From positions 62,001 through 126,000 of the forward strand of contig JAFEBI010000021.1 of assembly GCA_018242725.1 (NCBI GenBank): 64,000 bases of DNA, given 5' to 3'. Below, in pieces: positions 1 through 64,000 of this stretch. The stretch's first letter is position 1, and each line of letters starts with the position of its first letter. Under the pieces are notes generated by a model. The model made no database searches, was not told where the DNA came from, and worked only from the letters and a program-made list of their open reading frames with translations. Both the position numbers and the translations under genes were made by a program. The DNA is from Nitrospira sp. (GTDB lineage: Bacteria > Nitrospirota > Nitrospiria > Nitrospirales > Nitrospiraceae).

Positions 1-1
1 C

Positions 2-790
2 CCTGCCGACAAAGATACGGAATTTCTTCAGCGGGATGAGTTGCGGCCCATTCGGATCGGGCTCGAACTGCTGAAGCCCGAACTCATCCAAAAAGAAGAA
101 CAGATCCAGTCCACCATTGTCGTCTTCGGGAGCGCCAGGCTGCACGAGCCGGTGGCTGCGACACAGGCGCTGCGGCAGGCGGAAGAAAACGCCGCTCGGG
201 CCCCTGCCGATCAGCCGCTCCAACAACAACTGGCTATTGCAAGGCGTCAACTTGAGCTCGCGAAATACTATGACGTGGCCAGGGACTTTGCGCGGCTGGT
301 CTCGTCAACCTGCCAGGTTGATGGGCACTGCCACTATGTAGTCGTGACGGGCGGTGGCCCCGGCATTATGGAAGCAGCCAACCGTGGGGCGGCAGACGTG
401 AATGCCAAGTCGATAGGGCTCAACATTACGCTGCCGCACGAACAGCACCCGAATCCCTATATTACCCCTCGGCTCAGTTTTCAATTTCGCTATTTTGCCA
501 TCAGAAAAATGCACTTTCTCATCAGGGCTAAGGCACTCGTCGCGTTTCCCGGAGGATTCGGCACTCTGGACGAACTGTTTGAAACGCTGACCTTGCTCCA
601 AACGGGTAAGACGGACAAGGTCATCGTGATCCTCGTCGGGCGAGACTTCTGGGAGAGACTGATCAATTGGCAGCTGCTTGTAGAGTACGGACTGATCTCA
701 CAGAAGGACTTGGACCTCTTTCACTATTCGGAAACGGCTCAGGAAGCCTGGGACCTGATTGCACGCCACAATGGAGTACCTACGACATGA
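2..790 (+). CDS. LOG-family (TIGR00730-like) nucleotide hydrolase, 5' end outside window
   Basis: The reading frame is open from base 2, so the true start lies before the window; the TTG at 41 is only an internal codon. The protein carries the LOG-family signature PGGFGTLDELFE near its C-terminal third, preceded by a Rossmann-like VVVTGGGPGIMEAANRGA segment. Members of this family (lysine-decarboxylase-like fold) remove ribose 5-phosphate from nucleoside monophosphates; no decarboxylase role is implied. The stop overlaps the next start as ATGA, so it is probably translationally coupled to the downstream beta-CASP protein. The substrate cannot be read from the sequence. Confidence 0.9.
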   Translation, partial: PADKDTEFLQRDELRPIRIGLELLKPELIQKEEQIQSTIVVFGSARLHEPVAATQALRQAEENAARAPADQPLQQQLAIARRQLELAKYYDVARDFARLVSSTCQVDGHCHYVVVTGGGPGIMEAANRGAADVNAKSIGLNITLPHEQHPNPYITPRLSFQFRYFAIRKMHFLIRAKALVAFPGGFGTLDELFETLTLLQTGKTDKVIVILVGRDFWERLINWQLLVEYGLISQKDLDLFHYSETAQEAWDLIARHNGVPTT

Positions 791-2184
791 AACTCTCATT
801 CTACGGCGCAGCTCGCTCAGTGACGGGGAGTCGTCATCTACTGGAAGCTCCGGGCTTCCGGTTGATGTTTGACTGTGGAATGTTTCAAGGCCGCCGTCAG
901 GAGGCAATCCGGAGGAATCAGGATTTGGGGTTTGACCCCAAGTCGATCGGAGCCGTCCTACTTTCGCATGCGCATATCGACCACTCAGGCGCCTTGCCGG
1001 TTCTACCGAGACAGGGGTTTTCAGGAAAAGTGTACTTAACGAGAGCATCGGCAGACTTGGCCGGGATTATGCTCGAAGATTCGGCGCGTGTGCAGGAATA
1101 CGACTGTCGATACGTTAACAAACAGGAGCGCAGACGCGGAAGAACTTGTGTCCAGCCGATCTATGATGCAGACGATGTTCGCAAGATCGTAAAACGATTC
1201 GAAGGGGCTCGGTATGGGGATCAACAGAAGATCGCACCCCGCCTCACGGCATCATTCCACGACGCCGGGCATATCTTGGGCTCAGCCGCCGTGTGTGTGA
1301 AGTACACGGCGCGAGGAAACAGCACCACGGTGTTGTTCAGCGGCGATCTAGGACGGTCCCATATGCCGATCCTGCGCGATCCCGAACCACCGCCGGCCTG
1401 CGATGTTCTGATCCTCGAATCGACCTACGGTGACCGATTGCACGAACAGGCCGGCGAGGAGATGAAGCAGAAGGCGCAAGAGCTGATCGCCCATGCCAGA
1501 ACACACAAGAGCAAGATTATCGTCCCAGCGTTCGCGGTAGGGCGCACGCAGGAACTGGTCATGCGGATCAAGGAATTGGTGGGCGAAGGCCGTGTCGAGC
1601 CGATCCCGATCTATATCGATTCTCCATTGGCGGGAAAGGCCACTGAGGTGTTCAAGCGGCATCCGGAGTGTTATGACGAAGAAACCATGAAGACGTTCTC
1701 TTCAGGGGGCGACGTCTTTGCCTCACGCTACATTCACTTTGTCTCCTCGCCGGAAGAGAGCAAGCGTCTCAATGCCATGCGTGGACCCTGTGTCATCATC
1801 GCTTCGTCCGGCATGTGCGAAGGAGGGCGCATCGTACACCACCTGAAACATGCCATTCAGGACGAAGCGAATGTCATCGCGTTTGTCGGTTTTCAAGCCG
1901 AACATACGTTGGGCCGCAAACTGGTTGAAGGCTGGGATGTCGTACCGATCTTTGGTGTCCCAACGAAACGCCGTGCGCAAATCGTGAGGTTCAACGGCCT
2001 CTCCGCCCATGCGGATCGGAATGATTTGTTGGCCTACGTACGGGCCATCAATCCGCTGCCCAGCAAGGTGTTTGTCGTGCATGGTGAAGAGAAGCAGGCC
2101 CTGTCATTGGGGGCGGCAATCCAAGCAGAACATCCGAAGATTGATGTGCGGATTCCGCACCAGGGCAGCACGCATGAAGTTTAG
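787..2184 (+). CDS. Metallo-beta-lactamase / beta-CASP RNA-processing exonuclease
   Basis: A 465-residue protein. The start at 787 is chosen because it overlaps the previous stop (ATGA) and begins with the family N-terminus MKLSFYGAARSVTGS. The zinc motif HAHIDHSG lies at residues 61-68, and GHILGSA and the FSGDLG strand follow. A beta-CASP insert occupies the middle and C-terminal half, including the SSGMCEGGR segment, and a late FNGLSAHADR histidine motif follows. This is the architecture of CPSF73/Ysh1-like bacterial RNases, which cut RNA with two zinc ions in the cytoplasm. The gene lies in a tight run with its two neighbours. Assignment to the family is secure; the RNA targets are unknown. 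Confidence 0.93.
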   Translation: MKLSFYGAARSVTGSRHLLEAPGFRLMFDCGMFQGRRQEAIRRNQDLGFDPKSIGAVLLSHAHIDHSGALPVLPRQGFSGKVYLTRASADLAGIMLEDSARVQEYDCRYVNKQERRRGRTCVQPIYDADDVRKIVKRFEGARYGDQQKIAPRLTASFHDAGHILGSAAVCVKYTARGNSTTVLFSGDLGRSHMPILRDPEPPPACDVLILESTYGDRLHEQAGEEMKQKAQELIAHARTHKSKIIVPAFAVGRTQELVMRIKELVGEGRVEPIPIYIDSPLAGKATEVFKRHPECYDEETMKTFSSGGDVFASRYIHFVSSPEESKRLNAMRGPCVIIASSGMCEGGRIVHHLKHAIQDEANVIAFVGFQAEHTLGRKLVEGWDVVPIFGVPTKRRAQIVRFNGLSAHADRNDLLAYVRAINPLPSKVFVVHGEEKQALSLGAAIQAEHPKIDVRIPHQGSTHEV

Positions 2185-3382
2185 TTCTGGGCGGGCAGCA
2201 CGGGTAGTGTTGTTCTGTATCGGCGCACTACTTGCCGGTTGCCTCTCCGTCTCGGCGGCTGAACCTGACCAACCACGCCAACGGATTCGAGACATGGGCC
2301 TCGTGATCGGGCAGTATCAGCCTGGTCCTCTCAATGCCATCACCGATGTGGCAGGAGTGAAAGTCGGACATACCACACTCATCTCCGGTGAAGGGAAATT
2401 GATTCCAGGTCGGGGGCCCGTACGCACAGGCGTCACCGTCGTCATTCCGCGTGACGACGTGTGGCATAAAAAGGTGCCGGCTGGCTTCTTTGTCCTCAAC
2501 GGCACCGGAGAAATGACGGGTCTTTCATGGGTCGCGGAATCAGGTTTTCTCGAATACCCCATCGCCCTCACAAACACCTTGAATATCCCCCGTGTCGCGA
2601 ATGGAGTCATGAGCTGGATGATTAGGCAGTATCCAGCCATCGGCATCGAAGACGACACGCTCACGCCGGTCGTGGCGGAATGTGACGATGGACGATTGAA
2701 CGACATCCAAGGTCGCCATGTGTCGGAACAGGATGTGATGACCGCATTAGACGGCTCGAGCGGAGGCGCAGTGACAGAAGGGACGGTCGGAGCCGGCACC
2801 GGCATGGTCTCGTATGGATTCAAGGGTGGTATCGGCACGTCGTCGAGAATATTGCAGGACAATGACGGGGGGTACAGAGTCGGCATCCTCGTCAATGCAA
2901 ACCATGGCCGCAGACCGGAACTCAGCATCGGTGGGGTGCCGGTGGGGAAACTCTATGACCCTCTACCACAGGCACAACAGCAGTCTCAAACTCTCTCGCC
3001 CGGTCAAAGTGAAGGGTCTATTATTGTGATCATTGCCACCGATGCCCCCCTCGACAGCCGACAGTTGACGAGACTTGCCAAGCGCGCCGCACTCGGCCTG
3101 GCCCGCACCGGCTCTACGGCGCGGCACAGCAGCGGCGACTTCATGCTGGCTTTTTCCACCGCGAACGTGATTCCCCACTATCCGAAAGAGCCCACCTACA
3201 ACCTCACGCACCTCGCCGATAGTCATATCAATCCACTCATCACCGCCACGGTTGAGGCCACGGAAGAAGCGATCCTCAACGCCCTCACCATGGCGACGTC
3301 GGTCACTGGCCGCGATGGGCGTCGGATTGAAGCGCTCGACCTCACCCGCCTTAAGGAAATCTTACAACCGATTCAGCGTTAG
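2174..3382 (+). CDS. P1-family (DmpA/BapA-like) self-processing peptidase, exported
   Basis: A 402-residue protein whose start overlaps the end of the beta-CASP gene by 11 bases. The N-terminus has a basic patch, a hydrophobic stretch and a lipobox-like LLAGC, so it is probably exported as a lipoprotein or cleaved by signal peptidase I at SAA. The mature part has the family features GVKVGHTTL, RTGVTVV and the segment GGIGTSSR (about 218-225), which in DmpA-type enzymes contains the self-cleavage site and the nucleophilic serine. These N-terminal nucleophile hydrolases release N-terminal L-, D- or beta-amino acids. Length is normal for the family. The substrate and exact location are inferred. 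Confidence 0.9.
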   Translation: MKFSSGRAARVVLFCIGALLAGCLSVSAAEPDQPRQRIRDMGLVIGQYQPGPLNAITDVAGVKVGHTTLISGEGKLIPGRGPVRTGVTVVIPRDDVWHKKVPAGFFVLNGTGEMTGLSWVAESGFLEYPIALTNTLNIPRVANGVMSWMIRQYPAIGIEDDTLTPVVAECDDGRLNDIQGRHVSEQDVMTALDGSSGGAVTEGTVGAGTGMVSYGFKGGIGTSSRILQDNDGGYRVGILVNANHGRRPELSIGGVPVGKLYDPLPQAQQQSQTLSPGQSEGSIIVIIATDAPLDSRQLTRLAKRAALGLARTGSTARHSSGDFMLAFSTANVIPHYPKEPTYNLTHLADSHINPLITATVEATEEAILNALTMATSVTGRDGRRIEALDLTRLKEILQPIQR

Positions 3383-3486
3383 TCAGCATCCTGGCTGGTT
3401 CACACGGTTTTCTCTCGCCATGCTTGCATTTGCGGAACCCTCCTGGCTATTCTTCGAATCAGCTGTGAACGAAGGAGACGAGCTCA

Positions 3487-3714
3487 ATGGGCGACTACCA
3501 AATCGGCGGTGGGTTACAACTCATGACGGCGGTGCAAAAGACGGAAGCCTTCGCGGAGTTTCTGAAAGCGCGGATGATTCATGCGCTGGAGACCGAGGAT
3601 CCGACGGAACTCCACTACCTGCTGGCGCAAGTCGACGACTACCATTCCTATCTGTGGCGGTACTATAAGAAGCTCTCACAAGTCCGATCGCAGCGGATGG
3701 ATCCGGGAGTCTAA
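3487..3714 (+). CDS. Small hypothetical protein, 75 residues
   Basis: An ATG follows a good ribosome site (GAAGGAG, about 9 bases upstream). The predicted protein is helical and rich in aromatic and charged residues, with no signal peptide, cysteine motif or membrane segment (for example YHSYLWRYYKKLSQ near the C-terminus). It sits alone between the P1 peptidase and the FIST gene. I do not recognise a family. Good codon structure and ribosome site support it as real; no function is assigned. Confidence 0.65.
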   Translation: MGDYQIGGGLQLMTAVQKTEAFAEFLKARMIHALETEDPTELHYLLAQVDDYHSYLWRYYKKLSQVRSQRMDPGV

Positions 3715-3784
3715 CCTCTCTGGGTTTATGCCATCCATTCACAGATCCTGCTTCCCATTTTGCTCTACATCGTGAGGCTCTTCC

Positions 3785-4954
3785 ATGCAGTTTGCCGTGG
3801 CGTTATCAAGACAGGTTGATACAGACGCGGCCGCGTTAGAGGTCGCCGCAGGTATTCGTGCGCGAGTGGCTGGAGCGCCCATCGATTTTGCTTGTGTGTT
3901 CTTCTCCGCTCACCATGCAGAGGGACTCGATCGGCTAGCAACGGTGTTGACCGGAACGCTTCGTCCCAAACTACTCCTCGGCTGCAGTGGCGAGGGTGTG
4001 ATTGCCGGCGCAGAAGAGCTGGAGACCACACCGGCGATCACCGTCTGGGCGGCTGTGCTTCCTGATGTTGACCTTCGTCCGGTACACTCGTCATTTTCTC
4101 CAACCCAAGATCAATTCCACCTCACGGGATGGCCTGATCCGGGCATCGACGATGGGACCTTTCTTCTCCTTGCCGATCCCTTCACCACACCCATTCAAGA
4201 TATCTTGGGGATCTTGGACGATCGATACCCTGGCGCCAAGGCGATTGGGGGCCTTGCCGGTGGCGGACAAGAGGTGGGGATGAATCGGCTCGTGCTCAAT
4301 GATCAGGTCTTTGACGGGGGGCTCGTGGGCGTGCGCCTCTCCGGGGCTCTCGATATTCGCCCGGTGATCTCGCAGGGCTGCCGTGTGATCGGTGAGCGGT
4401 TTGTGGTGACCAAGGCCGAACGAAATCTGATTCATGAACTCGGTGGCGAGCCGGCGTTAGATCGACTGCAAGCGGCCTTTGACTCGTTACCGGAGGATGC
4501 CAAGCTGAAGGCCAACCGCGCGCTGCATCTCGGCATCGTCATCGATGAACAACGAAACCGGTTCGAGCGCGGGGATTTTCTCATCCGCAATCTGCTCGGT
4601 GCCGATCGGACCACAGGTGCCGTGGCGGTCGGCGATATTGTGCAAGAGGGTCAAACCGTGCAGTTCCAGCTGCGCGATGCCGCGTCGGCCAGCGACGAAT
4701 TCAACTCGCTGCTCGAGGCCGATCACGCGCGCCATCGCCATCCGCCACTCGGTGCACTCATGTTCAGCTGTTGTGGACGAGGCCAAGGACTCTTCGGAAC
4801 GCCCAACCATGACGCCGGGACGGCATCGGCACGGTTGGGCTCAATCCCACTCGCCGGATTCTTTGCACAGGGCGAAATCGGTCCGGTTGGTGGGCGAAAT
4901 TTTCTCCATGGCTACACAGCGAGCCTGGCGCTTTTCGCTGAGCGCGATCGCTAG
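3785..4954 (+). CDS. FIST N/C domain sensory protein
   Basis: A 389-residue protein with an N-terminal FIST_N domain (DFACVFFSAHH, LLGCSGEGVIAG) and a C-terminal FIST_C domain (GALMFSCCGRGQGLFG, FFAQGEIGPVGG). FIST domains are intracellular small-ligand sensing modules, often found fused or next to signalling proteins; here the protein stands alone with no output domain. No signal peptide is visible, so it should be cytoplasmic. The neighbours (a small hypothetical protein and an FKBP isomerase) do not reveal its pathway. Family assignment is firm; ligand and partner are unknown. Confidence 0.88.
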   Translation: MQFAVALSRQVDTDAAALEVAAGIRARVAGAPIDFACVFFSAHHAEGLDRLATVLTGTLRPKLLLGCSGEGVIAGAEELETTPAITVWAAVLPDVDLRPVHSSFSPTQDQFHLTGWPDPGIDDGTFLLLADPFTTPIQDILGILDDRYPGAKAIGGLAGGGQEVGMNRLVLNDQVFDGGLVGVRLSGALDIRPVISQGCRVIGERFVVTKAERNLIHELGGEPALDRLQAAFDSLPEDAKLKANRALHLGIVIDEQRNRFERGDFLIRNLLGADRTTGAVAVGDIVQEGQTVQFQLRDAASASDEFNSLLEADHARHRHPPLGALMFSCCGRGQGLFGTPNHDAGTASARLGSIPLAGFFAQGEIGPVGGRNFLHGYTASLALFAERDR

Positions 4955-5012
4955 CTTGTCCGGGTTGACCTAACCGTCCTGACCATGCCATACAGTGTAA
5001 GGAGGACATCGT

Positions 5013-5441
5013 ATGAAACCACGCTATCTCTTATTACTCATCGCGATGGTCGTGTTGACGTTATCATTGGGAGTAGGAGGATCCATGGCCGAGAATAATC
5101 AGGAAATCACAACGCCTTCGGGGCTGAAATATATCGATCAAGTGGTCGGTACGGGAGAGGTGGCCGTTGCGGGTAAAACTGCGAACGTGCACTACACCGG
5201 CTGGCTGGAAAATGGGAAAAAGTTTGATAGCTCCGTTGATCGCGGGCAGCCGTTCTCGTTTCCGCTTGGTGCCGGGCGCGTCATCAAGGGTTGGGATGAA
5301 GGGGTTCAGGGTATGAAGGTGGGCGGCAAGCGCAAGCTCACCATCCCATCCGATTTAGGCTACGGCTCACGTGGTGCCGGTGGAGTGATTCCACCCAATG
5401 CCACATTGATATTCGACGTCGAATTGCTCGGGGTGCGGTAA
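5013..5441 (+). CDS. FKBP-type peptidyl-prolyl cis-trans isomerase, exported
   Basis: A 142-residue protein preceded by a strong ribosome site (GTAAGGAGG). A signal peptide of about 26 residues ends near SMA. One FKBP domain follows: [41 protein letters not shown] and [24 protein letters not shown] are all diagnostic. The enzyme would catalyse proline isomerisation during folding of envelope proteins in the periplasm. It is a minimal single-domain FKBP without a dimerisation or chaperone extension. gcvT begins 7 bases after its stop, so the two are probably co-transcribed although functionally unrelated. Confidence 0.95.
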
Positions 5442-5448
5442 GCCACCC

Positions 5449-6555
5449 GTGCAACAGACGCCACTCATTGCGCAACATCGCGCTGCTGGGGCGAAGTTGG
5501 TTGACTTCGCCGGCTGGGAGATGCCCATCCAGTACAGCGGCGTGGTCGATGAGTACCATACCGTCCGGGACAAGGCTGGACTCTTCGATGTGAGCCACAT
5601 GGGCCGGATCAGTGTCTCCGGTCCAGGCTCCGTCGGATTTTTGCAGTATATCACTACCAACGATGTCTCCAAGATTTCAGTCCGCGCCTCGCAGTATTCG
5701 ATGGTCTGCAATCCCAATGGCGGTATCCAGGACGACATTTTTATCTATCATGTCAAGCCGTACGAGTTTCTTGTCTGTGTCAATGCCTCGAATCGCGAAA
5801 AGATCGTGGCTTGGCTCTTGGAAAAAGTCGACCATGCGCAGGGGTGCAAAGTCAGGGATCGTTCGACGGAGCTGGCACAGATTGCCGTACAAGGCCCGAT
5901 CTCGCGCGACATCTTGATCGACGCCGGCCTTGGCGAGGTTGCGGACCTCAAGGTTCGACAGTGCAAGGAGGTTACCGCGTTTGGTGGCACAGTCGTTGTT
6001 TCACGGACCGGATATACGGGTGAACTGGGGTATGAACTTTACCTTCCTGCTCACCTTGCTGCTCCGGCCTGGGAGCAGTTGGTGAAAGTCGGTCAACCAC
6101 GAGGCCTCAAGCCGGCAGGGTTAGGTGCGCGTGATTTGCTCAGACTGGACATGGGCTATCTCTTGTACGGAAACGACATCAGCGAGGAGATTAGTCCGCT
6201 CGAAGCAGGCGCTGACTGGGTGGTGAGTTTTGGCAAGGGTGAGTTCGTCGGTCGCGCAGCGCTGTTGGCTCAACAGACGCAGGGACTGGCGCGTCGATTG
6301 GTGGGGTTTGAATTGCTTGAAAAAGCTGTTCCACGCCATGGCTTTACCATTCTTTCCGCCGATTCACAGACGCAGCCTATCGGCGAAGTGACGAGTGGCA
6401 ATCTGTCACCGTTTCTGCAAAAAGGGATTGGTTTGGGATATGTGTCGCCTCGCTATGCCGAACCGGGGACAAGGATGCTCATCGACATCCGAGGGAAAGC
6501 GATTCCTGCCCAGGTGGTCAAGCCACCGTTCTATAAGAGGACCAAGAGCGTATAG
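5449..6555 (+). CDS. gcvT: Aminomethyltransferase, T-protein of the glycine cleavage system
   Basis: A 368-residue protein starting with GTG. It shows the GcvT/folate-binding fold from end to end: LVDFAGWEMPIQYSGV near the start, DVSHMGRISVSGPG, NGGIQDDIFIY, the middle segment SRTGYTGELGYELYLP, and a C-terminal beta-barrel with GEVTSGNLSPFLQKGIGLGYV. It transfers the aminomethyl carbon from lipoyl-H protein to tetrahydrofolate, giving methylene-THF. Its partners gcvH and gcvP are not adjacent in this window. Length is normal. The start is fixed by the conserved QQTPLIAQH N-terminus. Confidence 0.96.
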   Translation: MQQTPLIAQHRAAGAKLVDFAGWEMPIQYSGVVDEYHTVRDKAGLFDVSHMGRISVSGPGSVGFLQYITTNDVSKISVRASQYSMVCNPNGGIQDDIFIYHVKPYEFLVCVNASNREKIVAWLLEKVDHAQGCKVRDRSTELAQIAVQGPISRDILIDAGLGEVADLKVRQCKEVTAFGGTVVVSRTGYTGELGYELYLPAHLAAPAWEQLVKVGQPRGLKPAGLGARDLLRLDMGYLLYGNDISEEISPLEAGADWVVSFGKGEFVGRAALLAQQTQGLARRLVGFELLEKAVPRHGFTILSADSQTQPIGEVTSGNLSPFLQKGIGLGYVSPRYAEPGTRMLIDIRGKAIPAQVVKPPFYKRTKSV

Positions 6556-6643
6556 CTGATGGCGAAGGGCAATAATGGGGGATGGTCTCGACTGCAATTG
6601 CCTTTGTTCGGGCTCTAAGCCATAGGACATAAGCGGACTGTCT

Positions 6644-7159
6644 ATGACACGGAATATCTATACAGGGAAAGTCATCACGCTCAATGTGGATACCGTGCAG
6701 TTGCCGAACGGCGTCACGGTCGACCTCGAGACGATTCGCCATCCTGGGGCTGCTGCAGTGGTGCCCGTCAAAGACGATGGCACGGTCGTGTTGATCAGGC
6801 AGTTCCGTCATGCCGCCGGCGGATTCATTTACGAAATTCCTGCCGGTAAGCTTGCGCCGGGCGAAGATCCCTTGCAGTGTGCATCACGAGAACTCGAAGA
6901 GGAAGTCGGGTATAGGGCCTCCTCATTCGAACTACTCTCCAGTATCTTCACGGCTCCAGGATTCGCCGATGAAGTGATTCATGTTTATCGGGCAACCGGC
7001 CTCACGAAGGGACGGCAGCAACTGGATCGCGATGAAGTGTTGGATGTGATCGAGATGCCGCTTTCAGAGGCGATCACGAAAATTGAGGATGGGACCATTC
7101 GTGACGCTAAAACTATCGTGGGATTACAGGCTGTCTACATCAAGGCAAAGCATCGTTAG
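6644..7159 (+). CDS. Nudix hydrolase, ADP-ribose pyrophosphatase type
   Basis: A 171-residue protein with a complete Nudix box (GX5EX7REUXEEXGU) that starts at the G of GKLAPGED, continues into RELEEEVG, and is preceded by VVLIRQFRHAAGG. The QFR segment before the box and the overall length match the ADP-ribose/NUDT5-like subgroup, which splits ADP-ribose into AMP and ribose 5-phosphate with magnesium. It is cytoplasmic with no signal. It lies 88 bases after gcvT in the same direction. The substrate is inferred from the subgroup, not shown. Confidence 0.92.
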   Translation: MTRNIYTGKVITLNVDTVQLPNGVTVDLETIRHPGAAAVVPVKDDGTVVLIRQFRHAAGGFIYEIPAGKLAPGEDPLQCASRELEEEVGYRASSFELLSSIFTAPGFADEVIHVYRATGLTKGRQQLDRDEVLDVIEMPLSEAITKIEDGTIRDAKTIVGLQAVYIKAKHR

Positions 7160-7317
7160 AAAAATCCTGTAAACTTCTCAACCCAACGAAAACCCGCATA
7201 AGGCTTGGAACCATACCAAAGCGCTTTTCTTCTCGTCCCAACTCTGATTGCCGACGATCTTGGCGTAATCTCATTTTGAAATCAGCGTGTTCTAACATGA
7301 GACTCACGGCGAGACTC

Positions 7318-7533
7318 ATGTCCATTCTCTTCCCGTGGCGAAATGGCCTTTATCACTATGATGGTGATCCTTTTCCCACAGTGCGTTCTTGGACTACGTT
7401 CACACTGCATGATGAATCGTGCTATGTTTCCCACTTCAAATATGCCTGGAGCACTGAAGACCCCCTGGACAGGCTCTGGACGGAGCGGTTGAACCGATCG
7501 GTGAAGGACTGTACCAAGCGTCCAACGGCTTGA
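7318..7533 (+). CDS. Possible small hypothetical protein, 71 residues
   Basis: This open frame fills the 0.4-kb gap between the Nudix gene and fabI. From the ATG at 7318 it encodes an aromatic-rich soluble protein (HDESCYVSHFKYAW in the middle). A longer form starting TTG at 7276 is possible. There is no clear ribosome site and I recognise no family, so the gene is only tentative. Confidence 0.35.
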   Translation: MSILFPWRNGLYHYDGDPFPTVRSWTTFTLHDESCYVSHFKYAWSTEDPLDRLWTERLNRSVKDCTKRPTA

Positions 7534-7574
7534 ATTACTGAACAACGCCCATAGAGGGAAGGAGAACCGTGCTT

Positions 7575-8354
7575 ATGTTGCTCACAGGAAAAAAAGGACT
7601 CATCATCGGGGTGGCCAATAAACACAGCATCGCCTGGGCCATTGCCCAATCCACCGCCGGACAAGGGGCTCAACTATTCTTTAATTATCAAAATGAGCGA
7701 TTGAAACAGAATGTCGAAGAGCTGACCGCCACGTTGCCGGGCGCCAAGGCCTTTCCCTGTGATGTGAGCAATGACGGTGAGATTGCTGCTCTGATGCAGC
7801 AGGTGCAAAAAGAGTTCGGTCAAATCGATTTTCTTGTCCATTCACTTGCCTTCGCGCCACGCGAAGAGCTGACCGGGCAATTTATCAACACCAGTCGGCA
7901 GGGGTTCGCGATGGCGCTCGACATCAGCGCGTATTCTCTGATTGCCGTTGCACGGGCGGCTTTGCCGTTGATGACCGCCGGGGGCTCCATTGTGACCCTC
8001 ACGTATCTCGGCAGCGAGCGGGTCGTGCCCCACTACAACGTCATGGGTGTCGCCAAAGCCGCTCTCGAATCAGCCGTTCGCTATCTGGCCTACGACCTTG
8101 GGCCCATGAACATCCGGGTCAATGCGATCTCCGCCGGCCCGATCAAGACGCTGGCGGCTCGCGGCGTCTCGGGTATTACGAAGATGGTCGATCATCACAA
8201 GGAGGTGGCTCCTCTCCGCCGACCAACGGAGCAAGGTGATGTCGGAGATACTGCCTTGTTCTTGGTGAGCTCCCTAGGACGGGGAATCAGTGGAGAAGTC
8301 ATCTATGTGGACGGAGGCTTCAACATTCTTGGGATGGTCGCTCCGAGTGAGTAG
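7575..8354 (+). CDS. fabI: Enoyl-[acyl-carrier-protein] reductase (NADH)
   Basis: A short-chain dehydrogenase of the FabI type. The N-terminus LLTGKKGLIIGVANKHSIAW holds the NADH-binding glycine motif, TYLGSE carries the first active-site tyrosine, and Y-x6-K (HYNVMGVAKAALES) carries the second tyrosine and lysine. The C-terminus has the standard ISGEVIYVDGGFNILGM end. It reduces trans-2-enoyl-ACP in the last step of each fatty-acid elongation cycle. The ATG at 7575 gives the usual N-terminus and lies 10 bases from AAGGAG; a GTG two codons upstream (7569) is an alternative. Length is typical. Confidence 0.95.
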   Translation: MLLTGKKGLIIGVANKHSIAWAIAQSTAGQGAQLFFNYQNERLKQNVEELTATLPGAKAFPCDVSNDGEIAALMQQVQKEFGQIDFLVHSLAFAPREELTGQFINTSRQGFAMALDISAYSLIAVARAALPLMTAGGSIVTLTYLGSERVVPHYNVMGVAKAALESAVRYLAYDLGPMNIRVNAISAGPIKTLAARGVSGITKMVDHHKEVAPLRRPTEQGDVGDTALFLVSSLGRGISGEVIYVDGGFNILGMVAPSE

Positions 8355-8610
8355 CTCAGTAACGATACTGATGCGGTAAGCTCCAGACCGACAAGGCCTG
8401 AAGGGCGTTCCGTCCCTCTGTAGGAGCGAGGAGGAACCATAACTCGTCCATCACGGCTCGTTTCTGTCCAAGCAGTGAAGCGTTGTGGATGTCGAAGTTC
8501 ATGCTGTCAATGAGTTAGATGTGCCATAGGACGTAGCACAGTGGCATTGGGCTTGCTTCTCTCACATCCATTTTCCTGGAGAAAGCGGTCTATTACAGGG
8601 TTCACTTCGT

Positions 8611-9270
8611 ATGAAGATTGTCGCGCAGGCGTTGGTCGCTCTTATTGCCAGTGGAGCATCGCTGCTCCATCTCACAGCCATGGCTCAACCCGTAGAGGGA
8701 ACACTGCCAAAACAGGCACTAGAGCAATGTAATCAAGGGAGACTGGCGAACGATCGAGATACACGCCTGGCCCATTTTCAGCTGGGTCAGCGATTGGGCG
8801 AACAGGCGGTTGCGGCCGATGAAGGAAGTGCTGATGCCCACTTCGCATTGTTCTGCAATCTGGGAGAATTGCTCCGTCTCGACGGTGAATCTCTCACGTC
8901 GGTCTTCGGGCTCCGCCGCATGATGTACGAACTCGATCGAGCCATCGACATCAATCCGGCTCACATCGAAGCCCTTTCTGCGAAAGGGACACTCCTGGTG
9001 AGGTTGCCCAGTATATTGGGAGGAGATATGGAGAAAGGGGAACAACTTTTACAGTACGTCATCGAACACGCTCCGAAAGCCATCAATGCGAGATTGGCGC
9101 TGGCCAGAGTCTGGTGTCAGCGTGGTCAACATAATGAAGCCATGGGCTTGGCATCCGACGCACTCGTCCTCGCTCAACGACATCAACAAAGTGAATTCAT
9201 ACCAGAAGCGCAAACGCTCCTGCAGCAGGCCAGGGCCAATGCGATGAAGGTCAAACACCCTCGTTCCTAG
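8611..9270 (+). CDS. Exported TPR-type helical repeat protein
   Basis: A 219-residue protein. A signal peptide of about 26 residues ends at AMA-Q. The rest is alpha-helical with tetratricopeptide-like repeats: AVAADEGSADAHFALFCNLGEL, DRAIDINPAHIEALSAKGTLL, ARLALARVWCQRGQHNEAM and a final EAQTLLQQARANAM helix. Such proteins act as protein-protein scaffolds in the periplasm; the arrangement also resembles TatT-like TRAP T components. The neighbours (fabI before, arfB on the other strand) give no functional hint, and no client is known. Confidence 0.75.
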   Translation: MKIVAQALVALIASGASLLHLTAMAQPVEGTLPKQALEQCNQGRLANDRDTRLAHFQLGQRLGEQAVAADEGSADAHFALFCNLGELLRLDGESLTSVFGLRRMMYELDRAIDINPAHIEALSAKGTLLVRLPSILGGDMEKGEQLLQYVIEHAPKAINARLALARVWCQRGQHNEAMGLASDALVLAQRHQQSEFIPEAQTLLQQARANAMKVKHPRS

Positions 9271-9316
9271 CCGTCCCCAATCAGGCAGAGGCGAGCTGAC
9301 CGTCGCTTCAAGAGGA

Positions 9317-9727
9317 TCAGTCAACCGCTCTTCTGAGGGCCTTCAACCTTCCCTGCTTTTTCTTGGCATCAATCCGCCTCTCGCGGGCACTCTTCGTAGG
9401 TTTCGTTGGTTTTCGCTTCTTGCGTGGGACTGCAGCTCGTTGAATTAACATCTGTAGGCGGAACAGCGCGTCCTCACGGTTGCGCTCCTGGGTGCGGTAT
9501 TGTTGGGCCTTAATAGTGATCACTCCGTCGGCCGAGATGCGGTGATCGTGGAGGTTCAGCAGGGCTGCTTTGTAGAACTGCGGCAAAGATGACGCATGGA
9601 CATCAAATCGAAGATGGATGGCAGTTGAGACCTTATTAATATTCTGACCCCCTGCGCCCTGCGAACGGATGGCGTGAAGTTCAATTTCCTGATCAGGAAT
9701 CGCAATGGACGACGAAATATGCAGCAT
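9317..9727 (-). CDS. arfB: Alternative ribosome-rescue factor / peptidyl-tRNA hydrolase (YaeJ-type)
   Basis: A 136-residue protein of the class I release-factor domain. The catalytic GGQ is in SQGAGGQNINKVSTA (residues 22-36), and the protein ends in a long basic tail (KKRKPTKPTKSARERR, then KKKQGRLKALRR). In the ArfB family this tail enters the empty mRNA channel of stalled ribosomes while GGQ hydrolyses the peptidyl-tRNA. It lacks the codon-recognition domains of RF1/RF2, as expected at this length. It is convergent with the TPR gene. Confidence 0.93.
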   Translation of the reverse strand: MLHISSSIAIPDQEIELHAIRSQGAGGQNINKVSTAIHLRFDVHASSLPQFYKAALLNLHDHRISADGVITIKAQQYRTQERNREDALFRLQMLIQRAAVPRKKRKPTKPTKSARERRIDAKKKQGRLKALRRAVD

Positions 9728-9811
9728 GATGAGTAGCTATCATACTAACGGCATAGGCGCAACGTGCTAAATCCTAAGGTAATCATGCTAAGAGTGGTTA
9801 CGGAGAAAGGC

Positions 9812-9844
9812 GCGCGGTGGACCCAAAGCACGGGCCCACCGCGC
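9812..9844 (-). terminator. Hairpin terminator candidate downstream of the carbonic anhydrase gene
   Basis: A 13-bp stem with one mismatch (GCGCGGTGG-ACCC pairing with GGGCCC-ACCGCGC) and a 7-base loop lies just after the minus-strand carbonic anhydrase stop. On the minus strand it is followed by CCTTTCTCC, only moderately U-rich, so termination may be partial. Confidence 0.6.
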
Positions 9845-9854
9845 AGTGATAATC

Positions 9855-10826
9855 TTAGTCGACGTGTAGCTTCTTGTGAATTTCCACGGTGCGGGAATTG
9901 GTGTTTTGGATGATACGGTTATTGTTCATTGTAAAAAACTTTTGGAGTTGTCGGATCTGGCTCTGCGCCACCCTCAGTGGTTCGGACATCACATACCAGC
10001 TCACTCCTTCACTGCAAGGCGGCGTCGTCAAGGATCCTGCATAGGTAAAGACAGACTCGTTTTCTGCCGGAATCAACTTTGCTGGGTCTAACGGGATTCC
10101 GGAACCACCTGTGTTATAGGCGTCGTGCTCTTCCGGAGTATTCTCGATGATGTTCTTCAAAATGGGGTTCTCTGAAGTGGAGCCATGTGATCCGTCTAGG
10201 AAGATTCCCAGCACGGCAAGTTTGCCATCCTCACGTTGATGGACGAAATGCAGCTCCCCACTGTACTGGTGTCCGGCGGGATACTGACCTTTTATGACAA
10301 GGTGTTCACTGGGCGTGTGAAAATGGAACTGAACGAGCGGGTACACATCCTTTCCGATGATCAGTTTACCGGGGTAGCCGGCTGAGAAAGAGACTTGTAC
10401 TGCGTGGCCTGTGTTCCTGAAAACATAGGCGTTGCCTTGGTCTGTTCCGATCGCCGCCTTTTCCGAGGTACTGACGGACGGAGCATACCGCACCACCAGA
10501 GAATCGGCACGGCGCTCGGGTTCAGCGGGTGGGTTGTTGTCGGAACTCTTCGTAATGGGGTTAAGGATGAGTGGAATCGGATTGGAGGTCAAGTTGATAG
10601 CGATCGGTGATTGATGGGATCCAATCGCGCATTCGGCATAGGGAAACTTAAATGCGGCTGAATTAGAGCTCGAGAGTCCCTCAACGGTGGCCCAGAATGT
10701 TCCATCATACCCCTGACCACCTTCCTGAATCAGCGTGGAGTGGTCCCAATTACTTGCGTTGGCTGGGCCCGACAATACAATCGACAGGATACTGAGTGCG
10801 ATAATTTTTATCGAATATGTGTTCAT
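9855..10826 (-). CDS. Alpha-carbonic anhydrase, exported
   Basis: A 323-residue protein. A cleavable signal peptide (about 24 residues, ending NAS) sends it to the periplasm. Alpha-class hallmarks are all present: GSHQSPI (69-75), NTGHAVQV, the zinc histidines H168 and H170 in FHFHTPSEH and H193 in ELHFVHQ, and the late SLTTPPCSEGVSWYV block. The enzyme interconverts CO2 and bicarbonate. An insertion of about 25 polar residues (around 93-118) separates the first block from the core. In context it is one of three inorganic-carbon functions in this window, with the SulP transporter and the DAB operon, and would feed the periplasmic CO2/HCO3- pool. Confidence 0.95.
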   Translation of the reverse strand: MNTYSIKIIALSILSIVLSGPANASNWDHSTLIQEGGQGYDGTFWATVEGLSSSNSAAFKFPYAECAIGSHQSPIAINLTSNPIPLILNPITKSSDNNPPAEPERRADSLVVRYAPSVSTSEKAAIGTDQGNAYVFRNTGHAVQVSFSAGYPGKLIIGKDVYPLVQFHFHTPSEHLVIKGQYPAGHQYSGELHFVHQREDGKLAVLGIFLDGSHGSTSENPILKNIIENTPEEHDAYNTGGSGIPLDPAKLIPAENESVFTYAGSLTTPPCSEGVSWYVMSEPLRVAQSQIRQLQKFFTMNNNRIIQNTNSRTVEIHKKLHVD

Positions 10827-11972
10827 AGATTTTTACCTTGTCATGATGATGTAAATAAGCGCGTGTGTTCAGAGAACATACAAGCTCTTCAATGGTTTCC
10901 TCTTGGGCATGCCCAAGGTGCTGTTATGGATAAACTGCCGTATGTTGCGCTCAACTCGAGATCCATGGAGAGAGCAGCATCGTGTGTGCGGGACAGACTG
11001 ATACACATCCCTATGTCAACAAGTGTGTATCCGGCAATCAGGGGCAGAGGATGCTGGTAGTGTCGCACCCATATAAGAAGTTGCCAACTGAGAGGAGAGG
11101 CGAGGCGACGGATTTTCAGGAAAATATGGATAGATGGTGAGATGACACAAGAAAAAGAAGAACACGATACCCTTCATTACGATCCTCCTTGGTTAATCGG
11201 GAACATAGTGGCGTGCCAGTCGACGGATCGCCGTACTGATCATCACATCGACAATGCTTCATGAACTGTAGCCATGGTCCATTCTACTTATGGACGAGGA
11301 ACGATCACGGCGACTCCCCATGTGGGCAAATCATGTGCCAGACTGTTTTGGCGCTGTTCAGAAAAGAAATTCGTGACAGGCACTAGGAACGCTCAATGTT
11401 AAGTAATCGGCGGTATTAGCTGAGGATGAAGAATCTCAGAAACAGTTTCTGTGACTGCTAAGAAGAGAGAAAAAGACGGCCACTTTTTGATGGCTGCGGA
11501 GAAAAATGGTGCAGAAGTGCACGCCCGTATCTGTGCGGATATGTATCAAGCTCTGTGCAATAAGAGCCTCAGGCCCTGGGCCGTGGTCAGTCCTTGCCTT
11601 CATGTCATTCTGCTCTGTCCATGGTGAGTTGGTCTTAGGATACTTACGGGAGGTAAAGTTGTGCTGTTCTCATACTGGTCGAGTTCAAGAAGTCAGATAA
11701 AGGAGGGATCACGTAGCGGCAGGTGGTAGTCAATTATCGAGAGAGTCATGGATGCTGGTTACCAAAATGAATTCCTCAATAGCCGATCGATTCCCAACCT
11801 GCGAATCAGATGAATCACGCGATTCCCTTCGGTTCTTCATCAACATATAGATCAGACACCGAATCACTCGTGAGCGACACCGCAAGATGTCCTCGTTCAT
11901 ATGGAGACCTGCGGCTGAACCCTGGTTAGCCATGGGCTCTCCATCTCTTGCTCCTGCGTGAGAGAGGATGTC
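10827..11972. other. Gene-poor intergenic DNA
   Basis: No frame here has convincing length, start signal or protein-like composition. The short open frames are low-complexity shadows on either strand. I see no tRNA and no clear hairpin terminator. It begins a 3.4-kb stretch with very low coding density between two well-packed regions, which suggests gene decay or former insertion. Confidence 0.5.
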
Positions 11973-12197
11973 TTACAGGAGTTCTGGAAGGCGGTCGATA
12001 ATCCGCAGTCTCAAATCCTGGCCAAGCTGGATCTGGACCATCTTAGTCGAAAGTTTGTCTCGCATCTGCCGAATTTCGTCCGCAGTGAACTGGACCTGCC
12101 CGCCGCATCGATCGACTAAATGATAGATAAGCAAAGAGGTGAGGAGCTGCGCTTCTTCATCGCTGGCGTGATGGCTTAAGTTAAGGATCTGTGACAT
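11973..12197 (-). CDS. Small hypothetical helical protein, 74 residues
   Basis: The frame gives a plausible soluble alpha-helical protein (SDEEAQLLTSLLIYHLVDRC, then a charged helix with DEIRQMRDKLSTKMVQIQ). A GGAG lies about 12 bases before the ATG. It is isolated within gene-poor DNA and I recognise no family. Confidence 0.45.
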   Translation of the reverse strand: MSQILNLSHHASDEEAQLLTSLLIYHLVDRCGGQVQFTADEIRQMRDKLSTKMVQIQLGQDLRLRIIDRLPELL

Positions 12198-12600
12198 GCC
12201 GGTACTGATCTCCGATTGAAGTCAGGTACTTATGGCTGAGCAAGTGAGGCATCCACAATGCCACAGAGGTAGGGGGCTAGCGGACTGTACCAGCTAATTG
12301 TGTACTGAACATGCGGTCAAGACAGGTGTTCATCAACGTATATTCATCACGCCAGAGCTGGATAATACGGTTTGTAAACGCCTGTTACTGGCCACTAGAG
12401 GCAGGTCAGAGAGGGACTCAGCGGTCTTGCCTCTGGAATTTTGAATTGGCGCTGTGCTGATTGATCTTGTAGTGAACAATGGATGAATAGAGGAGGTAAT
12501 GAGCCACTGTGTGCCTCTCTCTAGATCACGGTGTATGGACTTTCCATGCACGGCGATCGGGATGCCTACCCGCCGTGGCACTTCCCACCCATGGTTCAAC

Positions 12601-12861
12601 TCATAAACTTAAAGTCACTGAATTTATTGGGTGTAGATGGCTTGCTGAAAGATCCGTTTCTTGGAAAAATGCTGGCCGAGGCGGGGTGTGCGGCTGATTA
12701 AAGTGCCCCACCCATGCATAGCCTTGCCAAAGAGAGAGATTCTCGGTCAGTTGATAACCAAGCGCCGGACGAAGCAGCAGCTGATCGATATTGGTGACAT
12801 CGTCGCCTGGTTCTGTACGTCCGACTTCGTTATTGCCAAGGAGGTGATCTGGAGCGATAAA
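12601..12861 (-). pseudogene. Decayed outer-membrane protein fragment (DUF2490-like)
   Basis: The minus strand in one frame encodes DVTNIDQLLLRPALGYQ followed by LTENLSLWQGYAWVGHF. This resembles the C-terminal half of DUF2490 outer-membrane beta-barrel proteins, which are typically RP.LGY followed by LW.GYAW. Upstream in the same frame there is a stop after NTALRLL, and no start codon with a ribosome site is available. The C-terminal strand expected after GYAW is replaced by unrelated sequence ending in TGA. I infer a dead gene with both ends lost. Confidence 0.6.
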
Positions 12862-14275
12862 TTACAGGAGCCGAAGTGCCGTGTTGGGGTTGAAAGCATG
12901 CAAGGCTTCAACAGCAATGCTTGCCTGACTCCACTCTTTGAGTGAAAAAGCGGTTCGGCCAAGCTCTGTCGTAATCGACTTGGAAACCAGGCTCAAAGAC
13001 CATGTCAAAGCCAAGCCCAGTGCGAGGCACGTCTAGGACTGGTTGAGATGGGTCACTATCCAGACCAGACCGACGGGTAGCTGAAAAGAGTCCCTCCTCT
13101 CGAAATCGACCACTCGGCCAAAGCCTGAAATACTTCAGTCTACGAAAGCATCTCAATTAGGAACAGGACCTGCACCCAGTATGACTGATCTTCTCGGCAG
13201 CCCTATTGACCCAAGTGTAAGAGGCGCATCTGAATGGCTGTCACTGGGCCGGGAGAGTTGTGTATTGAGGGAGGGGTGGCAGATCGGTCTGGAGTGCTGA
13301 GCGGAACCCACGTTTCAGATCCATCCCGCCGACTAATTAGGTCAGAGATAATAGACAAGACAATACTGGGCAGGAGCTCTGCCGCAGTCTTCTATCGATG
13401 GTAACTACCCATACAAACAGGATTCCTGTCAGGGACAAGCCCCTCAACAGCATCGCACTTTCTTTCATTCGTCGCAGGGATGTCCGCACGAGCCGCGCAG
13501 ATTATCGATAGCACCGCTCATCATTCCACGAAATATTCGTACCTTGTGAGCATGTGTACCGAGAGAGCGATTGATGAGTGGTATGGGGTGGGAACGCACA
13601 GCATTGAGAGCTGCGCTCAGTGATCGATCGAGGCACCCCATGCTAAGGAAGGTCTGATTAATTCAACTATTCAGTAGACTAACCCTCAAACCATTGGGGA
13701 ATCGATTGGTTTTTGCTTAAAAGTCCGAATTGATCAGACCTTCCCCAAATATTTCAATTGACGATCAAGAAAAATAATCCAAGTCGCACGTTACGCACTG
13801 CGGGATATCGCACCAGTCCACATTTTGACCTACTTGTGGAGTCTGTGGATTATAAAGAATTGGAGACAATGTGATGGATACGGTAGCGAGCTACATTTGA
13901 AACATTGCGCACCGTATAGGTTGTGCGAAATCGCTCTTTTAATCAGTGCGTGCGTCGGCGAAAGAGGATAAAATAGACGAAGTTCGAGAACATCGACGAA
14001 AATCATCATCGTAAGCATATGGACTTATTGACAAGGGTGAGCAGAGCGGTTTATGAAAATCTGTTAGGCAAACACTTTGCACGAGCGACAGACACAGAAG
14101 CAGATTGGCTCGTGAAGACGCAGAGAAGATTAGGAAATGAGAAGTTGTGAGACCTTCTCTGGTCCCCAATACGTTATAACATCGAGATTTCTACAGATAA
14201 CGGCTCCCCGATCAACCATGAACGGGAAGCTATCAAAGCAACCAAAATCTTACTCCTGTTGAAGGTAATGATCGT
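12862..14275. other. Gene-poor intergenic DNA upstream of the RND operon
   Basis: No convincing gene. A minus-strand frame around 12908-13156 gives barrel-like sequence (VPRTGLGFDMVFEPGFQVDY) that may be more of the same decayed region as the fragment below it. The 98-bp inverted-repeat element at 13647-13744 lies here. The last 300 bases are AT-rich and should hold the promoter of the RND operon; I could not fix a -35/-10 pair. Confidence 0.5.
13647..13744. mobile_element. MITE-like element with 18-bp terminal inverted repeats
   Basis: GGAAGGTCTGATTAATTC at 13647-13664 is the inverted copy of 13727-13744 with a single mismatch. The 98-bp unit has no coding capacity. The ends resemble IS5-group termini, which begin GGAAGGT, and the left flank CTAA matches the YTAR target type of that group; the right flank CCAA is one base different. 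I infer a non-autonomous element or a solo deletion derivative of an insertion sequence. Confidence 0.65.
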
Positions 14276-17200
14276 ATGAATAAACTCGTCCAAATTGCCT
14301 TAAAAAAGCCCTATACCTTCGTGGTTCTTGCCATCCTCATTGTCGTGTTTGGAGTCATGACGGTAATCCATGCTCCGACCGACGTCTTCCCCAATATCCA
14401 GATGCCTGTGAGCTCGGTCGTCTGGCTCTATGATGGGTTGATGCCGCAGGAAACGGAAGGACGGGTCACGCGAGTGTTCGAACAGATGTTGACCCAGACG
14501 GTGGAAGGCATCAAGACTATTGTGAGTACCTCCTACTTTGGCCATTCCATCATTAATATCTTTCTCCAGGACGGAGTTGATCTGGCCGGTAGCGAAGCTG
14601 ATATCGTGGGTATCTCGCAAACCTCTGTCAAAGCGCTCCCACCTGATGTCGCAGCGCCCATGGTGATGCGGCTCTTCCCCTCTCAAGTACCGGTCGCTGT
14701 CCTGCAGGTTGAGTCCGAAGTAGAGACGCCGGCGGAGCTCTACAATCTCTGCGTCATGCGCATCCGCCCCATGCTCGTCACAATCCCCGGTGCGATCCTG
14801 CCGCATCCGTACGGGGGGCAGGACATGCAGGTCATGATCAACGTTGATCAAGACAAACTGCGGGCCCGTCACCTCACTACGGAGGATGTGCACCAAGCGA
14901 TCGAGAAACAGAATCTCGTGCTCCCGGGCGGAGACATGAAAATCAAGGAAACTGACTGGTTGGTGCTGACGAATGCCTCTCCGCTCAAGATCGAAGAATT
15001 CGACGACATTCCGATCAAGCGTGAAGGGAACTCCTTCATCCATCTGCGCGATGTTGCCACGGTTCGACTGGCTGGTCGGGTCCAAACGAACTCCGTCTTA
15101 GTCGACGGAAAGCAGGCGGTCATCGTCGTCGTCATGAAAAGCAGCGAAGCGTCGACGATCGCCATTGTCGACGGCATCCGAAAAATGATTCCGCGTATTC
15201 AGGAGGTGGTTCCTGCCGATGTGAAGGTGAGTCTCCTCAGCGATTCATCGGTGTTTGTGAGGGATGCCATTGCCGATGTCGTCCATGAAATGGTCATTGC
15301 CGCAGCTCTCGTCGGTTTCATTGTGTTATTCATGCTGGGTTCATGGCGTCCCACCGTCATCGTGCTGACCTCGATCCCGCTCTCCATTCTCAGTTCCATT
15401 ATCTGTCTCCACCTCCTTGAGCAATCGATCAATATCATGACGCTCGGCGGGCTCGCACTGGCTGTCGGCATCCTTGTCGATAACGCGGCCGTTATGATCG
15501 AAAACATCGACACGCACATTGAGATGGGTAAGCCGTTGGAAGAGGCGATCATCGACGCCGCTAATCAGATCATTCTTCCGACGTTCGTGGCCACGTTAGC
15601 CATCACCATCGTCTGGGTTCCGTTATTCCACTTAACCGGTATCGCTGGCTGGATCTTCCCGGCCATGGCCGAGGCGGTCGTCTTTGCAATGCTGGCTTCC
15701 TTTATTCTGACCTACACCCTGGTCCCAACCATGGCGAAGTATGTGTTGAAGGCCCACCATGAAAGTGGACCAGCGAATGGGGTATTTGCCCGCTTTCAGC
15801 ATGGATTCCAAGAGGCCTTCGAACGTTTTCGTGATCGATATACTGCGCTGCTTGAACAGGCGGTGGCTCATCGAGTGGGCTTCGTCGTAATCTCCCTGGT
15901 GGTCTCACTGGTATCTCTTGTGTTGTTTGCCTTTGAAGGACAGGAATTTTTCCCCCAAATCAAAGGTGGATTGCTGCAGATGCATATGCGGGCGCCACTC
16001 GGCCTGCGCATTGAGGCGGCAGGCCGAGTGGCCTCGCTTGTCTCGAACGATATTCGGGATATGCTGCCTGGTAATGTGGATGCGGTCGTCAGCAATTGCG
16101 GTCTCCCCGTGGGGGCACACAACCTCGCCTTCATTCCCACGCCGACGATCGGTACTCAGGATTGCGATCTCACGATTACGTTGAAGGATGAAAAGTCGCC
16201 GGTCTGGGATATTCGGAGCACGCTCCGTAAAGGATTGTCCGAACGCTACCCCGGCACGGAGTTTACCTTTCAGCCGGCGGACTTGAGCGATAAGATTCTC
16301 AACTTTGGTTCGCTCGCGCCGATCGACTTGCAGATCAACGGCCCTGATCTCTACGCCAATTATGAGTATGCTCAAAAATTAGCCGGCAAATTCCGGCAAA
16401 TTCCTGGAGCTGCCGATGTCTATATCTACCAGACCATGTTCCAGCCGACGATCCTGGTTGAAGGCGATCGGAGATTCGCGCTGGGCTTGAATCTGAGCCA
16501 ACGAGATTTTGGATTCAACATGCTTCTGGCTACGGCTGGCAGCCAACAGATCGATCAGAAATACTGGCTTGATCGCTCGACTCAACAGTCGTATAGGCTC
16601 AATGTCTATACTCCTCAACCACAGCTGGCGAGCATCGGAGATCTTCAGACCATTCCGGTAGCCCCGGAAGAGCGGGAACCGGCGGACGGTGGGGAAGCGA
16701 AGCTGCATTTGCTCGGCAATGTGACCAAGCTATCCTTGATCGGAACACCCGGAGTCGTGACTCATCGCAATCTCCTGCCCATGATTGACGTATTGGTGTC
16801 GGCGGAGGGGCGGGATCTCGGCGGGGTCCTGGATGATGTGAAAAAAATTGCGGAGAGCATGAAGGCCGATCTGCCACGTGGTGCGGAAGTAGAAGTCCAT
16901 GGCCAAGCCGAGGTCATGCACGATGCATTTGTCGAGCTGGGTGGCGGTCTCATTATTGCTATTGTGCTGGTGTACTTCTTGATCGTCGTTAATTTCCAAT
17001 CTTGGCTTGACCCCTTCATTATCGTCACGGCCTTGGTCGGTGCGTTTGCTGGTATCGCATGGTCGCTGTTCGTGACTGACACGTATATTTCCGTGCCGGC
17101 CCTGACCGGGGCGATCATGACGATGGGCACGGCTACTGCCAATTCCATTCTGCTTGTTGCTTATGCGCGCGAACGATTGGCGGTTCATGGTGATGCCATC

Positions 17201-17431
17201 CGGGCTGCGGTTGAGGCCGGAAAAGCTCGCATCCGTCCGGTGCTTATGACCGCTGCCGCGATGATATTCGGCATGCTCCCGATGGCAATGGCTAGTTCCC
17301 AGAACGCACCGCTGGGTCGAGCCGTCATGGGAGGGTTAACGGTTGCGACTCTGTTCACTCTGTTTTTCGTGCCCTGCATCTATGCGATCATTTATCACCG
17401 TCGAACGGTTCTCCAGAAGGAGCATGCCTGA
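14276..17431 (+). CDS. RND efflux transporter, inner-membrane pump (AcrB/HAE-like)
   Basis: A 1051-residue protein with the RND plan: TM1 (PYTFVVLAILIVVFGVM), a large periplasmic loop, a cluster of TM2-6, a second periplasmic loop, then TM7-12. TM4 holds GGLALAVGILVDNAAVMIENI, with acidic residues in the proton-relay position. The periplasmic start DVFPNIQMPVSSVVW is typical of the family. The pump exchanges protons for substrate and works with the adaptor and outer-membrane factor encoded immediately downstream. A very similar paralogue lies at 51480. The GAAGGTAAT stretch upstream of the ATG supports the start. Substrate is unknown. Confidence 0.95.
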   Translation: MNKLVQIALKKPYTFVVLAILIVVFGVMTVIHAPTDVFPNIQMPVSSVVWLYDGLMPQETEGRVTRVFEQMLTQTVEGIKTIVSTSYFGHSIINIFLQDGVDLAGSEADIVGISQTSVKALPPDVAAPMVMRLFPSQVPVAVLQVESEVETPAELYNLCVMRIRPMLVTIPGAILPHPYGGQDMQVMINVDQDKLRARHLTTEDVHQAIEKQNLVLPGGDMKIKETDWLVLTNASPLKIEEFDDIPIKREGNSFIHLRDVATVRLAGRVQTNSVLVDGKQAVIVVVMKSSEASTIAIVDGIRKMIPRIQEVVPADVKVSLLSDSSVFVRDAIADVVHEMVIAAALVGFIVLFMLGSWRPTVIVLTSIPLSILSSIICLHLLEQSINIMTLGGLALAVGILVDNAAVMIENIDTHIEMGKPLEEAIIDAANQIILPTFVATLAITIVWVPLFHLTGIAGWIFPAMAEAVVFAMLASFILTYTLVPTMAKYVLKAHHESGPANGVFARFQHGFQEAFERFRDRYTALLEQAVAHRVGFVVISLVVSLVSLVLFAFEGQEFFPQIKGGLLQMHMRAPLGLRIEAAGRVASLVSNDIRDMLPGNVDAVVSNCGLPVGAHNLAFIPTPTIGTQDCDLTITLKDEKSPVWDIRSTLRKGLSERYPGTEFTFQPADLSDKILNFGSLAPIDLQINGPDLYANYEYAQKLAGKFRQIPGAADVYIYQTMFQPTILVEGDRRFALGLNLSQRDFGFNMLLATAGSQQIDQKYWLDRSTQQSYRLNVYTPQPQLASIGDLQTIPVAPEEREPADGGEAKLHLLGNVTKLSLIGTPGVVTHRNLLPMIDVLVSAEGRDLGGVLDDVKKIAESMKADLPRGAEVEVHGQAEVMHDAFVELGGGLIIAIVLVYFLIVVNFQSWLDPFIIVTALVGAFAGIAWSLFVTDTYISVPALTGAIMTMGTATANSILLVAYARERLAVHGDAIRAAVEAGKARIRPVLMTAAAMIFGMLPMAMASSQNAPLGRAVMGGLTVATLFTLFFVPCIYAIIYHRRTVLQKEHA

Positions 17432-17432
17432 T

Positions 17433-18635
17433 ATGAATAAGTTAGGTGGAAAACTATTCCTAATTCTCATCATTGTTGGGTTTCTTGCCATCATGCTTTA
17501 TCGCATCAATGAAGGCCAACATGAAGCGGTGGCCCTGCAAAAGACTTCTGCAGAAGCTGCCGTCACCCCAGTGGCCCTCACTCAGGGCAAGGTGGTCGAT
17601 CCGAATGAATCTATTACACTCCCTGGGAATATCGTCGGGTGGTACGAGGCGCCTATCTATGCACGTGTCGAAGGGTATGTGAAGGCATGGTACAAGGACT
17701 ACGGAGACATCGTGAAAAAAGGCGACATCCTTGCTGAAATTACCACGCCGGACCTTGACGCCGAGTATAAACAAGCCCATGCAGACTTAGAATCCGAGCG
17801 CGCCATGAACGCGCTGGCTCAGCTGACCGCTCAACGCTACGTCGCTATGCGAGAACACCAAGCGCTTTCAGAGCAGGCAATCTCCGTCCAGCTGGCGGAG
17901 GCCCAGGCCGCAGCTGCAAAGGTGAAGGCAGCTGAGCAAAAAGTGAAGAACATCGAAGCGTTCATCGGTTTTAAAAAAATCACGGCCCCATTTGATGGAG
18001 TCGTAACTCAGCGAAATATCAATGTCGGTGACTTGGTGAGTAAGGAGGGGAATCTCAGCGGATCCGACTCGAAGAATAACCTCTTTACGGTAGCGGAGGT
18101 AGATAAACTACGTCTCTTTGTGAACGTGCCTGAAGCGTTCGGTCCGTTTCTCGCCCAAGGCATGACGGCTGATGTGACAGTCCCTCAAATCCCGAATCGT
18201 CATTTTAATTTCAAGTTCCTCACGGTTGCGAAAGGGTTCGATGTGAACACACGCACGGCGGTAACGGTCTTTACGATCGACAACAAAGATCGGGCACTGT
18301 GGCCAGGATCCTATGCCAGTGTTCATCTGACCGCTCCGGTCGATCGCAAAGTCATGACCATACCGACGAGTGCGCTGGTTTTTCAGGAACACGGCACCCA
18401 GGTAGCCGTGGTTGTCGACGACGATCGGCTACACTTCAAGCCGATCACAGTGGCTAAGATCTACGACAATTTCATCGAAGTGTCCGAGGGACTTACCGTG
18501 AACGACCGAATTGTCAACAATCCAAGCGCCGCGTTGCTTGAAGGTGACAAAGTGCGTGTCGTCACGCCGGTGGCCGGTTATGACATTGTTGGTACGCAAG
18601 CGAAGGCACCGGAACCGACGAACTCAAAACACTGA
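17433..18635 (+). CDS. RND efflux periplasmic adaptor (membrane fusion protein)
   Basis: A 400-residue protein. The ATG at 17433 lies 10 bases after AAGGAG and 2 bases past the pump stop; the in-frame ATG at 17424 is too close to that site. It has one N-terminal membrane anchor (FLILIIVGFLAIMLY) and a lipoyl half-motif (ARVEGYVKAWYKDYGDIVKKGDILAEI). A helical hairpin rich in Ala/Gln (about 110-175) and the second lipoyl half (ITAPFDGVVTQRNINVGDLV) follow, then beta-barrel and membrane-proximal domains. It would bridge the pump to the outer-membrane channel across the periplasm. Confidence 0.94.
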   Translation: MNKLGGKLFLILIIVGFLAIMLYRINEGQHEAVALQKTSAEAAVTPVALTQGKVVDPNESITLPGNIVGWYEAPIYARVEGYVKAWYKDYGDIVKKGDILAEITTPDLDAEYKQAHADLESERAMNALAQLTAQRYVAMREHQALSEQAISVQLAEAQAAAAKVKAAEQKVKNIEAFIGFKKITAPFDGVVTQRNINVGDLVSKEGNLSGSDSKNNLFTVAEVDKLRLFVNVPEAFGPFLAQGMTADVTVPQIPNRHFNFKFLTVAKGFDVNTRTAVTVFTIDNKDRALWPGSYASVHLTAPVDRKVMTIPTSALVFQEHGTQVAVVVDDDRLHFKPITVAKIYDNFIEVSEGLTVNDRIVNNPSAALLEGDKVRVVTPVAGYDIVGTQAKAPEPTNSKH

Positions 18636-18663
18636 TTCCCAACAACATAATGGCAGCTATCTT

Positions 18664-20298
18664 ATGAAAAACAAAAGTTATCGCCATAGGTTTGCTAACC
18701 AACAACCCCTGACGAGCGTCCGACTCTCCTCCTGGCTAGGGCGCAGTGTTGTTCTGCTCGCGATCTTGAGTCTGCCGGCTTGCGGCTGGTTTCCAGCCGT
18801 CAATCTTGCGCCGAAGTATGAGCCGCCTCAGTACGTCGTTCCTGATTCTTGGCAGGGGGTTAGCCCATTTGTCGTAGCCAAACCCTCCGATGAAGTGCTT
18901 CGCCCTGACTGGTGGAAACTGTACGACGATCCGGTGCTCGATCGACTCATTGACCAGGCCATGGCAGCCAACCCTGATCTGCAGGCGGCCGCGGAACGGT
19001 TTGTCCAGGCTCGGGATATCATGATGGCGGCGAGGTCAGAATATTTCCCGCGACTTGGTATCGAGATGGGAGCTTCTCACAATAGGCAATCCTTCGATCG
19101 GCTCTTCCGTCCGGAGAACAGCCCGCTTCAGTCCAGCACAGTGGAACCTGGGGGTATCGCCTCATGGGAACCTGATTTTTGGTCACGTCTCCGCAATGCC
19201 GCCCAGGCCGAGATCTATCGCGCCGAAGAACGTGCGGCGGAATATGGCCTCGCGCGGCTGAGTCTGCAGGCCGAGGTCGCGGCAAACTACTTTACCGTCC
19301 GTGGCTTCGATGCGCAGACGGCGATCTACAAACAATCAATTGATCTTTACAAAGATACGCTCAATGTCGTCAAAACTCAGTTTGCCGGTAAGATCGCCTC
19401 GGCCCTTGACGTGGCTCGTGTGGAATCCTTGCTGTACGGAACAGAGTCACGATTGGCGAGAATAGAAGGCCAACGTCAGGTCGCCGAACAGGCCATCGCT
19501 GTCCTGATCAATCTGACGCCGGATAGTTTCAAGCTGGAACCGGTGGATGAACTTCGGGTTGCCAAATTCGGCTTCCCGAGTGCGCTCCCCGCTACCCTGC
19601 TGGAGCGACGACCGGACGTCGCCATGATGGAGCGACGGATGGCGGAGGCGAACCGCGTCATCGGCATTGCGAGAGCCGCCTTTTTCCCCAATGTTTCGTT
19701 CCGACTCAGCGGAGGGTTTGAAGAGAAGGGCCTAGACCTCCTTAAAATTGCCAACAGTTTCTGGTCCTACGGGGCGGCCTTTGAACTGCCATTATTCCAG
19801 AGCGGGTATCGTCGAGCCCAATTGCAACAGTCTTGGTCTGCTTATCGTGAAACAGAGGACCTGTATCGCCAGACCGTCTTAAAGGCCTTTCGTGAGGTTG
19901 CAAACAATTTGACGATGACGAACCGATTAACGGTTGCGGCAGATCGTCAAGATGCAGCCGTCGGGGCGAATTTCAAAACCCAGAATCTCACGATGCAGCT
20001 CTATCGCGGAGGCTTGGCCAACAGCTTAGAAGTCATTTATTCCCAGCTTGCCACGCTGGAGGCTCGCATTAGTTCAGTGGAAGTGAAGACGGAACTGCTG
20101 AAGTCCTCCGTCGAGCTCGTTCGGGCTTTTGGTGGAGGATGGAATCGAAATCAATTACCGACTGATGACCAGATTCAGCCGTTCGGCCTTTTCCAATACT
20201 CCGATCTTGATAAGCCGAAGCCTGTAGGGGGAATTGACGTCAATACTGGTGAATCGGCAAAACCCTTTAACGACCTCACGAAGTCTCCCAGACCGTGA
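18664..20298 (+). CDS. Outer-membrane factor lipoprotein (NodT/OprM-like)
   Basis: A 544-residue protein starting 28 bases after the adaptor stop. A long basic N-terminus leads into a hydrophobic segment and a lipobox LSLPAC. The mature protein has two OEP repeats: DWWKLYDDPVLDRLIDQAMAANPDL, then the AAEYGLARLSLQAEVAANYF helix, and in the second half LLERRPDVAMMERRMAEAN with GAAFELPLFQSGYRRAQL. These form the trimeric TolC-like tunnel. It completes the tripartite pump operon. The C-terminus carries about 45 extra polar residues after the usual last helix. Confidence 0.94.
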   Translation: MKNKSYRHRFANQQPLTSVRLSSWLGRSVVLLAILSLPACGWFPAVNLAPKYEPPQYVVPDSWQGVSPFVVAKPSDEVLRPDWWKLYDDPVLDRLIDQAMAANPDLQAAAERFVQARDIMMAARSEYFPRLGIEMGASHNRQSFDRLFRPENSPLQSSTVEPGGIASWEPDFWSRLRNAAQAEIYRAEERAAEYGLARLSLQAEVAANYFTVRGFDAQTAIYKQSIDLYKDTLNVVKTQFAGKIASALDVARVESLLYGTESRLARIEGQRQVAEQAIAVLINLTPDSFKLEPVDELRVAKFGFPSALPATLLERRPDVAMMERRMAEANRVIGIARAAFFPNVSFRLSGGFEEKGLDLLKIANSFWSYGAAFELPLFQSGYRRAQLQQSWSAYRETEDLYRQTVLKAFREVANNLTMTNRLTVAADRQDAAVGANFKTQNLTMQLYRGGLANSLEVIYSQLATLEARISSVEVKTELLKSSVELVRAFGGGWNRNQLPTDDQIQPFGLFQYSDLDKPKPVGGIDVNTGESAKPFNDLTKSPRP

Positions 20299-20451
20299 GT
20301 AGCCTGCGCATTCTTCGTAATGGAGTATCCTGGTGCAATGACCTAGACAGCCTTCTCCGGTTGTGTACATCGAACGAACGAGGTGATGGCAATTCACACG
20401 TAGCGGCTATGTGCTCCAGGAGCTCTATTCTTTAAGCAGGAAGAGGACATC

Positions 20452-21030
20452 ATGAAATGGATGACATCAATGAGTCTCTTGACGGTGATTGCGCTGTCTT
20501 GCTTTCCAACGCGCGGTTACGCAGCTGACGTACCAAGTGTGTCTCCTGAGGCAGTTGCCGACTATGTGTATGCTGTGGTCGAAAGTCACCGAGCCTTCTA
20601 CACAACCCATGTGGTCCAACCGCTTGAGGAACAGGGGGTGGCAAAGGCGAGTGGAGAGTGGAATACTCAGAAGAAGACTATTCCGTTACCGGTTCAAGTC
20701 ATCAATGAAACCAGCCAAAAGTTTTCCGCAAAATTCAAAGGCCTTCGATATCAGTTGATCAGTCAGTGGCCCATCAGTGTAAAGAATGCACCTCGCGATC
20801 AAGTAGATAAGAGCAGCCTGGAAAGTCTAAGCATGCGACCGGAACGCCCAATCTCTCGCATCATCAAGATAGAGGATCGAACATATTTTCGTGCGATTTA
20901 TCCTGACATTGCTGTCAGCCAGGCTTGTGTCTCCTGTCACAACAGTCATCCAAACAGTCCGAAAAAAGATTTCCAGGTTGGTGACATTATGGGAGGTTTG
21001 GTCATCGAGTTCCCGGTCGAAAATCGGTAA
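20452..21030 (+). CDS. Exported DUF3365 (Tll0287-like) single-heme protein
   Basis: A 192-residue protein preceded by AGGAAGAGG. A signal peptide of about 24 residues ends at GYA-A. The mature part matches the Tll0287-like/DUF3365 sensory fold: YVYAVVESHRAFYTTHVVQ near the start, the PE-RPISRIIKIEDRTYFRAIYPDIAVS segment, and one c-type heme site CVSCHNSHPNSPKKDFQVGD, ending in MGGLVIEFP. Such domains sense redox or small ligands, alone or fused to kinases. It follows the efflux operon by 150 bases and may be separately expressed. A role as a periplasmic redox sensor or electron carrier is inference. Confidence 0.85.
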   Translation: MKWMTSMSLLTVIALSCFPTRGYAADVPSVSPEAVADYVYAVVESHRAFYTTHVVQPLEEQGVAKASGEWNTQKKTIPLPVQVINETSQKFSAKFKGLRYQLISQWPISVKNAPRDQVDKSSLESLSMRPERPISRIIKIEDRTYFRAIYPDIAVSQACVSCHNSHPNSPKKDFQVGDIMGGLVIEFPVENR

Positions 21031-21193
21031 TTCGTATCGCAGCATAGGGACCGATCATCCCTAATGCATCGTCAGGCGGTTTCGGTACGCGGAGTTGTGA
21101 CACCTCCGCTTGAGCCTGTCTAGGATCAGGACTCATTAAGGGTGCGGGTCCCCTCCGTAAGTGGTCTGTGCTTCACTATGGCTGGAGGTGGTC

Positions 21194-21277
21194 ATGAATG
21201 AGGAGTTTCTATTGACCACGCAACAGTTGAACCGGATCCAGCCCTATTCCCCCCCCCTCTTCTATCTCAAAGAATAA
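21194..21277 (+). pseudogene. Possible IS5-type transposase N-terminal remnant
   Basis: A 27-residue frame beginning MNEEFLLTTQQLNRIQPYSP resembles the first residues of IS5-family transposases (a hydrophobic-LT-x2-Q-x2-RI-x-P-x-x-P pattern). It stops at once, with no homologous continuation seen. The call rests on this short pattern only. Confidence 0.3.
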
Positions 21278-21656
21278 GTCCTGAGCCTAGTCCGGGAACG
21301 TCTTCTCCACGCGTATGATGATCAGAAACAATCGCACCAGCAGCGCCGATCGTCTGCGGCTTGGCTCGTGAACAATTCCCCACCCTGTTTCATCGCCGCA
21401 GCGTTACGTGCTGGGCGTGGGCTTCTACTCTCAGTACAGCTACTCTGGAACTGCCTGATGCTGATCAACAAGCTGGAGGTTGAACGGACGATCGAGCGCG
21501 AAGACCTGCAGGAGCAGGTGACGGCCGACGATCTGCATGGATTAACGCCGGTGTCTCACTGACATACCAATCCGTATGGACCATTTGCACTGGATCTCTC
21601 GCGATCATCGTTTCTGGAGACCGCCTGAGCGTCAGGCTATTCACCCGCCACCGGGG

Positions 21657-21937
21657 GCTGTTCTGTTGGATCAGATCACAACCAGCCTCATGTCCATGGC
21701 GACATCAGGCTCGGTAGTTCCTCGATATTCCTACCGGCGAGTCACTGAACGACAAGCGTGACCGAGCTTTACCTGCCACCCTGCTCCATTATGGACTCCG
21801 GTGCGGCGTGACTCACCTCAAAAAACTCCGGCCAATTGAGCACGACTGTGCTGCACTCAAGAAACATTGGGGATATCATGAAGCCGCTTCCCTCGCCCCC
21901 ATCGTGACGCCCCATCACTGATTATGACCCTGGCCAT
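21657..21937 (+). pseudogene. Tyrosine-recombinase remnant, left arm of an inverted repeat
   Basis: The frame encodes FLDIPTGESLNDKRDRALPA followed by TLLHYGLRCGVTHLKKL. This resembles phage-type integrases around the first catalytic arginine (LKDKRDRAILATLLYHGLRR in intact members). The residues after this arginine are deleted and the frame is interrupted by a stop before FLDIP, so it is dead. The DNA is about 90% identical by eye, in opposite orientation, to 26542-26854. The pair brackets the three-gene signalling module. Confidence 0.7.
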
Positions 21938-21973
21938 CTTTGCGCGATTACGCCGTCAAGAGTTCATATGAAT

Positions 21974-21989
21974 TGGCCGATAAGTTGCG
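21974..21989 (+). promoter_or_regulatory. Sigma-54 promoter candidate upstream of the sensor kinase
   Basis: TGGCCGATAAGTTGCG matches the -24/-12 consensus TGGCACRNNNNTTGCW with the essential GG and GC correctly spaced and mismatches at the CA-C core and last base. It lies 50 bases before the kinase start. This is a single, imperfect match. Confidence 0.35.
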
Positions 21990-22038
21990 GTAAGCAAATG
22001 TTCAATCACCTCTAGCTTATTTCGTTCTATGGCTCCTT

Positions 22039-23862
22039 ATGCCGCGTGACTTTTTAGATGAAAATCTCCCTCAGGGGTTACCCATTGCTGATGATGTCTG
22101 GCACAGTCGTCATCGATTTCTCCTTTATCTGCTCTGGTGTCACGCTTTTGTCATACCACCGTTCGCCTATTTACTGAACAATCCACTAGCACACTGTGTC
22201 GCAATGGGATGCAGCCTTGCAATTTGTGCGGGTCTTGCAAAAGTGAAGGTTTTGGATCGCAATGTTCAATCTTTATTTGTCAGCTTCGGACTAATGAGCG
22301 CATCCGCTTGGATCGTCTATGCCTCCGGCGGCTATATCGAAATGCACTTTCACTATTTTGTGCTTATCCCGTTTTTAGCGCTGTATCAATCCTGGCCTCC
22401 CTTTCTATTGGCAATTGGTTATGTAGGACTTCAACATGGGCTGGCCGGTGTTTTCTGGCCACATTATGTCTACAACCACCCCGAGGCTTGGGCTCACCCC
22501 TGGCACTGGGGGATAATTCATGCCGGATTTCTTAGTCTGCTGTGCGCTGGTATCTTTACCCTCTGGCGTGCTCATGAGATAGCCACATCACGCGTGGATG
22601 CCCTTCTGTGCGAGGCCAATCGCCTGAAGAGTCAAGCGGAACATTCCGTGCGCGAAAAAACGCAGATCTTAGCCAATGTGGACGCGTTCTTTATTGGAAT
22701 CACTGCCTACATGAACGTCTGCGAATGGACAACCAAAGCTGAACATCTCTTTGGAATTTCGGCGGAGAATGCAATTGGAAGACCCTTGCAGGACTTGCCA
22801 ATCCCCTGGAAGTGGGACGAGATAGTCGCCCTAATAAGCGAGACCAACGATCAAAAGAAAACCATCAGGATGGAAAAGATCCGACTGTCAACTCCGGATC
22901 AGAAAGAGAAGTTCATTACATTGACGGTATCACCGCTGGGTGAGGATACGAGGGAAGGTTTTGTCATCATGGGAGAGGATATTACTCAACGCCTCCTTAT
23001 CGAACATGACCATCGGCAATCCCAGAAACTTCAGTCCATCGGGCATCTGGCAGCCGGCATTGCTCACGAGATCAACACTCCAACCCAGTTCGTTGGTGAT
23101 AATCTGCGATTCTTCTCGGATTCTTTCCGCGATATCACGGCGGTTCTCGGTCGATACCAGTCGATGCTAAGCTCAGTCAAGACGGGAACCTGTTCTCCAG
23201 ACCTAATCGCAGCCTGCGACGAGGAATTGCGGCGAGCTGATCTCGACTTTCTGCTGGAGGAGATACCGAAGGCCATCACTCAGTCTGCAGAGGGAGTCAT
23301 ACGGGTTGCCTCTATCGTACGTGCAATGAAAGAGTTCGCCCATCCGGGCAAAGACGAAAAGGCCTGCGTGGATCTCAACAAGGCGATTGAAAGCACAGTG
23401 ACGGTTGCTCGTAATGAATGGAAGTACGTGGCTGATCTGACGACCGATCTGGCGCCTAACCTTCCTCTTGTGCCCTGTTTCTTAGGTCAGTTTAATCAGG
23501 TCATTCTCAATATGATCGTGAATGCCTCCCATGCCATTGCCGACGTCACCAAGGGAACGGATGTCAAAGGGATCATTTCCATTACGACTCGCTCTCTGGA
23601 CGGATGGGTTGAAATTCGCATTACCGACAGCGGCACCGGGATCCCAGAACAGATCCGAACAAAGATATTCGATCCGTTCTTTACAACGAAGGAGGTCGGA
23701 AAAGGGACGGGGCAAGGTCTTGCAATCGCGCATTCCGTGATTGTCAAGAAGCATCGGGGAACCATTACGCTGGAGAGTGAGGTGGGACGAGGGACTACGT
23801 TTATTGTGCGCTTACCGCTAGGCACTGGTACGGCGACGGCTCCGACGGAGATGGCGGCGTGA
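22039..23862 (+). CDS. Sensor histidine kinase with histidine-rich membrane domain and PAS
   Basis: A 607-residue protein. Residues about 30-185 form some six membrane segments carrying conserved histidines (GGYIEMHFHYFVLIP, GLQHGLAGVF, HPEAWAHPWHWGIIHAGF). A coiled coil and one PAS domain follow (about 205-320). The H-box is AAGIAHEINTPTQFVGDN, and the ATPase domain has NMIVNASHAI, DSGTGIPEQI and GKGTGQGLAIAHS. The HEINTPTQ variant is common in soluble-partner kinases. No receiver domain is attached; the two receiver proteins encoded just downstream are the likely partners. The histidine array suggests metal, heme or quinone sensing, which is inference. Confidence 0.9.
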   Translation: MPRDFLDENLPQGLPIADDVWHSRHRFLLYLLWCHAFVIPPFAYLLNNPLAHCVAMGCSLAICAGLAKVKVLDRNVQSLFVSFGLMSASAWIVYASGGYIEMHFHYFVLIPFLALYQSWPPFLLAIGYVGLQHGLAGVFWPHYVYNHPEAWAHPWHWGIIHAGFLSLLCAGIFTLWRAHEIATSRVDALLCEANRLKSQAEHSVREKTQILANVDAFFIGITAYMNVCEWTTKAEHLFGISAENAIGRPLQDLPIPWKWDEIVALISETNDQKKTIRMEKIRLSTPDQKEKFITLTVSPLGEDTREGFVIMGEDITQRLLIEHDHRQSQKLQSIGHLAAGIAHEINTPTQFVGDNLRFFSDSFRDITAVLGRYQSMLSSVKTGTCSPDLIAACDEELRRADLDFLLEEIPKAITQSAEGVIRVASIVRAMKEFAHPGKDEKACVDLNKAIESTVTVARNEWKYVADLTTDLAPNLPLVPCFLGQFNQVILNMIVNASHAIADVTKGTDVKGIISITTRSLDGWVEIRITDSGTGIPEQIRTKIFDPFFTTKEVGKGTGQGLAIAHSVIVKKHRGTITLESEVGRGTTFIVRLPLGTGTATAPTEMAA

Positions 23863-23999
23863 GCGAGTCGTGTCCGTGAATCGACGACTGATGCCTGACA
23901 TGTTCTATCGACTTCGTCGCGTGGTTCCAGTTGCTCTGTACTGCGCAATGTGTTCGATCGGTTGACCGGGCACACCGCATGGGAAGCATAGGGCATGTG

Positions 24000-25211
24000 A
24001 TGAAAAACCTTCTATTTGTGGATGATGAGCCGAAAGTACTTGATGGGCTTAAACGCTCGCTCCGCCCGATGCGGGAGGAGTGGCATATGATCTTCGTAAC
24101 TAGCGCGGCAGAGGCTTTGAAAGTTTTTGAGCAAACTTCAATCGATGTGATCGTGTCCGATATGCGCATGCCCGTCATGGACGGAGCTCAACTTCTAAAT
24201 GAAGTCCGCCAGCGCTTTCCTCATATCATCAGAATTATTCTTTCCGGCCACTCCGATCAAGAAGGCATCTATCGTTCCATCACCGCCACCCATCAGTACC
24301 TCAACAAGCCCTGCGAGACCGAGGAACTGAAGGCTATCGTCACGCGGGCTTGTGCGTTGCGTGAGATTCTCAGAGACCAACCGCTCCGAGCACTCGTGAC
24401 GAGCATGCAACAGATCCCCAGCCTGCCGACCCTCTACTCCGAGGTCAGGAGAGAGGCTGAATCCCAAACCGCTTCAATGAAGTCCATCGCGAAGATTATT
24501 TGCAGGGACATAGGGATGACGGCGAAAGTACTTCAACTGGTGAATTCTCCCTATTTCGGATTGCGCAATTCAGTGTCGACAGCCGAGGAAGCAGTGAATC
24601 TGTTGGGAATTGATACGATTCAGGCTCTGGTATTAACCGAACAGATCTTCAAAAGTTTGCCCACCACGAAAGTTTCTGGTTTTAATACCGAACGACTTTG
24701 GCAGGAGAGCACGGGAACTGCCATGATTGCTCGCGAGATCGCGAAAGCCGAAATGGCACCGACTTCGATGGTTGAGCAATCGTACACGGCAGGGTTGCTG
24801 CATGACGTAGGAAGTTTAGTGTTTGCTTGCAATCTGTGGGAGCGATACATCGCAGTGATCAAAACATCTAAGGAATCGGGTACCCCAATATGGGAAGAAG
24901 AACGTCGGAAGCTCGGAGCCAGCCATGCCGAAGTTGGAGCCTATTTATTAGGGCTATGGGGCCTTGTCGATCCCATCGTGGAAGCGGTGGCATTTCATCA
25001 TCATCCCTCTGATTGCGTTGAGAAAAAATTCAGCCCTCTTACGGCGGTGCATATTGCGAACATGCTCGAAGAGGAATTGTCTCAACCGCGGACAGGATGT
25101 AGACCATCTCAGATCGATTCCATGTATCTCAGCACGCTTCAACTGAGTGACCGACTTCCATATTGGCGAGAAGTGGTCGTCACAGCTCAACAAGCAGCGA
25201 GAAAGGAATAG
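24000..25211 (+). CDS. Response regulator with HDOD output domain
   Basis: A 403-residue protein. The start at 24000 gives the standard receiver N-terminus KNLLFVDDEPKVLDGLKR. The phospho-acceptor aspartate lies in DVIVSDMRMPVMDG, and YLNKPCETEEL holds the conserved lysine. The C-terminal two thirds is an HDOD domain (MQQIPSLPTLYSEV, VLQLVNSPYFGL, SYTAGLLHDVGSLVFA, AVAFHHHPSD). HDOD proteins are HD-fold modules without proven nuclease activity that control signalling and motility. It is encoded between the kinase and another receiver protein, 4 bases before the latter. Confidence 0.92.
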   Translation: MKNLLFVDDEPKVLDGLKRSLRPMREEWHMIFVTSAAEALKVFEQTSIDVIVSDMRMPVMDGAQLLNEVRQRFPHIIRIILSGHSDQEGIYRSITATHQYLNKPCETEELKAIVTRACALREILRDQPLRALVTSMQQIPSLPTLYSEVRREAESQTASMKSIAKIICRDIGMTAKVLQLVNSPYFGLRNSVSTAEEAVNLLGIDTIQALVLTEQIFKSLPTTKVSGFNTERLWQESTGTAMIAREIAKAEMAPTSMVEQSYTAGLLHDVGSLVFACNLWERYIAVIKTSKESGTPIWEEERRKLGASHAEVGAYLLGLWGLVDPIVEAVAFHHHPSDCVEKKFSPLTAVHIANMLEEELSQPRTGCRPSQIDSMYLSTLQLSDRLPYWREVVVTAQQAARKE

Positions 25212-25215
25212 GTAC

Positions 25216-26430
25216 ATGCCCGACAAAATTCTTTGTGTGGATGACGACCTTCTTATTCTAGAGGGATATAAACGTCAATTGCGGAAAGAGTTTGAATTGA
25301 CCACTGCTGTCGGCCCTGAACAGGGTATGCAGATGGTCATGGAGCAGGGTCCCTTTGCTGTCGTGGTGTCTGATCTCAACATGCCTGGGATGAACGGAAT
25401 CGAGTTTCTTACACAAGTGCGAACGCACGAGCCCGATACTGTTCGCATGCTGTTGACGGGTAATGCCGAACTTCACACGGCGATCGACGCGATCAACCAA
25501 GGGCAAATATTCCGCTTCCTCACCAAGCCTTGTGCGGCAGAGACATTCACCGATGCGCTCAGAGCAGGTTTGGCGCAGCACCACTTAATTACCGCGGAGC
25601 GGGAATTGTTGGATCACACGCTCAGCGGCAGCATCAAAGTGCTTAGTGAGGTGTTAGCTCTGGTCAATCCCGAAGCGTTCGGACGTTCGGCTCGTATCAC
25701 TCGGTATGTGGAGTCGATCGCAGAGAGTCTTCAGGTGTCGGAACTGTGGTCCATCAAAACTGCCGCGATGCTGTCCCAGATCGGCTGTGTCATTCTGCCA
25801 GAGTCAGTGCTCAAGAAGATGTACAAAGGAGAGCATCTCACAGAGGAGGAGTCTCAGCTCCTCAAACAGCATCCGTTTGTCGCCTGCGAATTGATCACGA
25901 AGATTCCGCGCATGAAGCAAGTGGCTGAGATTATTAAGTTTCAGGATGCGTACTATGATGGAGTCGGCTCATCAGGAGACCCTCACAAAGGGAATACAAT
26001 TCCGATGGAGGCCAGGATCCTAAAAGTGGCTCTCGACTTCGATGCACTCGAATCATCCGGTAAGTCCAAAACGGAAGCCTTCGATGAGATGAAACGGCGT
26101 AAAGGTTGGTACGATCCCTCGATAGTAGATGCTTTGAAAGCCGCTTTTGTGAAAGAGATCAAGTATGACGTCAAGACGACGGTTGTGGCCGATATGCATG
26201 AAGGGATGATTCTGGGGGAGGATCTCCTGTCAAGCCAGCAGGTGCTTCTTGCCTCTAAAGGGCAACAGGTTACTCAATCTATGATGCTGAGAATACAGAG
26301 CTTCAGAAAGTCCATCGGAGTACGTGAACCGTTCATGGTGTTGCTACCGATGAAAACAGATGATCACGTGGATTTGACACATTCTCGGGCTTCAAGTCCA
26401 CCCATCATACCCATGCTGAAGGCATCTTGA
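25216..26430 (+). CDS. Response regulator with degenerate HD-GYP domain
   Basis: A 404-residue protein with an AAAGGAATAGG ribosome site. The receiver domain is normal (DKILCVDDDLLILEGYKRQL, VVSDLNMPGMNG, FLTKPCAAETF). The output domain is HD-GYP-like in layout (GRSARITRYVESIAESL, LTEEESQLLKQHPFVACELI, MEARILKVALDFDAL). The metal ligands are missing: S187-Q188 stands where HD of HDIG should be, and Q243-D244-A245 where HHE should be, followed by DGVGSSGDP in place of DGSGYP. I infer loss of c-di-GMP phosphodiesterase activity and a binding or regulatory role. About 70 further residues follow. Confidence 0.88.
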   Translation: MPDKILCVDDDLLILEGYKRQLRKEFELTTAVGPEQGMQMVMEQGPFAVVVSDLNMPGMNGIEFLTQVRTHEPDTVRMLLTGNAELHTAIDAINQGQIFRFLTKPCAAETFTDALRAGLAQHHLITAERELLDHTLSGSIKVLSEVLALVNPEAFGRSARITRYVESIAESLQVSELWSIKTAAMLSQIGCVILPESVLKKMYKGEHLTEEESQLLKQHPFVACELITKIPRMKQVAEIIKFQDAYYDGVGSSGDPHKGNTIPMEARILKVALDFDALESSGKSKTEAFDEMKRRKGWYDPSIVDALKAAFVKEIKYDVKTTVVADMHEGMILGEDLLSSQQVLLASKGQQVTQSMMLRIQSFRKSIGVREPFMVLLPMKTDDHVDLTHSRASSPPIIPMLKAS

Positions 26431-26541
26431 CGTTATCCTGACCCACTACGCGCCCTGCGGAAGGATCAAGAGATTTTTCTGATTCAAATCAAGGACAATC
26501 TACTTCAGACCTAGATCTATATCCTCTACCAGCCCCCTATT

Positions 26542-26854
26542 ATGGCCAAGGTCATAATCAGTGAATAGGGCGTCACGATGGGGGCGAGGGAAGCGGTTGC
26601 ATGATATTCACGGTGTTTCTTGAGTGCGGAAAAGTCGTGCTCAATTGGCCGGAGTTCTTGAGGTGCGTCACGCCGCGCCGGACTCCATAATGGAGCAGGG
26701 TGGCAGGTAAAGCTCGGTCACGCTTGTCGTTCAGTGACTCGCCGGTAGGAATATCAAGGAACCACCGAGCCGGTCGTTGCCAAGGGCATGGGGCTTGCCG
26801 TTGCGTTGGTAAGGAGCACATAAAGTCGGCTGCGATCTGATCCAACAGAACAGC
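26542..26854 (-). pseudogene. Tyrosine-recombinase remnant, right arm of an inverted repeat
   Basis: The minus strand encodes AVLLDQIAADFM and later WFLDIPTGESLNDKRDRALP followed by ATLLHYGVRR, as in the left arm at 21657. The sequence after the arginine diverges into PLPSPPS and a stop. Only the segment around the first catalytic region is left, with no downstream HxxR or tyrosine boxes. Orientation is opposite to the left arm. Confidence 0.7.
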
Positions 26855-27097
26855 ACATTGAATCGCAGCTACATGAAAGACGACTGGACCAGCTCTCATC
26901 TCAGGCTAGCGAGCGCTAATTCCAAACTGGAGGTGCTGAAGACAGAGAAAGCCTTTGGAGTAGGAGGACTGTAAGCATATCTCTACTGATCGAACGCTGT
27001 TGCTACCAGGGGACCTTCCTGTCCTTTGCCTCTCACTCTCGTTGGATGACTGTGCAGCGGAGAGAGGATAGGTACAAACAAGAAGGTGCCACCGGCA

Positions 27098-27403
27098 TTA
27101 AATCACTTCCCGACAAGGAAAGGAGAATAGCTTGAAGGGAATCGGCCGCCCTTGCGTATTCTGTAGCCGCTCGGCATGAAAAGCCTTCATAGCGGTCATA
27201 GCCTGGTCGATTTGCGTGTCCGGGAGTACGGTAAAGATGATGGAGTTTCTTCCAGGATAGAAGAATGATCCGACCACACTCCCTGTTTCTCCTTTCCCCA
27301 TAGCATTCTCGATAACAGTATAGTGATCAATACCACTTTTACGCATCATTTCTTCAAGATCGCTGGTCATTGATGAACGATACACGATCAATAGTGCAAC
27401 CAT
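27098..27403 (-). CDS. P-II-like small regulatory protein, 101 residues
   Basis: A ferredoxin-like fold is suggested by VALLIVYRSSMTSDLEEMMR, a central GKGETGSVVGSFFYPGRNSI loop and IIFTVLPDTQIDQAM, the same order as P-II and transporter-associated P-II-like proteins. It is clearly paralogous to the gene at 55175 (shared MGK...G..YGTF..PG, RPIP.K.FSF ends). The uridylylated T-loop tyrosine motif of GlnB is absent. It is isolated, with the SulP gene 1.6 kb away on the other strand, so the partner is unknown. AAGGAC lies upstream of the ATG. Confidence 0.75.
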   Translation of the reverse strand: MVALLIVYRSSMTSDLEEMMRKSGIDHYTVIENAMGKGETGSVVGSFFYPGRNSIIFTVLPDTQIDQAMTAMKAFHAERLQNTQGRPIPFKLFSFPCREVI

Positions 27404-28987
27404 AAATAGTCCTTGTTCTTCCTGAAGTGAATTCCGTTATGGCTGCTTCAACGACGCAGCCATCTCTTCTGAAATCTCAAACGATATGAAATTAGACCTA
27501 GACTCAGCCATAAATCCCACACCTTCCTTTCGCGACAACCTGTAAAGTCATCCGCGTAGAACGAAGATTGCCGCAATCCTACATTCCATCATGGGGGTGA
27601 GATCAACTCCGTTTCTTGTATCCTAAAAGTTAACAATAACGGGCTTGCCATATAGTTGTTTCGGAGACTGAAACGCATCGATTTTACTGTCGGTGAGCTT
27701 GATGCGGTCAAGCACTAAACCCTCGTCAGGTCTTATCAAATCATTTGTTCCAGGCTTCAGTGGTGAGAGCCTTACGGCACACCCAAGCACGACATTCAAC
27801 ATGAGAAGTGCCGGAACCAAATAACTTTGTCGACTTTGAATCCTATTCCTTTTCGATCTCTGTCTATTCTAGGTACCAACCATAGCATGATAGGCCTACT
27901 CCTTTCCTCAGAAAATTTCTGCCGTAGTGCGGCAAAGCTTCTGTGCCATGATCGTCTTCTACGAGAGGTCTTAGCGACCCGGTATTGATTATTTTGAGCA
28001 AGAAACGAGCCATCTCCCTCGCATGATCTTTGGTCTTGCGATAGCGTGGAATTAGAAGTGGGGAGGGAGTAGGAGTCAGTATAAACTCAGGATCGATGCA
28101 TATTGAATCAGACTACATCATTCATCGTGGCAGTTATTCGAACAGCGCGTAAAGTGCGTTAACACTCGCATGTCTATTGTTTGTATCCGTGATGTTGAGT
28201 TAAAAATCAATCGCGCACTCAGCTCATTGCATGCTGTGTCACCGATGCGGACATGTCAAGTGACGCAATCTCGAGGCAGCTCGGTGTAATCGCAGATCCT
28301 TGACGGGGATCTGTGGTTGAGAACCTCACTAGCAGAAAAACCATTACCGGAGTTCAGTTTACGGCTTTATCTAGATGGTGAACCGTTGGAGCATCTTTCA
28401 TTCCATTCTTAATCAAGCCGCACCCAGCGAAGATTTCAGCAGGGCAGAAGTAGGGGATAGCCTTAGATATGAAGATAGAATGTAAAACCGCTAGACCGCG
28501 ATAATGGAAATCCACCTTGTATACAAAAATTATTTTGCCAAGAGCGATCCAAAATATATACGACGTTAGAGCATTCAGTCGCTAATGTTTCGATGCGTAC
28601 CACCAACTGGATCAGCTAATTGCGATAATGCTGTGACCGGCTTCTTCCATAAGAGCGTATACGCACTATTCGCTCTAAGTTGTTTCGCACCATGACGCAT
28701 GTTTTATGATATGACGGAATATCTCGATGATCGCGTCAATGATGAATTCAGCTCGGACACCCAGGAGTTGGAGACAGGTATCGATTGGCTCAAGGACGCA
28801 ATCTATTGAGGTTGGCGAATCAGATCCTGGCATTACATATGCTTTTATCAATAGAATGACCATGATCTATCTTCGTTGGTGCGGGTAGTAGTCGCTGGTC
28901 TGTAATTGAAGGGAAGCAAAACCCACCAGTTTATAAAAACGATAATGGACAGTCTCAGATAAATAGAGGGGATTCACATGCCGCCTC
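27404..28987. other. Long intergenic region with one tentative small gene
   Basis: Apart from the possible lipoprotein gene at 27623, I see no supported gene in 1.6 kb. A 62-residue minus-strand frame at 28675-28863 is protein-like but has no ribosome site and is left uncalled. The DNA is visibly more AT-rich than the flanking genes. The SulP promoter should lie in the last 150 bases. Confidence 0.5.
27623..27820 (-). CDS. Possible small lipoprotein, 65 residues
   Basis: The frame has a short hydrophobic stretch and a lipobox-like VVLGC, then a polar mature part (PDEGLVLDRIKLTDSKIDAF). The only upstream start is TTG at 27820; an ATG six codons later would leave too short a signal. It could be a truncated lipoprotein gene. 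No family recognised. Confidence 0.35.
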   Translation of the reverse strand: MVPALLMLNVVLGCAVRLSPLKPGTNDLIRPDEGLVLDRIKLTDSKIDAFQSPKQLYGKPVIVNF

Positions 28988-30769
28988 ATGCATAGGAGAA
29001 GTGGTCCATTGGAAAAGGTTCACCAGTCGACAGACGAAAAACCACCCAATGGGGTTCGTGGACTGAGATACTGGCGTCATGATCTCCTCGCTGGATTACA
29101 GGTCTCGTTACTGGCTTTTCCGCTTTCAATTGGTATCGCGCTCGCATCCGGAGCCCCTCCTGTCGCAGCCGTGGTGTCAGCCGTCATCGCGGGGTTTGCT
29201 TTTCCGCTGCTTGGAGGTTCGTATGTCACGATTGGCGGGCCAGCAGTGGGTCTGGCACCAGCCTCCCTGGCCGGGATGTTTGTCTTGGGGCAAGGTAGTG
29301 TGGACGCGGGGTACCCTCTCCTTCTTGTGGCCATCTGCATCTCCGGAGCCCTTCAAGTGCTGCTGAGCAGGTACGACATCGGCCGTCTCGCAATGTATAT
29401 TCCGAGTTCAGTGCTGCAAGGGATGTTAATGGCAATCGGTTTACTCGTTATCATCCAGCAAATTCCTGCTCTCCTTGGGCATTCAGGGTTTTATTACACG
29501 AGAGATATATCAGAAGCGTTCCGCCAGCTCCTTGAGCAAATCCCTGATCTTAACATCGACGTATTTAGCATCGGAGTAATCAGCCTCGTTGTGTTGTTTG
29601 CCTTCAACAGTCCGATTCTGAATAAGTACCCATGGGTCAGGGCCCAATCACCCTTGTTGGTCGTCGTATGGGGGGCCGTGGCCGGGTGGGCGTTGAATAT
29701 TCCCAAGGAGAATCTCATCTCTGTTCCAAGTGATATTTTGACTCAAGGGGTTCACTTCCCGCATTTCACTACCGCCTGGGAACAGTCCGGATTGTGGTTT
29801 GGTCTCTTCACAACGGTTATGATGCTTACATTGATCAATACTACTGAATCCCTCGCGACGATCCGTGCGATCGATAAGATCGACCCCTTCAAGAGGAGAT
29901 CGGACCCCAATGTCACCCTGCGTACAGTGGGGGTGTCCACCATGTTCTCTGGTCTTGCCGGAGGACTCATGATCATTCCTGGAGGAATAAAAAGCACGGC
30001 CAACATCCTCGCCGGTGGAAGGACGTTGTGGGCGAATGCGTACTATGCCGGATTCACCGCACTGTTCTTATGGTTTGGGACAGGATTGATCAATCGGATT
30101 CCGGTCCCCGCCTTGGCAGCGCTGCTCATTTTTATCGGCTGGAGCCTCTGCGCGCCGATCGTCTTTTTCCGTTTATGGGCGATCGGTAGAGAGCAGATCG
30201 TGATTGCTGGAGCCTGTCTGATAGGGACCATCGTCACGTCCAATCTCTTATTGGGTGTGTTACTCGGCGTTGCAGCGAAGATTGTCCTTCTGTGTCGCGA
30301 TGTGCTGTTGGGGGTGACGCTCGACCGACGATCCCGAGCCGAACAGAATGAATCGCTCTCATCTGCCCTCCGTACCTCCATGAGGGAGTTGTTCCGTGAT
30401 CCTGTCATTCGAATCGGGGATGGCCGTGCAGGGTCGGAACGCTCGCCTGTAGTGACACAATCTGGAGGACATATAAAACATCCCTATAAGATTTATCTCT
30501 CATCAGTCAGCTGTATGAATGTCATGAAACTTGAGGAGCGACTCGAGCTTCTTTTGGCACAGACTCATGCACAACACACGTTTCTTCTCATTTTCAGGGG
30601 GTATGTCGTTGACCATACGGCAATGGAGTATGTGCATTATTTCAGAGAACGTTGTCATGAGGCTGGCCATCAGTGCATGATTTTGGGCAATGAGCGATTT
30701 ATCGCTCGCTCAATGCATGCACTGGCCTATCGAGTAACACAGATGCCTGACAGCATTGCATATGTGTGA
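28988..30769 (+). CDS. SulP-family inorganic anion transporter with STAS-like C-terminus
   Basis: A 593-residue protein. The N-terminal RYWRHDLLAGLQVSLLAFPLSIGIALASG is the SulP signature region, and VTIGGPAVGLAPASLAG and the GGIKSTANILAGGRTLWAN block are also typical. About 11-12 membrane segments precede a C-terminal cytoplasmic domain of about 110 residues that resembles STAS (KIYLSSVSCMNVMKLEERL to CMILGNERF). Family members carry sulfate, bicarbonate or other anions, often with sodium or protons. The carbonic anhydrase and DAB genes in the window make bicarbonate attractive, but no residue decides it. Confidence 0.9.
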   Translation: MHRRSGPLEKVHQSTDEKPPNGVRGLRYWRHDLLAGLQVSLLAFPLSIGIALASGAPPVAAVVSAVIAGFAFPLLGGSYVTIGGPAVGLAPASLAGMFVLGQGSVDAGYPLLLVAICISGALQVLLSRYDIGRLAMYIPSSVLQGMLMAIGLLVIIQQIPALLGHSGFYYTRDISEAFRQLLEQIPDLNIDVFSIGVISLVVLFAFNSPILNKYPWVRAQSPLLVVVWGAVAGWALNIPKENLISVPSDILTQGVHFPHFTTAWEQSGLWFGLFTTVMMLTLINTTESLATIRAIDKIDPFKRRSDPNVTLRTVGVSTMFSGLAGGLMIIPGGIKSTANILAGGRTLWANAYYAGFTALFLWFGTGLINRIPVPALAALLIFIGWSLCAPIVFFRLWAIGREQIVIAGACLIGTIVTSNLLLGVLLGVAAKIVLLCRDVLLGVTLDRRSRAEQNESLSSALRTSMRELFRDPVIRIGDGRAGSERSPVVTQSGGHIKHPYKIYLSSVSCMNVMKLEERLELLLAQTHAQHTFLLIFRGYVVDHTAMEYVHYFRERCHEAGHQCMILGNERFIARSMHALAYRVTQMPDSIAYV

Positions 30770-31012
30770 GACGACGGTGATCGTAAAATGTATCGGCCTC
30801 ACCCGTTGTACAATTAGAATTTACCAAGGAATGGGTCAGATTTTCGGAAGGGCCACTCGCTCATTGGCTATCCATTCAGGCAAGGCCACAAGATTTGATT
30901 GAGCGGAAAAATGCTTCTACCGAAGCTCGCGACACACAGTCTTGGGAAAGCGCACGGCACGCATGGATTGATATCCTACCAACTGCTTCTCTTGGAGAAG
31001 GAGCATCACCTG

Positions 31013-32182
31013 ATGCAGGCCAGTATTTTTGTCGTTGATGATCAGCCTGCCTTCAGGATTGCGTTAGAGAAATTACTCTCTCGCATGCAACATCGAGTAC
31101 GGGCCTTTCAATCCGGGGAAGAACTTCTTGCCGCCGTTGAGCAAGACCCTCCTGACCTGATTCTCCTAGACCTCAAAATGCCGGGGTTGGATGGTATCCA
31201 AGTCCTGGAAGCGCTTCGAGTAAGGACGCGGGATTCACTCGTTGTCCTGCTGACAGCCTATGGGACAGTGGAGGATGCCGTCGAAGCCATGAAGCTTGGC
31301 GCTTTCGATTTTCTCATTAAGGCCATTGAATTGGACGATATTGAACGTGTGATCAATCGGGGGATTGAACATATTCGATTACGGCGACAGGTGTTGTTCG
31401 ACCATCTGCATTACGGTGACTCCTATAACATGCGTAATCTCATCGCGGATAGTCCTGCAATGAAAGCAGTGGTCGGGCAGCTCCAGCATCTGATGCAACT
31501 ATCTAACGTGCCTGTCTTGTTGGTTGGAGAGACCGGAACCGGGAAAGAGTACTTAGCCAAAGTCATCCACCATAGCAGTACGCGCGGGAAAGGTCCGTTC
31601 GTGAAGATCAGTTGTACCACGCTCTCACCTCAGCGGTTCGAGCGGGACTTGTTCGGATACGAACGTGGGGCCTTCGCCGGCGCGGAGCGGCGGAAGCTGG
31701 GCCTATTGGACCAAGTTGATACCGGCACTCTGTTTATCGATGAAATCGGTGATCTTGACTTATCCATGCAGGGGAAGGTCGTCGGAATCGTGCAGGATCA
31801 GTCCTATCGGAGACTGGGTGGAACCGAAGACATTGTCGGAGATTTTCGAGTGATTGCGTCGTCTTATCGTGATCTTAAGGCAGAAGTAGCGGCAGGGCGA
31901 TTTCGGGAGGACCTTTTTTATCGCCTCAACGTGGTGCCGTTCGTGGTCCCGCCGCTCAGAAATCGGATGGAGGACATCATACCGCTGGCCAAGCTGTTTA
32001 TGACGAAGTACGGGCTGGAGCTTGGAAAAGAGGTCACCGACATCGATCCTCGAGCCATTAAGACACTTCACCAGTATTCATTCCCCGGGAACGTGCGTGA
32101 ACTTCAAAACATGATAGAACGGGCGATGATGTTATCCATCGGACGAACCTTGACGCCAGGAGATCTCCCGGGAGCCTTTTAG
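31013..32182 (+). CDS. NtrC-like receiver-AAA+ protein lacking the DNA-binding domain
   Basis: A 389-residue protein. The start at 31013 follows AAGGAG by 9 bases. The receiver domain (IFVVDDQPAFRIAL, LILLDLKMPGLDG, DFLIKAIELD) is followed by a sigma-54 AAA+ domain with Walker A GETGTGKE and Walker B TLFIDEIGDL. Two features are odd: the sigma-54 contact loop reads GAFAGA (219-224) in place of GAFTGA, and the protein ends shortly after the NVRELQNMIERAM helix with no Fis-type helix-turn-helix. The intact relative is encoded two genes downstream. It probably cannot drive sigma-54 open-complex formation and may act as a decoy or modulator. Confidence 0.9.
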   Translation: MQASIFVVDDQPAFRIALEKLLSRMQHRVRAFQSGEELLAAVEQDPPDLILLDLKMPGLDGIQVLEALRVRTRDSLVVLLTAYGTVEDAVEAMKLGAFDFLIKAIELDDIERVINRGIEHIRLRRQVLFDHLHYGDSYNMRNLIADSPAMKAVVGQLQHLMQLSNVPVLLVGETGTGKEYLAKVIHHSSTRGKGPFVKISCTTLSPQRFERDLFGYERGAFAGAERRKLGLLDQVDTGTLFIDEIGDLDLSMQGKVVGIVQDQSYRRLGGTEDIVGDFRVIASSYRDLKAEVAAGRFREDLFYRLNVVPFVVPPLRNRMEDIIPLAKLFMTKYGLELGKEVTDIDPRAIKTLHQYSFPGNVRELQNMIERAMMLSIGRTLTPGDLPGAF

Positions 32183-32275
32183 GTTTTGACGGTTGCGGAG
32201 CGTGTGCCGAGGTTTCGCTGGAACGTGATCTGCGATAACGTTGGTCACAAGACCATCCGGACTTGTGACGGCAAA

Positions 32276-34213
32276 ATGGTCATGCACATGCAAACCCTTT
32301 ACAAGTTTCTCAATAATCTTCCGATCCTTCCCAAGCTCGTTCTCATCCCGGCGGTTCCGCTGCTCTTTCTGCTTCTGTTAGGCGCGATGCTCTCGATGGA
32401 CGTTCTCACATTTTTCAGCGATGAAGAACGCCTGAATGAGCAGTATCTCCTTCAGAAGACGGCGGCCCAATACATGCGCTCAGTGGCTGATCTGGAAACG
32501 GCATTCCTGGGATACGCCGTCACAGGGAACGACTATTACTTCGAAGGGTTTACGCAAAGGCAAGCGACGCTGCTTGCGTTCGAACGAGAACTGGTCGGTA
32601 AACTTCCACGGGAGGCGGACCAGCAATTCAGGGAACTTCAAAAAGCCGTCAATAAATCGGTTGCGGAGAAATGGCGATTCGTTGAAGCGATCAAGGCGGG
32701 AACCTCGGCAGAGGCTATTCGGTATATTCAAGAGGGGAAAAGCCGGGAAATCATGATCGAGATTCGTGCCTGGATGAGACGTTTTGAGGAAATGGAACAG
32801 CAAACCACGCAACGGGAATTGTCCGCGTTGAATTACGATCAGCTCAGAACCATCTTCATCATATTGGCGGGTGGGGTTGTGACTCTCGCGCTCATTACTC
32901 TGGGTCTTGCGGTCATTGCCCAATCAATCGCGGCTCCGCTCGTCGATCTCTCGAAGGCGGTGGGTTCGGAAACCGGGGATGCGATTCCCAACATTCCTGA
33001 ACTGGAACGTAAGGACGAGATCGGAGAACTGACAAGAGTGATGGGAGCGATGAGCTCACGGATCCGTCAAGACGTCGAGGAACTCCAGCATTCTGAATAT
33101 ACGCTCAAGAAGCTAAATGCATCCCTGTCCGCTTCGGAAGCAAAGTATCGCGGATTGGTGGATCACGCTCCCGTCGGTATCGTGATTACAAAAGGCGTCA
33201 AAGTCACCTTCAGCAATCGATACAATCAGCAGTTAGCCGGACTTGATCCTGATAAAGAAGTCGCACCCGCCACATTTCTCCAGCGCATCCATCCCGCTGA
33301 CCGCAGTCAGGTCCTGATGACCTTTGCCCAAGCGGTAGCCGAAGGTCGACCGTGCGAAACAATTTTCCGATTTGTCCATGAAGACGGCAACGTCCGAAAG
33401 ATCTTAAGCCGACATGTCCCCATCATGGACTTGGAGTCTTCTGATATCGTCTATGTAGGCTTCAATATTGATATTACGACTCTCGAAGGCCTACAGGTTC
33501 GATTGAGCCGGGTGGAAAACCTGGCGACGTTGGGGCAGGTTGCGGCAGGTATCGCGCATGAACTCAGAAACCCATTAGTTGGAATTGGGTCGACGGCCAA
33601 AGTGTTGCTCGATGACTTCGAACCGGATGATGTGAAACGGAAAGAGGTGGAAGTCATCCTATCAGAAACTCGACGGTTGGATCGCATCGTCAATGAAATC
33701 GTGGACTTTGCACGGGTTCGCCGAATTGCGCCGACTCGAGTTGATCTCATCCAATTAGTTAATGAGGTGGCAAAACTGTTGAAGGTTCAGTTGGATCAGA
33801 AACACCTCGTTCTCAAGACAGACGTCTCGCCAATGATCAACGAAATTCATGCGGACCGCGACCAGCTGAGACAAGTGCTTTTGAACGTCGTGCACAATGC
33901 CTTGGAGGCAACCGCCGTCGGAGGGGCTCCTATTCAGATTACGGCGGATGAATTATTTCGTGAGGAACGACCGGGTATCATGATTCAAGTCAAAGATGCA
34001 GGGCATGGAATTGCTCAGGAATTGATCGGTCAGATATTTCAGCCGTTCGTTACCTTTGGGAAACGTAACGGGACAGGATTGGGGCTCGCAATTTGCAAGA
34101 ACATAATAGAGGCTCATGGAGGAGATATTTACGCCAGTAGCGAGCTCGGTAGGGGGACGATCCTTGGTATTTGGATGCCACTTGAGCAAGAACCGGTTTC
34201 AACGAAGGGTTGA
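32276..34213 (+). CDS. Sensor histidine kinase, CHASE3-like, HAMP, PAS
   Basis: About 645 residues from the ATG at 32276; ATGs two and four codons later, or a TTG just after the previous stop (32186), are alternatives. Two membrane segments (about 18-40 and about 200-225) enclose a helical periplasmic domain of CHASE3 type (LETAFLGYAVTGNDYYFEGF). A HAMP linker and a PAS domain (YRGLVDHAPVGIVITKG) follow, then the H-box AAGIAHELRNPLVGIGSTAK and an ATPase domain (VVHNALEAT, DAGHGIAQELI, GTGLGLAICKNIIEAHGG). It sits between two NtrC-type receivers and is the likely kinase for both. Confidence 0.9.
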   Translation: MVMHMQTLYKFLNNLPILPKLVLIPAVPLLFLLLLGAMLSMDVLTFFSDEERLNEQYLLQKTAAQYMRSVADLETAFLGYAVTGNDYYFEGFTQRQATLLAFERELVGKLPREADQQFRELQKAVNKSVAEKWRFVEAIKAGTSAEAIRYIQEGKSREIMIEIRAWMRRFEEMEQQTTQRELSALNYDQLRTIFIILAGGVVTLALITLGLAVIAQSIAAPLVDLSKAVGSETGDAIPNIPELERKDEIGELTRVMGAMSSRIRQDVEELQHSEYTLKKLNASLSASEAKYRGLVDHAPVGIVITKGVKVTFSNRYNQQLAGLDPDKEVAPATFLQRIHPADRSQVLMTFAQAVAEGRPCETIFRFVHEDGNVRKILSRHVPIMDLESSDIVYVGFNIDITTLEGLQVRLSRVENLATLGQVAAGIAHELRNPLVGIGSTAKVLLDDFEPDDVKRKEVEVILSETRRLDRIVNEIVDFARVRRIAPTRVDLIQLVNEVAKLLKVQLDQKHLVLKTDVSPMINEIHADRDQLRQVLLNVVHNALEATAVGGAPIQITADELFREERPGIMIQVKDAGHGIAQELIGQIFQPFVTFGKRNGTGLGLAICKNIIEAHGGDIYASSELGRGTILGIWMPLEQEPVSTKG

Positions 34214-34216
34214 TCA

Positions 34217-35599
34217 ATGCGCGCAACGGTATTTGTGACAGATGACGAGCATGTGATTCGTACGGCGATCGTCAAGCGGCTAGCCAGACAAGGACATGCC
34301 GCCGTCGGATATGAATCCGGCGAGGCCTTGATGGAAGCGCTTCAGCATACACACCCTGATATTGTGCTGCTTGATCTCAGGATGCCTGGTATGAGCGGTC
34401 TTGACGCGCTCAAGCATATTCGTCACCTGGCTCCCTCCGCCTTGGTCATCATGTTGACGGCCTATGGATCGGTGCAGGATGCCGTGGAGGCGATGAAGTT
34501 AGGGGCGTATGACTTCCTGATCAAGACAGTCGATCTTGAGGGGCTCGATGCCGTCACTGGTCGTGCGATCGACATGCTGAAGCTTCGGCGTCGCCTTGAA
34601 GCAGAACTCAGTGGTCAAGCCAATCAGTTTCACCTGAGTCGTCTTGAGGCGCACAGTCCCGCAATGAAGCACTTACTGGAACAGGTTCAAGGGGTAGCCG
34701 AGAATCCCAAGTCTTCCGTCATGCTTCTTGGTGAAACAGGAACAGGGAAAGAGTTCCTGGCACGAGTCATCCACCATAATGGCCCCAGAGCGGCCGGCCC
34801 ATTCGTTGGGGTCAATTGCACCGCGATCCCCAAGGACTTATTTGAGAGCGAGTTGTTCGGATATGAGCGAGGAGCGTTTACCGGAGCAAATCAACGAAAG
34901 TTAGGCCTCCTCGAAAAGGCAGAAGGCGGCACTCTCTTCCTTGATGAGATAGGCGACTTGGATTTGTCGATGCAGGCCAAGTTGTTGCGGGTGATTCAGG
35001 AACGGTCCTTCCGACGGCTGGGAAGTACTGACGACCTAGGTGTAGATTTTCGCCTGATTACGGCGACAAATCGGGAAATCAAAAAAGATGTGGAACGAGG
35101 TGTCTTTCGGGAAGATCTCTACTTTCGTCTCAATGTCGTCACCTTCGAGATTCCCCCACTTCGCAAGCGGGTAGAAGACATTATTCCACTGTGCCAGCGG
35201 ACTATGGTGCGGTTCTCGCACGAGTTCGGCAAGCCGGTTCCAGAGCTTGATCCCGCAACCCGGTTGATCTTAGAGCGCTATCATTACCCGGGAAATATTC
35301 GGGAACTTGAAAATATTATCGAACGGGCGATGATCTTTTGCGCCGGTCAAGTGTTGACAGTCGATTACCTGCCGCGTGAATTGCATGATGCGGCGAAACA
35401 GACGACCACCTCCGTATCGGTCGGAGAGGAACGGCTCATCCGCATTGAAATGCATGTCGGGAAACAAACACTTGAGCAAATCGAGGAGTCGATCATCGAA
35501 GAAACATTGCGGCTTGCGGACTACAATAAGAGCCTTGCGGCCAAACAGCTCGGACTTACCAGATTTTCTTTGGACCGACGATTGAAGAAATACAATTGA
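34217..35599 (+). CDS. Sigma-54-dependent response regulator (NtrC family)
   Basis: A 460-residue protein starting 3 bases after the kinase stop. All three parts are present: receiver (IVLLDLRMPGMSG, DFLIKTVDL), AAA+ domain with GETGTGKE, an intact GAFTGA loop (ERGAFTGANQRKLG) and TLFLDEIGDLDLSMQAKLLR, and a C-terminal Fis-like helix-turn-helix (LAAKQLGLTRFSLDRRLKKY). On phosphorylation such proteins bind upstream sites and open sigma-54 promoters. Together with the preceding kinase and the truncated homologue it forms a three-gene unit. Confidence 0.94.
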   Translation: MRATVFVTDDEHVIRTAIVKRLARQGHAAVGYESGEALMEALQHTHPDIVLLDLRMPGMSGLDALKHIRHLAPSALVIMLTAYGSVQDAVEAMKLGAYDFLIKTVDLEGLDAVTGRAIDMLKLRRRLEAELSGQANQFHLSRLEAHSPAMKHLLEQVQGVAENPKSSVMLLGETGTGKEFLARVIHHNGPRAAGPFVGVNCTAIPKDLFESELFGYERGAFTGANQRKLGLLEKAEGGTLFLDEIGDLDLSMQAKLLRVIQERSFRRLGSTDDLGVDFRLITATNREIKKDVERGVFREDLYFRLNVVTFEIPPLRKRVEDIIPLCQRTMVRFSHEFGKPVPELDPATRLILERYHYPGNIRELENIIERAMIFCAGQVLTVDYLPRELHDAAKQTTTSVSVGEERLIRIEMHVGKQTLEQIEESIIEETLRLADYNKSLAAKQLGLTRFSLDRRLKKYN

Positions 35600-36267
35600 A
35601 AGATCAGTCATGGATAGCGCAGGGACTACGCTGTCAACGCAACATCATCATGAATGGAACGAGCAGAGAGACGACATGCCGTTGCAGAAATGCACGGAGC
35701 AGTGACCTCTTCCGTTGACAGGGCAGGGAGAATGACGAGTGTATGTCTGGCAAGGGTCAGAGCGTTGTCTCTGGCTATCCTCTGATTACTTATGGACTCC
35801 TCAACGGCTTCCCCAAATGAAAAGTCCCGTACCGGTGATATCATGTACTTGAGTCGGGAATGACCAGGCTGAGTTCATTCCAAGGTGTTGCGGTTTGTGT
35901 GAACACCGGGCGTGGCTATTGCCCCACAGTCTCTCTTGAATACCTCTTGTACAGACTCGCCTATCTCTCCCTCGACAACCAGTGGTTCGCAGCGCTCGCT
36001 CGGCGGTGACATAAGCCGCCTGACTCTTTTCCTTGGAGAAGGAGTCCTTTCACGCTAAGTCTGAATCGAAGCACGTCGGAACATGACCACGGGTTGAGAG
36101 GTCCTGGACTCATTCTTGTCAGGGCCCTCCCAGCAGGCCATTCTAGGTTCTTCTGGTTCTAATCTGACGCCGAACTCTATTTGACGCAAGCGCTCGGTCC
36201 CCGTTAATCTTATATCCACAATAATCACCATCTTCGATATACGTTGCGAAGTGCCTCGGAATGGACC
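35600..36267. other. Intergenic region
   Basis: No supported gene on either strand; the one minus-strand open frame (35626-35844) lacks a start signal and protein-like sequence. It should hold the promoter of the NarX/NarL-like pair, but no convincing promoter hexamers or sigma-54 element were found. Confidence 0.5.
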
Positions 36268-37818
36268 ATGGGTTCATCGGCTGACCAAGGTAGTCGATTT
36301 ATGAATTTTCGATCTAGAGAATCCAGTCTGATCGTCATCATGGTCCTATTATTGGCCGGATTGTTTATTTTCGATATTTACACACCCATGAATTTCGCTG
36401 ACCATGCCCTGTACGCGGTCGTCATCTTGCTTGCGACGGCCGCCCGCTCGCCATGGGTGTTGCCGACGGCCGCCGGAGCAGGTACGGTCCTCACGGTATT
36501 TGGAGGGGTGGGAACCCCATGGTTTCCCGATCTCCCACCCTGGATTCAAATTGGAAATCGTGCGATTACGATCACGATTCTATGGATTCTTGTATGGTTC
36601 GGATGGAAACGGCGACAGGCGGAAACCGCACTGCAGAAAGCAAATGAAGATCTGGAACACAAGGTGGCAGAAAGGACTCGGGAACTTGCCACTGTTAATC
36701 AAACCTTGGTGACGGAAATCACCGAGCACGTTCAAACAGAACAAGCGCTGCGCCTCTCACAAGGTCGCCTTGCCGGCATACTGGACATCGCCGAAGACGC
36801 CATTATAGTCACCGAACATGATCGGTTGATCACGCTCTTCAACCAAGGGGCGGTGAAGCTATTCGGTTATGATCCTGGCGAAGTGTTAGGGAAACCGATC
36901 GATCTGTTGTTCCCGGAACGATTTAGGATCGATCATGCAGGCTATATCACCGTGTTTGCCCATGCGCTTGATTCAGACCGCCGCATGACACCGCGGCGCG
37001 AAGTGTTCGGCATGAAGAAGGATGGAAGCGAGTTTCCTGCGGAGGCGAGCATCTCCTCACTGGCCGTCGGCGAGAGAACAACCTTTACCGTGATTGTGCG
37101 GGACATCACGGACCGGCTAAGGACGGAGCGTCAGCTCCGATCATTGACCACCGAATTGATGATGGCGCAAGAAGAAGAACGTCGGCGTATTGCGCGAGAG
37201 CTCCATGACGACATTAATCAACGGCTGGCTTTAGTCGTCATTGAAATCGGAAACATGTTGGCCGAACCATCGGCGATGTCCTCTCAAGCAAAAGAGACGA
37301 TCCAATCCATTAGTCAGCGGCTGGTAAGGATCTCCGATGATGTCCGCCGCATGGCATACCAATTCCATCCCTCCGTTCTGGATGATCTAGGTCTGACGGC
37401 GGCGCTCAAGCAGATGGCTGATGAATGGTCGGAGCGGACAGGAGTTAAAACCGTACTCGTACAAGAAGAACCGTCTGATCCTTTACCGCGCGATGTCTCC
37501 AGTTGTCTCTATCGAGTTGCGCAGGAAAGCCTTGCCAACATCATGAAACATGCCAGCGCCGCACGTGTGGAGCTCGAATTGACCTGTGATGATGAAGCGA
37601 TTACGCTATCAATCTACGACACGGGTGTCGGCTTCGATCTCAAGGATATTCGAGCTCGCCATCCCGGCTTGGGCCTGGTCAATATGCGTGAACGAGTGCG
37701 GTCCGTACGTGGCCGGTTGGACATCCGGTCTGAACAAGGCCAAGGCACACACATCATCGTACACATTCCATTTTCCGGAGCACCACATGAAGAAACCACG
37801 AGTTCTCTTGGCCGATGA
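36268..37818 (+). CDS. PAS-containing NarX-type sensor histidine kinase
   Basis: About 516 residues from the ATG at 36268; ATG 36301, with AAGG 9 bases upstream, is an equally good start. Three membrane segments occupy the first 110 residues (LIVIMVLLLAGLFIFDIY onward) with little periplasmic sequence. A coiled coil and a PAS domain (LDIAEDAIIVTEHDRLITLF) follow. The HisKA_3 H-box is ERRRIARELHDDINQRLALV, and the HATPase has VAQESLANIMKHA, DTGVGFDL and GLGLVNMRERV. This is the NarX/DegS subfamily, which pairs with LuxR-type regulators such as the one overlapping its 3' end. The position just upstream of nxrAB suggests a role in nitrite-oxidation control. Confidence 0.92.
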   Translation: MGSSADQGSRFMNFRSRESSLIVIMVLLLAGLFIFDIYTPMNFADHALYAVVILLATAARSPWVLPTAAGAGTVLTVFGGVGTPWFPDLPPWIQIGNRAITITILWILVWFGWKRRQAETALQKANEDLEHKVAERTRELATVNQTLVTEITEHVQTEQALRLSQGRLAGILDIAEDAIIVTEHDRLITLFNQGAVKLFGYDPGEVLGKPIDLLFPERFRIDHAGYITVFAHALDSDRRMTPRREVFGMKKDGSEFPAEASISSLAVGERTTFTVIVRDITDRLRTERQLRSLTTELMMAQEEERRRIARELHDDINQRLALVVIEIGNMLAEPSAMSSQAKETIQSISQRLVRISDDVRRMAYQFHPSVLDDLGLTAALKQMADEWSERTGVKTVLVQEEPSDPLPRDVSSCLYRVAQESLANIMKHASAARVELELTCDDEAITLSIYDTGVGFDLKDIRARHPGLGLVNMRERVRSVRGRLDIRSEQGQGTHIIVHIPFSGAPHEETTSSLGR

Positions 37819-38431
37819 CCACACCTTTGTGCTCGAGGGATTCAAGAAGTTGTTGGAGCACCATTGCGACGTAGTAGGATCCGTGGAAGATGGTCGCGCC
37901 TTAATTGAAGCCACTATAAAGCTCCAGCCCGACCTCGTGGTCCTGGATATTTCGATGCCTCGACTGAACGGCATCGAAGCGGCAAAGAAGCTCAAGAAGC
38001 AAATCCCCGACGTGAAACTTATTTTCGTCACGATGCATGCCGACATGGCTTATGTCAACGCAGCATTCAGAGCCGGAGCGTCAGGTTATTTGCTGAAACG
38101 ATCGGCGGCCACTGAGTTGATGCAGGCGGTCCAGTCCGTGTTGAACGACAAATTTTATGTGACCCCGCTCATTACGAAAGAAGTCGTGACGTCCTTCCTT
38201 AAACCGGCACAACTTTCCCCTCCCACGATCGATGACTTGACGACGCGGCAGCATGAGATTCTGCAACTGGTTGCCGAGGGATTGTCCGCGAAGGAAATCG
38301 CCGACCAACTGAAGATTTCTCACCGTACCGTTGAGTTTCACAAGACGAAGATCATGGAACAGCTCAACGTCCACACAACGACGGACCTCGTCAAATACGC
38401 AACGGCGCACGGCTTAGTCACGGCATCGTGA
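37787..38431 (+). CDS. NarL/LuxR-family response regulator
   Basis: A 214-residue protein; the ATG at 37787 lies inside the end of the kinase gene (32-base overlap), implying coupled translation. The receiver (KKPRVLLADDHTFVLEGFKK, LVVLDISMPRLNG, GYLLKRSAATEL) is joined to a LuxR helix-turn-helix (TTRQHEILQLVAEGLSAKEI, ADQLKISHRTVEFHKTKIMEQL). It is the cognate regulator of the preceding kinase, and nxrA starts 296 bases downstream on the same strand. Direct control of nxrAB is a reasonable but untested inference. Confidence 0.94.
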   Translation: MKKPRVLLADDHTFVLEGFKKLLEHHCDVVGSVEDGRALIEATIKLQPDLVVLDISMPRLNGIEAAKKLKKQIPDVKLIFVTMHADMAYVNAAFRAGASGYLLKRSAATELMQAVQSVLNDKFYVTPLITKEVVTSFLKPAQLSPPTIDDLTTRQHEILQLVAEGLSAKEIADQLKISHRTVEFHKTKIMEQLNVHTTTDLVKYATAHGLVTAS

Positions 38432-38727
38432 TGCCAATGCCCGCGCTACGGTAGTTCTGCAGCTGAAACCACGTAGTTTCTTGCCGGACAGCTGGTAGTC
38501 TTTATCCCCCCTCCATCACTCGTACTCGACTAAACTGCATCGTGGTGAAAATTTCCCACATCAATTTTGCTCGTTTCAGGATGATGCTTGTTTCGAACTC
38601 CTGAGCGAAGTAGACGGATTGGGTAACAACTTTTGTTGATCAAACGTGGATTCCCGGAAACTTTGAACCAACGAAACACACAGATGCTCAGTTTTTCTCA
38701 TATCTACTAGAAAGGGAGGTAGACCAC
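38432..38727 (+). promoter_or_regulatory. Upstream regulatory region of nxrAB
   Basis: No gene fits in these 296 bases. A very strong ribosome site (AAAGGGAGGT) ends 8 bases before the nxrA ATG. The region contains CAACTTTTGTTG (4-bp arms) and a TGATCA palindrome close by as possible binding-site material, but I found no convincing -35/-10 or -24/-12 pair. Confidence 0.45.
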
Positions 38728-41700
38728 ATGAGGATCTCTCGTAGGCAATTCATGAAAGCTTCTGCCGGCACGATCGCTGCCATAGCCGTAGCGGACAAAG
38801 TTCTGGCATTGACGGCGCTCCAGCCGGTGATCGAGGTCGGCAACCCCTTGGGGGAGTACCCGGACCGATCATGGGAACGAGTCTATCACGACCAATACCG
38901 ATACGATTCGTCCTTCACATGGGTTTGTTCCCCCAACGACACGCACGCCTGCCGCATTCGCGCCTTCGTTCGCAACGGAGTAGTGATGAGGGTCGAGCAG
39001 AACTACGACCACCAAACGTATGAAGATTTGTATGGTAATCGTGGGACCTTCGCACACAATCCCCGCATGTGCCTCAAGGGCTTTACGTTTCATCGGCGCG
39101 TCTACGGGCCGTATCGATTGAAGGGGCCTTTGATCCGTAAGGGATGGAAGCAATGGATGGATGACGGGTCACCAGAATTAACCTCGGAAACTAAGCGCAA
39201 GTACAAGTTCGACAGCCGTTTTTTGGACGACATGCTCCGTGTCTCGTGGGATACGGCGTTTACTTATGCGGCGAAGGCCATGATCGTCATTGCTACACGA
39301 TACAGCGGTGAGGCGGGAGCGCGGCGCCTTCGCGAGCAAGGCTATGCTCCGGAGATGATCGAGATGATGAAGGGCGCGGGGGTACGGTGCTTCAAGCATC
39401 GAGCCGGCATGCCCATTCTGGGATTCATCGGCAAGCACTCCAATACGCGTTTCAACAACAGTGTCCTACCGGTGCTGGATGCTTGGATACGCAAGGTCAG
39501 TCCGGATCAGGCGCAAGGCGGTCGGTATTGGAACAATTACACCTGGCACGGGGATCAAGATCCCTCACAGCCATTTTGGAACGGCACTCAAAATTGCGAT
39601 GTTGATTTGAGCGATATGCGTTTCACGAAGTTCAATACAAGTTGGGGAAAGAATTTCGTCGAGAACAAAATGCCGGAAGCGCATTGGAAACTCGAATCGA
39701 TCGAGCGCGGGGCGCGCCTCGCGGTGATCACTCCTGAATACAATCCGACGGCTCAGCGAGCCGACTACTGGATTCCTCTCCGTCCGCAATCGGACGGGGC
39801 CTTGTTCCTCGGAGCCTGCAAGATCATTCTCGATGAAAATATGCAGGACATCGACTATATCAAGCAATTCACGGACATGCCTCTGTTGGTCCGCACGGAT
39901 ACCCTCCAGTATCTGGACCCCCGTGAAGTTGTCCCGAACTACAAGTTTCCGGACTTTTCACACAGCTATTCAGGCCGGATCCAAGCATTGAAACCGGAGT
40001 ATATCGAACGGCTAGGCGGTTTCATGGTGTGGGACATGAATAAGCAGCAGGCCGTCCCGCTCCATCGTGAACAGGTCGGCTGGCATTTCGATAAGAGCGG
40101 GATTAGCCCGGCTTTGACCGGTACCTATCGAGTCAAGCTGTTGAACGGACGCGAAGTCGACGTCCAGCCAATTTACCAGATGTATCTGATCCACTTCCAA
40201 GACTATGATCTCGATACCACGCATCAGATTACCCGCTCTCCCAAAGATCTCCTGGTCCGCTGGGCGCGCGACTCGGGGACGATCAAACCGGCCGCAATCC
40301 ACAATGGTGAGGGGGTCTGCCACTATTTCCATATGACATCGAATGGACGGGCGGCCGCCCTGGTCCTGACCTTAACCGGCAACATCGGCAAGTTCGGCAC
40401 CGGCTGCCATACCTGGTCCGGCAATTACAAAGTGGGAATTTGGAGTGCGACGCCCTGGTCGGGTACCGGTAGCGGCGTGCACTTATCGGAAGATCCTTGG
40501 CAGATCAATCTGGATCCAAATGCTCACGGAAAAGAAATTAAGTATAAAAGCTACTACTATGGCGAAGAGCCAGGGTATTGGAATCACGGGGATACGGCCT
40601 TAATCGTCAATACGCCGAAGTATGGCCGCAAGGTGTTTACGGGGAAGACCCATATGCCGACCCCCAGCAAGCTGCGGTGGGTCGTGAACGTCAACATCCT
40701 GAACAACGCCAAGCACCATTACGATATGGTGCGGAACGTCGACCCTAACATCGAATGTCTGATCACGCAGGATATCGAGATGACGTCCGACGTCAATCAT
40801 GCTGATATTGCCTTTGCCTGCAACTCTTGGATGGAATTTACCTATCCGGAAATGACAGCTACCGTGTCCAATCCTTGGTTACAGATCTGGAAGGGTGGGA
40901 TCAGGCCGCTGTACGACACGCGGAACGATGCAGATACGTTTGCAGGGGTAGCGGCGAGACTCGCCGAGATGACAGGTGAGAAACGGATGCGAGATGTCTT
41001 TCACTTCGTCTATGAGAATCGCGTGGATGTCTACGCGCAACGCCTCCTTGATGCGTCCAGCACTTTTTATGGGTATAGCGCCGATGTGATCTTGAAGTCG
41101 GAAAAGGGATGGATGGTCATGGTGCGGACCTACCCGCGGCACCCACTCTGGGAAGAGACCAACGAGTCGAAGCCGATGTGGACCAGATCGGGGCGCATCG
41201 AGAGCTACCGTATCGAACCGGAAGCGATCGAATACGGCGAGAATTTCATTTCTCATCGTGAGGGGCCGGAGGCCACGCCGTATCTGCCGAACGCCATCTT
41301 CACGACAAATCCGTATATTCGCCCGGACGACTATGGTATTCCCATCACGGCTCAGCACCACGACGACAAAACAATCAGGAACATTAAGCTCTCATGGTCA
41401 GAAATCAAGAAACACACCAATCCCTTGTGGGAAAAGGGCTATCAGTTCTACTGCGTGACGCCCAAGACGCGTCACCGGGTGCATAGCCAATGGTCGGTGA
41501 ACGACTGGGTGCAGATTTACGAGTCGAACTTCGGAGACCCCTACCGCATGGATAAACGGACGCCCGGGGTCGGCGAACACCAGATCCATATTAATCCCCA
41601 GGCGGCGAAAGACCGGGGGATCAACGATGGGGACTATGTGTACATTGATGGGAATCCAGTGGATCGTCCCTATCGAGGCTGGAAACCGAGCGATCCGTAC

Positions 41701-42165
41701 TACAAGGTCGCGCGGCTCATGCTTCGGGCGAAGTACAACCCGGCCTATCCGTACCACGTGACCATGGCCAAACACGCTTCCTTTGTGTCGACGCCCAAGT
41801 CCGTGAAGGGGCATGAAACCCGACCGGATGGACGGGCCATTGCGATCGATACCGGGTATCAGTCGAACTTCCGGTATGGGGCCCAGCAGTCATTTACGCG
41901 AAGCTGGCTCATGCCGATGCACCAGACCGACTCGCTGCCCGGTAAATCTGCAAACGGGCTGAAGTTTAAGTGGGGATTCGAAATCGACCACCACGCGGTC
42001 AACACGGTGCCGAAGGAATGTCTCATCCGCATTACGAAGGCGGAGGACGGCGGGATCGGAGCCCGGGGCCCCTGGGAACCGGTGCGGACCGGGTTTACGC
42101 CGGGTCAAGAGAACGAGTTCATGATTAAGTGGCTGAAAGGTGAACACATCAAGATTAAGGTCTAA
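38728..42165 (+). CDS. nxrA: Nitrite oxidoreductase alpha subunit, molybdopterin catalytic subunit
   Basis: A 1145-residue protein matching Nitrospira-type NxrA in length and motifs. It begins with a Tat signal (SRRQFMKAS), so the enzyme faces the periplasm. The FS0 [4Fe-4S] site is read as C67-x3-D71-x3-C75 (WVCSPNDTHAC) with C115 (MCLKG), the Asp/Cys form known from periplasmic NXR and archaeal-type Nar. D296 in LSDMR aligns with the molybdenum-ligand aspartate of NarG (SADWYNS). It oxidises nitrite to nitrate, taking oxygen from water, at the Mo-bisMGD centre. nxrB follows after 89 bases. The C-terminal MopB domain is complete. Confidence 0.97.
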   Translation: MRISRRQFMKASAGTIAAIAVADKVLALTALQPVIEVGNPLGEYPDRSWERVYHDQYRYDSSFTWVCSPNDTHACRIRAFVRNGVVMRVEQNYDHQTYEDLYGNRGTFAHNPRMCLKGFTFHRRVYGPYRLKGPLIRKGWKQWMDDGSPELTSETKRKYKFDSRFLDDMLRVSWDTAFTYAAKAMIVIATRYSGEAGARRLREQGYAPEMIEMMKGAGVRCFKHRAGMPILGFIGKHSNTRFNNSVLPVLDAWIRKVSPDQAQGGRYWNNYTWHGDQDPSQPFWNGTQNCDVDLSDMRFTKFNTSWGKNFVENKMPEAHWKLESIERGARLAVITPEYNPTAQRADYWIPLRPQSDGALFLGACKIILDENMQDIDYIKQFTDMPLLVRTDTLQYLDPREVVPNYKFPDFSHSYSGRIQALKPEYIERLGGFMVWDMNKQQAVPLHREQVGWHFDKSGISPALTGTYRVKLLNGREVDVQPIYQMYLIHFQDYDLDTTHQITRSPKDLLVRWARDSGTIKPAAIHNGEGVCHYFHMTSNGRAAALVLTLTGNIGKFGTGCHTWSGNYKVGIWSATPWSGTGSGVHLSEDPWQINLDPNAHGKEIKYKSYYYGEEPGYWNHGDTALIVNTPKYGRKVFTGKTHMPTPSKLRWVVNVNILNNAKHHYDMVRNVDPNIECLITQDIEMTSDVNHADIAFACNSWMEFTYPEMTATVSNPWLQIWKGGIRPLYDTRNDADTFAGVAARLAEMTGEKRMRDVFHFVYENRVDVYAQRLLDASSTFYGYSADVILKSEKGWMVMVRTYPRHPLWEETNESKPMWTRSGRIESYRIEPEAIEYGENFISHREGPEATPYLPNAIFTTNPYIRPDDYGIPITAQHHDDKTIRNIKLSWSEIKKHTNPLWEKGYQFYCVTPKTRHRVHSQWSVNDWVQIYESNFGDPYRMDKRTPGVGEHQIHINPQAAKDRGINDGDYVYIDGNPVDRPYRGWKPSDPYYKVARLMLRAKYNPAYPYHVTMAKHASFVSTPKSVKGHETRPDGRAIAIDTGYQSNFRYGAQQSFTRSWLMPMHQTDSLPGKSANGLKFKWGFEIDHHAVNTVPKECLIRITKAEDGGIGARGPWEPVRTGFTPGQENEFMIKWLKGEHIKIKV

Positions 42166-42254
42166 CTGCTCTTGGCAGGACGGGCGGCCCGTGCCCAGGC
42201 GGGGCGGGCTGCCGCCGTTGGACCAGAGCCTACTGATGAATTACGGAGGAGACT

Positions 42255-43544
42255 ATGCCTGAAGTATATAACTGGCAGCTGGGACGAAAGATGTTGTATC
42301 CCTACGAAGAGCGGCATCCCAAGTGGCAGTTTGCCTTTGTCTTCAATATCAATCGCTGCTTAGCGTGCCAAACCTGTAGCATGGCCGATAAGTCGACCTG
42401 GCTCTTCTCCAAGGGGCAGGAATACATGTGGTGGAACAACGTGGAGACCAAACCCTATGGAGGGTATCCGCAGTTCTACGATGTCAAGATCACCCAACTG
42501 ATTGAACAGGTCAATCCCGGCGGACAAGTCTGGAACGTCCGCGTGGGGCGCAAACACCATGCGCCGTATGGGGTCTTTGAAGGGATGACCATTTTCGATG
42601 CTGGGGCCAAGGTGGGGCAGGCGGCGATCGGGTACATTCCGACCGACCAAGAATGGCGGTTTGTGAATATCTATGAGGATACCGCGACCTCGATGCGCGC
42701 GCTGGTGGAAGGGATCGATAAGACCGGGTTCTCACGGGACGAGCCCTGGAAAATGACCGGCAGCAGTCTGCCGGAGCATGAAACGTTCTTCTTTTATCTG
42801 CAGCGGATCTGTAACCACTGTACCTATCCGGGCTGTTTAGCGGCCTGCCCGCGGAAGGCGATTTACAAGCGCCCGGAGGATGGCATTGTGCTGATCGACC
42901 AGAACCGATGCCGTGGGTACAAGAAGTGTGTGGAGCAATGTCCCTATAAGAAGCCGATGTATCGCGGCACGACGCGGGTCAGTGAAAAGTGTATCGCCTG
43001 CTATCCCCGTATCGAGGGAAAAGATCCGTTGACCGGTGGGGAGCCGATGGAAACCCGCTGTATGGCGGCCTGCGTCGGCAAGATCCGGATGCAGAGCTTG
43101 GTGCGGGTTGGGGAGGATGGGTTGTGGGCGGAGGATCGGTGGCACCCGCTGTACTACGCGATTCGTGTGGAGCAGGTGGCCTTGCCGCTGTACCCGCAGT
43201 GGGGGACGGAGCCCAACGGCTATTACATTCCGCCGCGGCATTCCCCGCGCGGCTATGCCCGCCAGATGTTTGGTCCGGGCGTGGACAATGCGATTGAAAA
43301 GTACCTGGTCCCCAGCCGGGAGCTGTTAGCGGTGCTCCAGCTCTGGCGGGCCAGCCAACAGATCGTCTTCCGGTACGATGTGATTCCGGGGCCGAAAGTG
43401 TTCGAGACGCAGATTCACGGCAAGCGCTTTGAGATGTACAACGACACCGTCTTGGGCTTCAACAAGTCGGGGAAAGAAGTGGCGCGCATTCAGGTGGAAG
43501 AGCCGATCTACATCCGCCCTGCCGAACGGGTGACCTGGTTGTAA
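42255..43544 (+). CDS. nxrB: Nitrite oxidoreductase beta subunit, iron-sulfur electron-transfer subunit
   Basis: A 429-residue protein with a GGAGG ribosome site. Four cysteine groups are visible: NRCLACQTCSMADKSTW near the N-terminus, CNHCTYPGCLAACPRKAI, NRCRGYKKCVEQCPYKK and CIACYPRIEG with ETRCMAACVGKIR. In the third group a tyrosine takes the place of one cysteine, as tryptophan does in NarH, marking the [3Fe-4S] cluster; the others should bind three [4Fe-4S]. It passes electrons from NxrA towards a heme subunit. It has no signal peptide, so export with NxrA through Tat is expected. No nxrC lies next to it. Confidence 0.97.
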   Translation: MPEVYNWQLGRKMLYPYEERHPKWQFAFVFNINRCLACQTCSMADKSTWLFSKGQEYMWWNNVETKPYGGYPQFYDVKITQLIEQVNPGGQVWNVRVGRKHHAPYGVFEGMTIFDAGAKVGQAAIGYIPTDQEWRFVNIYEDTATSMRALVEGIDKTGFSRDEPWKMTGSSLPEHETFFFYLQRICNHCTYPGCLAACPRKAIYKRPEDGIVLIDQNRCRGYKKCVEQCPYKKPMYRGTTRVSEKCIACYPRIEGKDPLTGGEPMETRCMAACVGKIRMQSLVRVGEDGLWAEDRWHPLYYAIRVEQVALPLYPQWGTEPNGYYIPPRHSPRGYARQMFGPGVDNAIEKYLVPSRELLAVLQLWRASQQIVFRYDVIPGPKVFETQIHGKRFEMYNDTVLGFNKSGKEVARIQVEEPIYIRPAERVTWL

Positions 43545-43553
43545 GGTTCGGTG

Positions 43554-43596
43554 ATGGTCAAGGGCGGACGATCTCCGTCCTTGACCATTTTGATTT
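43554..43596 (+). terminator. Strong intrinsic terminator after nxrB
   Basis: A 15-bp stem (one G-U pair) from ATGGTCAAGGGCGGA and TCCGTCCTTGACCAT with a 5-base loop CGATC, followed by TTTGATTT. It begins 9 bases after the nxrB stop and closes the nxrAB transcript. Confidence 0.9.
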
Positions 43597-43707
43597 ACGA
43601 AATGGGAGTCCAGACGAAGGCTGAAGAAACAACTACCTTTGTTCGACGCGGGGAGGCTATCGGTGATTCGCTCGTATCGTTGAGTGCCTCGTGAAAGGAA
43701 GGTGACT

Positions 43708-43890
43708 ATGGGATGTCACCGATGCGGTGGGCTCATGGTCTTTGCACAACTGCGTGACATTCAGTTCGGTTCCAGCGGGTATGAGTCGGTTGGCAGGCGC
43801 TGTATCAATTGTGGCGCTATCGTAGATTCACTCATTGCTGTACACCAGCGACATGATCCTGTGATCGCGAGCCAGTCACAAGAGCATTAA
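43708..43890 (+). CDS. Small zinc-ribbon-like protein, 60 residues
   Basis: The ATG at 43708 follows AAAGGAAGGTG. Two cysteine pairs, GCHRCGG at the N-terminus and RRCINCGAIVDS in the middle, form a typical C4 zinc ribbon. Such small proteins bind nucleic acid or act as metal-binding modules. It follows the nxrAB terminator and probably has its own promoter. No precise family is recognised. Confidence 0.65.
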   Translation: MGCHRCGGLMVFAQLRDIQFGSSGYESVGRRCINCGAIVDSLIAVHQRHDPVIASQSQEH

Positions 43891-43917
43891 CATCCTGAAC
43901 AAGGTAGGTGTACCCAG

Positions 43918-44109
43918 ATGGCATCAATTGAATACGGGCTGCCGAAAGGCGTCTGTATTCGGCTCGATCTCGACCTCTGGTCATCAATCACATCTGCAGA
44001 CGCTGCAACAGAAGGTAGAGAGAGACAGCAGACTGAGCATAACGTGGAATTTGCAATGGTATACTGGCATATCACCGATCTCTCGGAGAGTTTAAACCCC
44101 ATGAGATGA
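43918..44109 (+). CDS. Possible small hypothetical protein, 63 residues
   Basis: The frame starts at an ATG 9 bases after AAGGTAGGTG and 27 bases past the zinc-ribbon gene, so it could be co-transcribed. The sequence (SIEYGLPKGVCIRLDLDLW) is soluble and unremarkable. No family is recognised. Confidence 0.35.
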   Translation: MASIEYGLPKGVCIRLDLDLWSSITSADAATEGRERQQTEHNVEFAMVYWHITDLSESLNPMR

Positions 44110-44618
44110 TCGGAGTACGAACGGAATAGTAAGCGGACAGCTACAAAGCACTGGTCAAACTGGTACCTGCCTCAGTCACACCAGAATCCCTACAGTGTAT
44201 TGCTAGCGCCATGGTTTATCGCCGTGCCATGATGGCATCCCATGTCAATGTGACATGCCGATTCCCCACTCCTTCGAGTCCTTCACTTCAGGTCAAGTCA
44301 TTGACAAATTCAACAGGTAAACAGGCAGTTTAAAAGGCTTCAGCGGATTCTTCTTTCTGGCATCGCATTTGCTAATGATTATGGCGGTCAGTCCTAAACT
44401 TGATGGGATTCTCATGCGATAGGAAGAGAGATGTGCGAAGAAGCTTGCGAACAAAATCTATTCATCAAAATGTAATAAATGCAGGAATGTTTGTGCTGGG
44501 TTTTTAGTGAGGACCAGATCGAGAATACGACCTGAGGAAAAGCTGATCAATTCGAGGCGTCTACCAGGGGTTGGTTAGATTTCTAGTGATAGCTGAGGTG
44601 GGTTGTTGAAAACGAGAA
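44110..44618. other. Intergenic region
   Basis: No supported gene, hairpin terminator or repeat was seen in this 0.5-kb AT-rich gap. Confidence 0.5.
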
Positions 44619-44888
44619 ATGACCAGACCTCTTCCTCATCACCGGAAGATTGTCACTTGCTACCGACATGAGCCAGGAAAGCTTGGAAAAGTTGCTGAGC
44701 AGATGTCGGGGAGAATGACGCTGTACGAACGGCATTTCAGTCCGCTCTCGACTTGGATGACGGGTACACGTCTGTTCCCTCAGTACTCTCAAGACGAGGC
44801 ACGTGAGTATGAGCGGAAAGAGCTAGAACGACTGGAATATCTCTACGAGTCGCGGCCGACCAGTGAGGCCGGATTGAGGTTTTGGTAG
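44619..44888 (+). CDS. Possible small hypothetical protein, 89 residues
   Basis: The frame encodes a charged protein ending in a strongly helical segment (SQDEAREYERKELERLEYLY). It lies 42 bases before the SPFH lipoprotein gene and could be its leader gene. The first ATG has no good ribosome site; a start near 44703 (MSGRMTLYERHF) is possible. No family is recognised. Confidence 0.4.
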   Translation: MTRPLPHHRKIVTCYRHEPGKLGKVAEQMSGRMTLYERHFSPLSTWMTGTRLFPQYSQDEAREYERKELERLEYLYESRPTSEAGLRFW

Positions 44889-44930
44889 GCAGCCTGGCAG
44901 GCCGAATTCCGTAAGAGAATGGAGGAAATC

Positions 44931-45830
44931 ATGCGTTTCCTTATAAAGGCTATTCTGCTGATCCTGATAGCACTCTCGCTACAAGCCTGCGGGGCCACTG
45001 TTCAACCCGGTCAACGGGGACTTCGCTGGTATCCCTTAACGGAAGGTCTGACCACTGAACCGCTCAAGAGCGGGTTCTATTGGCAAGCCCCATGGAATCA
45101 AATCTATCTGTATGACGTACAGTGGCGTAGTTACACCGAAACCGTCGATGCTCTGAGCTCAGACGACCTGCTGGTCATTCTCAAGGCCGCTATTATTATG
45201 AGGCCAACCCCGGAAGAGGTATATTTCCTTGCCCAAGAGATCGGGTCGGATTTTTATCCTCGCGTCGTCAAGCCTGAATTGCTGGCAGCGGTCCGAAGCG
45301 TCGTTTCCAATTATCCCATGGTCAACGTACCGGAGCAGAGTTCAGAGATTGCCAGCAAGGTGCAGGCAGTGGTGGTGGAGAAACTCAAAGGTCGTCACCT
45401 GGAAGTAGCGAGCGTCGCCATGGCAGATATCGAGTTAGCCAAGGTCGTACTGGATGCCGTCGAACGAAAGCAGGCGAAAGAACAGGAAAAGGAGCAGAAG
45501 GAGTTCGAGCTCACTATCGCCGAAAAAGACGCGGAGATCGCGAGACGTCGAGCGAAAGGGGAAGGTGATTCGATCCGTATTCGGTCTGAGGGTGAAGCCG
45601 AAGGACTGAAAACTCGGGCGGCCGGCCAGGCCAGAGCCCAAGAAACCATTGCCAAGACGCTGACGCCGGCATATCTCCTTTTCAAGCTATACGACAGCTC
45701 CAACTCCAAGTTCGTGCTACTACCGGACAAGCTCAATGTACCGATTTTGCTCAATCCCGGTACCGATCGTTCCCCGGCTGCGTTGCATGAAGAATTTCAG
45801 GGTGGGAGCAATATGCGGCTAGGACAGTAG
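44931..45830 (+). CDS. SPFH/Band 7 (prohibitin-like) lipoprotein
   Basis: A 299-residue protein; the ATG at 44931 lies 6 bases after GGAGG. A lipobox (LSLQAC) after a short hydrophobic segment anchors it. The SPFH domain (PGQRGLRWYPLTEGL to DIELAKVVLDAVERKQ) leads into a long charged coiled coil (KQAKEQEKEQKEFELTIAEK onward) with the alanine/glycine-rich GEAEGLKTRAAGQARAQE typical of stomatin-like proteins. Such proteins assemble into membrane ring scaffolds and modulate proteases or transporters. A lipid anchor in place of a membrane helix is less usual. The partner is unknown. Confidence 0.88.
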   Translation: MRFLIKAILLILIALSLQACGATVQPGQRGLRWYPLTEGLTTEPLKSGFYWQAPWNQIYLYDVQWRSYTETVDALSSDDLLVILKAAIIMRPTPEEVYFLAQEIGSDFYPRVVKPELLAAVRSVVSNYPMVNVPEQSSEIASKVQAVVVEKLKGRHLEVASVAMADIELAKVVLDAVERKQAKEQEKEQKEFELTIAEKDAEIARRRAKGEGDSIRIRSEGEAEGLKTRAAGQARAQETIAKTLTPAYLLFKLYDSSNSKFVLLPDKLNVPILLNPGTDRSPAALHEEFQGGSNMRLGQ

Positions 45831-46147
45831 TGAATCTCAATCGTCAGAATAATGGGAATGAGTCCGCTCTAGGTGGATTCCTCACCGACGAGGAAAAATA
45901 TGAGGTGTGGACGTATGGGGACTTCTGGTTGCCAAGCCGAACTCCGATGCAACGAGATCGGTTATTAACGAGCGCATAACTCAAGACGGTGATGGCGTTT
46001 GGTCTAAGGCCATCTGTTCAGGCTCCGCTACTGCGTATTCCTGTGACCATTTCCATTTAACTTCGGTAGGTACTCCCGTGAACATCTGTTATGGAATTCT
46101 TCACGCGTGCGATACCGGAGCCTTCTTCTGCACGGGTTGACTACAGA

Positions 46148-46732
46148 ATGAGATTTACCATACGTACCATGGGTATGTTGACGATGTATCTATGGCTGGC
46201 GGCCTGCACGACTACTCCGCTATTTCCCCCAGAGATCACGAACGACATCGAAAACGATACCTTTGGCTTCAAGGCTTGGAAGGAACAAGCATCGTATCCG
46301 TCCGACAATATTCTCTCTCAGAAAGTGGAATTGGAAGGGCACATTCTGAAAGTGATTCCGACGCGAGCTGGGTTCGTCATTCTTGCAGACGGGCGTCCTG
46401 TCCATGAACAACTGTCGTATGATTCAAAAGACGGAGAAGAGGAAGACCCATTCAGATTCGCGATCATCTTCAATGGAACACTTGACGCTGATATGTTGCA
46501 GGCCGGGAATAGTCTCGTTGTAGTGGGTGCAACGGACAAAGCGAGCCCGGAAGTGGTCGGCTGGATGCAGAAAGTTCTGCCACATCTCCGTGCACAATGC
46601 CTTCACATTTGGAAAGACGATGAAAACGAAATCGGTCGATTTCGCTTCGGAAAGGTGAAGAGATACCCACAAGAGGAACGAACCTTTTGCCTCGAATCAA
46701 GCATAGGGAAGCCGACCACCGAAGACCAATAA
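46148..46732 (+). CDS. Slp-family outer-membrane lipoprotein
   Basis: A 194-residue protein from the ATG at 46148. The signal [20 protein letters not shown] ends in the lipobox cysteine, followed by [10 protein letters not shown]. The mature protein resembles Slp/YeaY lipoproteins: [20 protein letters not shown], an acidic insert ([13 protein letters not shown]), then [17 protein letters not shown] and a region ending in [10 protein letters not shown]. Slp proteins are starvation- or stress-induced outer-membrane lipoproteins of unknown mechanism. It follows the SPFH gene with a 317-base gap that holds no clear gene. Confidence 0.75.
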
Positions 46733-46793
46733 GGAGTTGGTCGGTTCGTAGCGAAGCAAGGTGGTCGAGATACACGCGATCAATGATAAATCA

Positions 46794-47031
46794 TGGCCAA
46801 TCTACGGTACGATTTTTCTCTGCTCTGTATCGGAGCGGCCCGGTAGGTCAGCGGGCTGCCATCCAAGCCGCAACACTCGGGAAGCGAGTCGGGCTCGTCG
46901 AGCACCGAAGAATCATGGGCGGGGTCTTCGTAGAGACCGGTACGATTCCCAGCAAAACATTCCGCAAGCATGTCATACGGTACGGGAGACAAATCGATCA
47001 CGATGGGTTATTATTCTCAGAATACGAGTGA
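46794..47031 (+). pseudogene. Frameshifted, truncated pyridine nucleotide transhydrogenase fragment (sthA-like)
   Basis: An ATG at 46794 gives [14 protein letters not shown], then the frame ends in TAG. One base earlier in register the flavin-binding sequence continues as [29 protein letters not shown] and [14 protein letters not shown] single missing base in what should be the AGC serine codon of IGSGP (near 46837) explains the break. The continuing frame then stops after about 65 residues, so most of the usual 460-residue flavoprotein is gone. The motif spacing fits SthA/lipoamide dehydrogenase-type FAD domains. Confidence 0.8.
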
Positions 47032-47129
47032 AACTGAAGAGAACCAGATTGATTCCATTCCCTTCCCTACTTTAAGTCCATCCTAGGGACGTCGAGATTT
47101 CTCTGGAGCGAGAGCATCCTCGGCGAAGA

Positions 47130-48533
47130 TTAATCCTCGATATGATTCTGGCCATCGGACGCGATTACCGGTCTGCTTTTACCGATGCCATATCGTTCGA
47201 GGAGTCGATACAGCGTTCGTCTGCTGATGCCGAGCAAACGTGCCGCTCTCTCTTTATTGCCGTGGGTTGACTCAAGCATCTTCAGGACCTGTTCTTTCTG
47301 CAGAGCCTTCAGGGTCCCGGGAACCATCTCGACGTGATCAGAATGTCCGCCGTCTTTATGAAGTACTTCAGGAGGCATATCGTCGATCGAAAGAACCGCA
47401 TGTTGTGCCAGTGCCACCGCACGCTCAACGACATGTTCCAGCTCTCGCACATTTCCGGGCCAAGAATATTCAACCATCGCTTTCATCACAGTGGATGAAA
47501 AAGACGTGACGGGAACTTCTTTCTGATCGCCGTATCGCGAGAGAAAGAATTCGGCCAGTAATGGAATGTCTTCGGGTCGCTCCCGAAGTGAGGGAAGCAG
47601 GATCGTGACGGTGTTCAAGCGGTAGAGCAAATCCTCACGAAAGCGACCGGTCGCAACAAGGTCGGTGAGATTTCGGCGGGAGGCCGCGATGATCCGTAGA
47701 TCAACCCGTACGGATTCATTGCTTCCTACACGACGGATTTCGCCTTCCTGAAGAACGCGTAATAGTTTGGCTTGTCCGACCGGAGAAAGATCGCCCACCT
47801 CATCTAAAAAGAATGTACCACCGCTTGCTTCTTCAAGCAGTCCTCGCCGCATGGCGTTTGCACCGGTGAATGAACCCTTGATATGTCCGAATAATTCACT
47901 CTCGAGCAACGAATCCGGTATAGCGCTGCAATTAATCGCGACAAACCGATGAGTGGCGCGCGCGCTGTTGTCGTGTACTGCGCGAGCGATCAATTCCTTC
48001 CCGGTTCCGCTCTCGCCGTGAATCAAGACGGCTGTTCGGCTACGAGAAACTCTACCTACCAGTTTGAAGACATCGACCATCTTCTTGCTTTGTCCGATCA
48101 AAGAGACTGTGCGCGTGGGCTCGATGAACGCACGCTGAAACTTATGATTGTCGACAATCAACCGATGGTGCTGGACGGCTCGTCTCATCGTCAGTACAAG
48201 TTCCTCCAAATTCACCGGCTTAGCAATGTAATCGAATGCTCCTTGCTTCATGGTTTGAATTGCTGTGTCGACGGATCCAAACGCCGTTAAGAGTACGACG
48301 GGCATTTCGGGCATGATCTTGCGCAAGGAATCTAAGAGATCGAGTCCTGAAACCGGCTCCATGCGGATGTCGCTCACCACTGCGTCATAGGAAACCGCTT
48401 TCACTTTGAGCAAGGCTTCTGCTCCGTCACAGGCGAGATCGATCTCAAAACCGGCTTGATTGAGGGCTTCAGCCAACATCTCTCGGTTTCGTTGGTCGTC
48501 ATCTACGATAAGAATTGAAGGTGGAGTGCTCAT
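47130..48533 (-). CDS. Sigma-54-dependent response regulator (NtrC/ZraR-like)
   Basis: A 467-residue protein. The receiver (SILIVDDDQRNREMLAEAL, AVVSDIRMEPVSG, DYIAKPVNLEEL) is followed by an AAA+ domain with GESGTGKELIARAVH. The sigma-54 loop GSFTGA, which keeps the essential FTGA core, and TFFLDEVGDLSPVGQAKLLR are present. The C-terminus has a Fis-like helix-turn-helix (NKERAARLLGISRRTLYRLL). Its start overlaps the stop of the upstream kinase as ATGA. This unit is divergent from the orphan RND pump at 51480, whose upstream repeats look like sigma-54 promoters, so that pump is a good candidate target. Confidence 0.94.
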   Translation of the reverse strand: MSTPPSILIVDDDQRNREMLAEALNQAGFEIDLACDGAEALLKVKAVSYDAVVSDIRMEPVSGLDLLDSLRKIMPEMPVVLLTAFGSVDTAIQTMKQGAFDYIAKPVNLEELVLTMRRAVQHHRLIVDNHKFQRAFIEPTRTVSLIGQSKKMVDVFKLVGRVSRSRTAVLIHGESGTGKELIARAVHDNSARATHRFVAINCSAIPDSLLESELFGHIKGSFTGANAMRRGLLEEASGGTFFLDEVGDLSPVGQAKLLRVLQEGEIRRVGSNESVRVDLRIIAASRRNLTDLVATGRFREDLLYRLNTVTILLPSLRERPEDIPLLAEFFLSRYGDQKEVPVTSFSSTVMKAMVEYSWPGNVRELEHVVERAVALAQHAVLSIDDMPPEVLHKDGGHSDHVEMVPGTLKALQKEQVLKMLESTHGNKERAARLLGISRRTLYRLLERYGIGKSRPVIASDGQNHIED

Positions 48534-50188
48534 TGAAGTCTCTGCATCTTCGGATCACGCCAGAGAGGCAGATCAATGGTGAATTCGGTCCCTTGTTCCA
48601 TCTCACTTTTTACGGCGAGACTGCCTCCGCTGTCTGTTACCACACGATGACAAATCGCCAATCCAAGTCCCGTACCTCCTTGTTCGTGTCGCGTCGTAAA
48701 AAACGGCTCGAAGATCTTGGAGATGTGCTCCGGGGGAATACCACAGCCGGTGTCACTGATGGTCAAGCGCACGGTCGTGTCATTTGCATGTGTTCCTTCG
48801 CTCACGATGACTGCTCCTGGAAGTTCCGTACTACGTACGGCGCGAGTCCAGATAGACAATTCTCCACCGGTCAACATCGCTTGCCTCGCATTCGTCACAA
48901 GATTGAACACCAGTCCATGAAGGGCACGAGGATCCCCCGTAATGAGCGGAAGATCGTCCTGCAAATCTGTCTTGACGGTGATCTGTCGTCTTGATAAACC
49001 TGGTAAAAGTAAAGAGAGCACGTCTTGCACTGTGCGATTGAGATTCAACGGAGCTGACCGAAGACGCACACGAGTTTGGTCCAATAACTGTGTGATGATC
49101 GTCACCATCCGGCTTACTTCCGATCGTATGACAGCCAAGTGTCGTTGCCGGCTTGGGGAATCAGCCGCATTCGCAAGCATCTGTAGGTGGCCGGAAAGCG
49201 CATTTAAGGGATTACCGAGCTCATGGGCTACTGTCGCGGATAGCTCACCAAGAGCCGCCAAACGTTGACTGCGTTCAGTGGCCAGTCTCGCCTCCACCAG
49301 CCCGTCGTTCGCCTGTTGCAGTTCCAGAGTTGCCTCCGCGATACGTTTCTGAAGTGTATCGTTGAAATGGCGGATCTCGTTCAGCAGACGGTCTTTCTCC
49401 ACGTCGTCGTCACGTAGGCGATCAAGCATGCGATTGAACTGACAGGCCAATTCTTGAATTTCGGCAGGCCCTGTGACCACGGCGTGACTCGATAGATCAC
49501 CGGCTTCCACTTTTCCCATCGCATACAGGAGTCGATGGACCGGCCGGTGGATCTGAAAACGGATCAACAACCCAAATGCTAGTGAGGTGACGATGACGAC
49601 GCCAATACCGACCACTTTGGTCAGATCACTTTCTCTCTTGAAGAGTTCATCATATTCTTTAACCGAATACAGACCGCGTAACGCACCGATGACCTTCCCG
49701 TCGATGGTAATGGGGGCTGTAATCATCCACGCCCGTTCCAAGGATGTTTCATCGAGTTGCATCAATGATCGACCTGCCTGAACCTCCGTCCACTCCATCG
49801 AATTGAGCGTTCGTGGGGCGTTCGTTGGATCCGTGCTGAACACAAGCTCATTGGAGTCTGGTGCGACTGCAAAAACCGAAAGACGTTGGATGCCAGGTCG
49901 GAGTTGACGAACTTCCTTGCTGAGCTCCTGCAGAACGGCAAGGTTGTCTATTCCGCCTGTCTTACCGATCATGTTGCCGAGAAACTCGGCTATGCGAAGA
50001 AATCCTATTTGCCGGTTGTGGGCCCCTTCTTCATCAACAATCTTGCTCTCAAGAACTCCAATGACGATGATTGACAGTCCAATGAGGAGTGCTCCTGTAA
50101 TTGTAACCAAGGCCATGATGCCATCAAACTTGGACCATCGCCTAAACATCTCACCCTCGCCTGATTCATCGATCTTGTCTAACTTCAT
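48530..50188 (-). CDS. Sensor histidine kinase with periplasmic domain and HAMP
   Basis: About 552 residues from the ATG at 50188; an ATG 13 codons later with GAGG 5 bases upstream is an alternative. A first membrane segment (IMALVTITGALLIGLSIIVI) precedes a periplasmic sensor of about 140 residues (LRPGIQRLSVFAVAPDSNEL onward) of single-Cache-like layout. A second membrane segment, a HAMP domain and a coiled coil follow. The H-box is ATVAHELGNPLNALSGHLQM; the ATPase has NLVTNARQAM, DTGCGIPPEHI and GGTGLGLAICHRVV. It is translationally coupled to the sigma-54 regulator that follows. The ligand is unknown. Confidence 0.92.
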   Translation of the reverse strand: MKLDKIDESGEGEMFRRWSKFDGIMALVTITGALLIGLSIIVIGVLESKIVDEEGAHNRQIGFLRIAEFLGNMIGKTGGIDNLAVLQELSKEVRQLRPGIQRLSVFAVAPDSNELVFSTDPTNAPRTLNSMEWTEVQAGRSLMQLDETSLERAWMITAPITIDGKVIGALRGLYSVKEYDELFKRESDLTKVVGIGVVIVTSLAFGLLIRFQIHRPVHRLLYAMGKVEAGDLSSHAVVTGPAEIQELACQFNRMLDRLRDDDVEKDRLLNEIRHFNDTLQKRIAEATLELQQANDGLVEARLATERSQRLAALGELSATVAHELGNPLNALSGHLQMLANAADSPSRQRHLAVIRSEVSRMVTIITQLLDQTRVRLRSAPLNLNRTVQDVLSLLLPGLSRRQITVKTDLQDDLPLITGDPRALHGLVFNLVTNARQAMLTGGELSIWTRAVRSTELPGAVIVSEGTHANDTTVRLTISDTGCGIPPEHISKIFEPFFTTRHEQGGTGLGLAICHRVVTDSGGSLAVKSEMEQGTEFTIDLPLWRDPKMQRLQ

Positions 50189-50242
50189 TGTACCTATAGA
50201 TTGGTGAGTTTGTACTTGTGTGGTCGTGGCTGAGCAATCCAC

Positions 50243-51364
50243 GGTAGTAAACTCATCCGTGCAGTGTCCTCAGGATGAATGATTGCGCAGCTACGCAGCG
50301 ATTCAGCAGTACGAAGGCAGTGAGTCGTCGGTAGCTTGGTGAGACAATTCTGCTTTGAGCATTTCTCCTCGTGGGGAGGGACGAGGCTCTGGTGATACCT
50401 TGACCCATACAAGTAGGTTGTAATTGAGGCAACTGCATACATTGATCTTCTTCGGTCGATGTCACTCGGAAATGAGGGACGCAGTAATAATTGGCGATGC
50501 ATTTTAGAGAAAATAAAATTCCCGAGATGTCGCCTCAATTGCCTGTCAAAACCTAGTCCTGTTCTCAATAACTGACTCACTGAGCAGTAGAGGTCAGCCT
50601 CAACGCGGGTCTCGGAAGAGAAAGGTCTAGATGCCATAAGGAGACAGTTCTACATCGCCGTCAGACGATAGGGTCATCCATATTTCAGCGTTCAGCAACC
50701 TCATTCACTCGAAACCACCAATTGTGTTCTAGCGGTATTGGCTGTTTGAGTATTCATAAGGGATGCCACAGGATGAAATCTTGTGCGGCATTGCCCTGAT
50801 AATATGGGCTGATCTCAGATGCCCATGAATTGAATAACAATTTCAGAATTAGAGAACCCTCAGTCATGCCACATGATCTTCAGCAATGTGCGTGCCCGCA
50901 CAACCCACACATGTGTGACCTTGGCTTATGACGATGGATAAGCGGGCTTCAGACGGTTGGAGCCAACGGCAGCCGATTCAGGACAGAGCAAGACCAGTAT
51001 GATTTAGGCTCGTTCCCATCAGTATTCGAATTCATCCATGTTTCGGAGAGATGAAATTATCGATGTTTGAGAGCTGTGCTTAGTTCCGTCGTCGGGAGAA
51101 TTGGACAGCACGTTGAGATAAGTCATTCGACAGATAACATCCTACCCAGCCGTAATCGTAGCTCGTATACTTTTGGCGCACGTGTGTAATTCTGGCACAC
51201 GCTCTCTTCTCAGTTGCTGCGCAAGGCCTACATCTTCATCACCATCTTCTTAATTTAATACGGCGAACTTTTCAGGCATACACAGTAGGAATTTTCGTTC
51301 TAGCGCATCATTCGATATCACATTCTGAAGAGAAAGAGGCTCTTATGTCCTAATGAAGCCATTC
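50243..51364. other. Long intergenic region between divergent kinase and RND pump
   Basis: There is no supported gene in 1.1 kb. The minus-strand frame at 50194-50637 overlaps the kinase N-terminus, has no ribosome site and is not protein-like. Regulatory sites for both flanking units are expected, and the promoter repeats lie at its right edge. Confidence 0.5.
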
Positions 51365-51414
51365 TGGCACATCATTGGCACAGGAGTTGTGGCACATCAT
51401 TGGCACAGAAGTTG
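51365..51414 (+). promoter_or_regulatory. Two tandem 25-bp repeats, each with a sigma-54 -24/-12 element
   Basis: TGGCACATCATTGGCA occurs at 51365-51380 and again at 51390-51405, within a 25-bp unit repeated twice with one base difference. It fits the sigma-54 consensus TGGCACRNNNNTTGCW with only the second T of TTGC replaced by G, and GG and GC in exact spacing. The RND start is 65-75 bases downstream. Offset matches (TGGCACAGGAGTTGT, TGGCACAGAAGTTGG) overlap but lose the GC. Confidence 0.7.
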
Positions 51415-51479
51415 GAGCGATGATGAGCAGTATTCTTGGATAGTGAGCCTATTAAAGGTCTTATGGAGGAGCTCCTCAG

Positions 51480-54400
51480 ATGAACAAGCTTGTTCAAGTC
51501 GCCTTGCAAAAACCCTATACGTTCGTCGTGTTGGCCATCCTCATTGTCGTGTTGGGGACAATGGCGGTGTTTGAGGCACCGACAGACGTATTTCCGGTCA
51601 TTCAAATACCCGTCAGCTCCGTTGTCTGGATTTATGACAACTTGATGCCTGCTGATGTCGAGGGGCGCATCACCTATGTCTTCGAGCGTTTCCTGACTCA
51701 AACGGTCGAAGGTATCAAATACATATGGAGTAATTCGCTATTTGGCAACTCCATCATCAATATCTATCTTCAGGACGGCGTCGATTTAGGAGGAAGCGAA
51801 GCCGATATCGCGGCTATCGCGCAAACAAGCGTGAAGGCACTGCCTCCCGATATCAATGCTCCCATGGTCATGCGCTTATTCCCATCACAAGTGCCGGTCG
51901 CGACGTTACAAATCACCTCGGATTCGCACACACCCGCTGAACTCTATAATCTTTGTATCATGCGAATCAGACCACTCTTGGTGACGATACCGGGCGCGAT
52001 TCTTCCACACCCATACGGGGGGCAGGATATGCAGGTCATGATCAACCTCGACCAGCAAAAACTGCTAGCCCGCCACCTTACGCCGGCCGACATTCACCAA
52101 GCACTCGACCAGCAGAATCTCGTTCTACCTGGGGGAGATATCAAGATTAAGGGAATCGATTGGCTTGTCCTGACTAACGCGCAACCATTAAAGATCGAAG
52201 AATTCGACAATATTCCGATCAAGAAGGAAGGCAATGCCTGGATCCATCTGCGAGACGTCAGCGTCACACGTCTTGCCGGGCGGGTGCAGACGAACGCCGT
52301 CCTTGTCGATGGGAAACAGGCTGTGATTATCGTGGTCATGAAGAGCAGCGAAGCATCCACCCTGGAAGTGGTGGACGGAATCAAAGAGATCATTCCGCGT
52401 ATTCAGGAGGTCGTACCGGATGGTGTGAAGGTGAAACTTCTCATCGACGCTTCCGGTTTCGTGAAGCAGGCCATCTCGGATGTTTTACATGAAATGATCG
52501 TCGCGTCTGCGCTGGTTGGTTTCATCGTTCTGGTCATGCTGGGCTCCTGGCGGCCGACAGTGATCGTCCTCACGTCGATCCCGCTCTCAATCCTCTGCTC
52601 ACTCATCGCGCTGCATGCCCTCGGAGAGTCGATTAATATCATGACGTTGGGGGGATTAGCTCTGGCAGTGGGGATTCTCGTCGACAACGCCGCCGTGATG
52701 ATCGAAAACATCGACACCCATCTTGCTGCAGGGCAAGCATTGGAAGAAGCGATCATCGATGCCGCCAATCAGATCATTCTTCCGACGTTCGTTGCCACTC
52801 TTGCCATCACGATAGTCTGGATTCCTATGTTCCATCTGAGCGGAATCTCCGGTTGGGTGTTCCCGCCGATGGCCGAGGCGGTCATCTTTGCCATGATTGC
52901 CTCCTTCATTCTGACATACACGTTGGTGCCCACGATGGCGAAGTATATTCTCAAGGCTCATCATATAACTGGGTCGCATGGGCACGACGGGTCGCTCGAG
53001 TCGGCACGAGGGAGCAGCTTCTTCTCCCGATTCCAGAGAAAATTTCAACAGCACTTCGATCAGTTCCGAGACGGGTATACGGCGCAACTCCAACAAGCCG
53101 TCGCTATTCGCCGCTCGTTCGTCGTCGTTTCTTTAGCCGTGGCGACCGGATCTCTCGTTTTCTTCTACTTCAACGGACGAGAATTTTTTCCGGAAATCAG
53201 GTCTGGAATATTACAGATGCATATGCGTGCACCGCTCGGTACACGCATCGAGGCTGCGGCGCGTATCACGTCACTTGTCGCGAAGGACGTCGAAGGAATG
53301 CTGCCGGATGTCCAAGACATCGTGAGCAATTGTGGAATACCGGTTGGAGCGCATAACCTGGCGTTCATTCCGACGCCGACGGTTGGTACCCAGGATTGCG
53401 ATCTCACGATCTCACTGAAAGATGGGGAAGCTCCGGTGTGGGAGTATCGAGAACTCCTTCGCAAGGGGCTTTCGGAGCGTTATCCGGGCACAGAGTTCAC
53501 GTTTCAACCGGCCGATCTGACCGCGAGGATTCTGAACTTTGGATCTCTCGCCCCCATTGATGTGCAAATTAACGGTCCTGATCTATACGCGAACCATGAG
53601 TTCGCCCGTAAATTGGCGGGGAAGTTCAAGAAGATTCCTGGGGCGAGCGACGTTGTCGTTCAGCAGCCGATGGGGATGCCGACTCTCCTTGCAGAATCCG
53701 ATCGTCAATTCGCACTTGGGATGAACCTGAACCAAACCGATTTTGGCAACAATATGCTCGTGACAACCGCCGGAAGCCAGCAAGTGGATCAGAAGTATTG
53801 GCTTGATCGTGAAACCGGTATGTCCTACCGAATCAATGTCTACACGCCTCAACCACAGCTCACGAGCATTAATGACCTTCTGATTGTTCCGGTGAGTCAT
53901 GAAATGGGTGAATCCGGAGGAGAGATGCGGAATCTTCAGCTCCTCGGCAATCTCGCCAAACTTTCGGTGATGGGCACGCCCGGTGCCGTGACGCACGGAA
54001 ATATCATGCCGCTTATCGATGTCTATGTCTCCGCAGAGGGACGAGACCTCAACTCCGTACTGGAAGAAGTTCAAGAAGTCATTGGAAGTATGGAATCGGA
54101 GACACCACGGGGATCGACCATTGCAATCCAGGGACAAGCAGAAGTGATGCGCGCAGCACTGCGTGAAATGCTCTTCGGACTTCTTGCCGCGGTTGTGCTT
54201 GTATATCTCCTCATCGTTGTGAATTTTCAATCCTGGCTCGATCCCTTCATTATTATCATGGCCATTCCCGGCGCACTGGCGGGCATCGCATTGTCGTTGT
54301 TTTTGACCGATACGAACATTTCTGTTCCGGCCATGATGGGTGCGATTATGACGATGGGTACAGCCACCGCCAATTCCATCCTGCTCGTTTCCTATGCCCG

Positions 54401-54668
54401 CGAGCGGCTTGCCGAACATGGAGATGCCTTGCGGGCAGCCGTAGAGGCAGGAACAGCTCGCATTCGGCCGGTGCTTATGACCGCTGCAGCCATGATTATC
54501 GGCATGCTGCCGATGGCGACGGCAAATTCTCAAAATGCGCCGCTGGGGCGTGCCGTCATGGGCGGGCTCCTGGTCGCCACTCTATTTACTCTGTATTTTG
54601 TGCCGTGCATGTACGCCATAGTCTATGGTCGGCGAATCGGCCGTCATGCGGACCTTGTCAAAGCGTGA
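51480..54668 (+). CDS. RND efflux transporter, orphan pump paralogue
   Basis: A 1062-residue RND protein very close to the one at 14276, starting MNKLVQVALQKPYTFVVLAI; TM4 again contains GGLALAVGILVDNAAVMIENI. It has the full 12-segment plan with two large periplasmic loops, and a slightly longer loop (HHITGSHGHDGSLESARGSS) after TM6. GGAG lies upstream of the ATG. No adaptor or outer-membrane gene is adjacent, so it may borrow those of the first operon. A P-II-like gene follows 0.5 kb downstream. Sigma-54-type repeats precede it, pointing to inducible expression. Confidence 0.94.
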   Translation: MNKLVQVALQKPYTFVVLAILIVVLGTMAVFEAPTDVFPVIQIPVSSVVWIYDNLMPADVEGRITYVFERFLTQTVEGIKYIWSNSLFGNSIINIYLQDGVDLGGSEADIAAIAQTSVKALPPDINAPMVMRLFPSQVPVATLQITSDSHTPAELYNLCIMRIRPLLVTIPGAILPHPYGGQDMQVMINLDQQKLLARHLTPADIHQALDQQNLVLPGGDIKIKGIDWLVLTNAQPLKIEEFDNIPIKKEGNAWIHLRDVSVTRLAGRVQTNAVLVDGKQAVIIVVMKSSEASTLEVVDGIKEIIPRIQEVVPDGVKVKLLIDASGFVKQAISDVLHEMIVASALVGFIVLVMLGSWRPTVIVLTSIPLSILCSLIALHALGESINIMTLGGLALAVGILVDNAAVMIENIDTHLAAGQALEEAIIDAANQIILPTFVATLAITIVWIPMFHLSGISGWVFPPMAEAVIFAMIASFILTYTLVPTMAKYILKAHHITGSHGHDGSLESARGSSFFSRFQRKFQQHFDQFRDGYTAQLQQAVAIRRSFVVVSLAVATGSLVFFYFNGREFFPEIRSGILQMHMRAPLGTRIEAAARITSLVAKDVEGMLPDVQDIVSNCGIPVGAHNLAFIPTPTVGTQDCDLTISLKDGEAPVWEYRELLRKGLSERYPGTEFTFQPADLTARILNFGSLAPIDVQINGPDLYANHEFARKLAGKFKKIPGASDVVVQQPMGMPTLLAESDRQFALGMNLNQTDFGNNMLVTTAGSQQVDQKYWLDRETGMSYRINVYTPQPQLTSINDLLIVPVSHEMGESGGEMRNLQLLGNLAKLSVMGTPGAVTHGNIMPLIDVYVSAEGRDLNSVLEEVQEVIGSMESETPRGSTIAIQGQAEVMRAALREMLFGLLAAVVLVYLLIVVNFQSWLDPFIIIMAIPGALAGIALSLFLTDTNISVPAMMGAIMTMGTATANSILLVSYARERLAEHGDALRAAVEAGTARIRPVLMTAAAMIIGMLPMATANSQNAPLGRAVMGGLLVATLFTLYFVPCMYAIVYGRRIGRHADLVKA

Positions 54669-55174
54669 GCACTCGCATTCATTTCAGTAGCGACTAAAAG
54701 TAGAAGTACGTCGGAGTGACAGGAGCAACTTTTGGGAAAGGCACTATGTAGAAACTCAGCCATATGCCGATGGATATGACGGTGATTATCATATCCCGGA
54801 TCGGCAGTACTTCCGGCAGTCTTGAGGTAGACAGGGCTATTGTCCGTTGCTTGAGTCTACCTCTAAGTCTCGTGTACGGCACGAGCCTTCGACAGGGTGT
54901 CGATTTGGAGAGGCGATGCAAGATCTGGCTGGATTGTACGGTGTAGTGACTCGGGTTGGAGCCTGTCCTTATGGCCACTGCTTCCAAGTCGATTCGACTG
55001 AATGTGGATAAGGCTGCGACGGGGACCATCCCTTTAGAGATATGGATGGCCACACGGGCCAACGTCGGCATGACGTTCCGTTGATTCAGATGCTGAGTCG
55101 TGAACCGTCCATGAAGCGGCCGAGGAAGGTACCTGAGGCAGGAAGTAGATGTAAGTTACGGAAGGGGTGTATCT
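54669..55174. other. Intergenic region with inverted repeats
   Basis: No supported gene. Two inverted repeats are visible: GAGGTAGAC (54824-54832) with GTCTACCTC (54855-54863), and CTCGTG-TACGG-CACGAG (54869-54885). Neither is followed by a T-run, so they are not clear terminators and could be processing or binding sites. Confidence 0.5.
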
Positions 55175-55483
55175 ATGAGAACAGTGATCATTGTAGCCCG
55201 AGACTCCATGTTAAGCGACCTAGAAGCCTTCTTGCAGAAGTCCGGAGTAAGCGAATACACGATAGTCAGTAATGTGATGGGTAAAGACGTTGCGGGTCGA
55301 GTATATGGAACTTTTCTCGATCCCGGAATCAATACCATCATTTGTGCAGTTCTCCCTTCGGACGAAGCCGCGAAAACCGTTTGCGCCTTGAAAATGCTTC
55401 ATGCCGCTCGAACGGAAATGTCACATGATGACAGACCGATACCTCTCAAAGTGTTTTCATTTTCTTGCGAAGAACATGTGTAG
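55175..55483 (+). CDS. P-II-like small regulatory protein, 102 residues
   Basis: Preceded by GGAAGGGGTG. The protein has the same plan as the gene at 27098: TVIIVARDSMLSDLEAFLQK, a glycine loop MGKDVAGRVYGTFLDPG and IICAVLPSDEAAKTVCALKM, ending in RPIPLKVFSF. P-II-like proteins of this type are often encoded beside transporters, and this one follows the orphan RND pump. It is convergent with the DAB operon. Regulation of the pump is plausible but unproven. Confidence 0.75.
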   Translation: MRTVIIVARDSMLSDLEAFLQKSGVSEYTIVSNVMGKDVAGRVYGTFLDPGINTIICAVLPSDEAAKTVCALKMLHAARTEMSHDDRPIPLKVFSFSCEEHV

Positions 55484-55641
55484 CATCATGGTCGAGAGAT
55501 GACCGCCGCTTCGATGGCGGATGATTCTTTCCGGACGAAATTCTCGTTACGGCAAATTGAATCGTAACAGATGCGATGCTTGAATGCGCCGGACAATCGA
55601 TTGCTACGAGTTGATGGCGATTAGGCTGGAGCAGGTGGAAA

Positions 55642-55983
55642 TTATGATTTTCTGTCCTTCTTCCCAAAGTATTCCTGCCGACTGACGGCCACGTCCGCGA
55701 CATACATGAAGCCAGAGTGTCGCTCAAAGAGGGGCTTCAGGCCAGCCAGGATGGGTTCCACCTTTTCCTCCGGAACGACGGTGAGGATCATTTCGAGGCT
55801 TTCTTGCTCGCTGAACATGAAATGCGCTTCCCGCACCCCATGGTGCCCTTTGCCGGAGATATTGCCGATGATCGTATACCCGCTGGCATGCACGCGATCC
55901 AGGAGTTCGGTCACGAACGCGCGATGTTCCCCAGCGACGATCACACGAATTTCTTTCATCGGATGCAAATGTAAGCCGCCCAT
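55642..55983 (-). CDS. P-II-like regulator of the DAB operon
   Basis: A 113-residue protein. The ATG at 55983 lies 8 bases after AAAGGAG; a TTG six codons earlier is not needed. The P-II fold is shown by KEIRVIVAGEHRAFVTELLD, the T-loop region GNISGKGHHGVREAHFMF and LEMILTVVPEEKVEPILAGL. The GKGHHG loop resembles SbtB/CPII-type bicarbonate-linked P-II proteins more than GlnB. It is the last gene of the DAB operon, 42 bases after dabA. It probably senses nucleotides or bicarbonate and tunes DAB activity (inference). Confidence 0.85.
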   Translation of the reverse strand: MGGLHLHPMKEIRVIVAGEHRAFVTELLDRVHASGYTIIGNISGKGHHGVREAHFMFSEQESLEMILTVVPEEKVEPILAGLKPLFERHSGFMYVADVAVSRQEYFGKKDRKS

Positions 55984-56025
55984 CGATCTGCTCCTTTCCA
56001 ATCTCCAATAGATAGGATTATGCCA

Positions 56026-59000
56026 TCAGGATGTCATCGCCATCTGTTCCTGCACAAGCTGCGCCCATTCGCCGTTTGCCCGATAGCGATACCACTCGCC
56101 ATCCACTGGGTCGAGTACAACCAGATGAACCCACTCATTGTGATAATAATGCTGAAGAACTTCATGCCGGGCAATCAGTTTTTCGATTCCGCGCCGAGGC
56201 GCTTCGACGATCGTCAGCAATCGCATCGGCTCATGGTACGGCATCTCCCCATTCATTACGGTTTGCCGTGCCAATCCAAGTCGAAGATCACTCCAGGGGC
56301 CTGACATGATGCCGAACCGTCCAACCACGTTATGGTAGATCTTGCTGCCGCTGCCATACACTTCGTTGTCGACGGCGGAGAAATAGTGTTCCATGTTGAT
56401 CCATTGCGCAACAACCTGAGGGGCGGTCAGCAAGACCTCGAGGAAACGAGTCGTCGGGTCCTCTCGATAGTCATAGGAGTGCAGAAACACCCGGCCATTG
56501 AAATCCAGTCCTCTCGTCAGTTCGCGGCGACCGATCAAGAACGTGGTATTGCTGGAGAGCCCCCATTCGGGGCGAACTTGACTCCAGTCCACGCTGCGTT
56601 GGCGCACATGGGCTGTGGCCTGTGATTCGTCCAACGGCTGCTGCACCTCCGGAAAGCGTCCGCATCGCTCACGGCTCGCCAGTTCCGCCGCTTCTCGCAG
56701 ATCATCATGGAGTCGCGCAAGGTCGGCACGATGAGTCGGGGGCACATCTTCGAGGTCGAATAAACGGACAGCGTCTGTGGTGGTATTCATCTGGCCGGCG
56801 AGGAAGTGTGTGTCGGAAGGGATATCAATCCCGGTTTTCCGTAAGCGCGCGCGGACCTTGTCATGATTCGCCATCATGGCAAGAACTCGGGCATTGGGTT
56901 GTCCTTCATTACCTCCGCACGCGCCACAATCGAGCGCCGACTCGTAGGGATTATTATCCGATGTGCTCCCATGCGCGCAGAACAGAATAAGTCGTGCAAA
57001 GTTCTTGGTCAGTCCCATCATCCGCAGGGCGGTCTCGACGGTCAAGGTCTGCTCCTCCAGGGTGAAGCCGGTTCTGGTCAGCCGTTCCTTGTACCGTGAT
57101 GACGCACGAGAGTTCACGTCGTACTCTCGTTGGAGCACCAGGACAAACGCGTCGAGCGCGTTTGCCTTCAAGCCCACGACCTCTGCCTCGGCAAGAAAAC
57201 CGGGATCCTGCTCGCCTCCACCTTGAAGGGCTCGCTGGCGCAGCCCCTCGATAAGCGATGGGGTGATATGAATACTACGCAATCCAAGTCGCTCCTGGAT
57301 CGCCACCCGGATCAGCTTATGATGTTCAACCGTCAGCATTTCCGAGGTATCCGTCGGGGACAACTTGTTGACGGTTAGGGTAGTCGGGAGTGGGGGCACG
57401 AATTGCCGTTGCAGCCATCTCGTGACGCGCCGATAGAGCGATGGAAGAAGAGTCTTCCCGAAAATCGGAAGGCTATAAAACCAGCCGATGGATTCGACCA
57501 TGACGTAGGGGGTAATGACGTTTTCCTTCAGGTCGTGCAGCAAGGTGTGACCCGCATGGACCCACTTCGTCCAAACCTGATGTTGCGAAACCTTGTGATC
57601 CAGATAGCTTCGCGGGATCTCCCGGACTTCGTTCTTGGCACGCATGATGACGGGAAACTGTTCCGTGTCATGCTCTTTTCCCCAGGCGCGGTATCGAATG
57701 AAGGCGGCAAAGAAGCCGGCGAAGCCATAGGTCTCATGGGGACCGATCGATTCGATGTGGCGACGAAATGGCTCTGATCGGACATCGATACAATACACGG
57801 ACTGTGAATAGGGGCGAAGAGGAAGGGTCGTCGGTTTTTCCGTGCGCTCTCGTTTGGACGCGGCGATGAGTTGTCCGATCAGTGGCTCATGATAACCGGC
57901 TTCAAAGGCCTTCAGCCAGACGATTCCATGGTCTGACTCCGGAAAAGCCTCGATCCAATCGATGACCTGTTTCAATGCCTGGGGCTCGCTCTCGACCAGT
58001 TGTTCATCACGAATATCGAGTGATCGGCTCAGGACGAGGAGTCGTCGGGCATTTCCGCGCCGACGCGTGGCTTGGTGCCTGGGAACCACCTCCGTACGAT
58101 AGCGCGTGAGCACCGCGTTCCAGCCTTGTCCTTTCCGATGGGCAAGCCGATCGACTTCCTCAGCGTAGAGTGACGGCAGATGGCCGGCGATCCGCTGTCG
58201 ACGCAGATAGTACTCTTCCGAATAATCACGCATATAGGCGATGATCTCGTCGAATCGCCCTTGAATATCCAGGTACTCTCGACAAGCCGCCTGCACGAGC
58301 TCACGGGCGTACCACAAGCGAATGGCGAGGAACTTCACAAGACCGACCGGGTGGGCTTGCTGCCAGGGATAGTCGCGTTCTTCTCCTCGCCATTTGATAA
58401 AGCCGGCCCACCCTGGAAGGGCGGTCAACTGGAGCGATAAGTAATCTTGCCGCAGTGCCAGTGGAATTCCCAACAGGTCCAAGCTTTCCAGCAGCGTGTC
58501 TTCGGGATGATCGGGGAGGGCGGCAATCTTGCGGCGACTGTCGGCAATCCCGATGAGTGACCATTCTTGCGCTGCGAGGCGCTTCCAGGATTGGTACAAC
58601 CCCTCGTCACGGTCGGACATGGTCCACGCGGCATGCCCTTCGTCGAGAAAGGCCGAACACCACTTGATCATTTGGTCATTGATGGTTTGGACGATCGAGG
58701 TACCAAGGGTGTCGTCGCACCAGTGAGATAGGGTGAGCCATCGGCAGAGCGCGGAGTGATTGGTCTCCACGACTTTTTTCACGCGATCGTCAAGGGAAGG
58801 AGTCTCCAGGACATGCTCCAGCTTCCGAGCAATCCGCTCGATCAGATCCCGGTCAGGATCTTCCAGTTGGTCGTCGAGCGGTTCTCGCACAGGGGAACAG
58901 ATCCCTTCCGTCAGGCAAGCCCGCAAGACTTCTCCGTGGGTTACTGATCGAGATCCCAGGACGATCGTTCGATCGCTTGCCAGCGGCTGAAGAGCCGCCT

Positions 59001-59262
59001 CTAGGTGCTCAAGCCGAATACGGCCGGATGCCACGTAGGCGCGATACAGGTCGCTCGGAAGATAGCCGTCTCCGTTCAAGAATTGCTTGCCGCGACGGAC
59101 CGTCTCTTCGAAGGGAAGGTATTCCAGGCTATGTAACGGATTGTGGTGGACGAATGTCCGCATCGGCCAGTATTGCGCGATGATTTCGCCAGCAAGACGG
59201 ACGACGCCGCGGAGTTCCATCCGCTTCGACTCAAGATCCATCGATTCATTCACCGGTGTCAT
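56026..59262 (-). CDS. dabA: DAB inorganic carbon transporter, zinc-binding subunit DabA (DUF2309)
   Basis: A 1078-residue protein; the ATG at 59262 overlaps the previous stop as ATGA. The beta-carbonic-anhydrase-like site of DabA is complete: C491 and D493 in YCIDVRSE, H764 in FCAHGSTSDNN and C779 in ALDCGACGG, with the H-to-C spacing of 15 residues seen in Halothiobacillus DabA. N-terminal HHNPLHSLEYLPFEE is also diagnostic of DUF2309. It is expected at the cytoplasmic face of the membrane, where it converts CO2 to bicarbonate in a direction driven by the cation flux through DabB. It is the third gene in the four-gene operon. Confidence 0.96.
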   Translation of the reverse strand: MTPVNESMDLESKRMELRGVVRLAGEIIAQYWPMRTFVHHNPLHSLEYLPFEETVRRGKQFLNGDGYLPSDLYRAYVASGRIRLEHLEAALQPLASDRTIVLGSRSVTHGEVLRACLTEGICSPVREPLDDQLEDPDRDLIERIARKLEHVLETPSLDDRVKKVVETNHSALCRWLTLSHWCDDTLGTSIVQTINDQMIKWCSAFLDEGHAAWTMSDRDEGLYQSWKRLAAQEWSLIGIADSRRKIAALPDHPEDTLLESLDLLGIPLALRQDYLSLQLTALPGWAGFIKWRGEERDYPWQQAHPVGLVKFLAIRLWYARELVQAACREYLDIQGRFDEIIAYMRDYSEEYYLRRQRIAGHLPSLYAEEVDRLAHRKGQGWNAVLTRYRTEVVPRHQATRRRGNARRLLVLSRSLDIRDEQLVESEPQALKQVIDWIEAFPESDHGIVWLKAFEAGYHEPLIGQLIAASKRERTEKPTTLPLRPYSQSVYCIDVRSEPFRRHIESIGPHETYGFAGFFAAFIRYRAWGKEHDTEQFPVIMRAKNEVREIPRSYLDHKVSQHQVWTKWVHAGHTLLHDLKENVITPYVMVESIGWFYSLPIFGKTLLPSLYRRVTRWLQRQFVPPLPTTLTVNKLSPTDTSEMLTVEHHKLIRVAIQERLGLRSIHITPSLIEGLRQRALQGGGEQDPGFLAEAEVVGLKANALDAFVLVLQREYDVNSRASSRYKERLTRTGFTLEEQTLTVETALRMMGLTKNFARLILFCAHGSTSDNNPYESALDCGACGGNEGQPNARVLAMMANHDKVRARLRKTGIDIPSDTHFLAGQMNTTTDAVRLFDLEDVPPTHRADLARLHDDLREAAELASRERCGRFPEVQQPLDESQATAHVRQRSVDWSQVRPEWGLSSNTTFLIGRRELTRGLDFNGRVFLHSYDYREDPTTRFLEVLLTAPQVVAQWINMEHYFSAVDNEVYGSGSKIYHNVVGRFGIMSGPWSDLRLGLARQTVMNGEMPYHEPMRLLTIVEAPRRGIEKLIARHEVLQHYYHNEWVHLVVLDPVDGEWYRYRANGEWAQLVQEQMAMTS

Positions 59263-60551
59263 GGAATCACTCGCGAGAAAGTTTGGGTCATCGACTGCGT
59301 TGCCGTCGAGGTCCACCACTCAATGGGGGCCAGTCCCAGCACCGTGAGGATGATGATCGTGATGGTCAGTGCGACCCATTCTTGTTGCACGACATCATGA
59401 TACCGAAGGTCACTTCGCCTGACGCCGAACAACAACCGTTGCACCGCGCTCATAAGGTACCAGGAGGCTGCCAGCCAGGATGACAACAGGATCATCAACC
59501 CGATGAGTGAGGGAATCGGCGAGTGGAGCAGCAATCCCATCAATCCGGCGAAGACGCCGAAGGGGGGGAGTCCCATCGCCGCTAACGCCAAGAGGGTCAC
59601 CAGCACGGCGTAGCGCGGCATCGACGAAGCCAATCCGCTGATCGAGGATGGATCGACATCGTCACCATATCGTGTCCGAATGATTTGCCAGGCAATCAAC
59701 AGCCCGCATGTGGCCAGGCCGACGGATGCGACAAGGACGGCGGCGCGAGCCGTCGCCAGGTTTGAGGCTGCACTATGCCACCAGAGCATGGAAAAGAATG
59801 AGAGACTGGCATAGGACAGCATCAGTCGGACGCGAGTCTGTGCCAGGGCTTTGACAGCGCCATAGAGTGCTCCGATCAAGGCCAAGAGGCCGACGATGCC
59901 GGAGGCGGTCGTGGGTACGGTCTGAAGGGCTGAGGCCATGACGTGCAGGCCGACGGCGGGAAGAAGAAAAGCGGAAAAAGAAGGCAGATTGCCGGGTAGT
60001 CGTGTGAGCGCGGTCACGTAGCCGGTGTGGAACGGCAGGAGCGGGATCAGCACTGCCGCCGTCATCAAAGCTCCAAAGGACGAAAGTGGTGGGTTCGTCA
60101 TTACGGTGACGAGCGCTCCAAGTGCCGCGAGACAGAACAGACTGATCCCCCACCATGAAATAGGCCATAAGATCGTATGGTGATGCACCAAAAGACCAGT
60201 CATCGTCATCAACAGGGCCAAGAGGAATAAGTGGCTCAAGGGAGCCGGATGGACGATGGAGCCGATTCCAAGTCCAAGACAGACCAAGGTCATCACCCAG
60301 GACAGGCGGTGATCCTTCTGGACTGGTTGTCCCAAGAGAGAAATGACGGCGACGATCGGGAGCAGAGCAAGGAGTAATGCGCCTTCCGGTAGGTTCGTTT
60401 GAAGTTTTAGAATCGGGACGACACTGATGAGGGACCAGATGACACAAGATTGTTTCAGCTGAGACAGGTCTTCCCAAAGCATTCGACCGGCCAAGGCACC
60501 GATGAGCGGAATGCAGGTGGCAAGCCAAGAAAAAAGAACCGCGCTTGTCAT
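59259..60551 (-). CDS. NuoM/MrpD-like membrane protein of the DAB operon
   Basis: A 430-residue, almost entirely hydrophobic protein with about 12-13 membrane segments. The layout is that of a proton-conducting antiporter-like subunit: LLPFHTGYVTALTRLPGNLP is reminiscent of the lysine/histidine region of NuoM/MrpD, VRLMLSYASLSFFSMLWWHS of the central helix, and MGLPPFGVFAGLMGLLLHSP of the late helix. Starts and stops overlap by 4 bases with dabB before and dabA after, so it is almost certainly made together with them. Canonical DAB has only DabA and one DabB, so this is an extra subunit. Confidence 0.85.
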   Translation of the reverse strand: MTSAVLFSWLATCIPLIGALAGRMLWEDLSQLKQSCVIWSLISVVPILKLQTNLPEGALLLALLPIVAVISLLGQPVQKDHRLSWVMTLVCLGLGIGSIVHPAPLSHLFLLALLMTMTGLLVHHHTILWPISWWGISLFCLAALGALVTVMTNPPLSSFGALMTAAVLIPLLPFHTGYVTALTRLPGNLPSFSAFLLPAVGLHVMASALQTVPTTASGIVGLLALIGALYGAVKALAQTRVRLMLSYASLSFFSMLWWHSAASNLATARAAVLVASVGLATCGLLIAWQIIRTRYGDDVDPSSISGLASSMPRYAVLVTLLALAAMGLPPFGVFAGLMGLLLHSPIPSLIGLMILLSSWLAASWYLMSAVQRLLFGVRRSDLRYHDVVQQEWVALTITIIILTVLGLAPIEWWTSTATQSMTQTFSRVIP

Positions 60552-62254
60552 CGCCGCGACCACCCTTCTTCTTGTTTATCGACCCAGTGGACGAACCGCA
60601 GAACGACTTGTCCGACGCGGGCATAACATTCGTCGGCATACAACCTATTGATGAGCGCCACGTACACCCGATGACGAATCTTGTCGATCCAGGTCGGTAT
60701 CCATACACTTCGTCCATGGGCCTTCAGATAGAGATAGATCCAGCCGAGCACGGTGAGGCCGGTCGCTCCTACCAGAAGCAGGTCGAACAGCCAGTTGGGA
60801 AGGTCGGCAGCCTTGTAATACGAGGCGACCTCGTTAGGATTTGGGTAGAGGAATGCGGTGAACGATTCCACGGCAAACAAGTAGACGAAGACGACGAAGA
60901 GCAATGTCAACAACATGGTGGACGAGACTTTCCACGATGCGACTGCGCGCAACCGCGTGAGTGTCAGGATGGCTTGCGAGGAGGTGACCCAAATGAAGAA
61001 GAAGATGATGACGGTCCCGTGAGACTCCAACAAGGGAATGTGCAGCACTCCGTGGGTCACCAAGAGAATGAGTAGAGGGATCACCAAGCTCGTCAGAAAC
61101 CCCGTCGCCCAGGTGAGGTTTGACAGCTCTTCCTCCTCGTGATGGGTATGGCCGGTATGGGGGAAATGTGGTTCGGTCCGGGCCTTTTGAATGACGTTTC
61201 CACAATTGAGAAAAACCGTTGCCTTAAACAGACCATGCGCGATCAGATGGAAGACCGCCAGTGAAAATGCGCCGAGCCCGCACTCCATAATCATGTAGCC
61301 CATCTGACCGATCGTCGACAGTCCCAACGTCTTCTTGATGTCGCTCTGTACCAGCATCATGGAGGCCCCAAGCACCGCAGTCACCGTTCCAACCACCAAG
61401 GCGACGTGCAAGGTGACCGAACTCATGCCGAAAAGCGGCGCCATGCGATTGATCAGGAACCCACCGGCATTGATGATGCCGGCATGGAGCAAGCCATGGA
61501 CCGGTGTCGGCGCAAAGAGCGAACTCGGTAGCCAGAGGTGAAGGGGAAACTGCGCGGACTTCCCCATCGCTCCCACGAACATCAATAGCGTAATGGCGGT
61601 GGCGGCGTCGATGTCCATGCCGGGCCAGAGGGCGACGGTGTGAGAAGAGGCCGTCGCGCGAGCGAACAGCTCGGGAATCTCAAGCGTTCCGTACACCTGG
61701 TAGGTGAGGATAATTCCCATGAGGAGGGCCATATCGGCCACGCGCAGAACGGTGAACGTCTTGTAGGCTCCGTCGAGCGTCTGATTGTGGCCATGGTTGT
61801 GCGCCAGGATGTAGAGCAAATAACTCAGCAGTTGCCAGAACAAAAACAGCATCATGAGATTCGCGCTGGACACCATGCAGAGCAGCACGAAATCCGTGAG
61901 ACAAATCAGCGTCAGATACCGACGGTAGTGGCGGTCCTGATACATATAGTTCACGGAGTAGGTATAGATGATCAGACTGACGGCCGAAATCAGTGTCATC
62001 ATGACGCCACTGAGCCGGTCGATATAGAACCCGATGGGGATCGTGAGAGACGCGACCGTGGCAGGGTTATAAAATTGGATGGTAATCGGCCCTGAGATCG
62101 TTACGGCATACAGTGTGGTCGAAGCCCCCACGCATGCAGCTCCCATCAGAAGCGCGGCTATTTTAGCATGGGCATAGCGGGTTGAGTCTTCTGCACAGAC
62201 CACGACCAGCCCCGCGATGAGAGGAAGCAAGGGGATCAGTAGAGCAGCCCACAT
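60548..62254 (-). CDS. dabB: DAB membrane subunit DabB (NuoL/MrpA-like proton channel)
   Basis: A 568-residue protein with about 14 membrane segments. The core has PVHGLLHAGIINAGGFLINR, the DabB/MpsA form of the NuoL central segment, preceded by FPLHLWLPSSLFAPTP and followed by SDIKKTLGLSTIGQMGYMI. A hydrophilic linker (RTEPHFPHTGHTHHEEEELS) is present before the last helices. It couples ion flow to DabA. It is the first gene of the operon and its stop overlaps the next start (ATGA). A terminator-like hairpin lies just upstream of its start. The ribosome site is weak (GAGG, about 13 bases upstream). Confidence 0.94.
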   Translation of the reverse strand: MWAALLIPLLPLIAGLVVVCAEDSTRYAHAKIAALLMGAACVGASTTLYAVTISGPITIQFYNPATVASLTIPIGFYIDRLSGVMMTLISAVSLIIYTYSVNYMYQDRHYRRYLTLICLTDFVLLCMVSSANLMMLFLFWQLLSYLLYILAHNHGHNQTLDGAYKTFTVLRVADMALLMGIILTYQVYGTLEIPELFARATASSHTVALWPGMDIDAATAITLLMFVGAMGKSAQFPLHLWLPSSLFAPTPVHGLLHAGIINAGGFLINRMAPLFGMSSVTLHVALVVGTVTAVLGASMMLVQSDIKKTLGLSTIGQMGYMIMECGLGAFSLAVFHLIAHGLFKATVFLNCGNVIQKARTEPHFPHTGHTHHEEEELSNLTWATGFLTSLVIPLLILLVTHGVLHIPLLESHGTVIIFFFIWVTSSQAILTLTRLRAVASWKVSSTMLLTLLFVVFVYLFAVESFTAFLYPNPNEVASYYKAADLPNWLFDLLLVGATGLTVLGWIYLYLKAHGRSVWIPTWIDKIRHRVYVALINRLYADECYARVGQVVLRFVHWVDKQEEGWSRR

Positions 62255-62271
62255 CGGTTCAGCATTACCTC

Positions 62272-62456
62272 AGAAAACACAAAAGCCAACCGTCTCGCAT
62301 CGACCAATGGTCGACCCAAGCAGTTGGCTTGTACTGCGACCGGCCTCTCAGAATGAACAGCGAGTCGCCCTACGGCCCTGGAAGAGAAACATCCAGCCTC
62401 TTGTCCGTCCACGTGCGCCTGGTGGATAGGCAACAGGGTTCTGTCCCTCGTATACC
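62272..62456 (-). ncRNA. Structured leader RNA with intrinsic terminator before dabB
   Basis: On the minus strand about 185 bases of non-coding, structure-rich sequence run from a predicted start near 62456. They end in a nested hairpin (outer arms AAGCCAAC/GTTGGCTT at 62283-62330, inner TCGACC/GGTCGA) followed by CTTTTGTGTTTT, an intrinsic terminator 20-30 bases before the dabB ATG. It could be an attenuated leader of the operon or a separate small RNA. No known riboswitch or 6S consensus was recognised. Confidence 0.5.
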
Positions 62457-62462
62457 ACATGA

Positions 62463-62489
62463 ATAATATGGTTCATGGGACAGCGTCAA
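62463..62489 (-). promoter_or_regulatory. Sigma-70 promoter of the DAB operon leader
   Basis: On the minus strand TTGACG (62484-62489) and TATTAT (62463-62468) form a -35/-10 pair, each with one mismatch to consensus, separated by 15 bases. Transcription would begin near 62456 and read into the structured leader and dabB. Confidence 0.5.
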
Positions 62490-62629
62490 GCAGCAATCCG
62501 CCGATCAGGTCGTTCAACCAAGGTCCTGGTATTTAAAAGGCCTGATGGTCTGAGGCTAAAGCTCCAGGAATTCGCTTGTTCCCCCCGTCGGCCAATCCGT
62601 ATAATCCGGCGGCATTGAGGAGCGACATT

Positions 62630-62974
62630 ATGGAAAATGCGATCCGCAACGCGATCATCAAGTTCGAGCAGGAGTTTCTGGGGCGTGGCCCAGACGAAGT
62701 CCGTGCGCTGGTCGCGCGCGATCTGGTCGTTGTGCGGCTCAAAGGCGTCTTAACACCGGCCGAGCGCCAGCTGGCGAAGACCACCGAGGGTATTGAAATG
62801 GTCAAACGCCTGCGGCAGAATCTGATTGCCCAAGGACGCGAAAAGCTCTGCGAACAGATCGGTGAGATTACCGGAGCCAAGATTCTCGGCCTCTTTACCG
62901 ATATCGATGTGCAGCTCGGGGAACGAGTTTTCGTGTTTACCGTGGATCGGGAACTGCAGAACGGCACTCGATAG
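62630..62974 (+). CDS. DUF2294 domain protein, 114 residues
   Basis: The ATG at 62630 follows GAGGAG. The protein matches the DUF2294 family: IIKFEQEFLGRGPDEVRALV, VVVRLKGVLTPAERQLAKT, VKRLRQNLI, and a C-terminal strand region (GLFTDIDVQLGERVFVFTVD). The family is found as small stand-alone proteins and near sodium-translocating or nitrogen-metabolism genes; its function is not established. It is divergent from the DAB operon and alone. Length is typical. Confidence 0.88.
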   Translation: MENAIRNAIIKFEQEFLGRGPDEVRALVARDLVVVRLKGVLTPAERQLAKTTEGIEMVKRLRQNLIAQGREKLCEQIGEITGAKILGLFTDIDVQLGERVFVFTVDRELQNGTR

Positions 62975-63227
62975 TGGTGGTCAGAAGCCCGTCTTCTACA
63001 TCCGCTGCCGATTTCAATCCAGATAACGCCTTAACGTTGCGGCTGGCTGCCACAAGGGGTTCCATGATGTCCGCCTAAAATGAGCGGAGGGCGACCATCT
63101 TGCCGCCGGATTAGAGCGCGGAGAGTGAAGAGTGTGAAGGCGTGTCGTGTGGACGAGCGGCGCATCCCTCATCCAGCCGAGGAACGTTGATCATCCAAAC
63201 CTTCCGGTACTACACTGCCTGTAAGAG

Positions 63228-64000
63228 ATGGTTTCCCCGTTCATCAGATTTGGCACCTCGACCTGGACTTACGAGGGATGGAGAGGGCAGGTTTATCTCA
63301 AAAACTATCCAAAGGGCAGCTTCACCAAGCAGTGTCTGTCTGAGTATTGGCAGTTCCAGCACAACGGCTCACCGCTCTTCCGCACGGTAGGCAACGATTC
63401 CACCTTCTACCGACCGCCGACCCGCGCTCAACTGCTGGCTTACCGCGACCAGATGCCCGAACAGGCCGAGATGTGTTTCAAAGTCTGGGAGGATATCACC
63501 GTGCCGGTCTTCGCATCGCACCCACGGTATGGACTGAAGGCGGGTAAGCCGAATCCTCATTTTCTTGATGCGCAACTCTTCAAAGACCTTGTGCTGACTT
63601 CATTTCGAGAAGCCCGGTTCCAGGATCGTACGGGGCCGTTTCTGTTTGAGTTTCAACGTCATGGATTTTCAATCGGCGAGTTCTGTGCCAAGCTCGGTAG
63701 CTTTTTTGGTCAACTCCCGAGCGAGTTCAGATATGCGGTCGAGATCCGTAACGCAGGGCTCCTTGGGCCTGAGTACCGGAAGGTGTTGGAAACGCACGAA
63801 GTCGCGCATGTGTACAACCATTGGTCTTACATGCCTGCGCTGGCAGAACAACACAAGCGGATGCAGGGGACTTTCACTGCGCCTTTCACCGTCCTCCGTC
63901 TGCTCACGCCGCTGAGAATGAACTACGACCAAGCAAAACAACGGGCAGCACCCTATACCAACATTGTCGAAGAACTCCCGGAAATGCGCAGGGACACCGT
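63228..64000 (+). CDS. DUF72 domain protein, 3' end outside window
   Basis: The frame from ATG 63228 is open to the window end (257 complete codons). The N-terminus FIRFGTSTWTYEGWRGQVYL and the FEFQ..GF, YAVEIRNAGLLGPEYRKVLE and VYNHWSYMPALAEQH segments match DUF72, a TIM-barrel-like family with an endonuclease-IV-like appearance and unknown activity. The ribosome site is weak. The remaining C-terminus should lie within the next few dozen codons. Nothing in the context reveals a substrate. Confidence 0.85.
   Translation, partial: MVSPFIRFGTSTWTYEGWRGQVYLKNYPKGSFTKQCLSEYWQFQHNGSPLFRTVGNDSTFYRPPTRAQLLAYRDQMPEQAEMCFKVWEDITVPVFASHPRYGLKAGKPNPHFLDAQLFKDLVLTSFREARFQDRTGPFLFEFQRHGFSIGEFCAKLGSFFGQLPSEFRYAVEIRNAGLLGPEYRKVLETHEVAHVYNHWSYMPALAEQHKRMQGTFTAPFTVLRLLTPLRMNYDQAKQRAAPYTNIVEELPEMRRDT

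Follow-up and report, generated by a model that had tools for sequence, protein, structure and literature searches.

Gene content and junctions of the dab operon

The window, a 64,000-nucleotide stretch of a Nitrospira sp. contig, carries a dab operon of four open reading frames, all on the minus strand. The first of these is dabB (ATG at 62254 to stop at 60548; 568 aa), which carries the Pfam domains PF00361 and PF00662 and encodes a predicted NuoL-like, proton-conducting membrane subunit. It is followed by the gene for a degenerate NuoM-like subunit, hereafter MID (ATG at 60551 to stop at 59259; 430 aa; PF00361), and by dabA (ATG at 59262 to stop at 56026; 1078 aa), whose product is a long-type DabA that matches PF10070 (E=5e-262) and is predicted to be the β-carbonic-anhydrase-like, CO2-hydrating subunit. 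The operon ends with the gene for a P-II-like regulator, one of the CPII (carboxysome-associated P-II) type (55983, or 55959, to 55642; PF00543). An earlier note on this DNA had described a four-gene operon with an additional NuoM-like gene, and all four ORFs and their Pfam domains are indeed present. The strict translational coupling that it proposed holds for two of the three junctions: dabB and MID (...CGATGACAAGC...), as well as MID and dabA (...CCATGACACCG...), share 4-nt ATGA overlaps, whereas a gap of approximately 42 nt with an AAGGAG ribosome-binding site lies between dabA and the P-II gene. The range that it gave, up to 62456, runs about 200 bp past the start of dabB and stops short of a divergent mpsC homologue (62576–62974, plus strand; PF10057) located just upstream of the operon, which was overlooked.

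The product of the P-II gene matches the PDB entries 5d4n, 5d4o, 5d4p, 5drk and 5ds7 (E=3e-30), which we take to be CPII structures, and can be assigned to the CPII family. A weaker second P-II-like gene (55175–55483, plus strand), which matches the PG0541 'transporter-associated' family below the cut-off, comes after a large efflux-pump-like ORF at 51480–54668 and is probably unrelated to the dab operon. The neighboring mpsC is a conserved companion of the dab genes in Nitrospirota: of the 39 strong PF10057 matches in related genomes, 36 are no more than 12 kb away from dab genes. A copy at locus L003 (12533–12910, minus strand) also sits beside a dab operon. This linkage runs counter to the published statement that collocation of mpsC is confined to staphylococci (PMC6689103).

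DabB and DabA conserve the proton path and the zinc site

Window DabB matches DabB2 of the DAB2 cryo-EM structure (9rd0_B, E=4e-33) and keeps all the proton-path residues (R171, D174, K232, H257, K307, H336, H340 and K344), while the complex-I glutamate (E144 of NuoL) is lost, being Q141 in the window protein and likewise I151 in DabB2. Across the MID-linked groups in which dabB lies upstream, the proton-path residues examined are kept throughout, with the exception of K235, which is replaced by Arg in most gammaproteobacterial copies. Judged by its sequence, DabB thus retains a NuoL-type proton path. Among the congeners whose upstream flank was read, most have a duplicated dabB; at loci L166–L176 (many congeners and genomes of the same family) two tandem dabB genes, both with every proton-path residue examined, precede MID and dabA, and a single dabB is found in the window operon and its nearest relatives (L179 and L180).

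DabA in turn matches the DabA2 structure (9rd0_A, E=1e-105). In a multiple alignment, the zinc-site columns C351, D353, H524 and C539 are invariant, and both Leu658 and the finger-tip Glu444 of DAB2 are retained; the roles of these residues have been described for DAB2, where the finger-tip Glu of DabA completes the channel (PMC13144422). A pairwise alignment had suggested that E444 is unconserved, a result overturned by the multiple alignment, in which it is invariant in all groups with dabB upstream of dabA. Judged by conservation, DabA therefore retains both its zinc site and the finger-tip Glu. Other arrangements of dabA were also encountered. Four gammaproteobacterial loci (L147, L154, L155 and L156) have a different order, with a 486–502-aa NuoM-like gene followed by dabA and dabB, and their DabAs have lost the finger-tip Glu (D, T or A) and have His in place of Leu658. 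At L101 (4950–8276), L103 (3959–7195) and L126 (16207–19501), dabA is an orphan without a neighboring dabB; the genomes concerned, of the same family as the window's, each have a complete dab operon elsewhere. A scan of viral contigs found no DabA.

An approximate tree of 110 DabAs (FastTree, with some long branches) splits a long-DabA clade from the 26 DAB2 rows with a support of 100 and places window DabA and Halothiobacillus DabA1 in a common subclade of 68 rows with a support of 94. The 26 short DAB2-type DabAs form one side of the tree, and none of their operons contains MID. On the long-DabA side are found the small-MID, long-MID and fusion forms described below, as well as a nested MID-less group that includes a paralogue from the window genome itself, encoded about 10 kb away in a second dab operon (dabB-dabA-P-II) with a long DabA, an mpsC and no MID. 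MID is consequently not obligatory for long DabA proteins.

MID sits next to dabA in relatives and forms fusions with DabB in several Nitrospirota classes

The dabA neighborhoods of relatives bear out the suggestion that the NuoM-like protein is a conserved partner of DabA and DabB. Across 59 related genomes, 38 MID matches were found, distributed over 37 genomes, and none of them is more than 135 bp away from a dabA. It is carried by 27 of 35 congeners (window genome counted), always between dabB and dabA, and it recurs in Gammaproteobacteria, where 11 of the 20 loci fetched show the order dabB-MID-dabA-P-II with a shorter MID of 247–268 aa. In several other Nitrospirota classes, a single protein of 873–913 aa combines a full DabB with the MID core (residues ~141–415); such natural fusions were found at L098 (873 aa), L105, L106, L119, L120 and L121. 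An early HMM comparison had hinted that the N-terminal half of MID resembles the DabB C-terminus in these fusions, which was ruled out by a per-domain comparison in which only the MID core is present. The MID gene has a dN/dS of 0.14–0.19, indicative of purifying selection, which together with the constant adjacency to dabA argues that its presence is not due to chance. It nevertheless changes roughly twice as fast as DabA and DabB (~0.19 versus ~0.07), as expected of a structural part. Given this invariable adjacency and the existence of DabB–MID fusions, a three-part DabB–MID–DabA complex is well supported by these genomic data.

MID has lost the residues of the NuoM proton path

The window MID contains approximately 14 hydrophobic segments, predicted to be transmembrane helices, and its PF00361 match covers residues 164–347 only (E=8e-10). 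The conserved core (residues ~141–415) aligns with residues 224–482 of E. coli NuoM. Close inspection of 79 MID sequences aligned with NuoM (fewer are independent, since some loci are in twice or as near-duplicates) reveals that K234 of NuoM is replaced by L, M, A, F or I, K265 by P or L, H322 mostly by F, A or L (one His being the sole ionizable exception), H348 by V, I, F and other non-ionizable residues, and E407 by F, L, M, Y or I. The substitutes are nearly always hydrophobic; these alignments have an identity of about 25% and cover the C-terminal half of the protein. In the N-terminal half, where the equivalent of NuoM E144 would lie, no similarity to NuoM could be detected, and this half is entirely absent from the gammaproteobacterial MIDs and the DabB–MID fusions. 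The predicted helices of the window protein are almost free of charge, and none has an acidic residue at its centre; the invariant residues of the family lie mostly outside the helix centres, where antiporter lysines sit. The one basic residue of note is at MID position 234, a Lys in the window protein and Lys or Arg in 23 of 23 aligned MIDs. A single-sequence AlphaFold2 model of MID was unreliable (mean pLDDT 48.7). The proton-path Lys, His and Glu of an active antiporter subunit such as NuoM or MrpD were not found, and MID is thus best described, from its alignments, as a descendant of NuoM that no longer has the proton-path residues.

Proposed mechanism and alternative roles of MID

We consider it likely that the operon encodes a DAB1-type vectorial carbonic anhydrase driven by the proton motive force (PMF), with MID as a non-conducting, antiporter-derived subunit and the CPII protein as regulator. 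Protons would flow down the PMF through DabB along a path completed by the DabA finger, and this flow would drive the one-way hydration of CO2 to HCO3- in DabA; a single active path of this kind is the best-supported reading of the conserved residues. MID would be a stoichiometric component packed against DabB, as NuoM is beside NuoL, where it may seal, brace or orient DabB and dock the long DabA. The fusion proteins imply that DabB and MID can be permanent neighbors, while the position of MID relative to DabA is one that we infer. The CPII protein may in turn tune the complex to the bicarbonate or adenylate state. The window genome has one match to the β-carbonic-anhydrase family and no match to RubisCO anywhere, so the bicarbonate produced would feed other carboxylases, presumably those of the rTCA cycle, which we assume from the probable genus.

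The earlier note had instead proposed that MID is a second active ion channel, which would give CO2 hydration two ion paths to couple to. Such a role could draw on the PF00361 homology, on the ~14 predicted helices, on the conserved basic residue at position 234, which could carry charge, and on the precedent of Mrp and complex I, which have several antiporter-like subunits. We regard it as very unlikely, since all five NuoM proton-path residues examined in the covered half are non-ionizable in essentially every MID, the helices of the window protein are nearly uncharged, and the half that would bear E144 lacks NuoM similarity and is dispensed with in Gammaproteobacteria and in the fusions. 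Without the charged residues of a proton channel, MID is more likely to hold the complex together than to conduct ions along a second route.

Two further roles do not require conduction. MID might act as an assembly or insertion factor for DabB and DabA rather than as a stoichiometric subunit, and both its translational overlap with the two neighbors and its faster evolution would suit a helper protein; the permanent fusion to DabB in several lineages, which makes MID part of the mature protein there, renders this unlikely, if still worth considering. It is scarcely credible, on the other hand, that MID is a relic in decay which has simply stayed in the operon. The loss of the proton-path residues and the absence of the N-terminal half in some lineages are what such decay would look like, but the gene is under purifying selection, is conserved across two phyla, has been fused to DabB and keeps its place next to dabA without exception. 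We therefore favor a scaffolding, non-conducting subunit.

Many chemolithoautotrophs, and some bacteria without carbonic anhydrase, obtain inorganic carbon through DAB complexes, and the sole DAB structure that we found is that of the two-subunit DAB2. If MID is a scaffold, the unexplained third gene of DAB1 would gain a concrete role, that of an antiporter-derived protein that has lost its proton path but remains conserved, in some lineages even as a fusion with DabB. It also calls for caution in equating the number of PF00361 subunits with the number of ion paths. The natural DabB–MID fusions would be handy single-chain targets for structural studies.

Comparison with known systems

The three-gene operon itself is already known. 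DAB1 of Halothiobacillus neapolitanus (DabA1, Hneap_0908 and DabB1) has a third, interstitial PF00361 gene (PMC7714395; PMC13144422) and has been termed a three-subunit system that includes hneap_0908 (PMC13144422), which corrects the premise that characterized DAB systems consist of one DabA and one DabB. The H. neapolitanus dabAB1 genes together with the interstitial gene complement a carbonic-anhydrase-free E. coli in air (PMC7714395); in the open-access literature, we found no report on the need for the interstitial gene in DAB1 activity. Relative to that same literature, what appears to be new, although priority is not certain, is the pore-dead reading of the third protein, the DabB–MID fusions, the long 14-helix MID of Nitrospirota, the duplication of dabB in congeners, the mpsC linkage and, in relatives, a dabA that leads an Mrp-type operon.

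In the operon of Halothiobacillus sp. 15-55-196 (L113), which stands in here for H. neapolitanus, a dabB of 559 aa is followed by an interstitial gene of 248 aa, a long dabA of 1046 aa and a P-II gene of 111 aa, so that the gene order matches that of the window operon. The Nitrospirota MID profile matches its interstitial protein over profile positions 166–412 (E=1.6e-13). The window operon thus belongs with the DAC/DAB family through its PF10070 zinc-site protein and its NuoL-like DabB, which has the proton path and has lost Glu144, and with the DAB1 sub-type through a third PF00361 gene homologous to that of Halothiobacillus and a DabA that groups with Halothiobacillus DabA1. It differs in that its third protein has 430 aa (~14 helices) rather than 248 aa (~8 helices) and in that the window genome has no RubisCO match. 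A design peculiar to nitrite oxidizers, as the earlier note had envisaged, is not supported, because the gene order is also present in Halothiobacillus and in 11 other gammaproteobacterial loci.

DAB2 (DabA2–DabB2; 9rd0, PMC13144422) has in common with the window proteins the Cys/Asp/His/Cys zinc site, Leu658, the finger-tip Glu and the proton-path residues of DabB, but it has two subunits and a short DabA, and MID is found in 0 of the 26 DAB2-type operons of the tree. MpsAB(C) of Staphylococcus aureus (PMC6689103) likewise pairs a NuoL-like subunit with a PF10070 protein and has mpsC as a neighbor; unlike the window operon it has no MID, and Na+ coupling has been proposed for it. At L161 (4514–15212), dabA heads an Mrp-like operon whose order, according to Pfam, is DabA, MnhE, MnhG, MbhD/E-like, MnhB, MnhC, MnhD, NuoL-like (703 aa) and NuoM-like (510 aa); a dabA likewise heads an Mrp-like operon at L162 (a congener), L163 and L164, and in this Mrp-linked DabA clade the finger-tip Glu is replaced by Asp in eight of eight proteins. 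A similar locus with Mrp, NuoM/NuoL and BicA has been described in Ca. N. alkalitolerans, and the passages on it in that paper make no mention of DabA (PMC7784846).

MID can also be set beside the antiporter-type subunits NuoM of complex I and MrpD of Mrp; its core aligns with NuoM 224–482, but the proton-path residues are lost. The CO2-hydrating activity of cyanobacterial NDH-1MS (NdhF3/NdhD3/CupA) is likewise mounted on antiporter-like subunits; that system differs in being redox-driven and in having an unrelated CO2-hydrating subunit. A broader and decidedly tentative view is that DabA may be a portable CO2-hydrating module placed on complex-I-like arms of growing size: DabB alone in DAB2, DabB plus a pore-dead NuoM in the window and in Halothiobacillus DAB1, two DabBs plus a pore-dead NuoM in many congeners, and, in L161–L164, where the finger-tip Glu has become Asp, a complete Mrp antiporter together with NuoL and NuoM. 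If so, these forms would have unequal numbers of active ion paths and hence spend different amounts of energy on each CO2.
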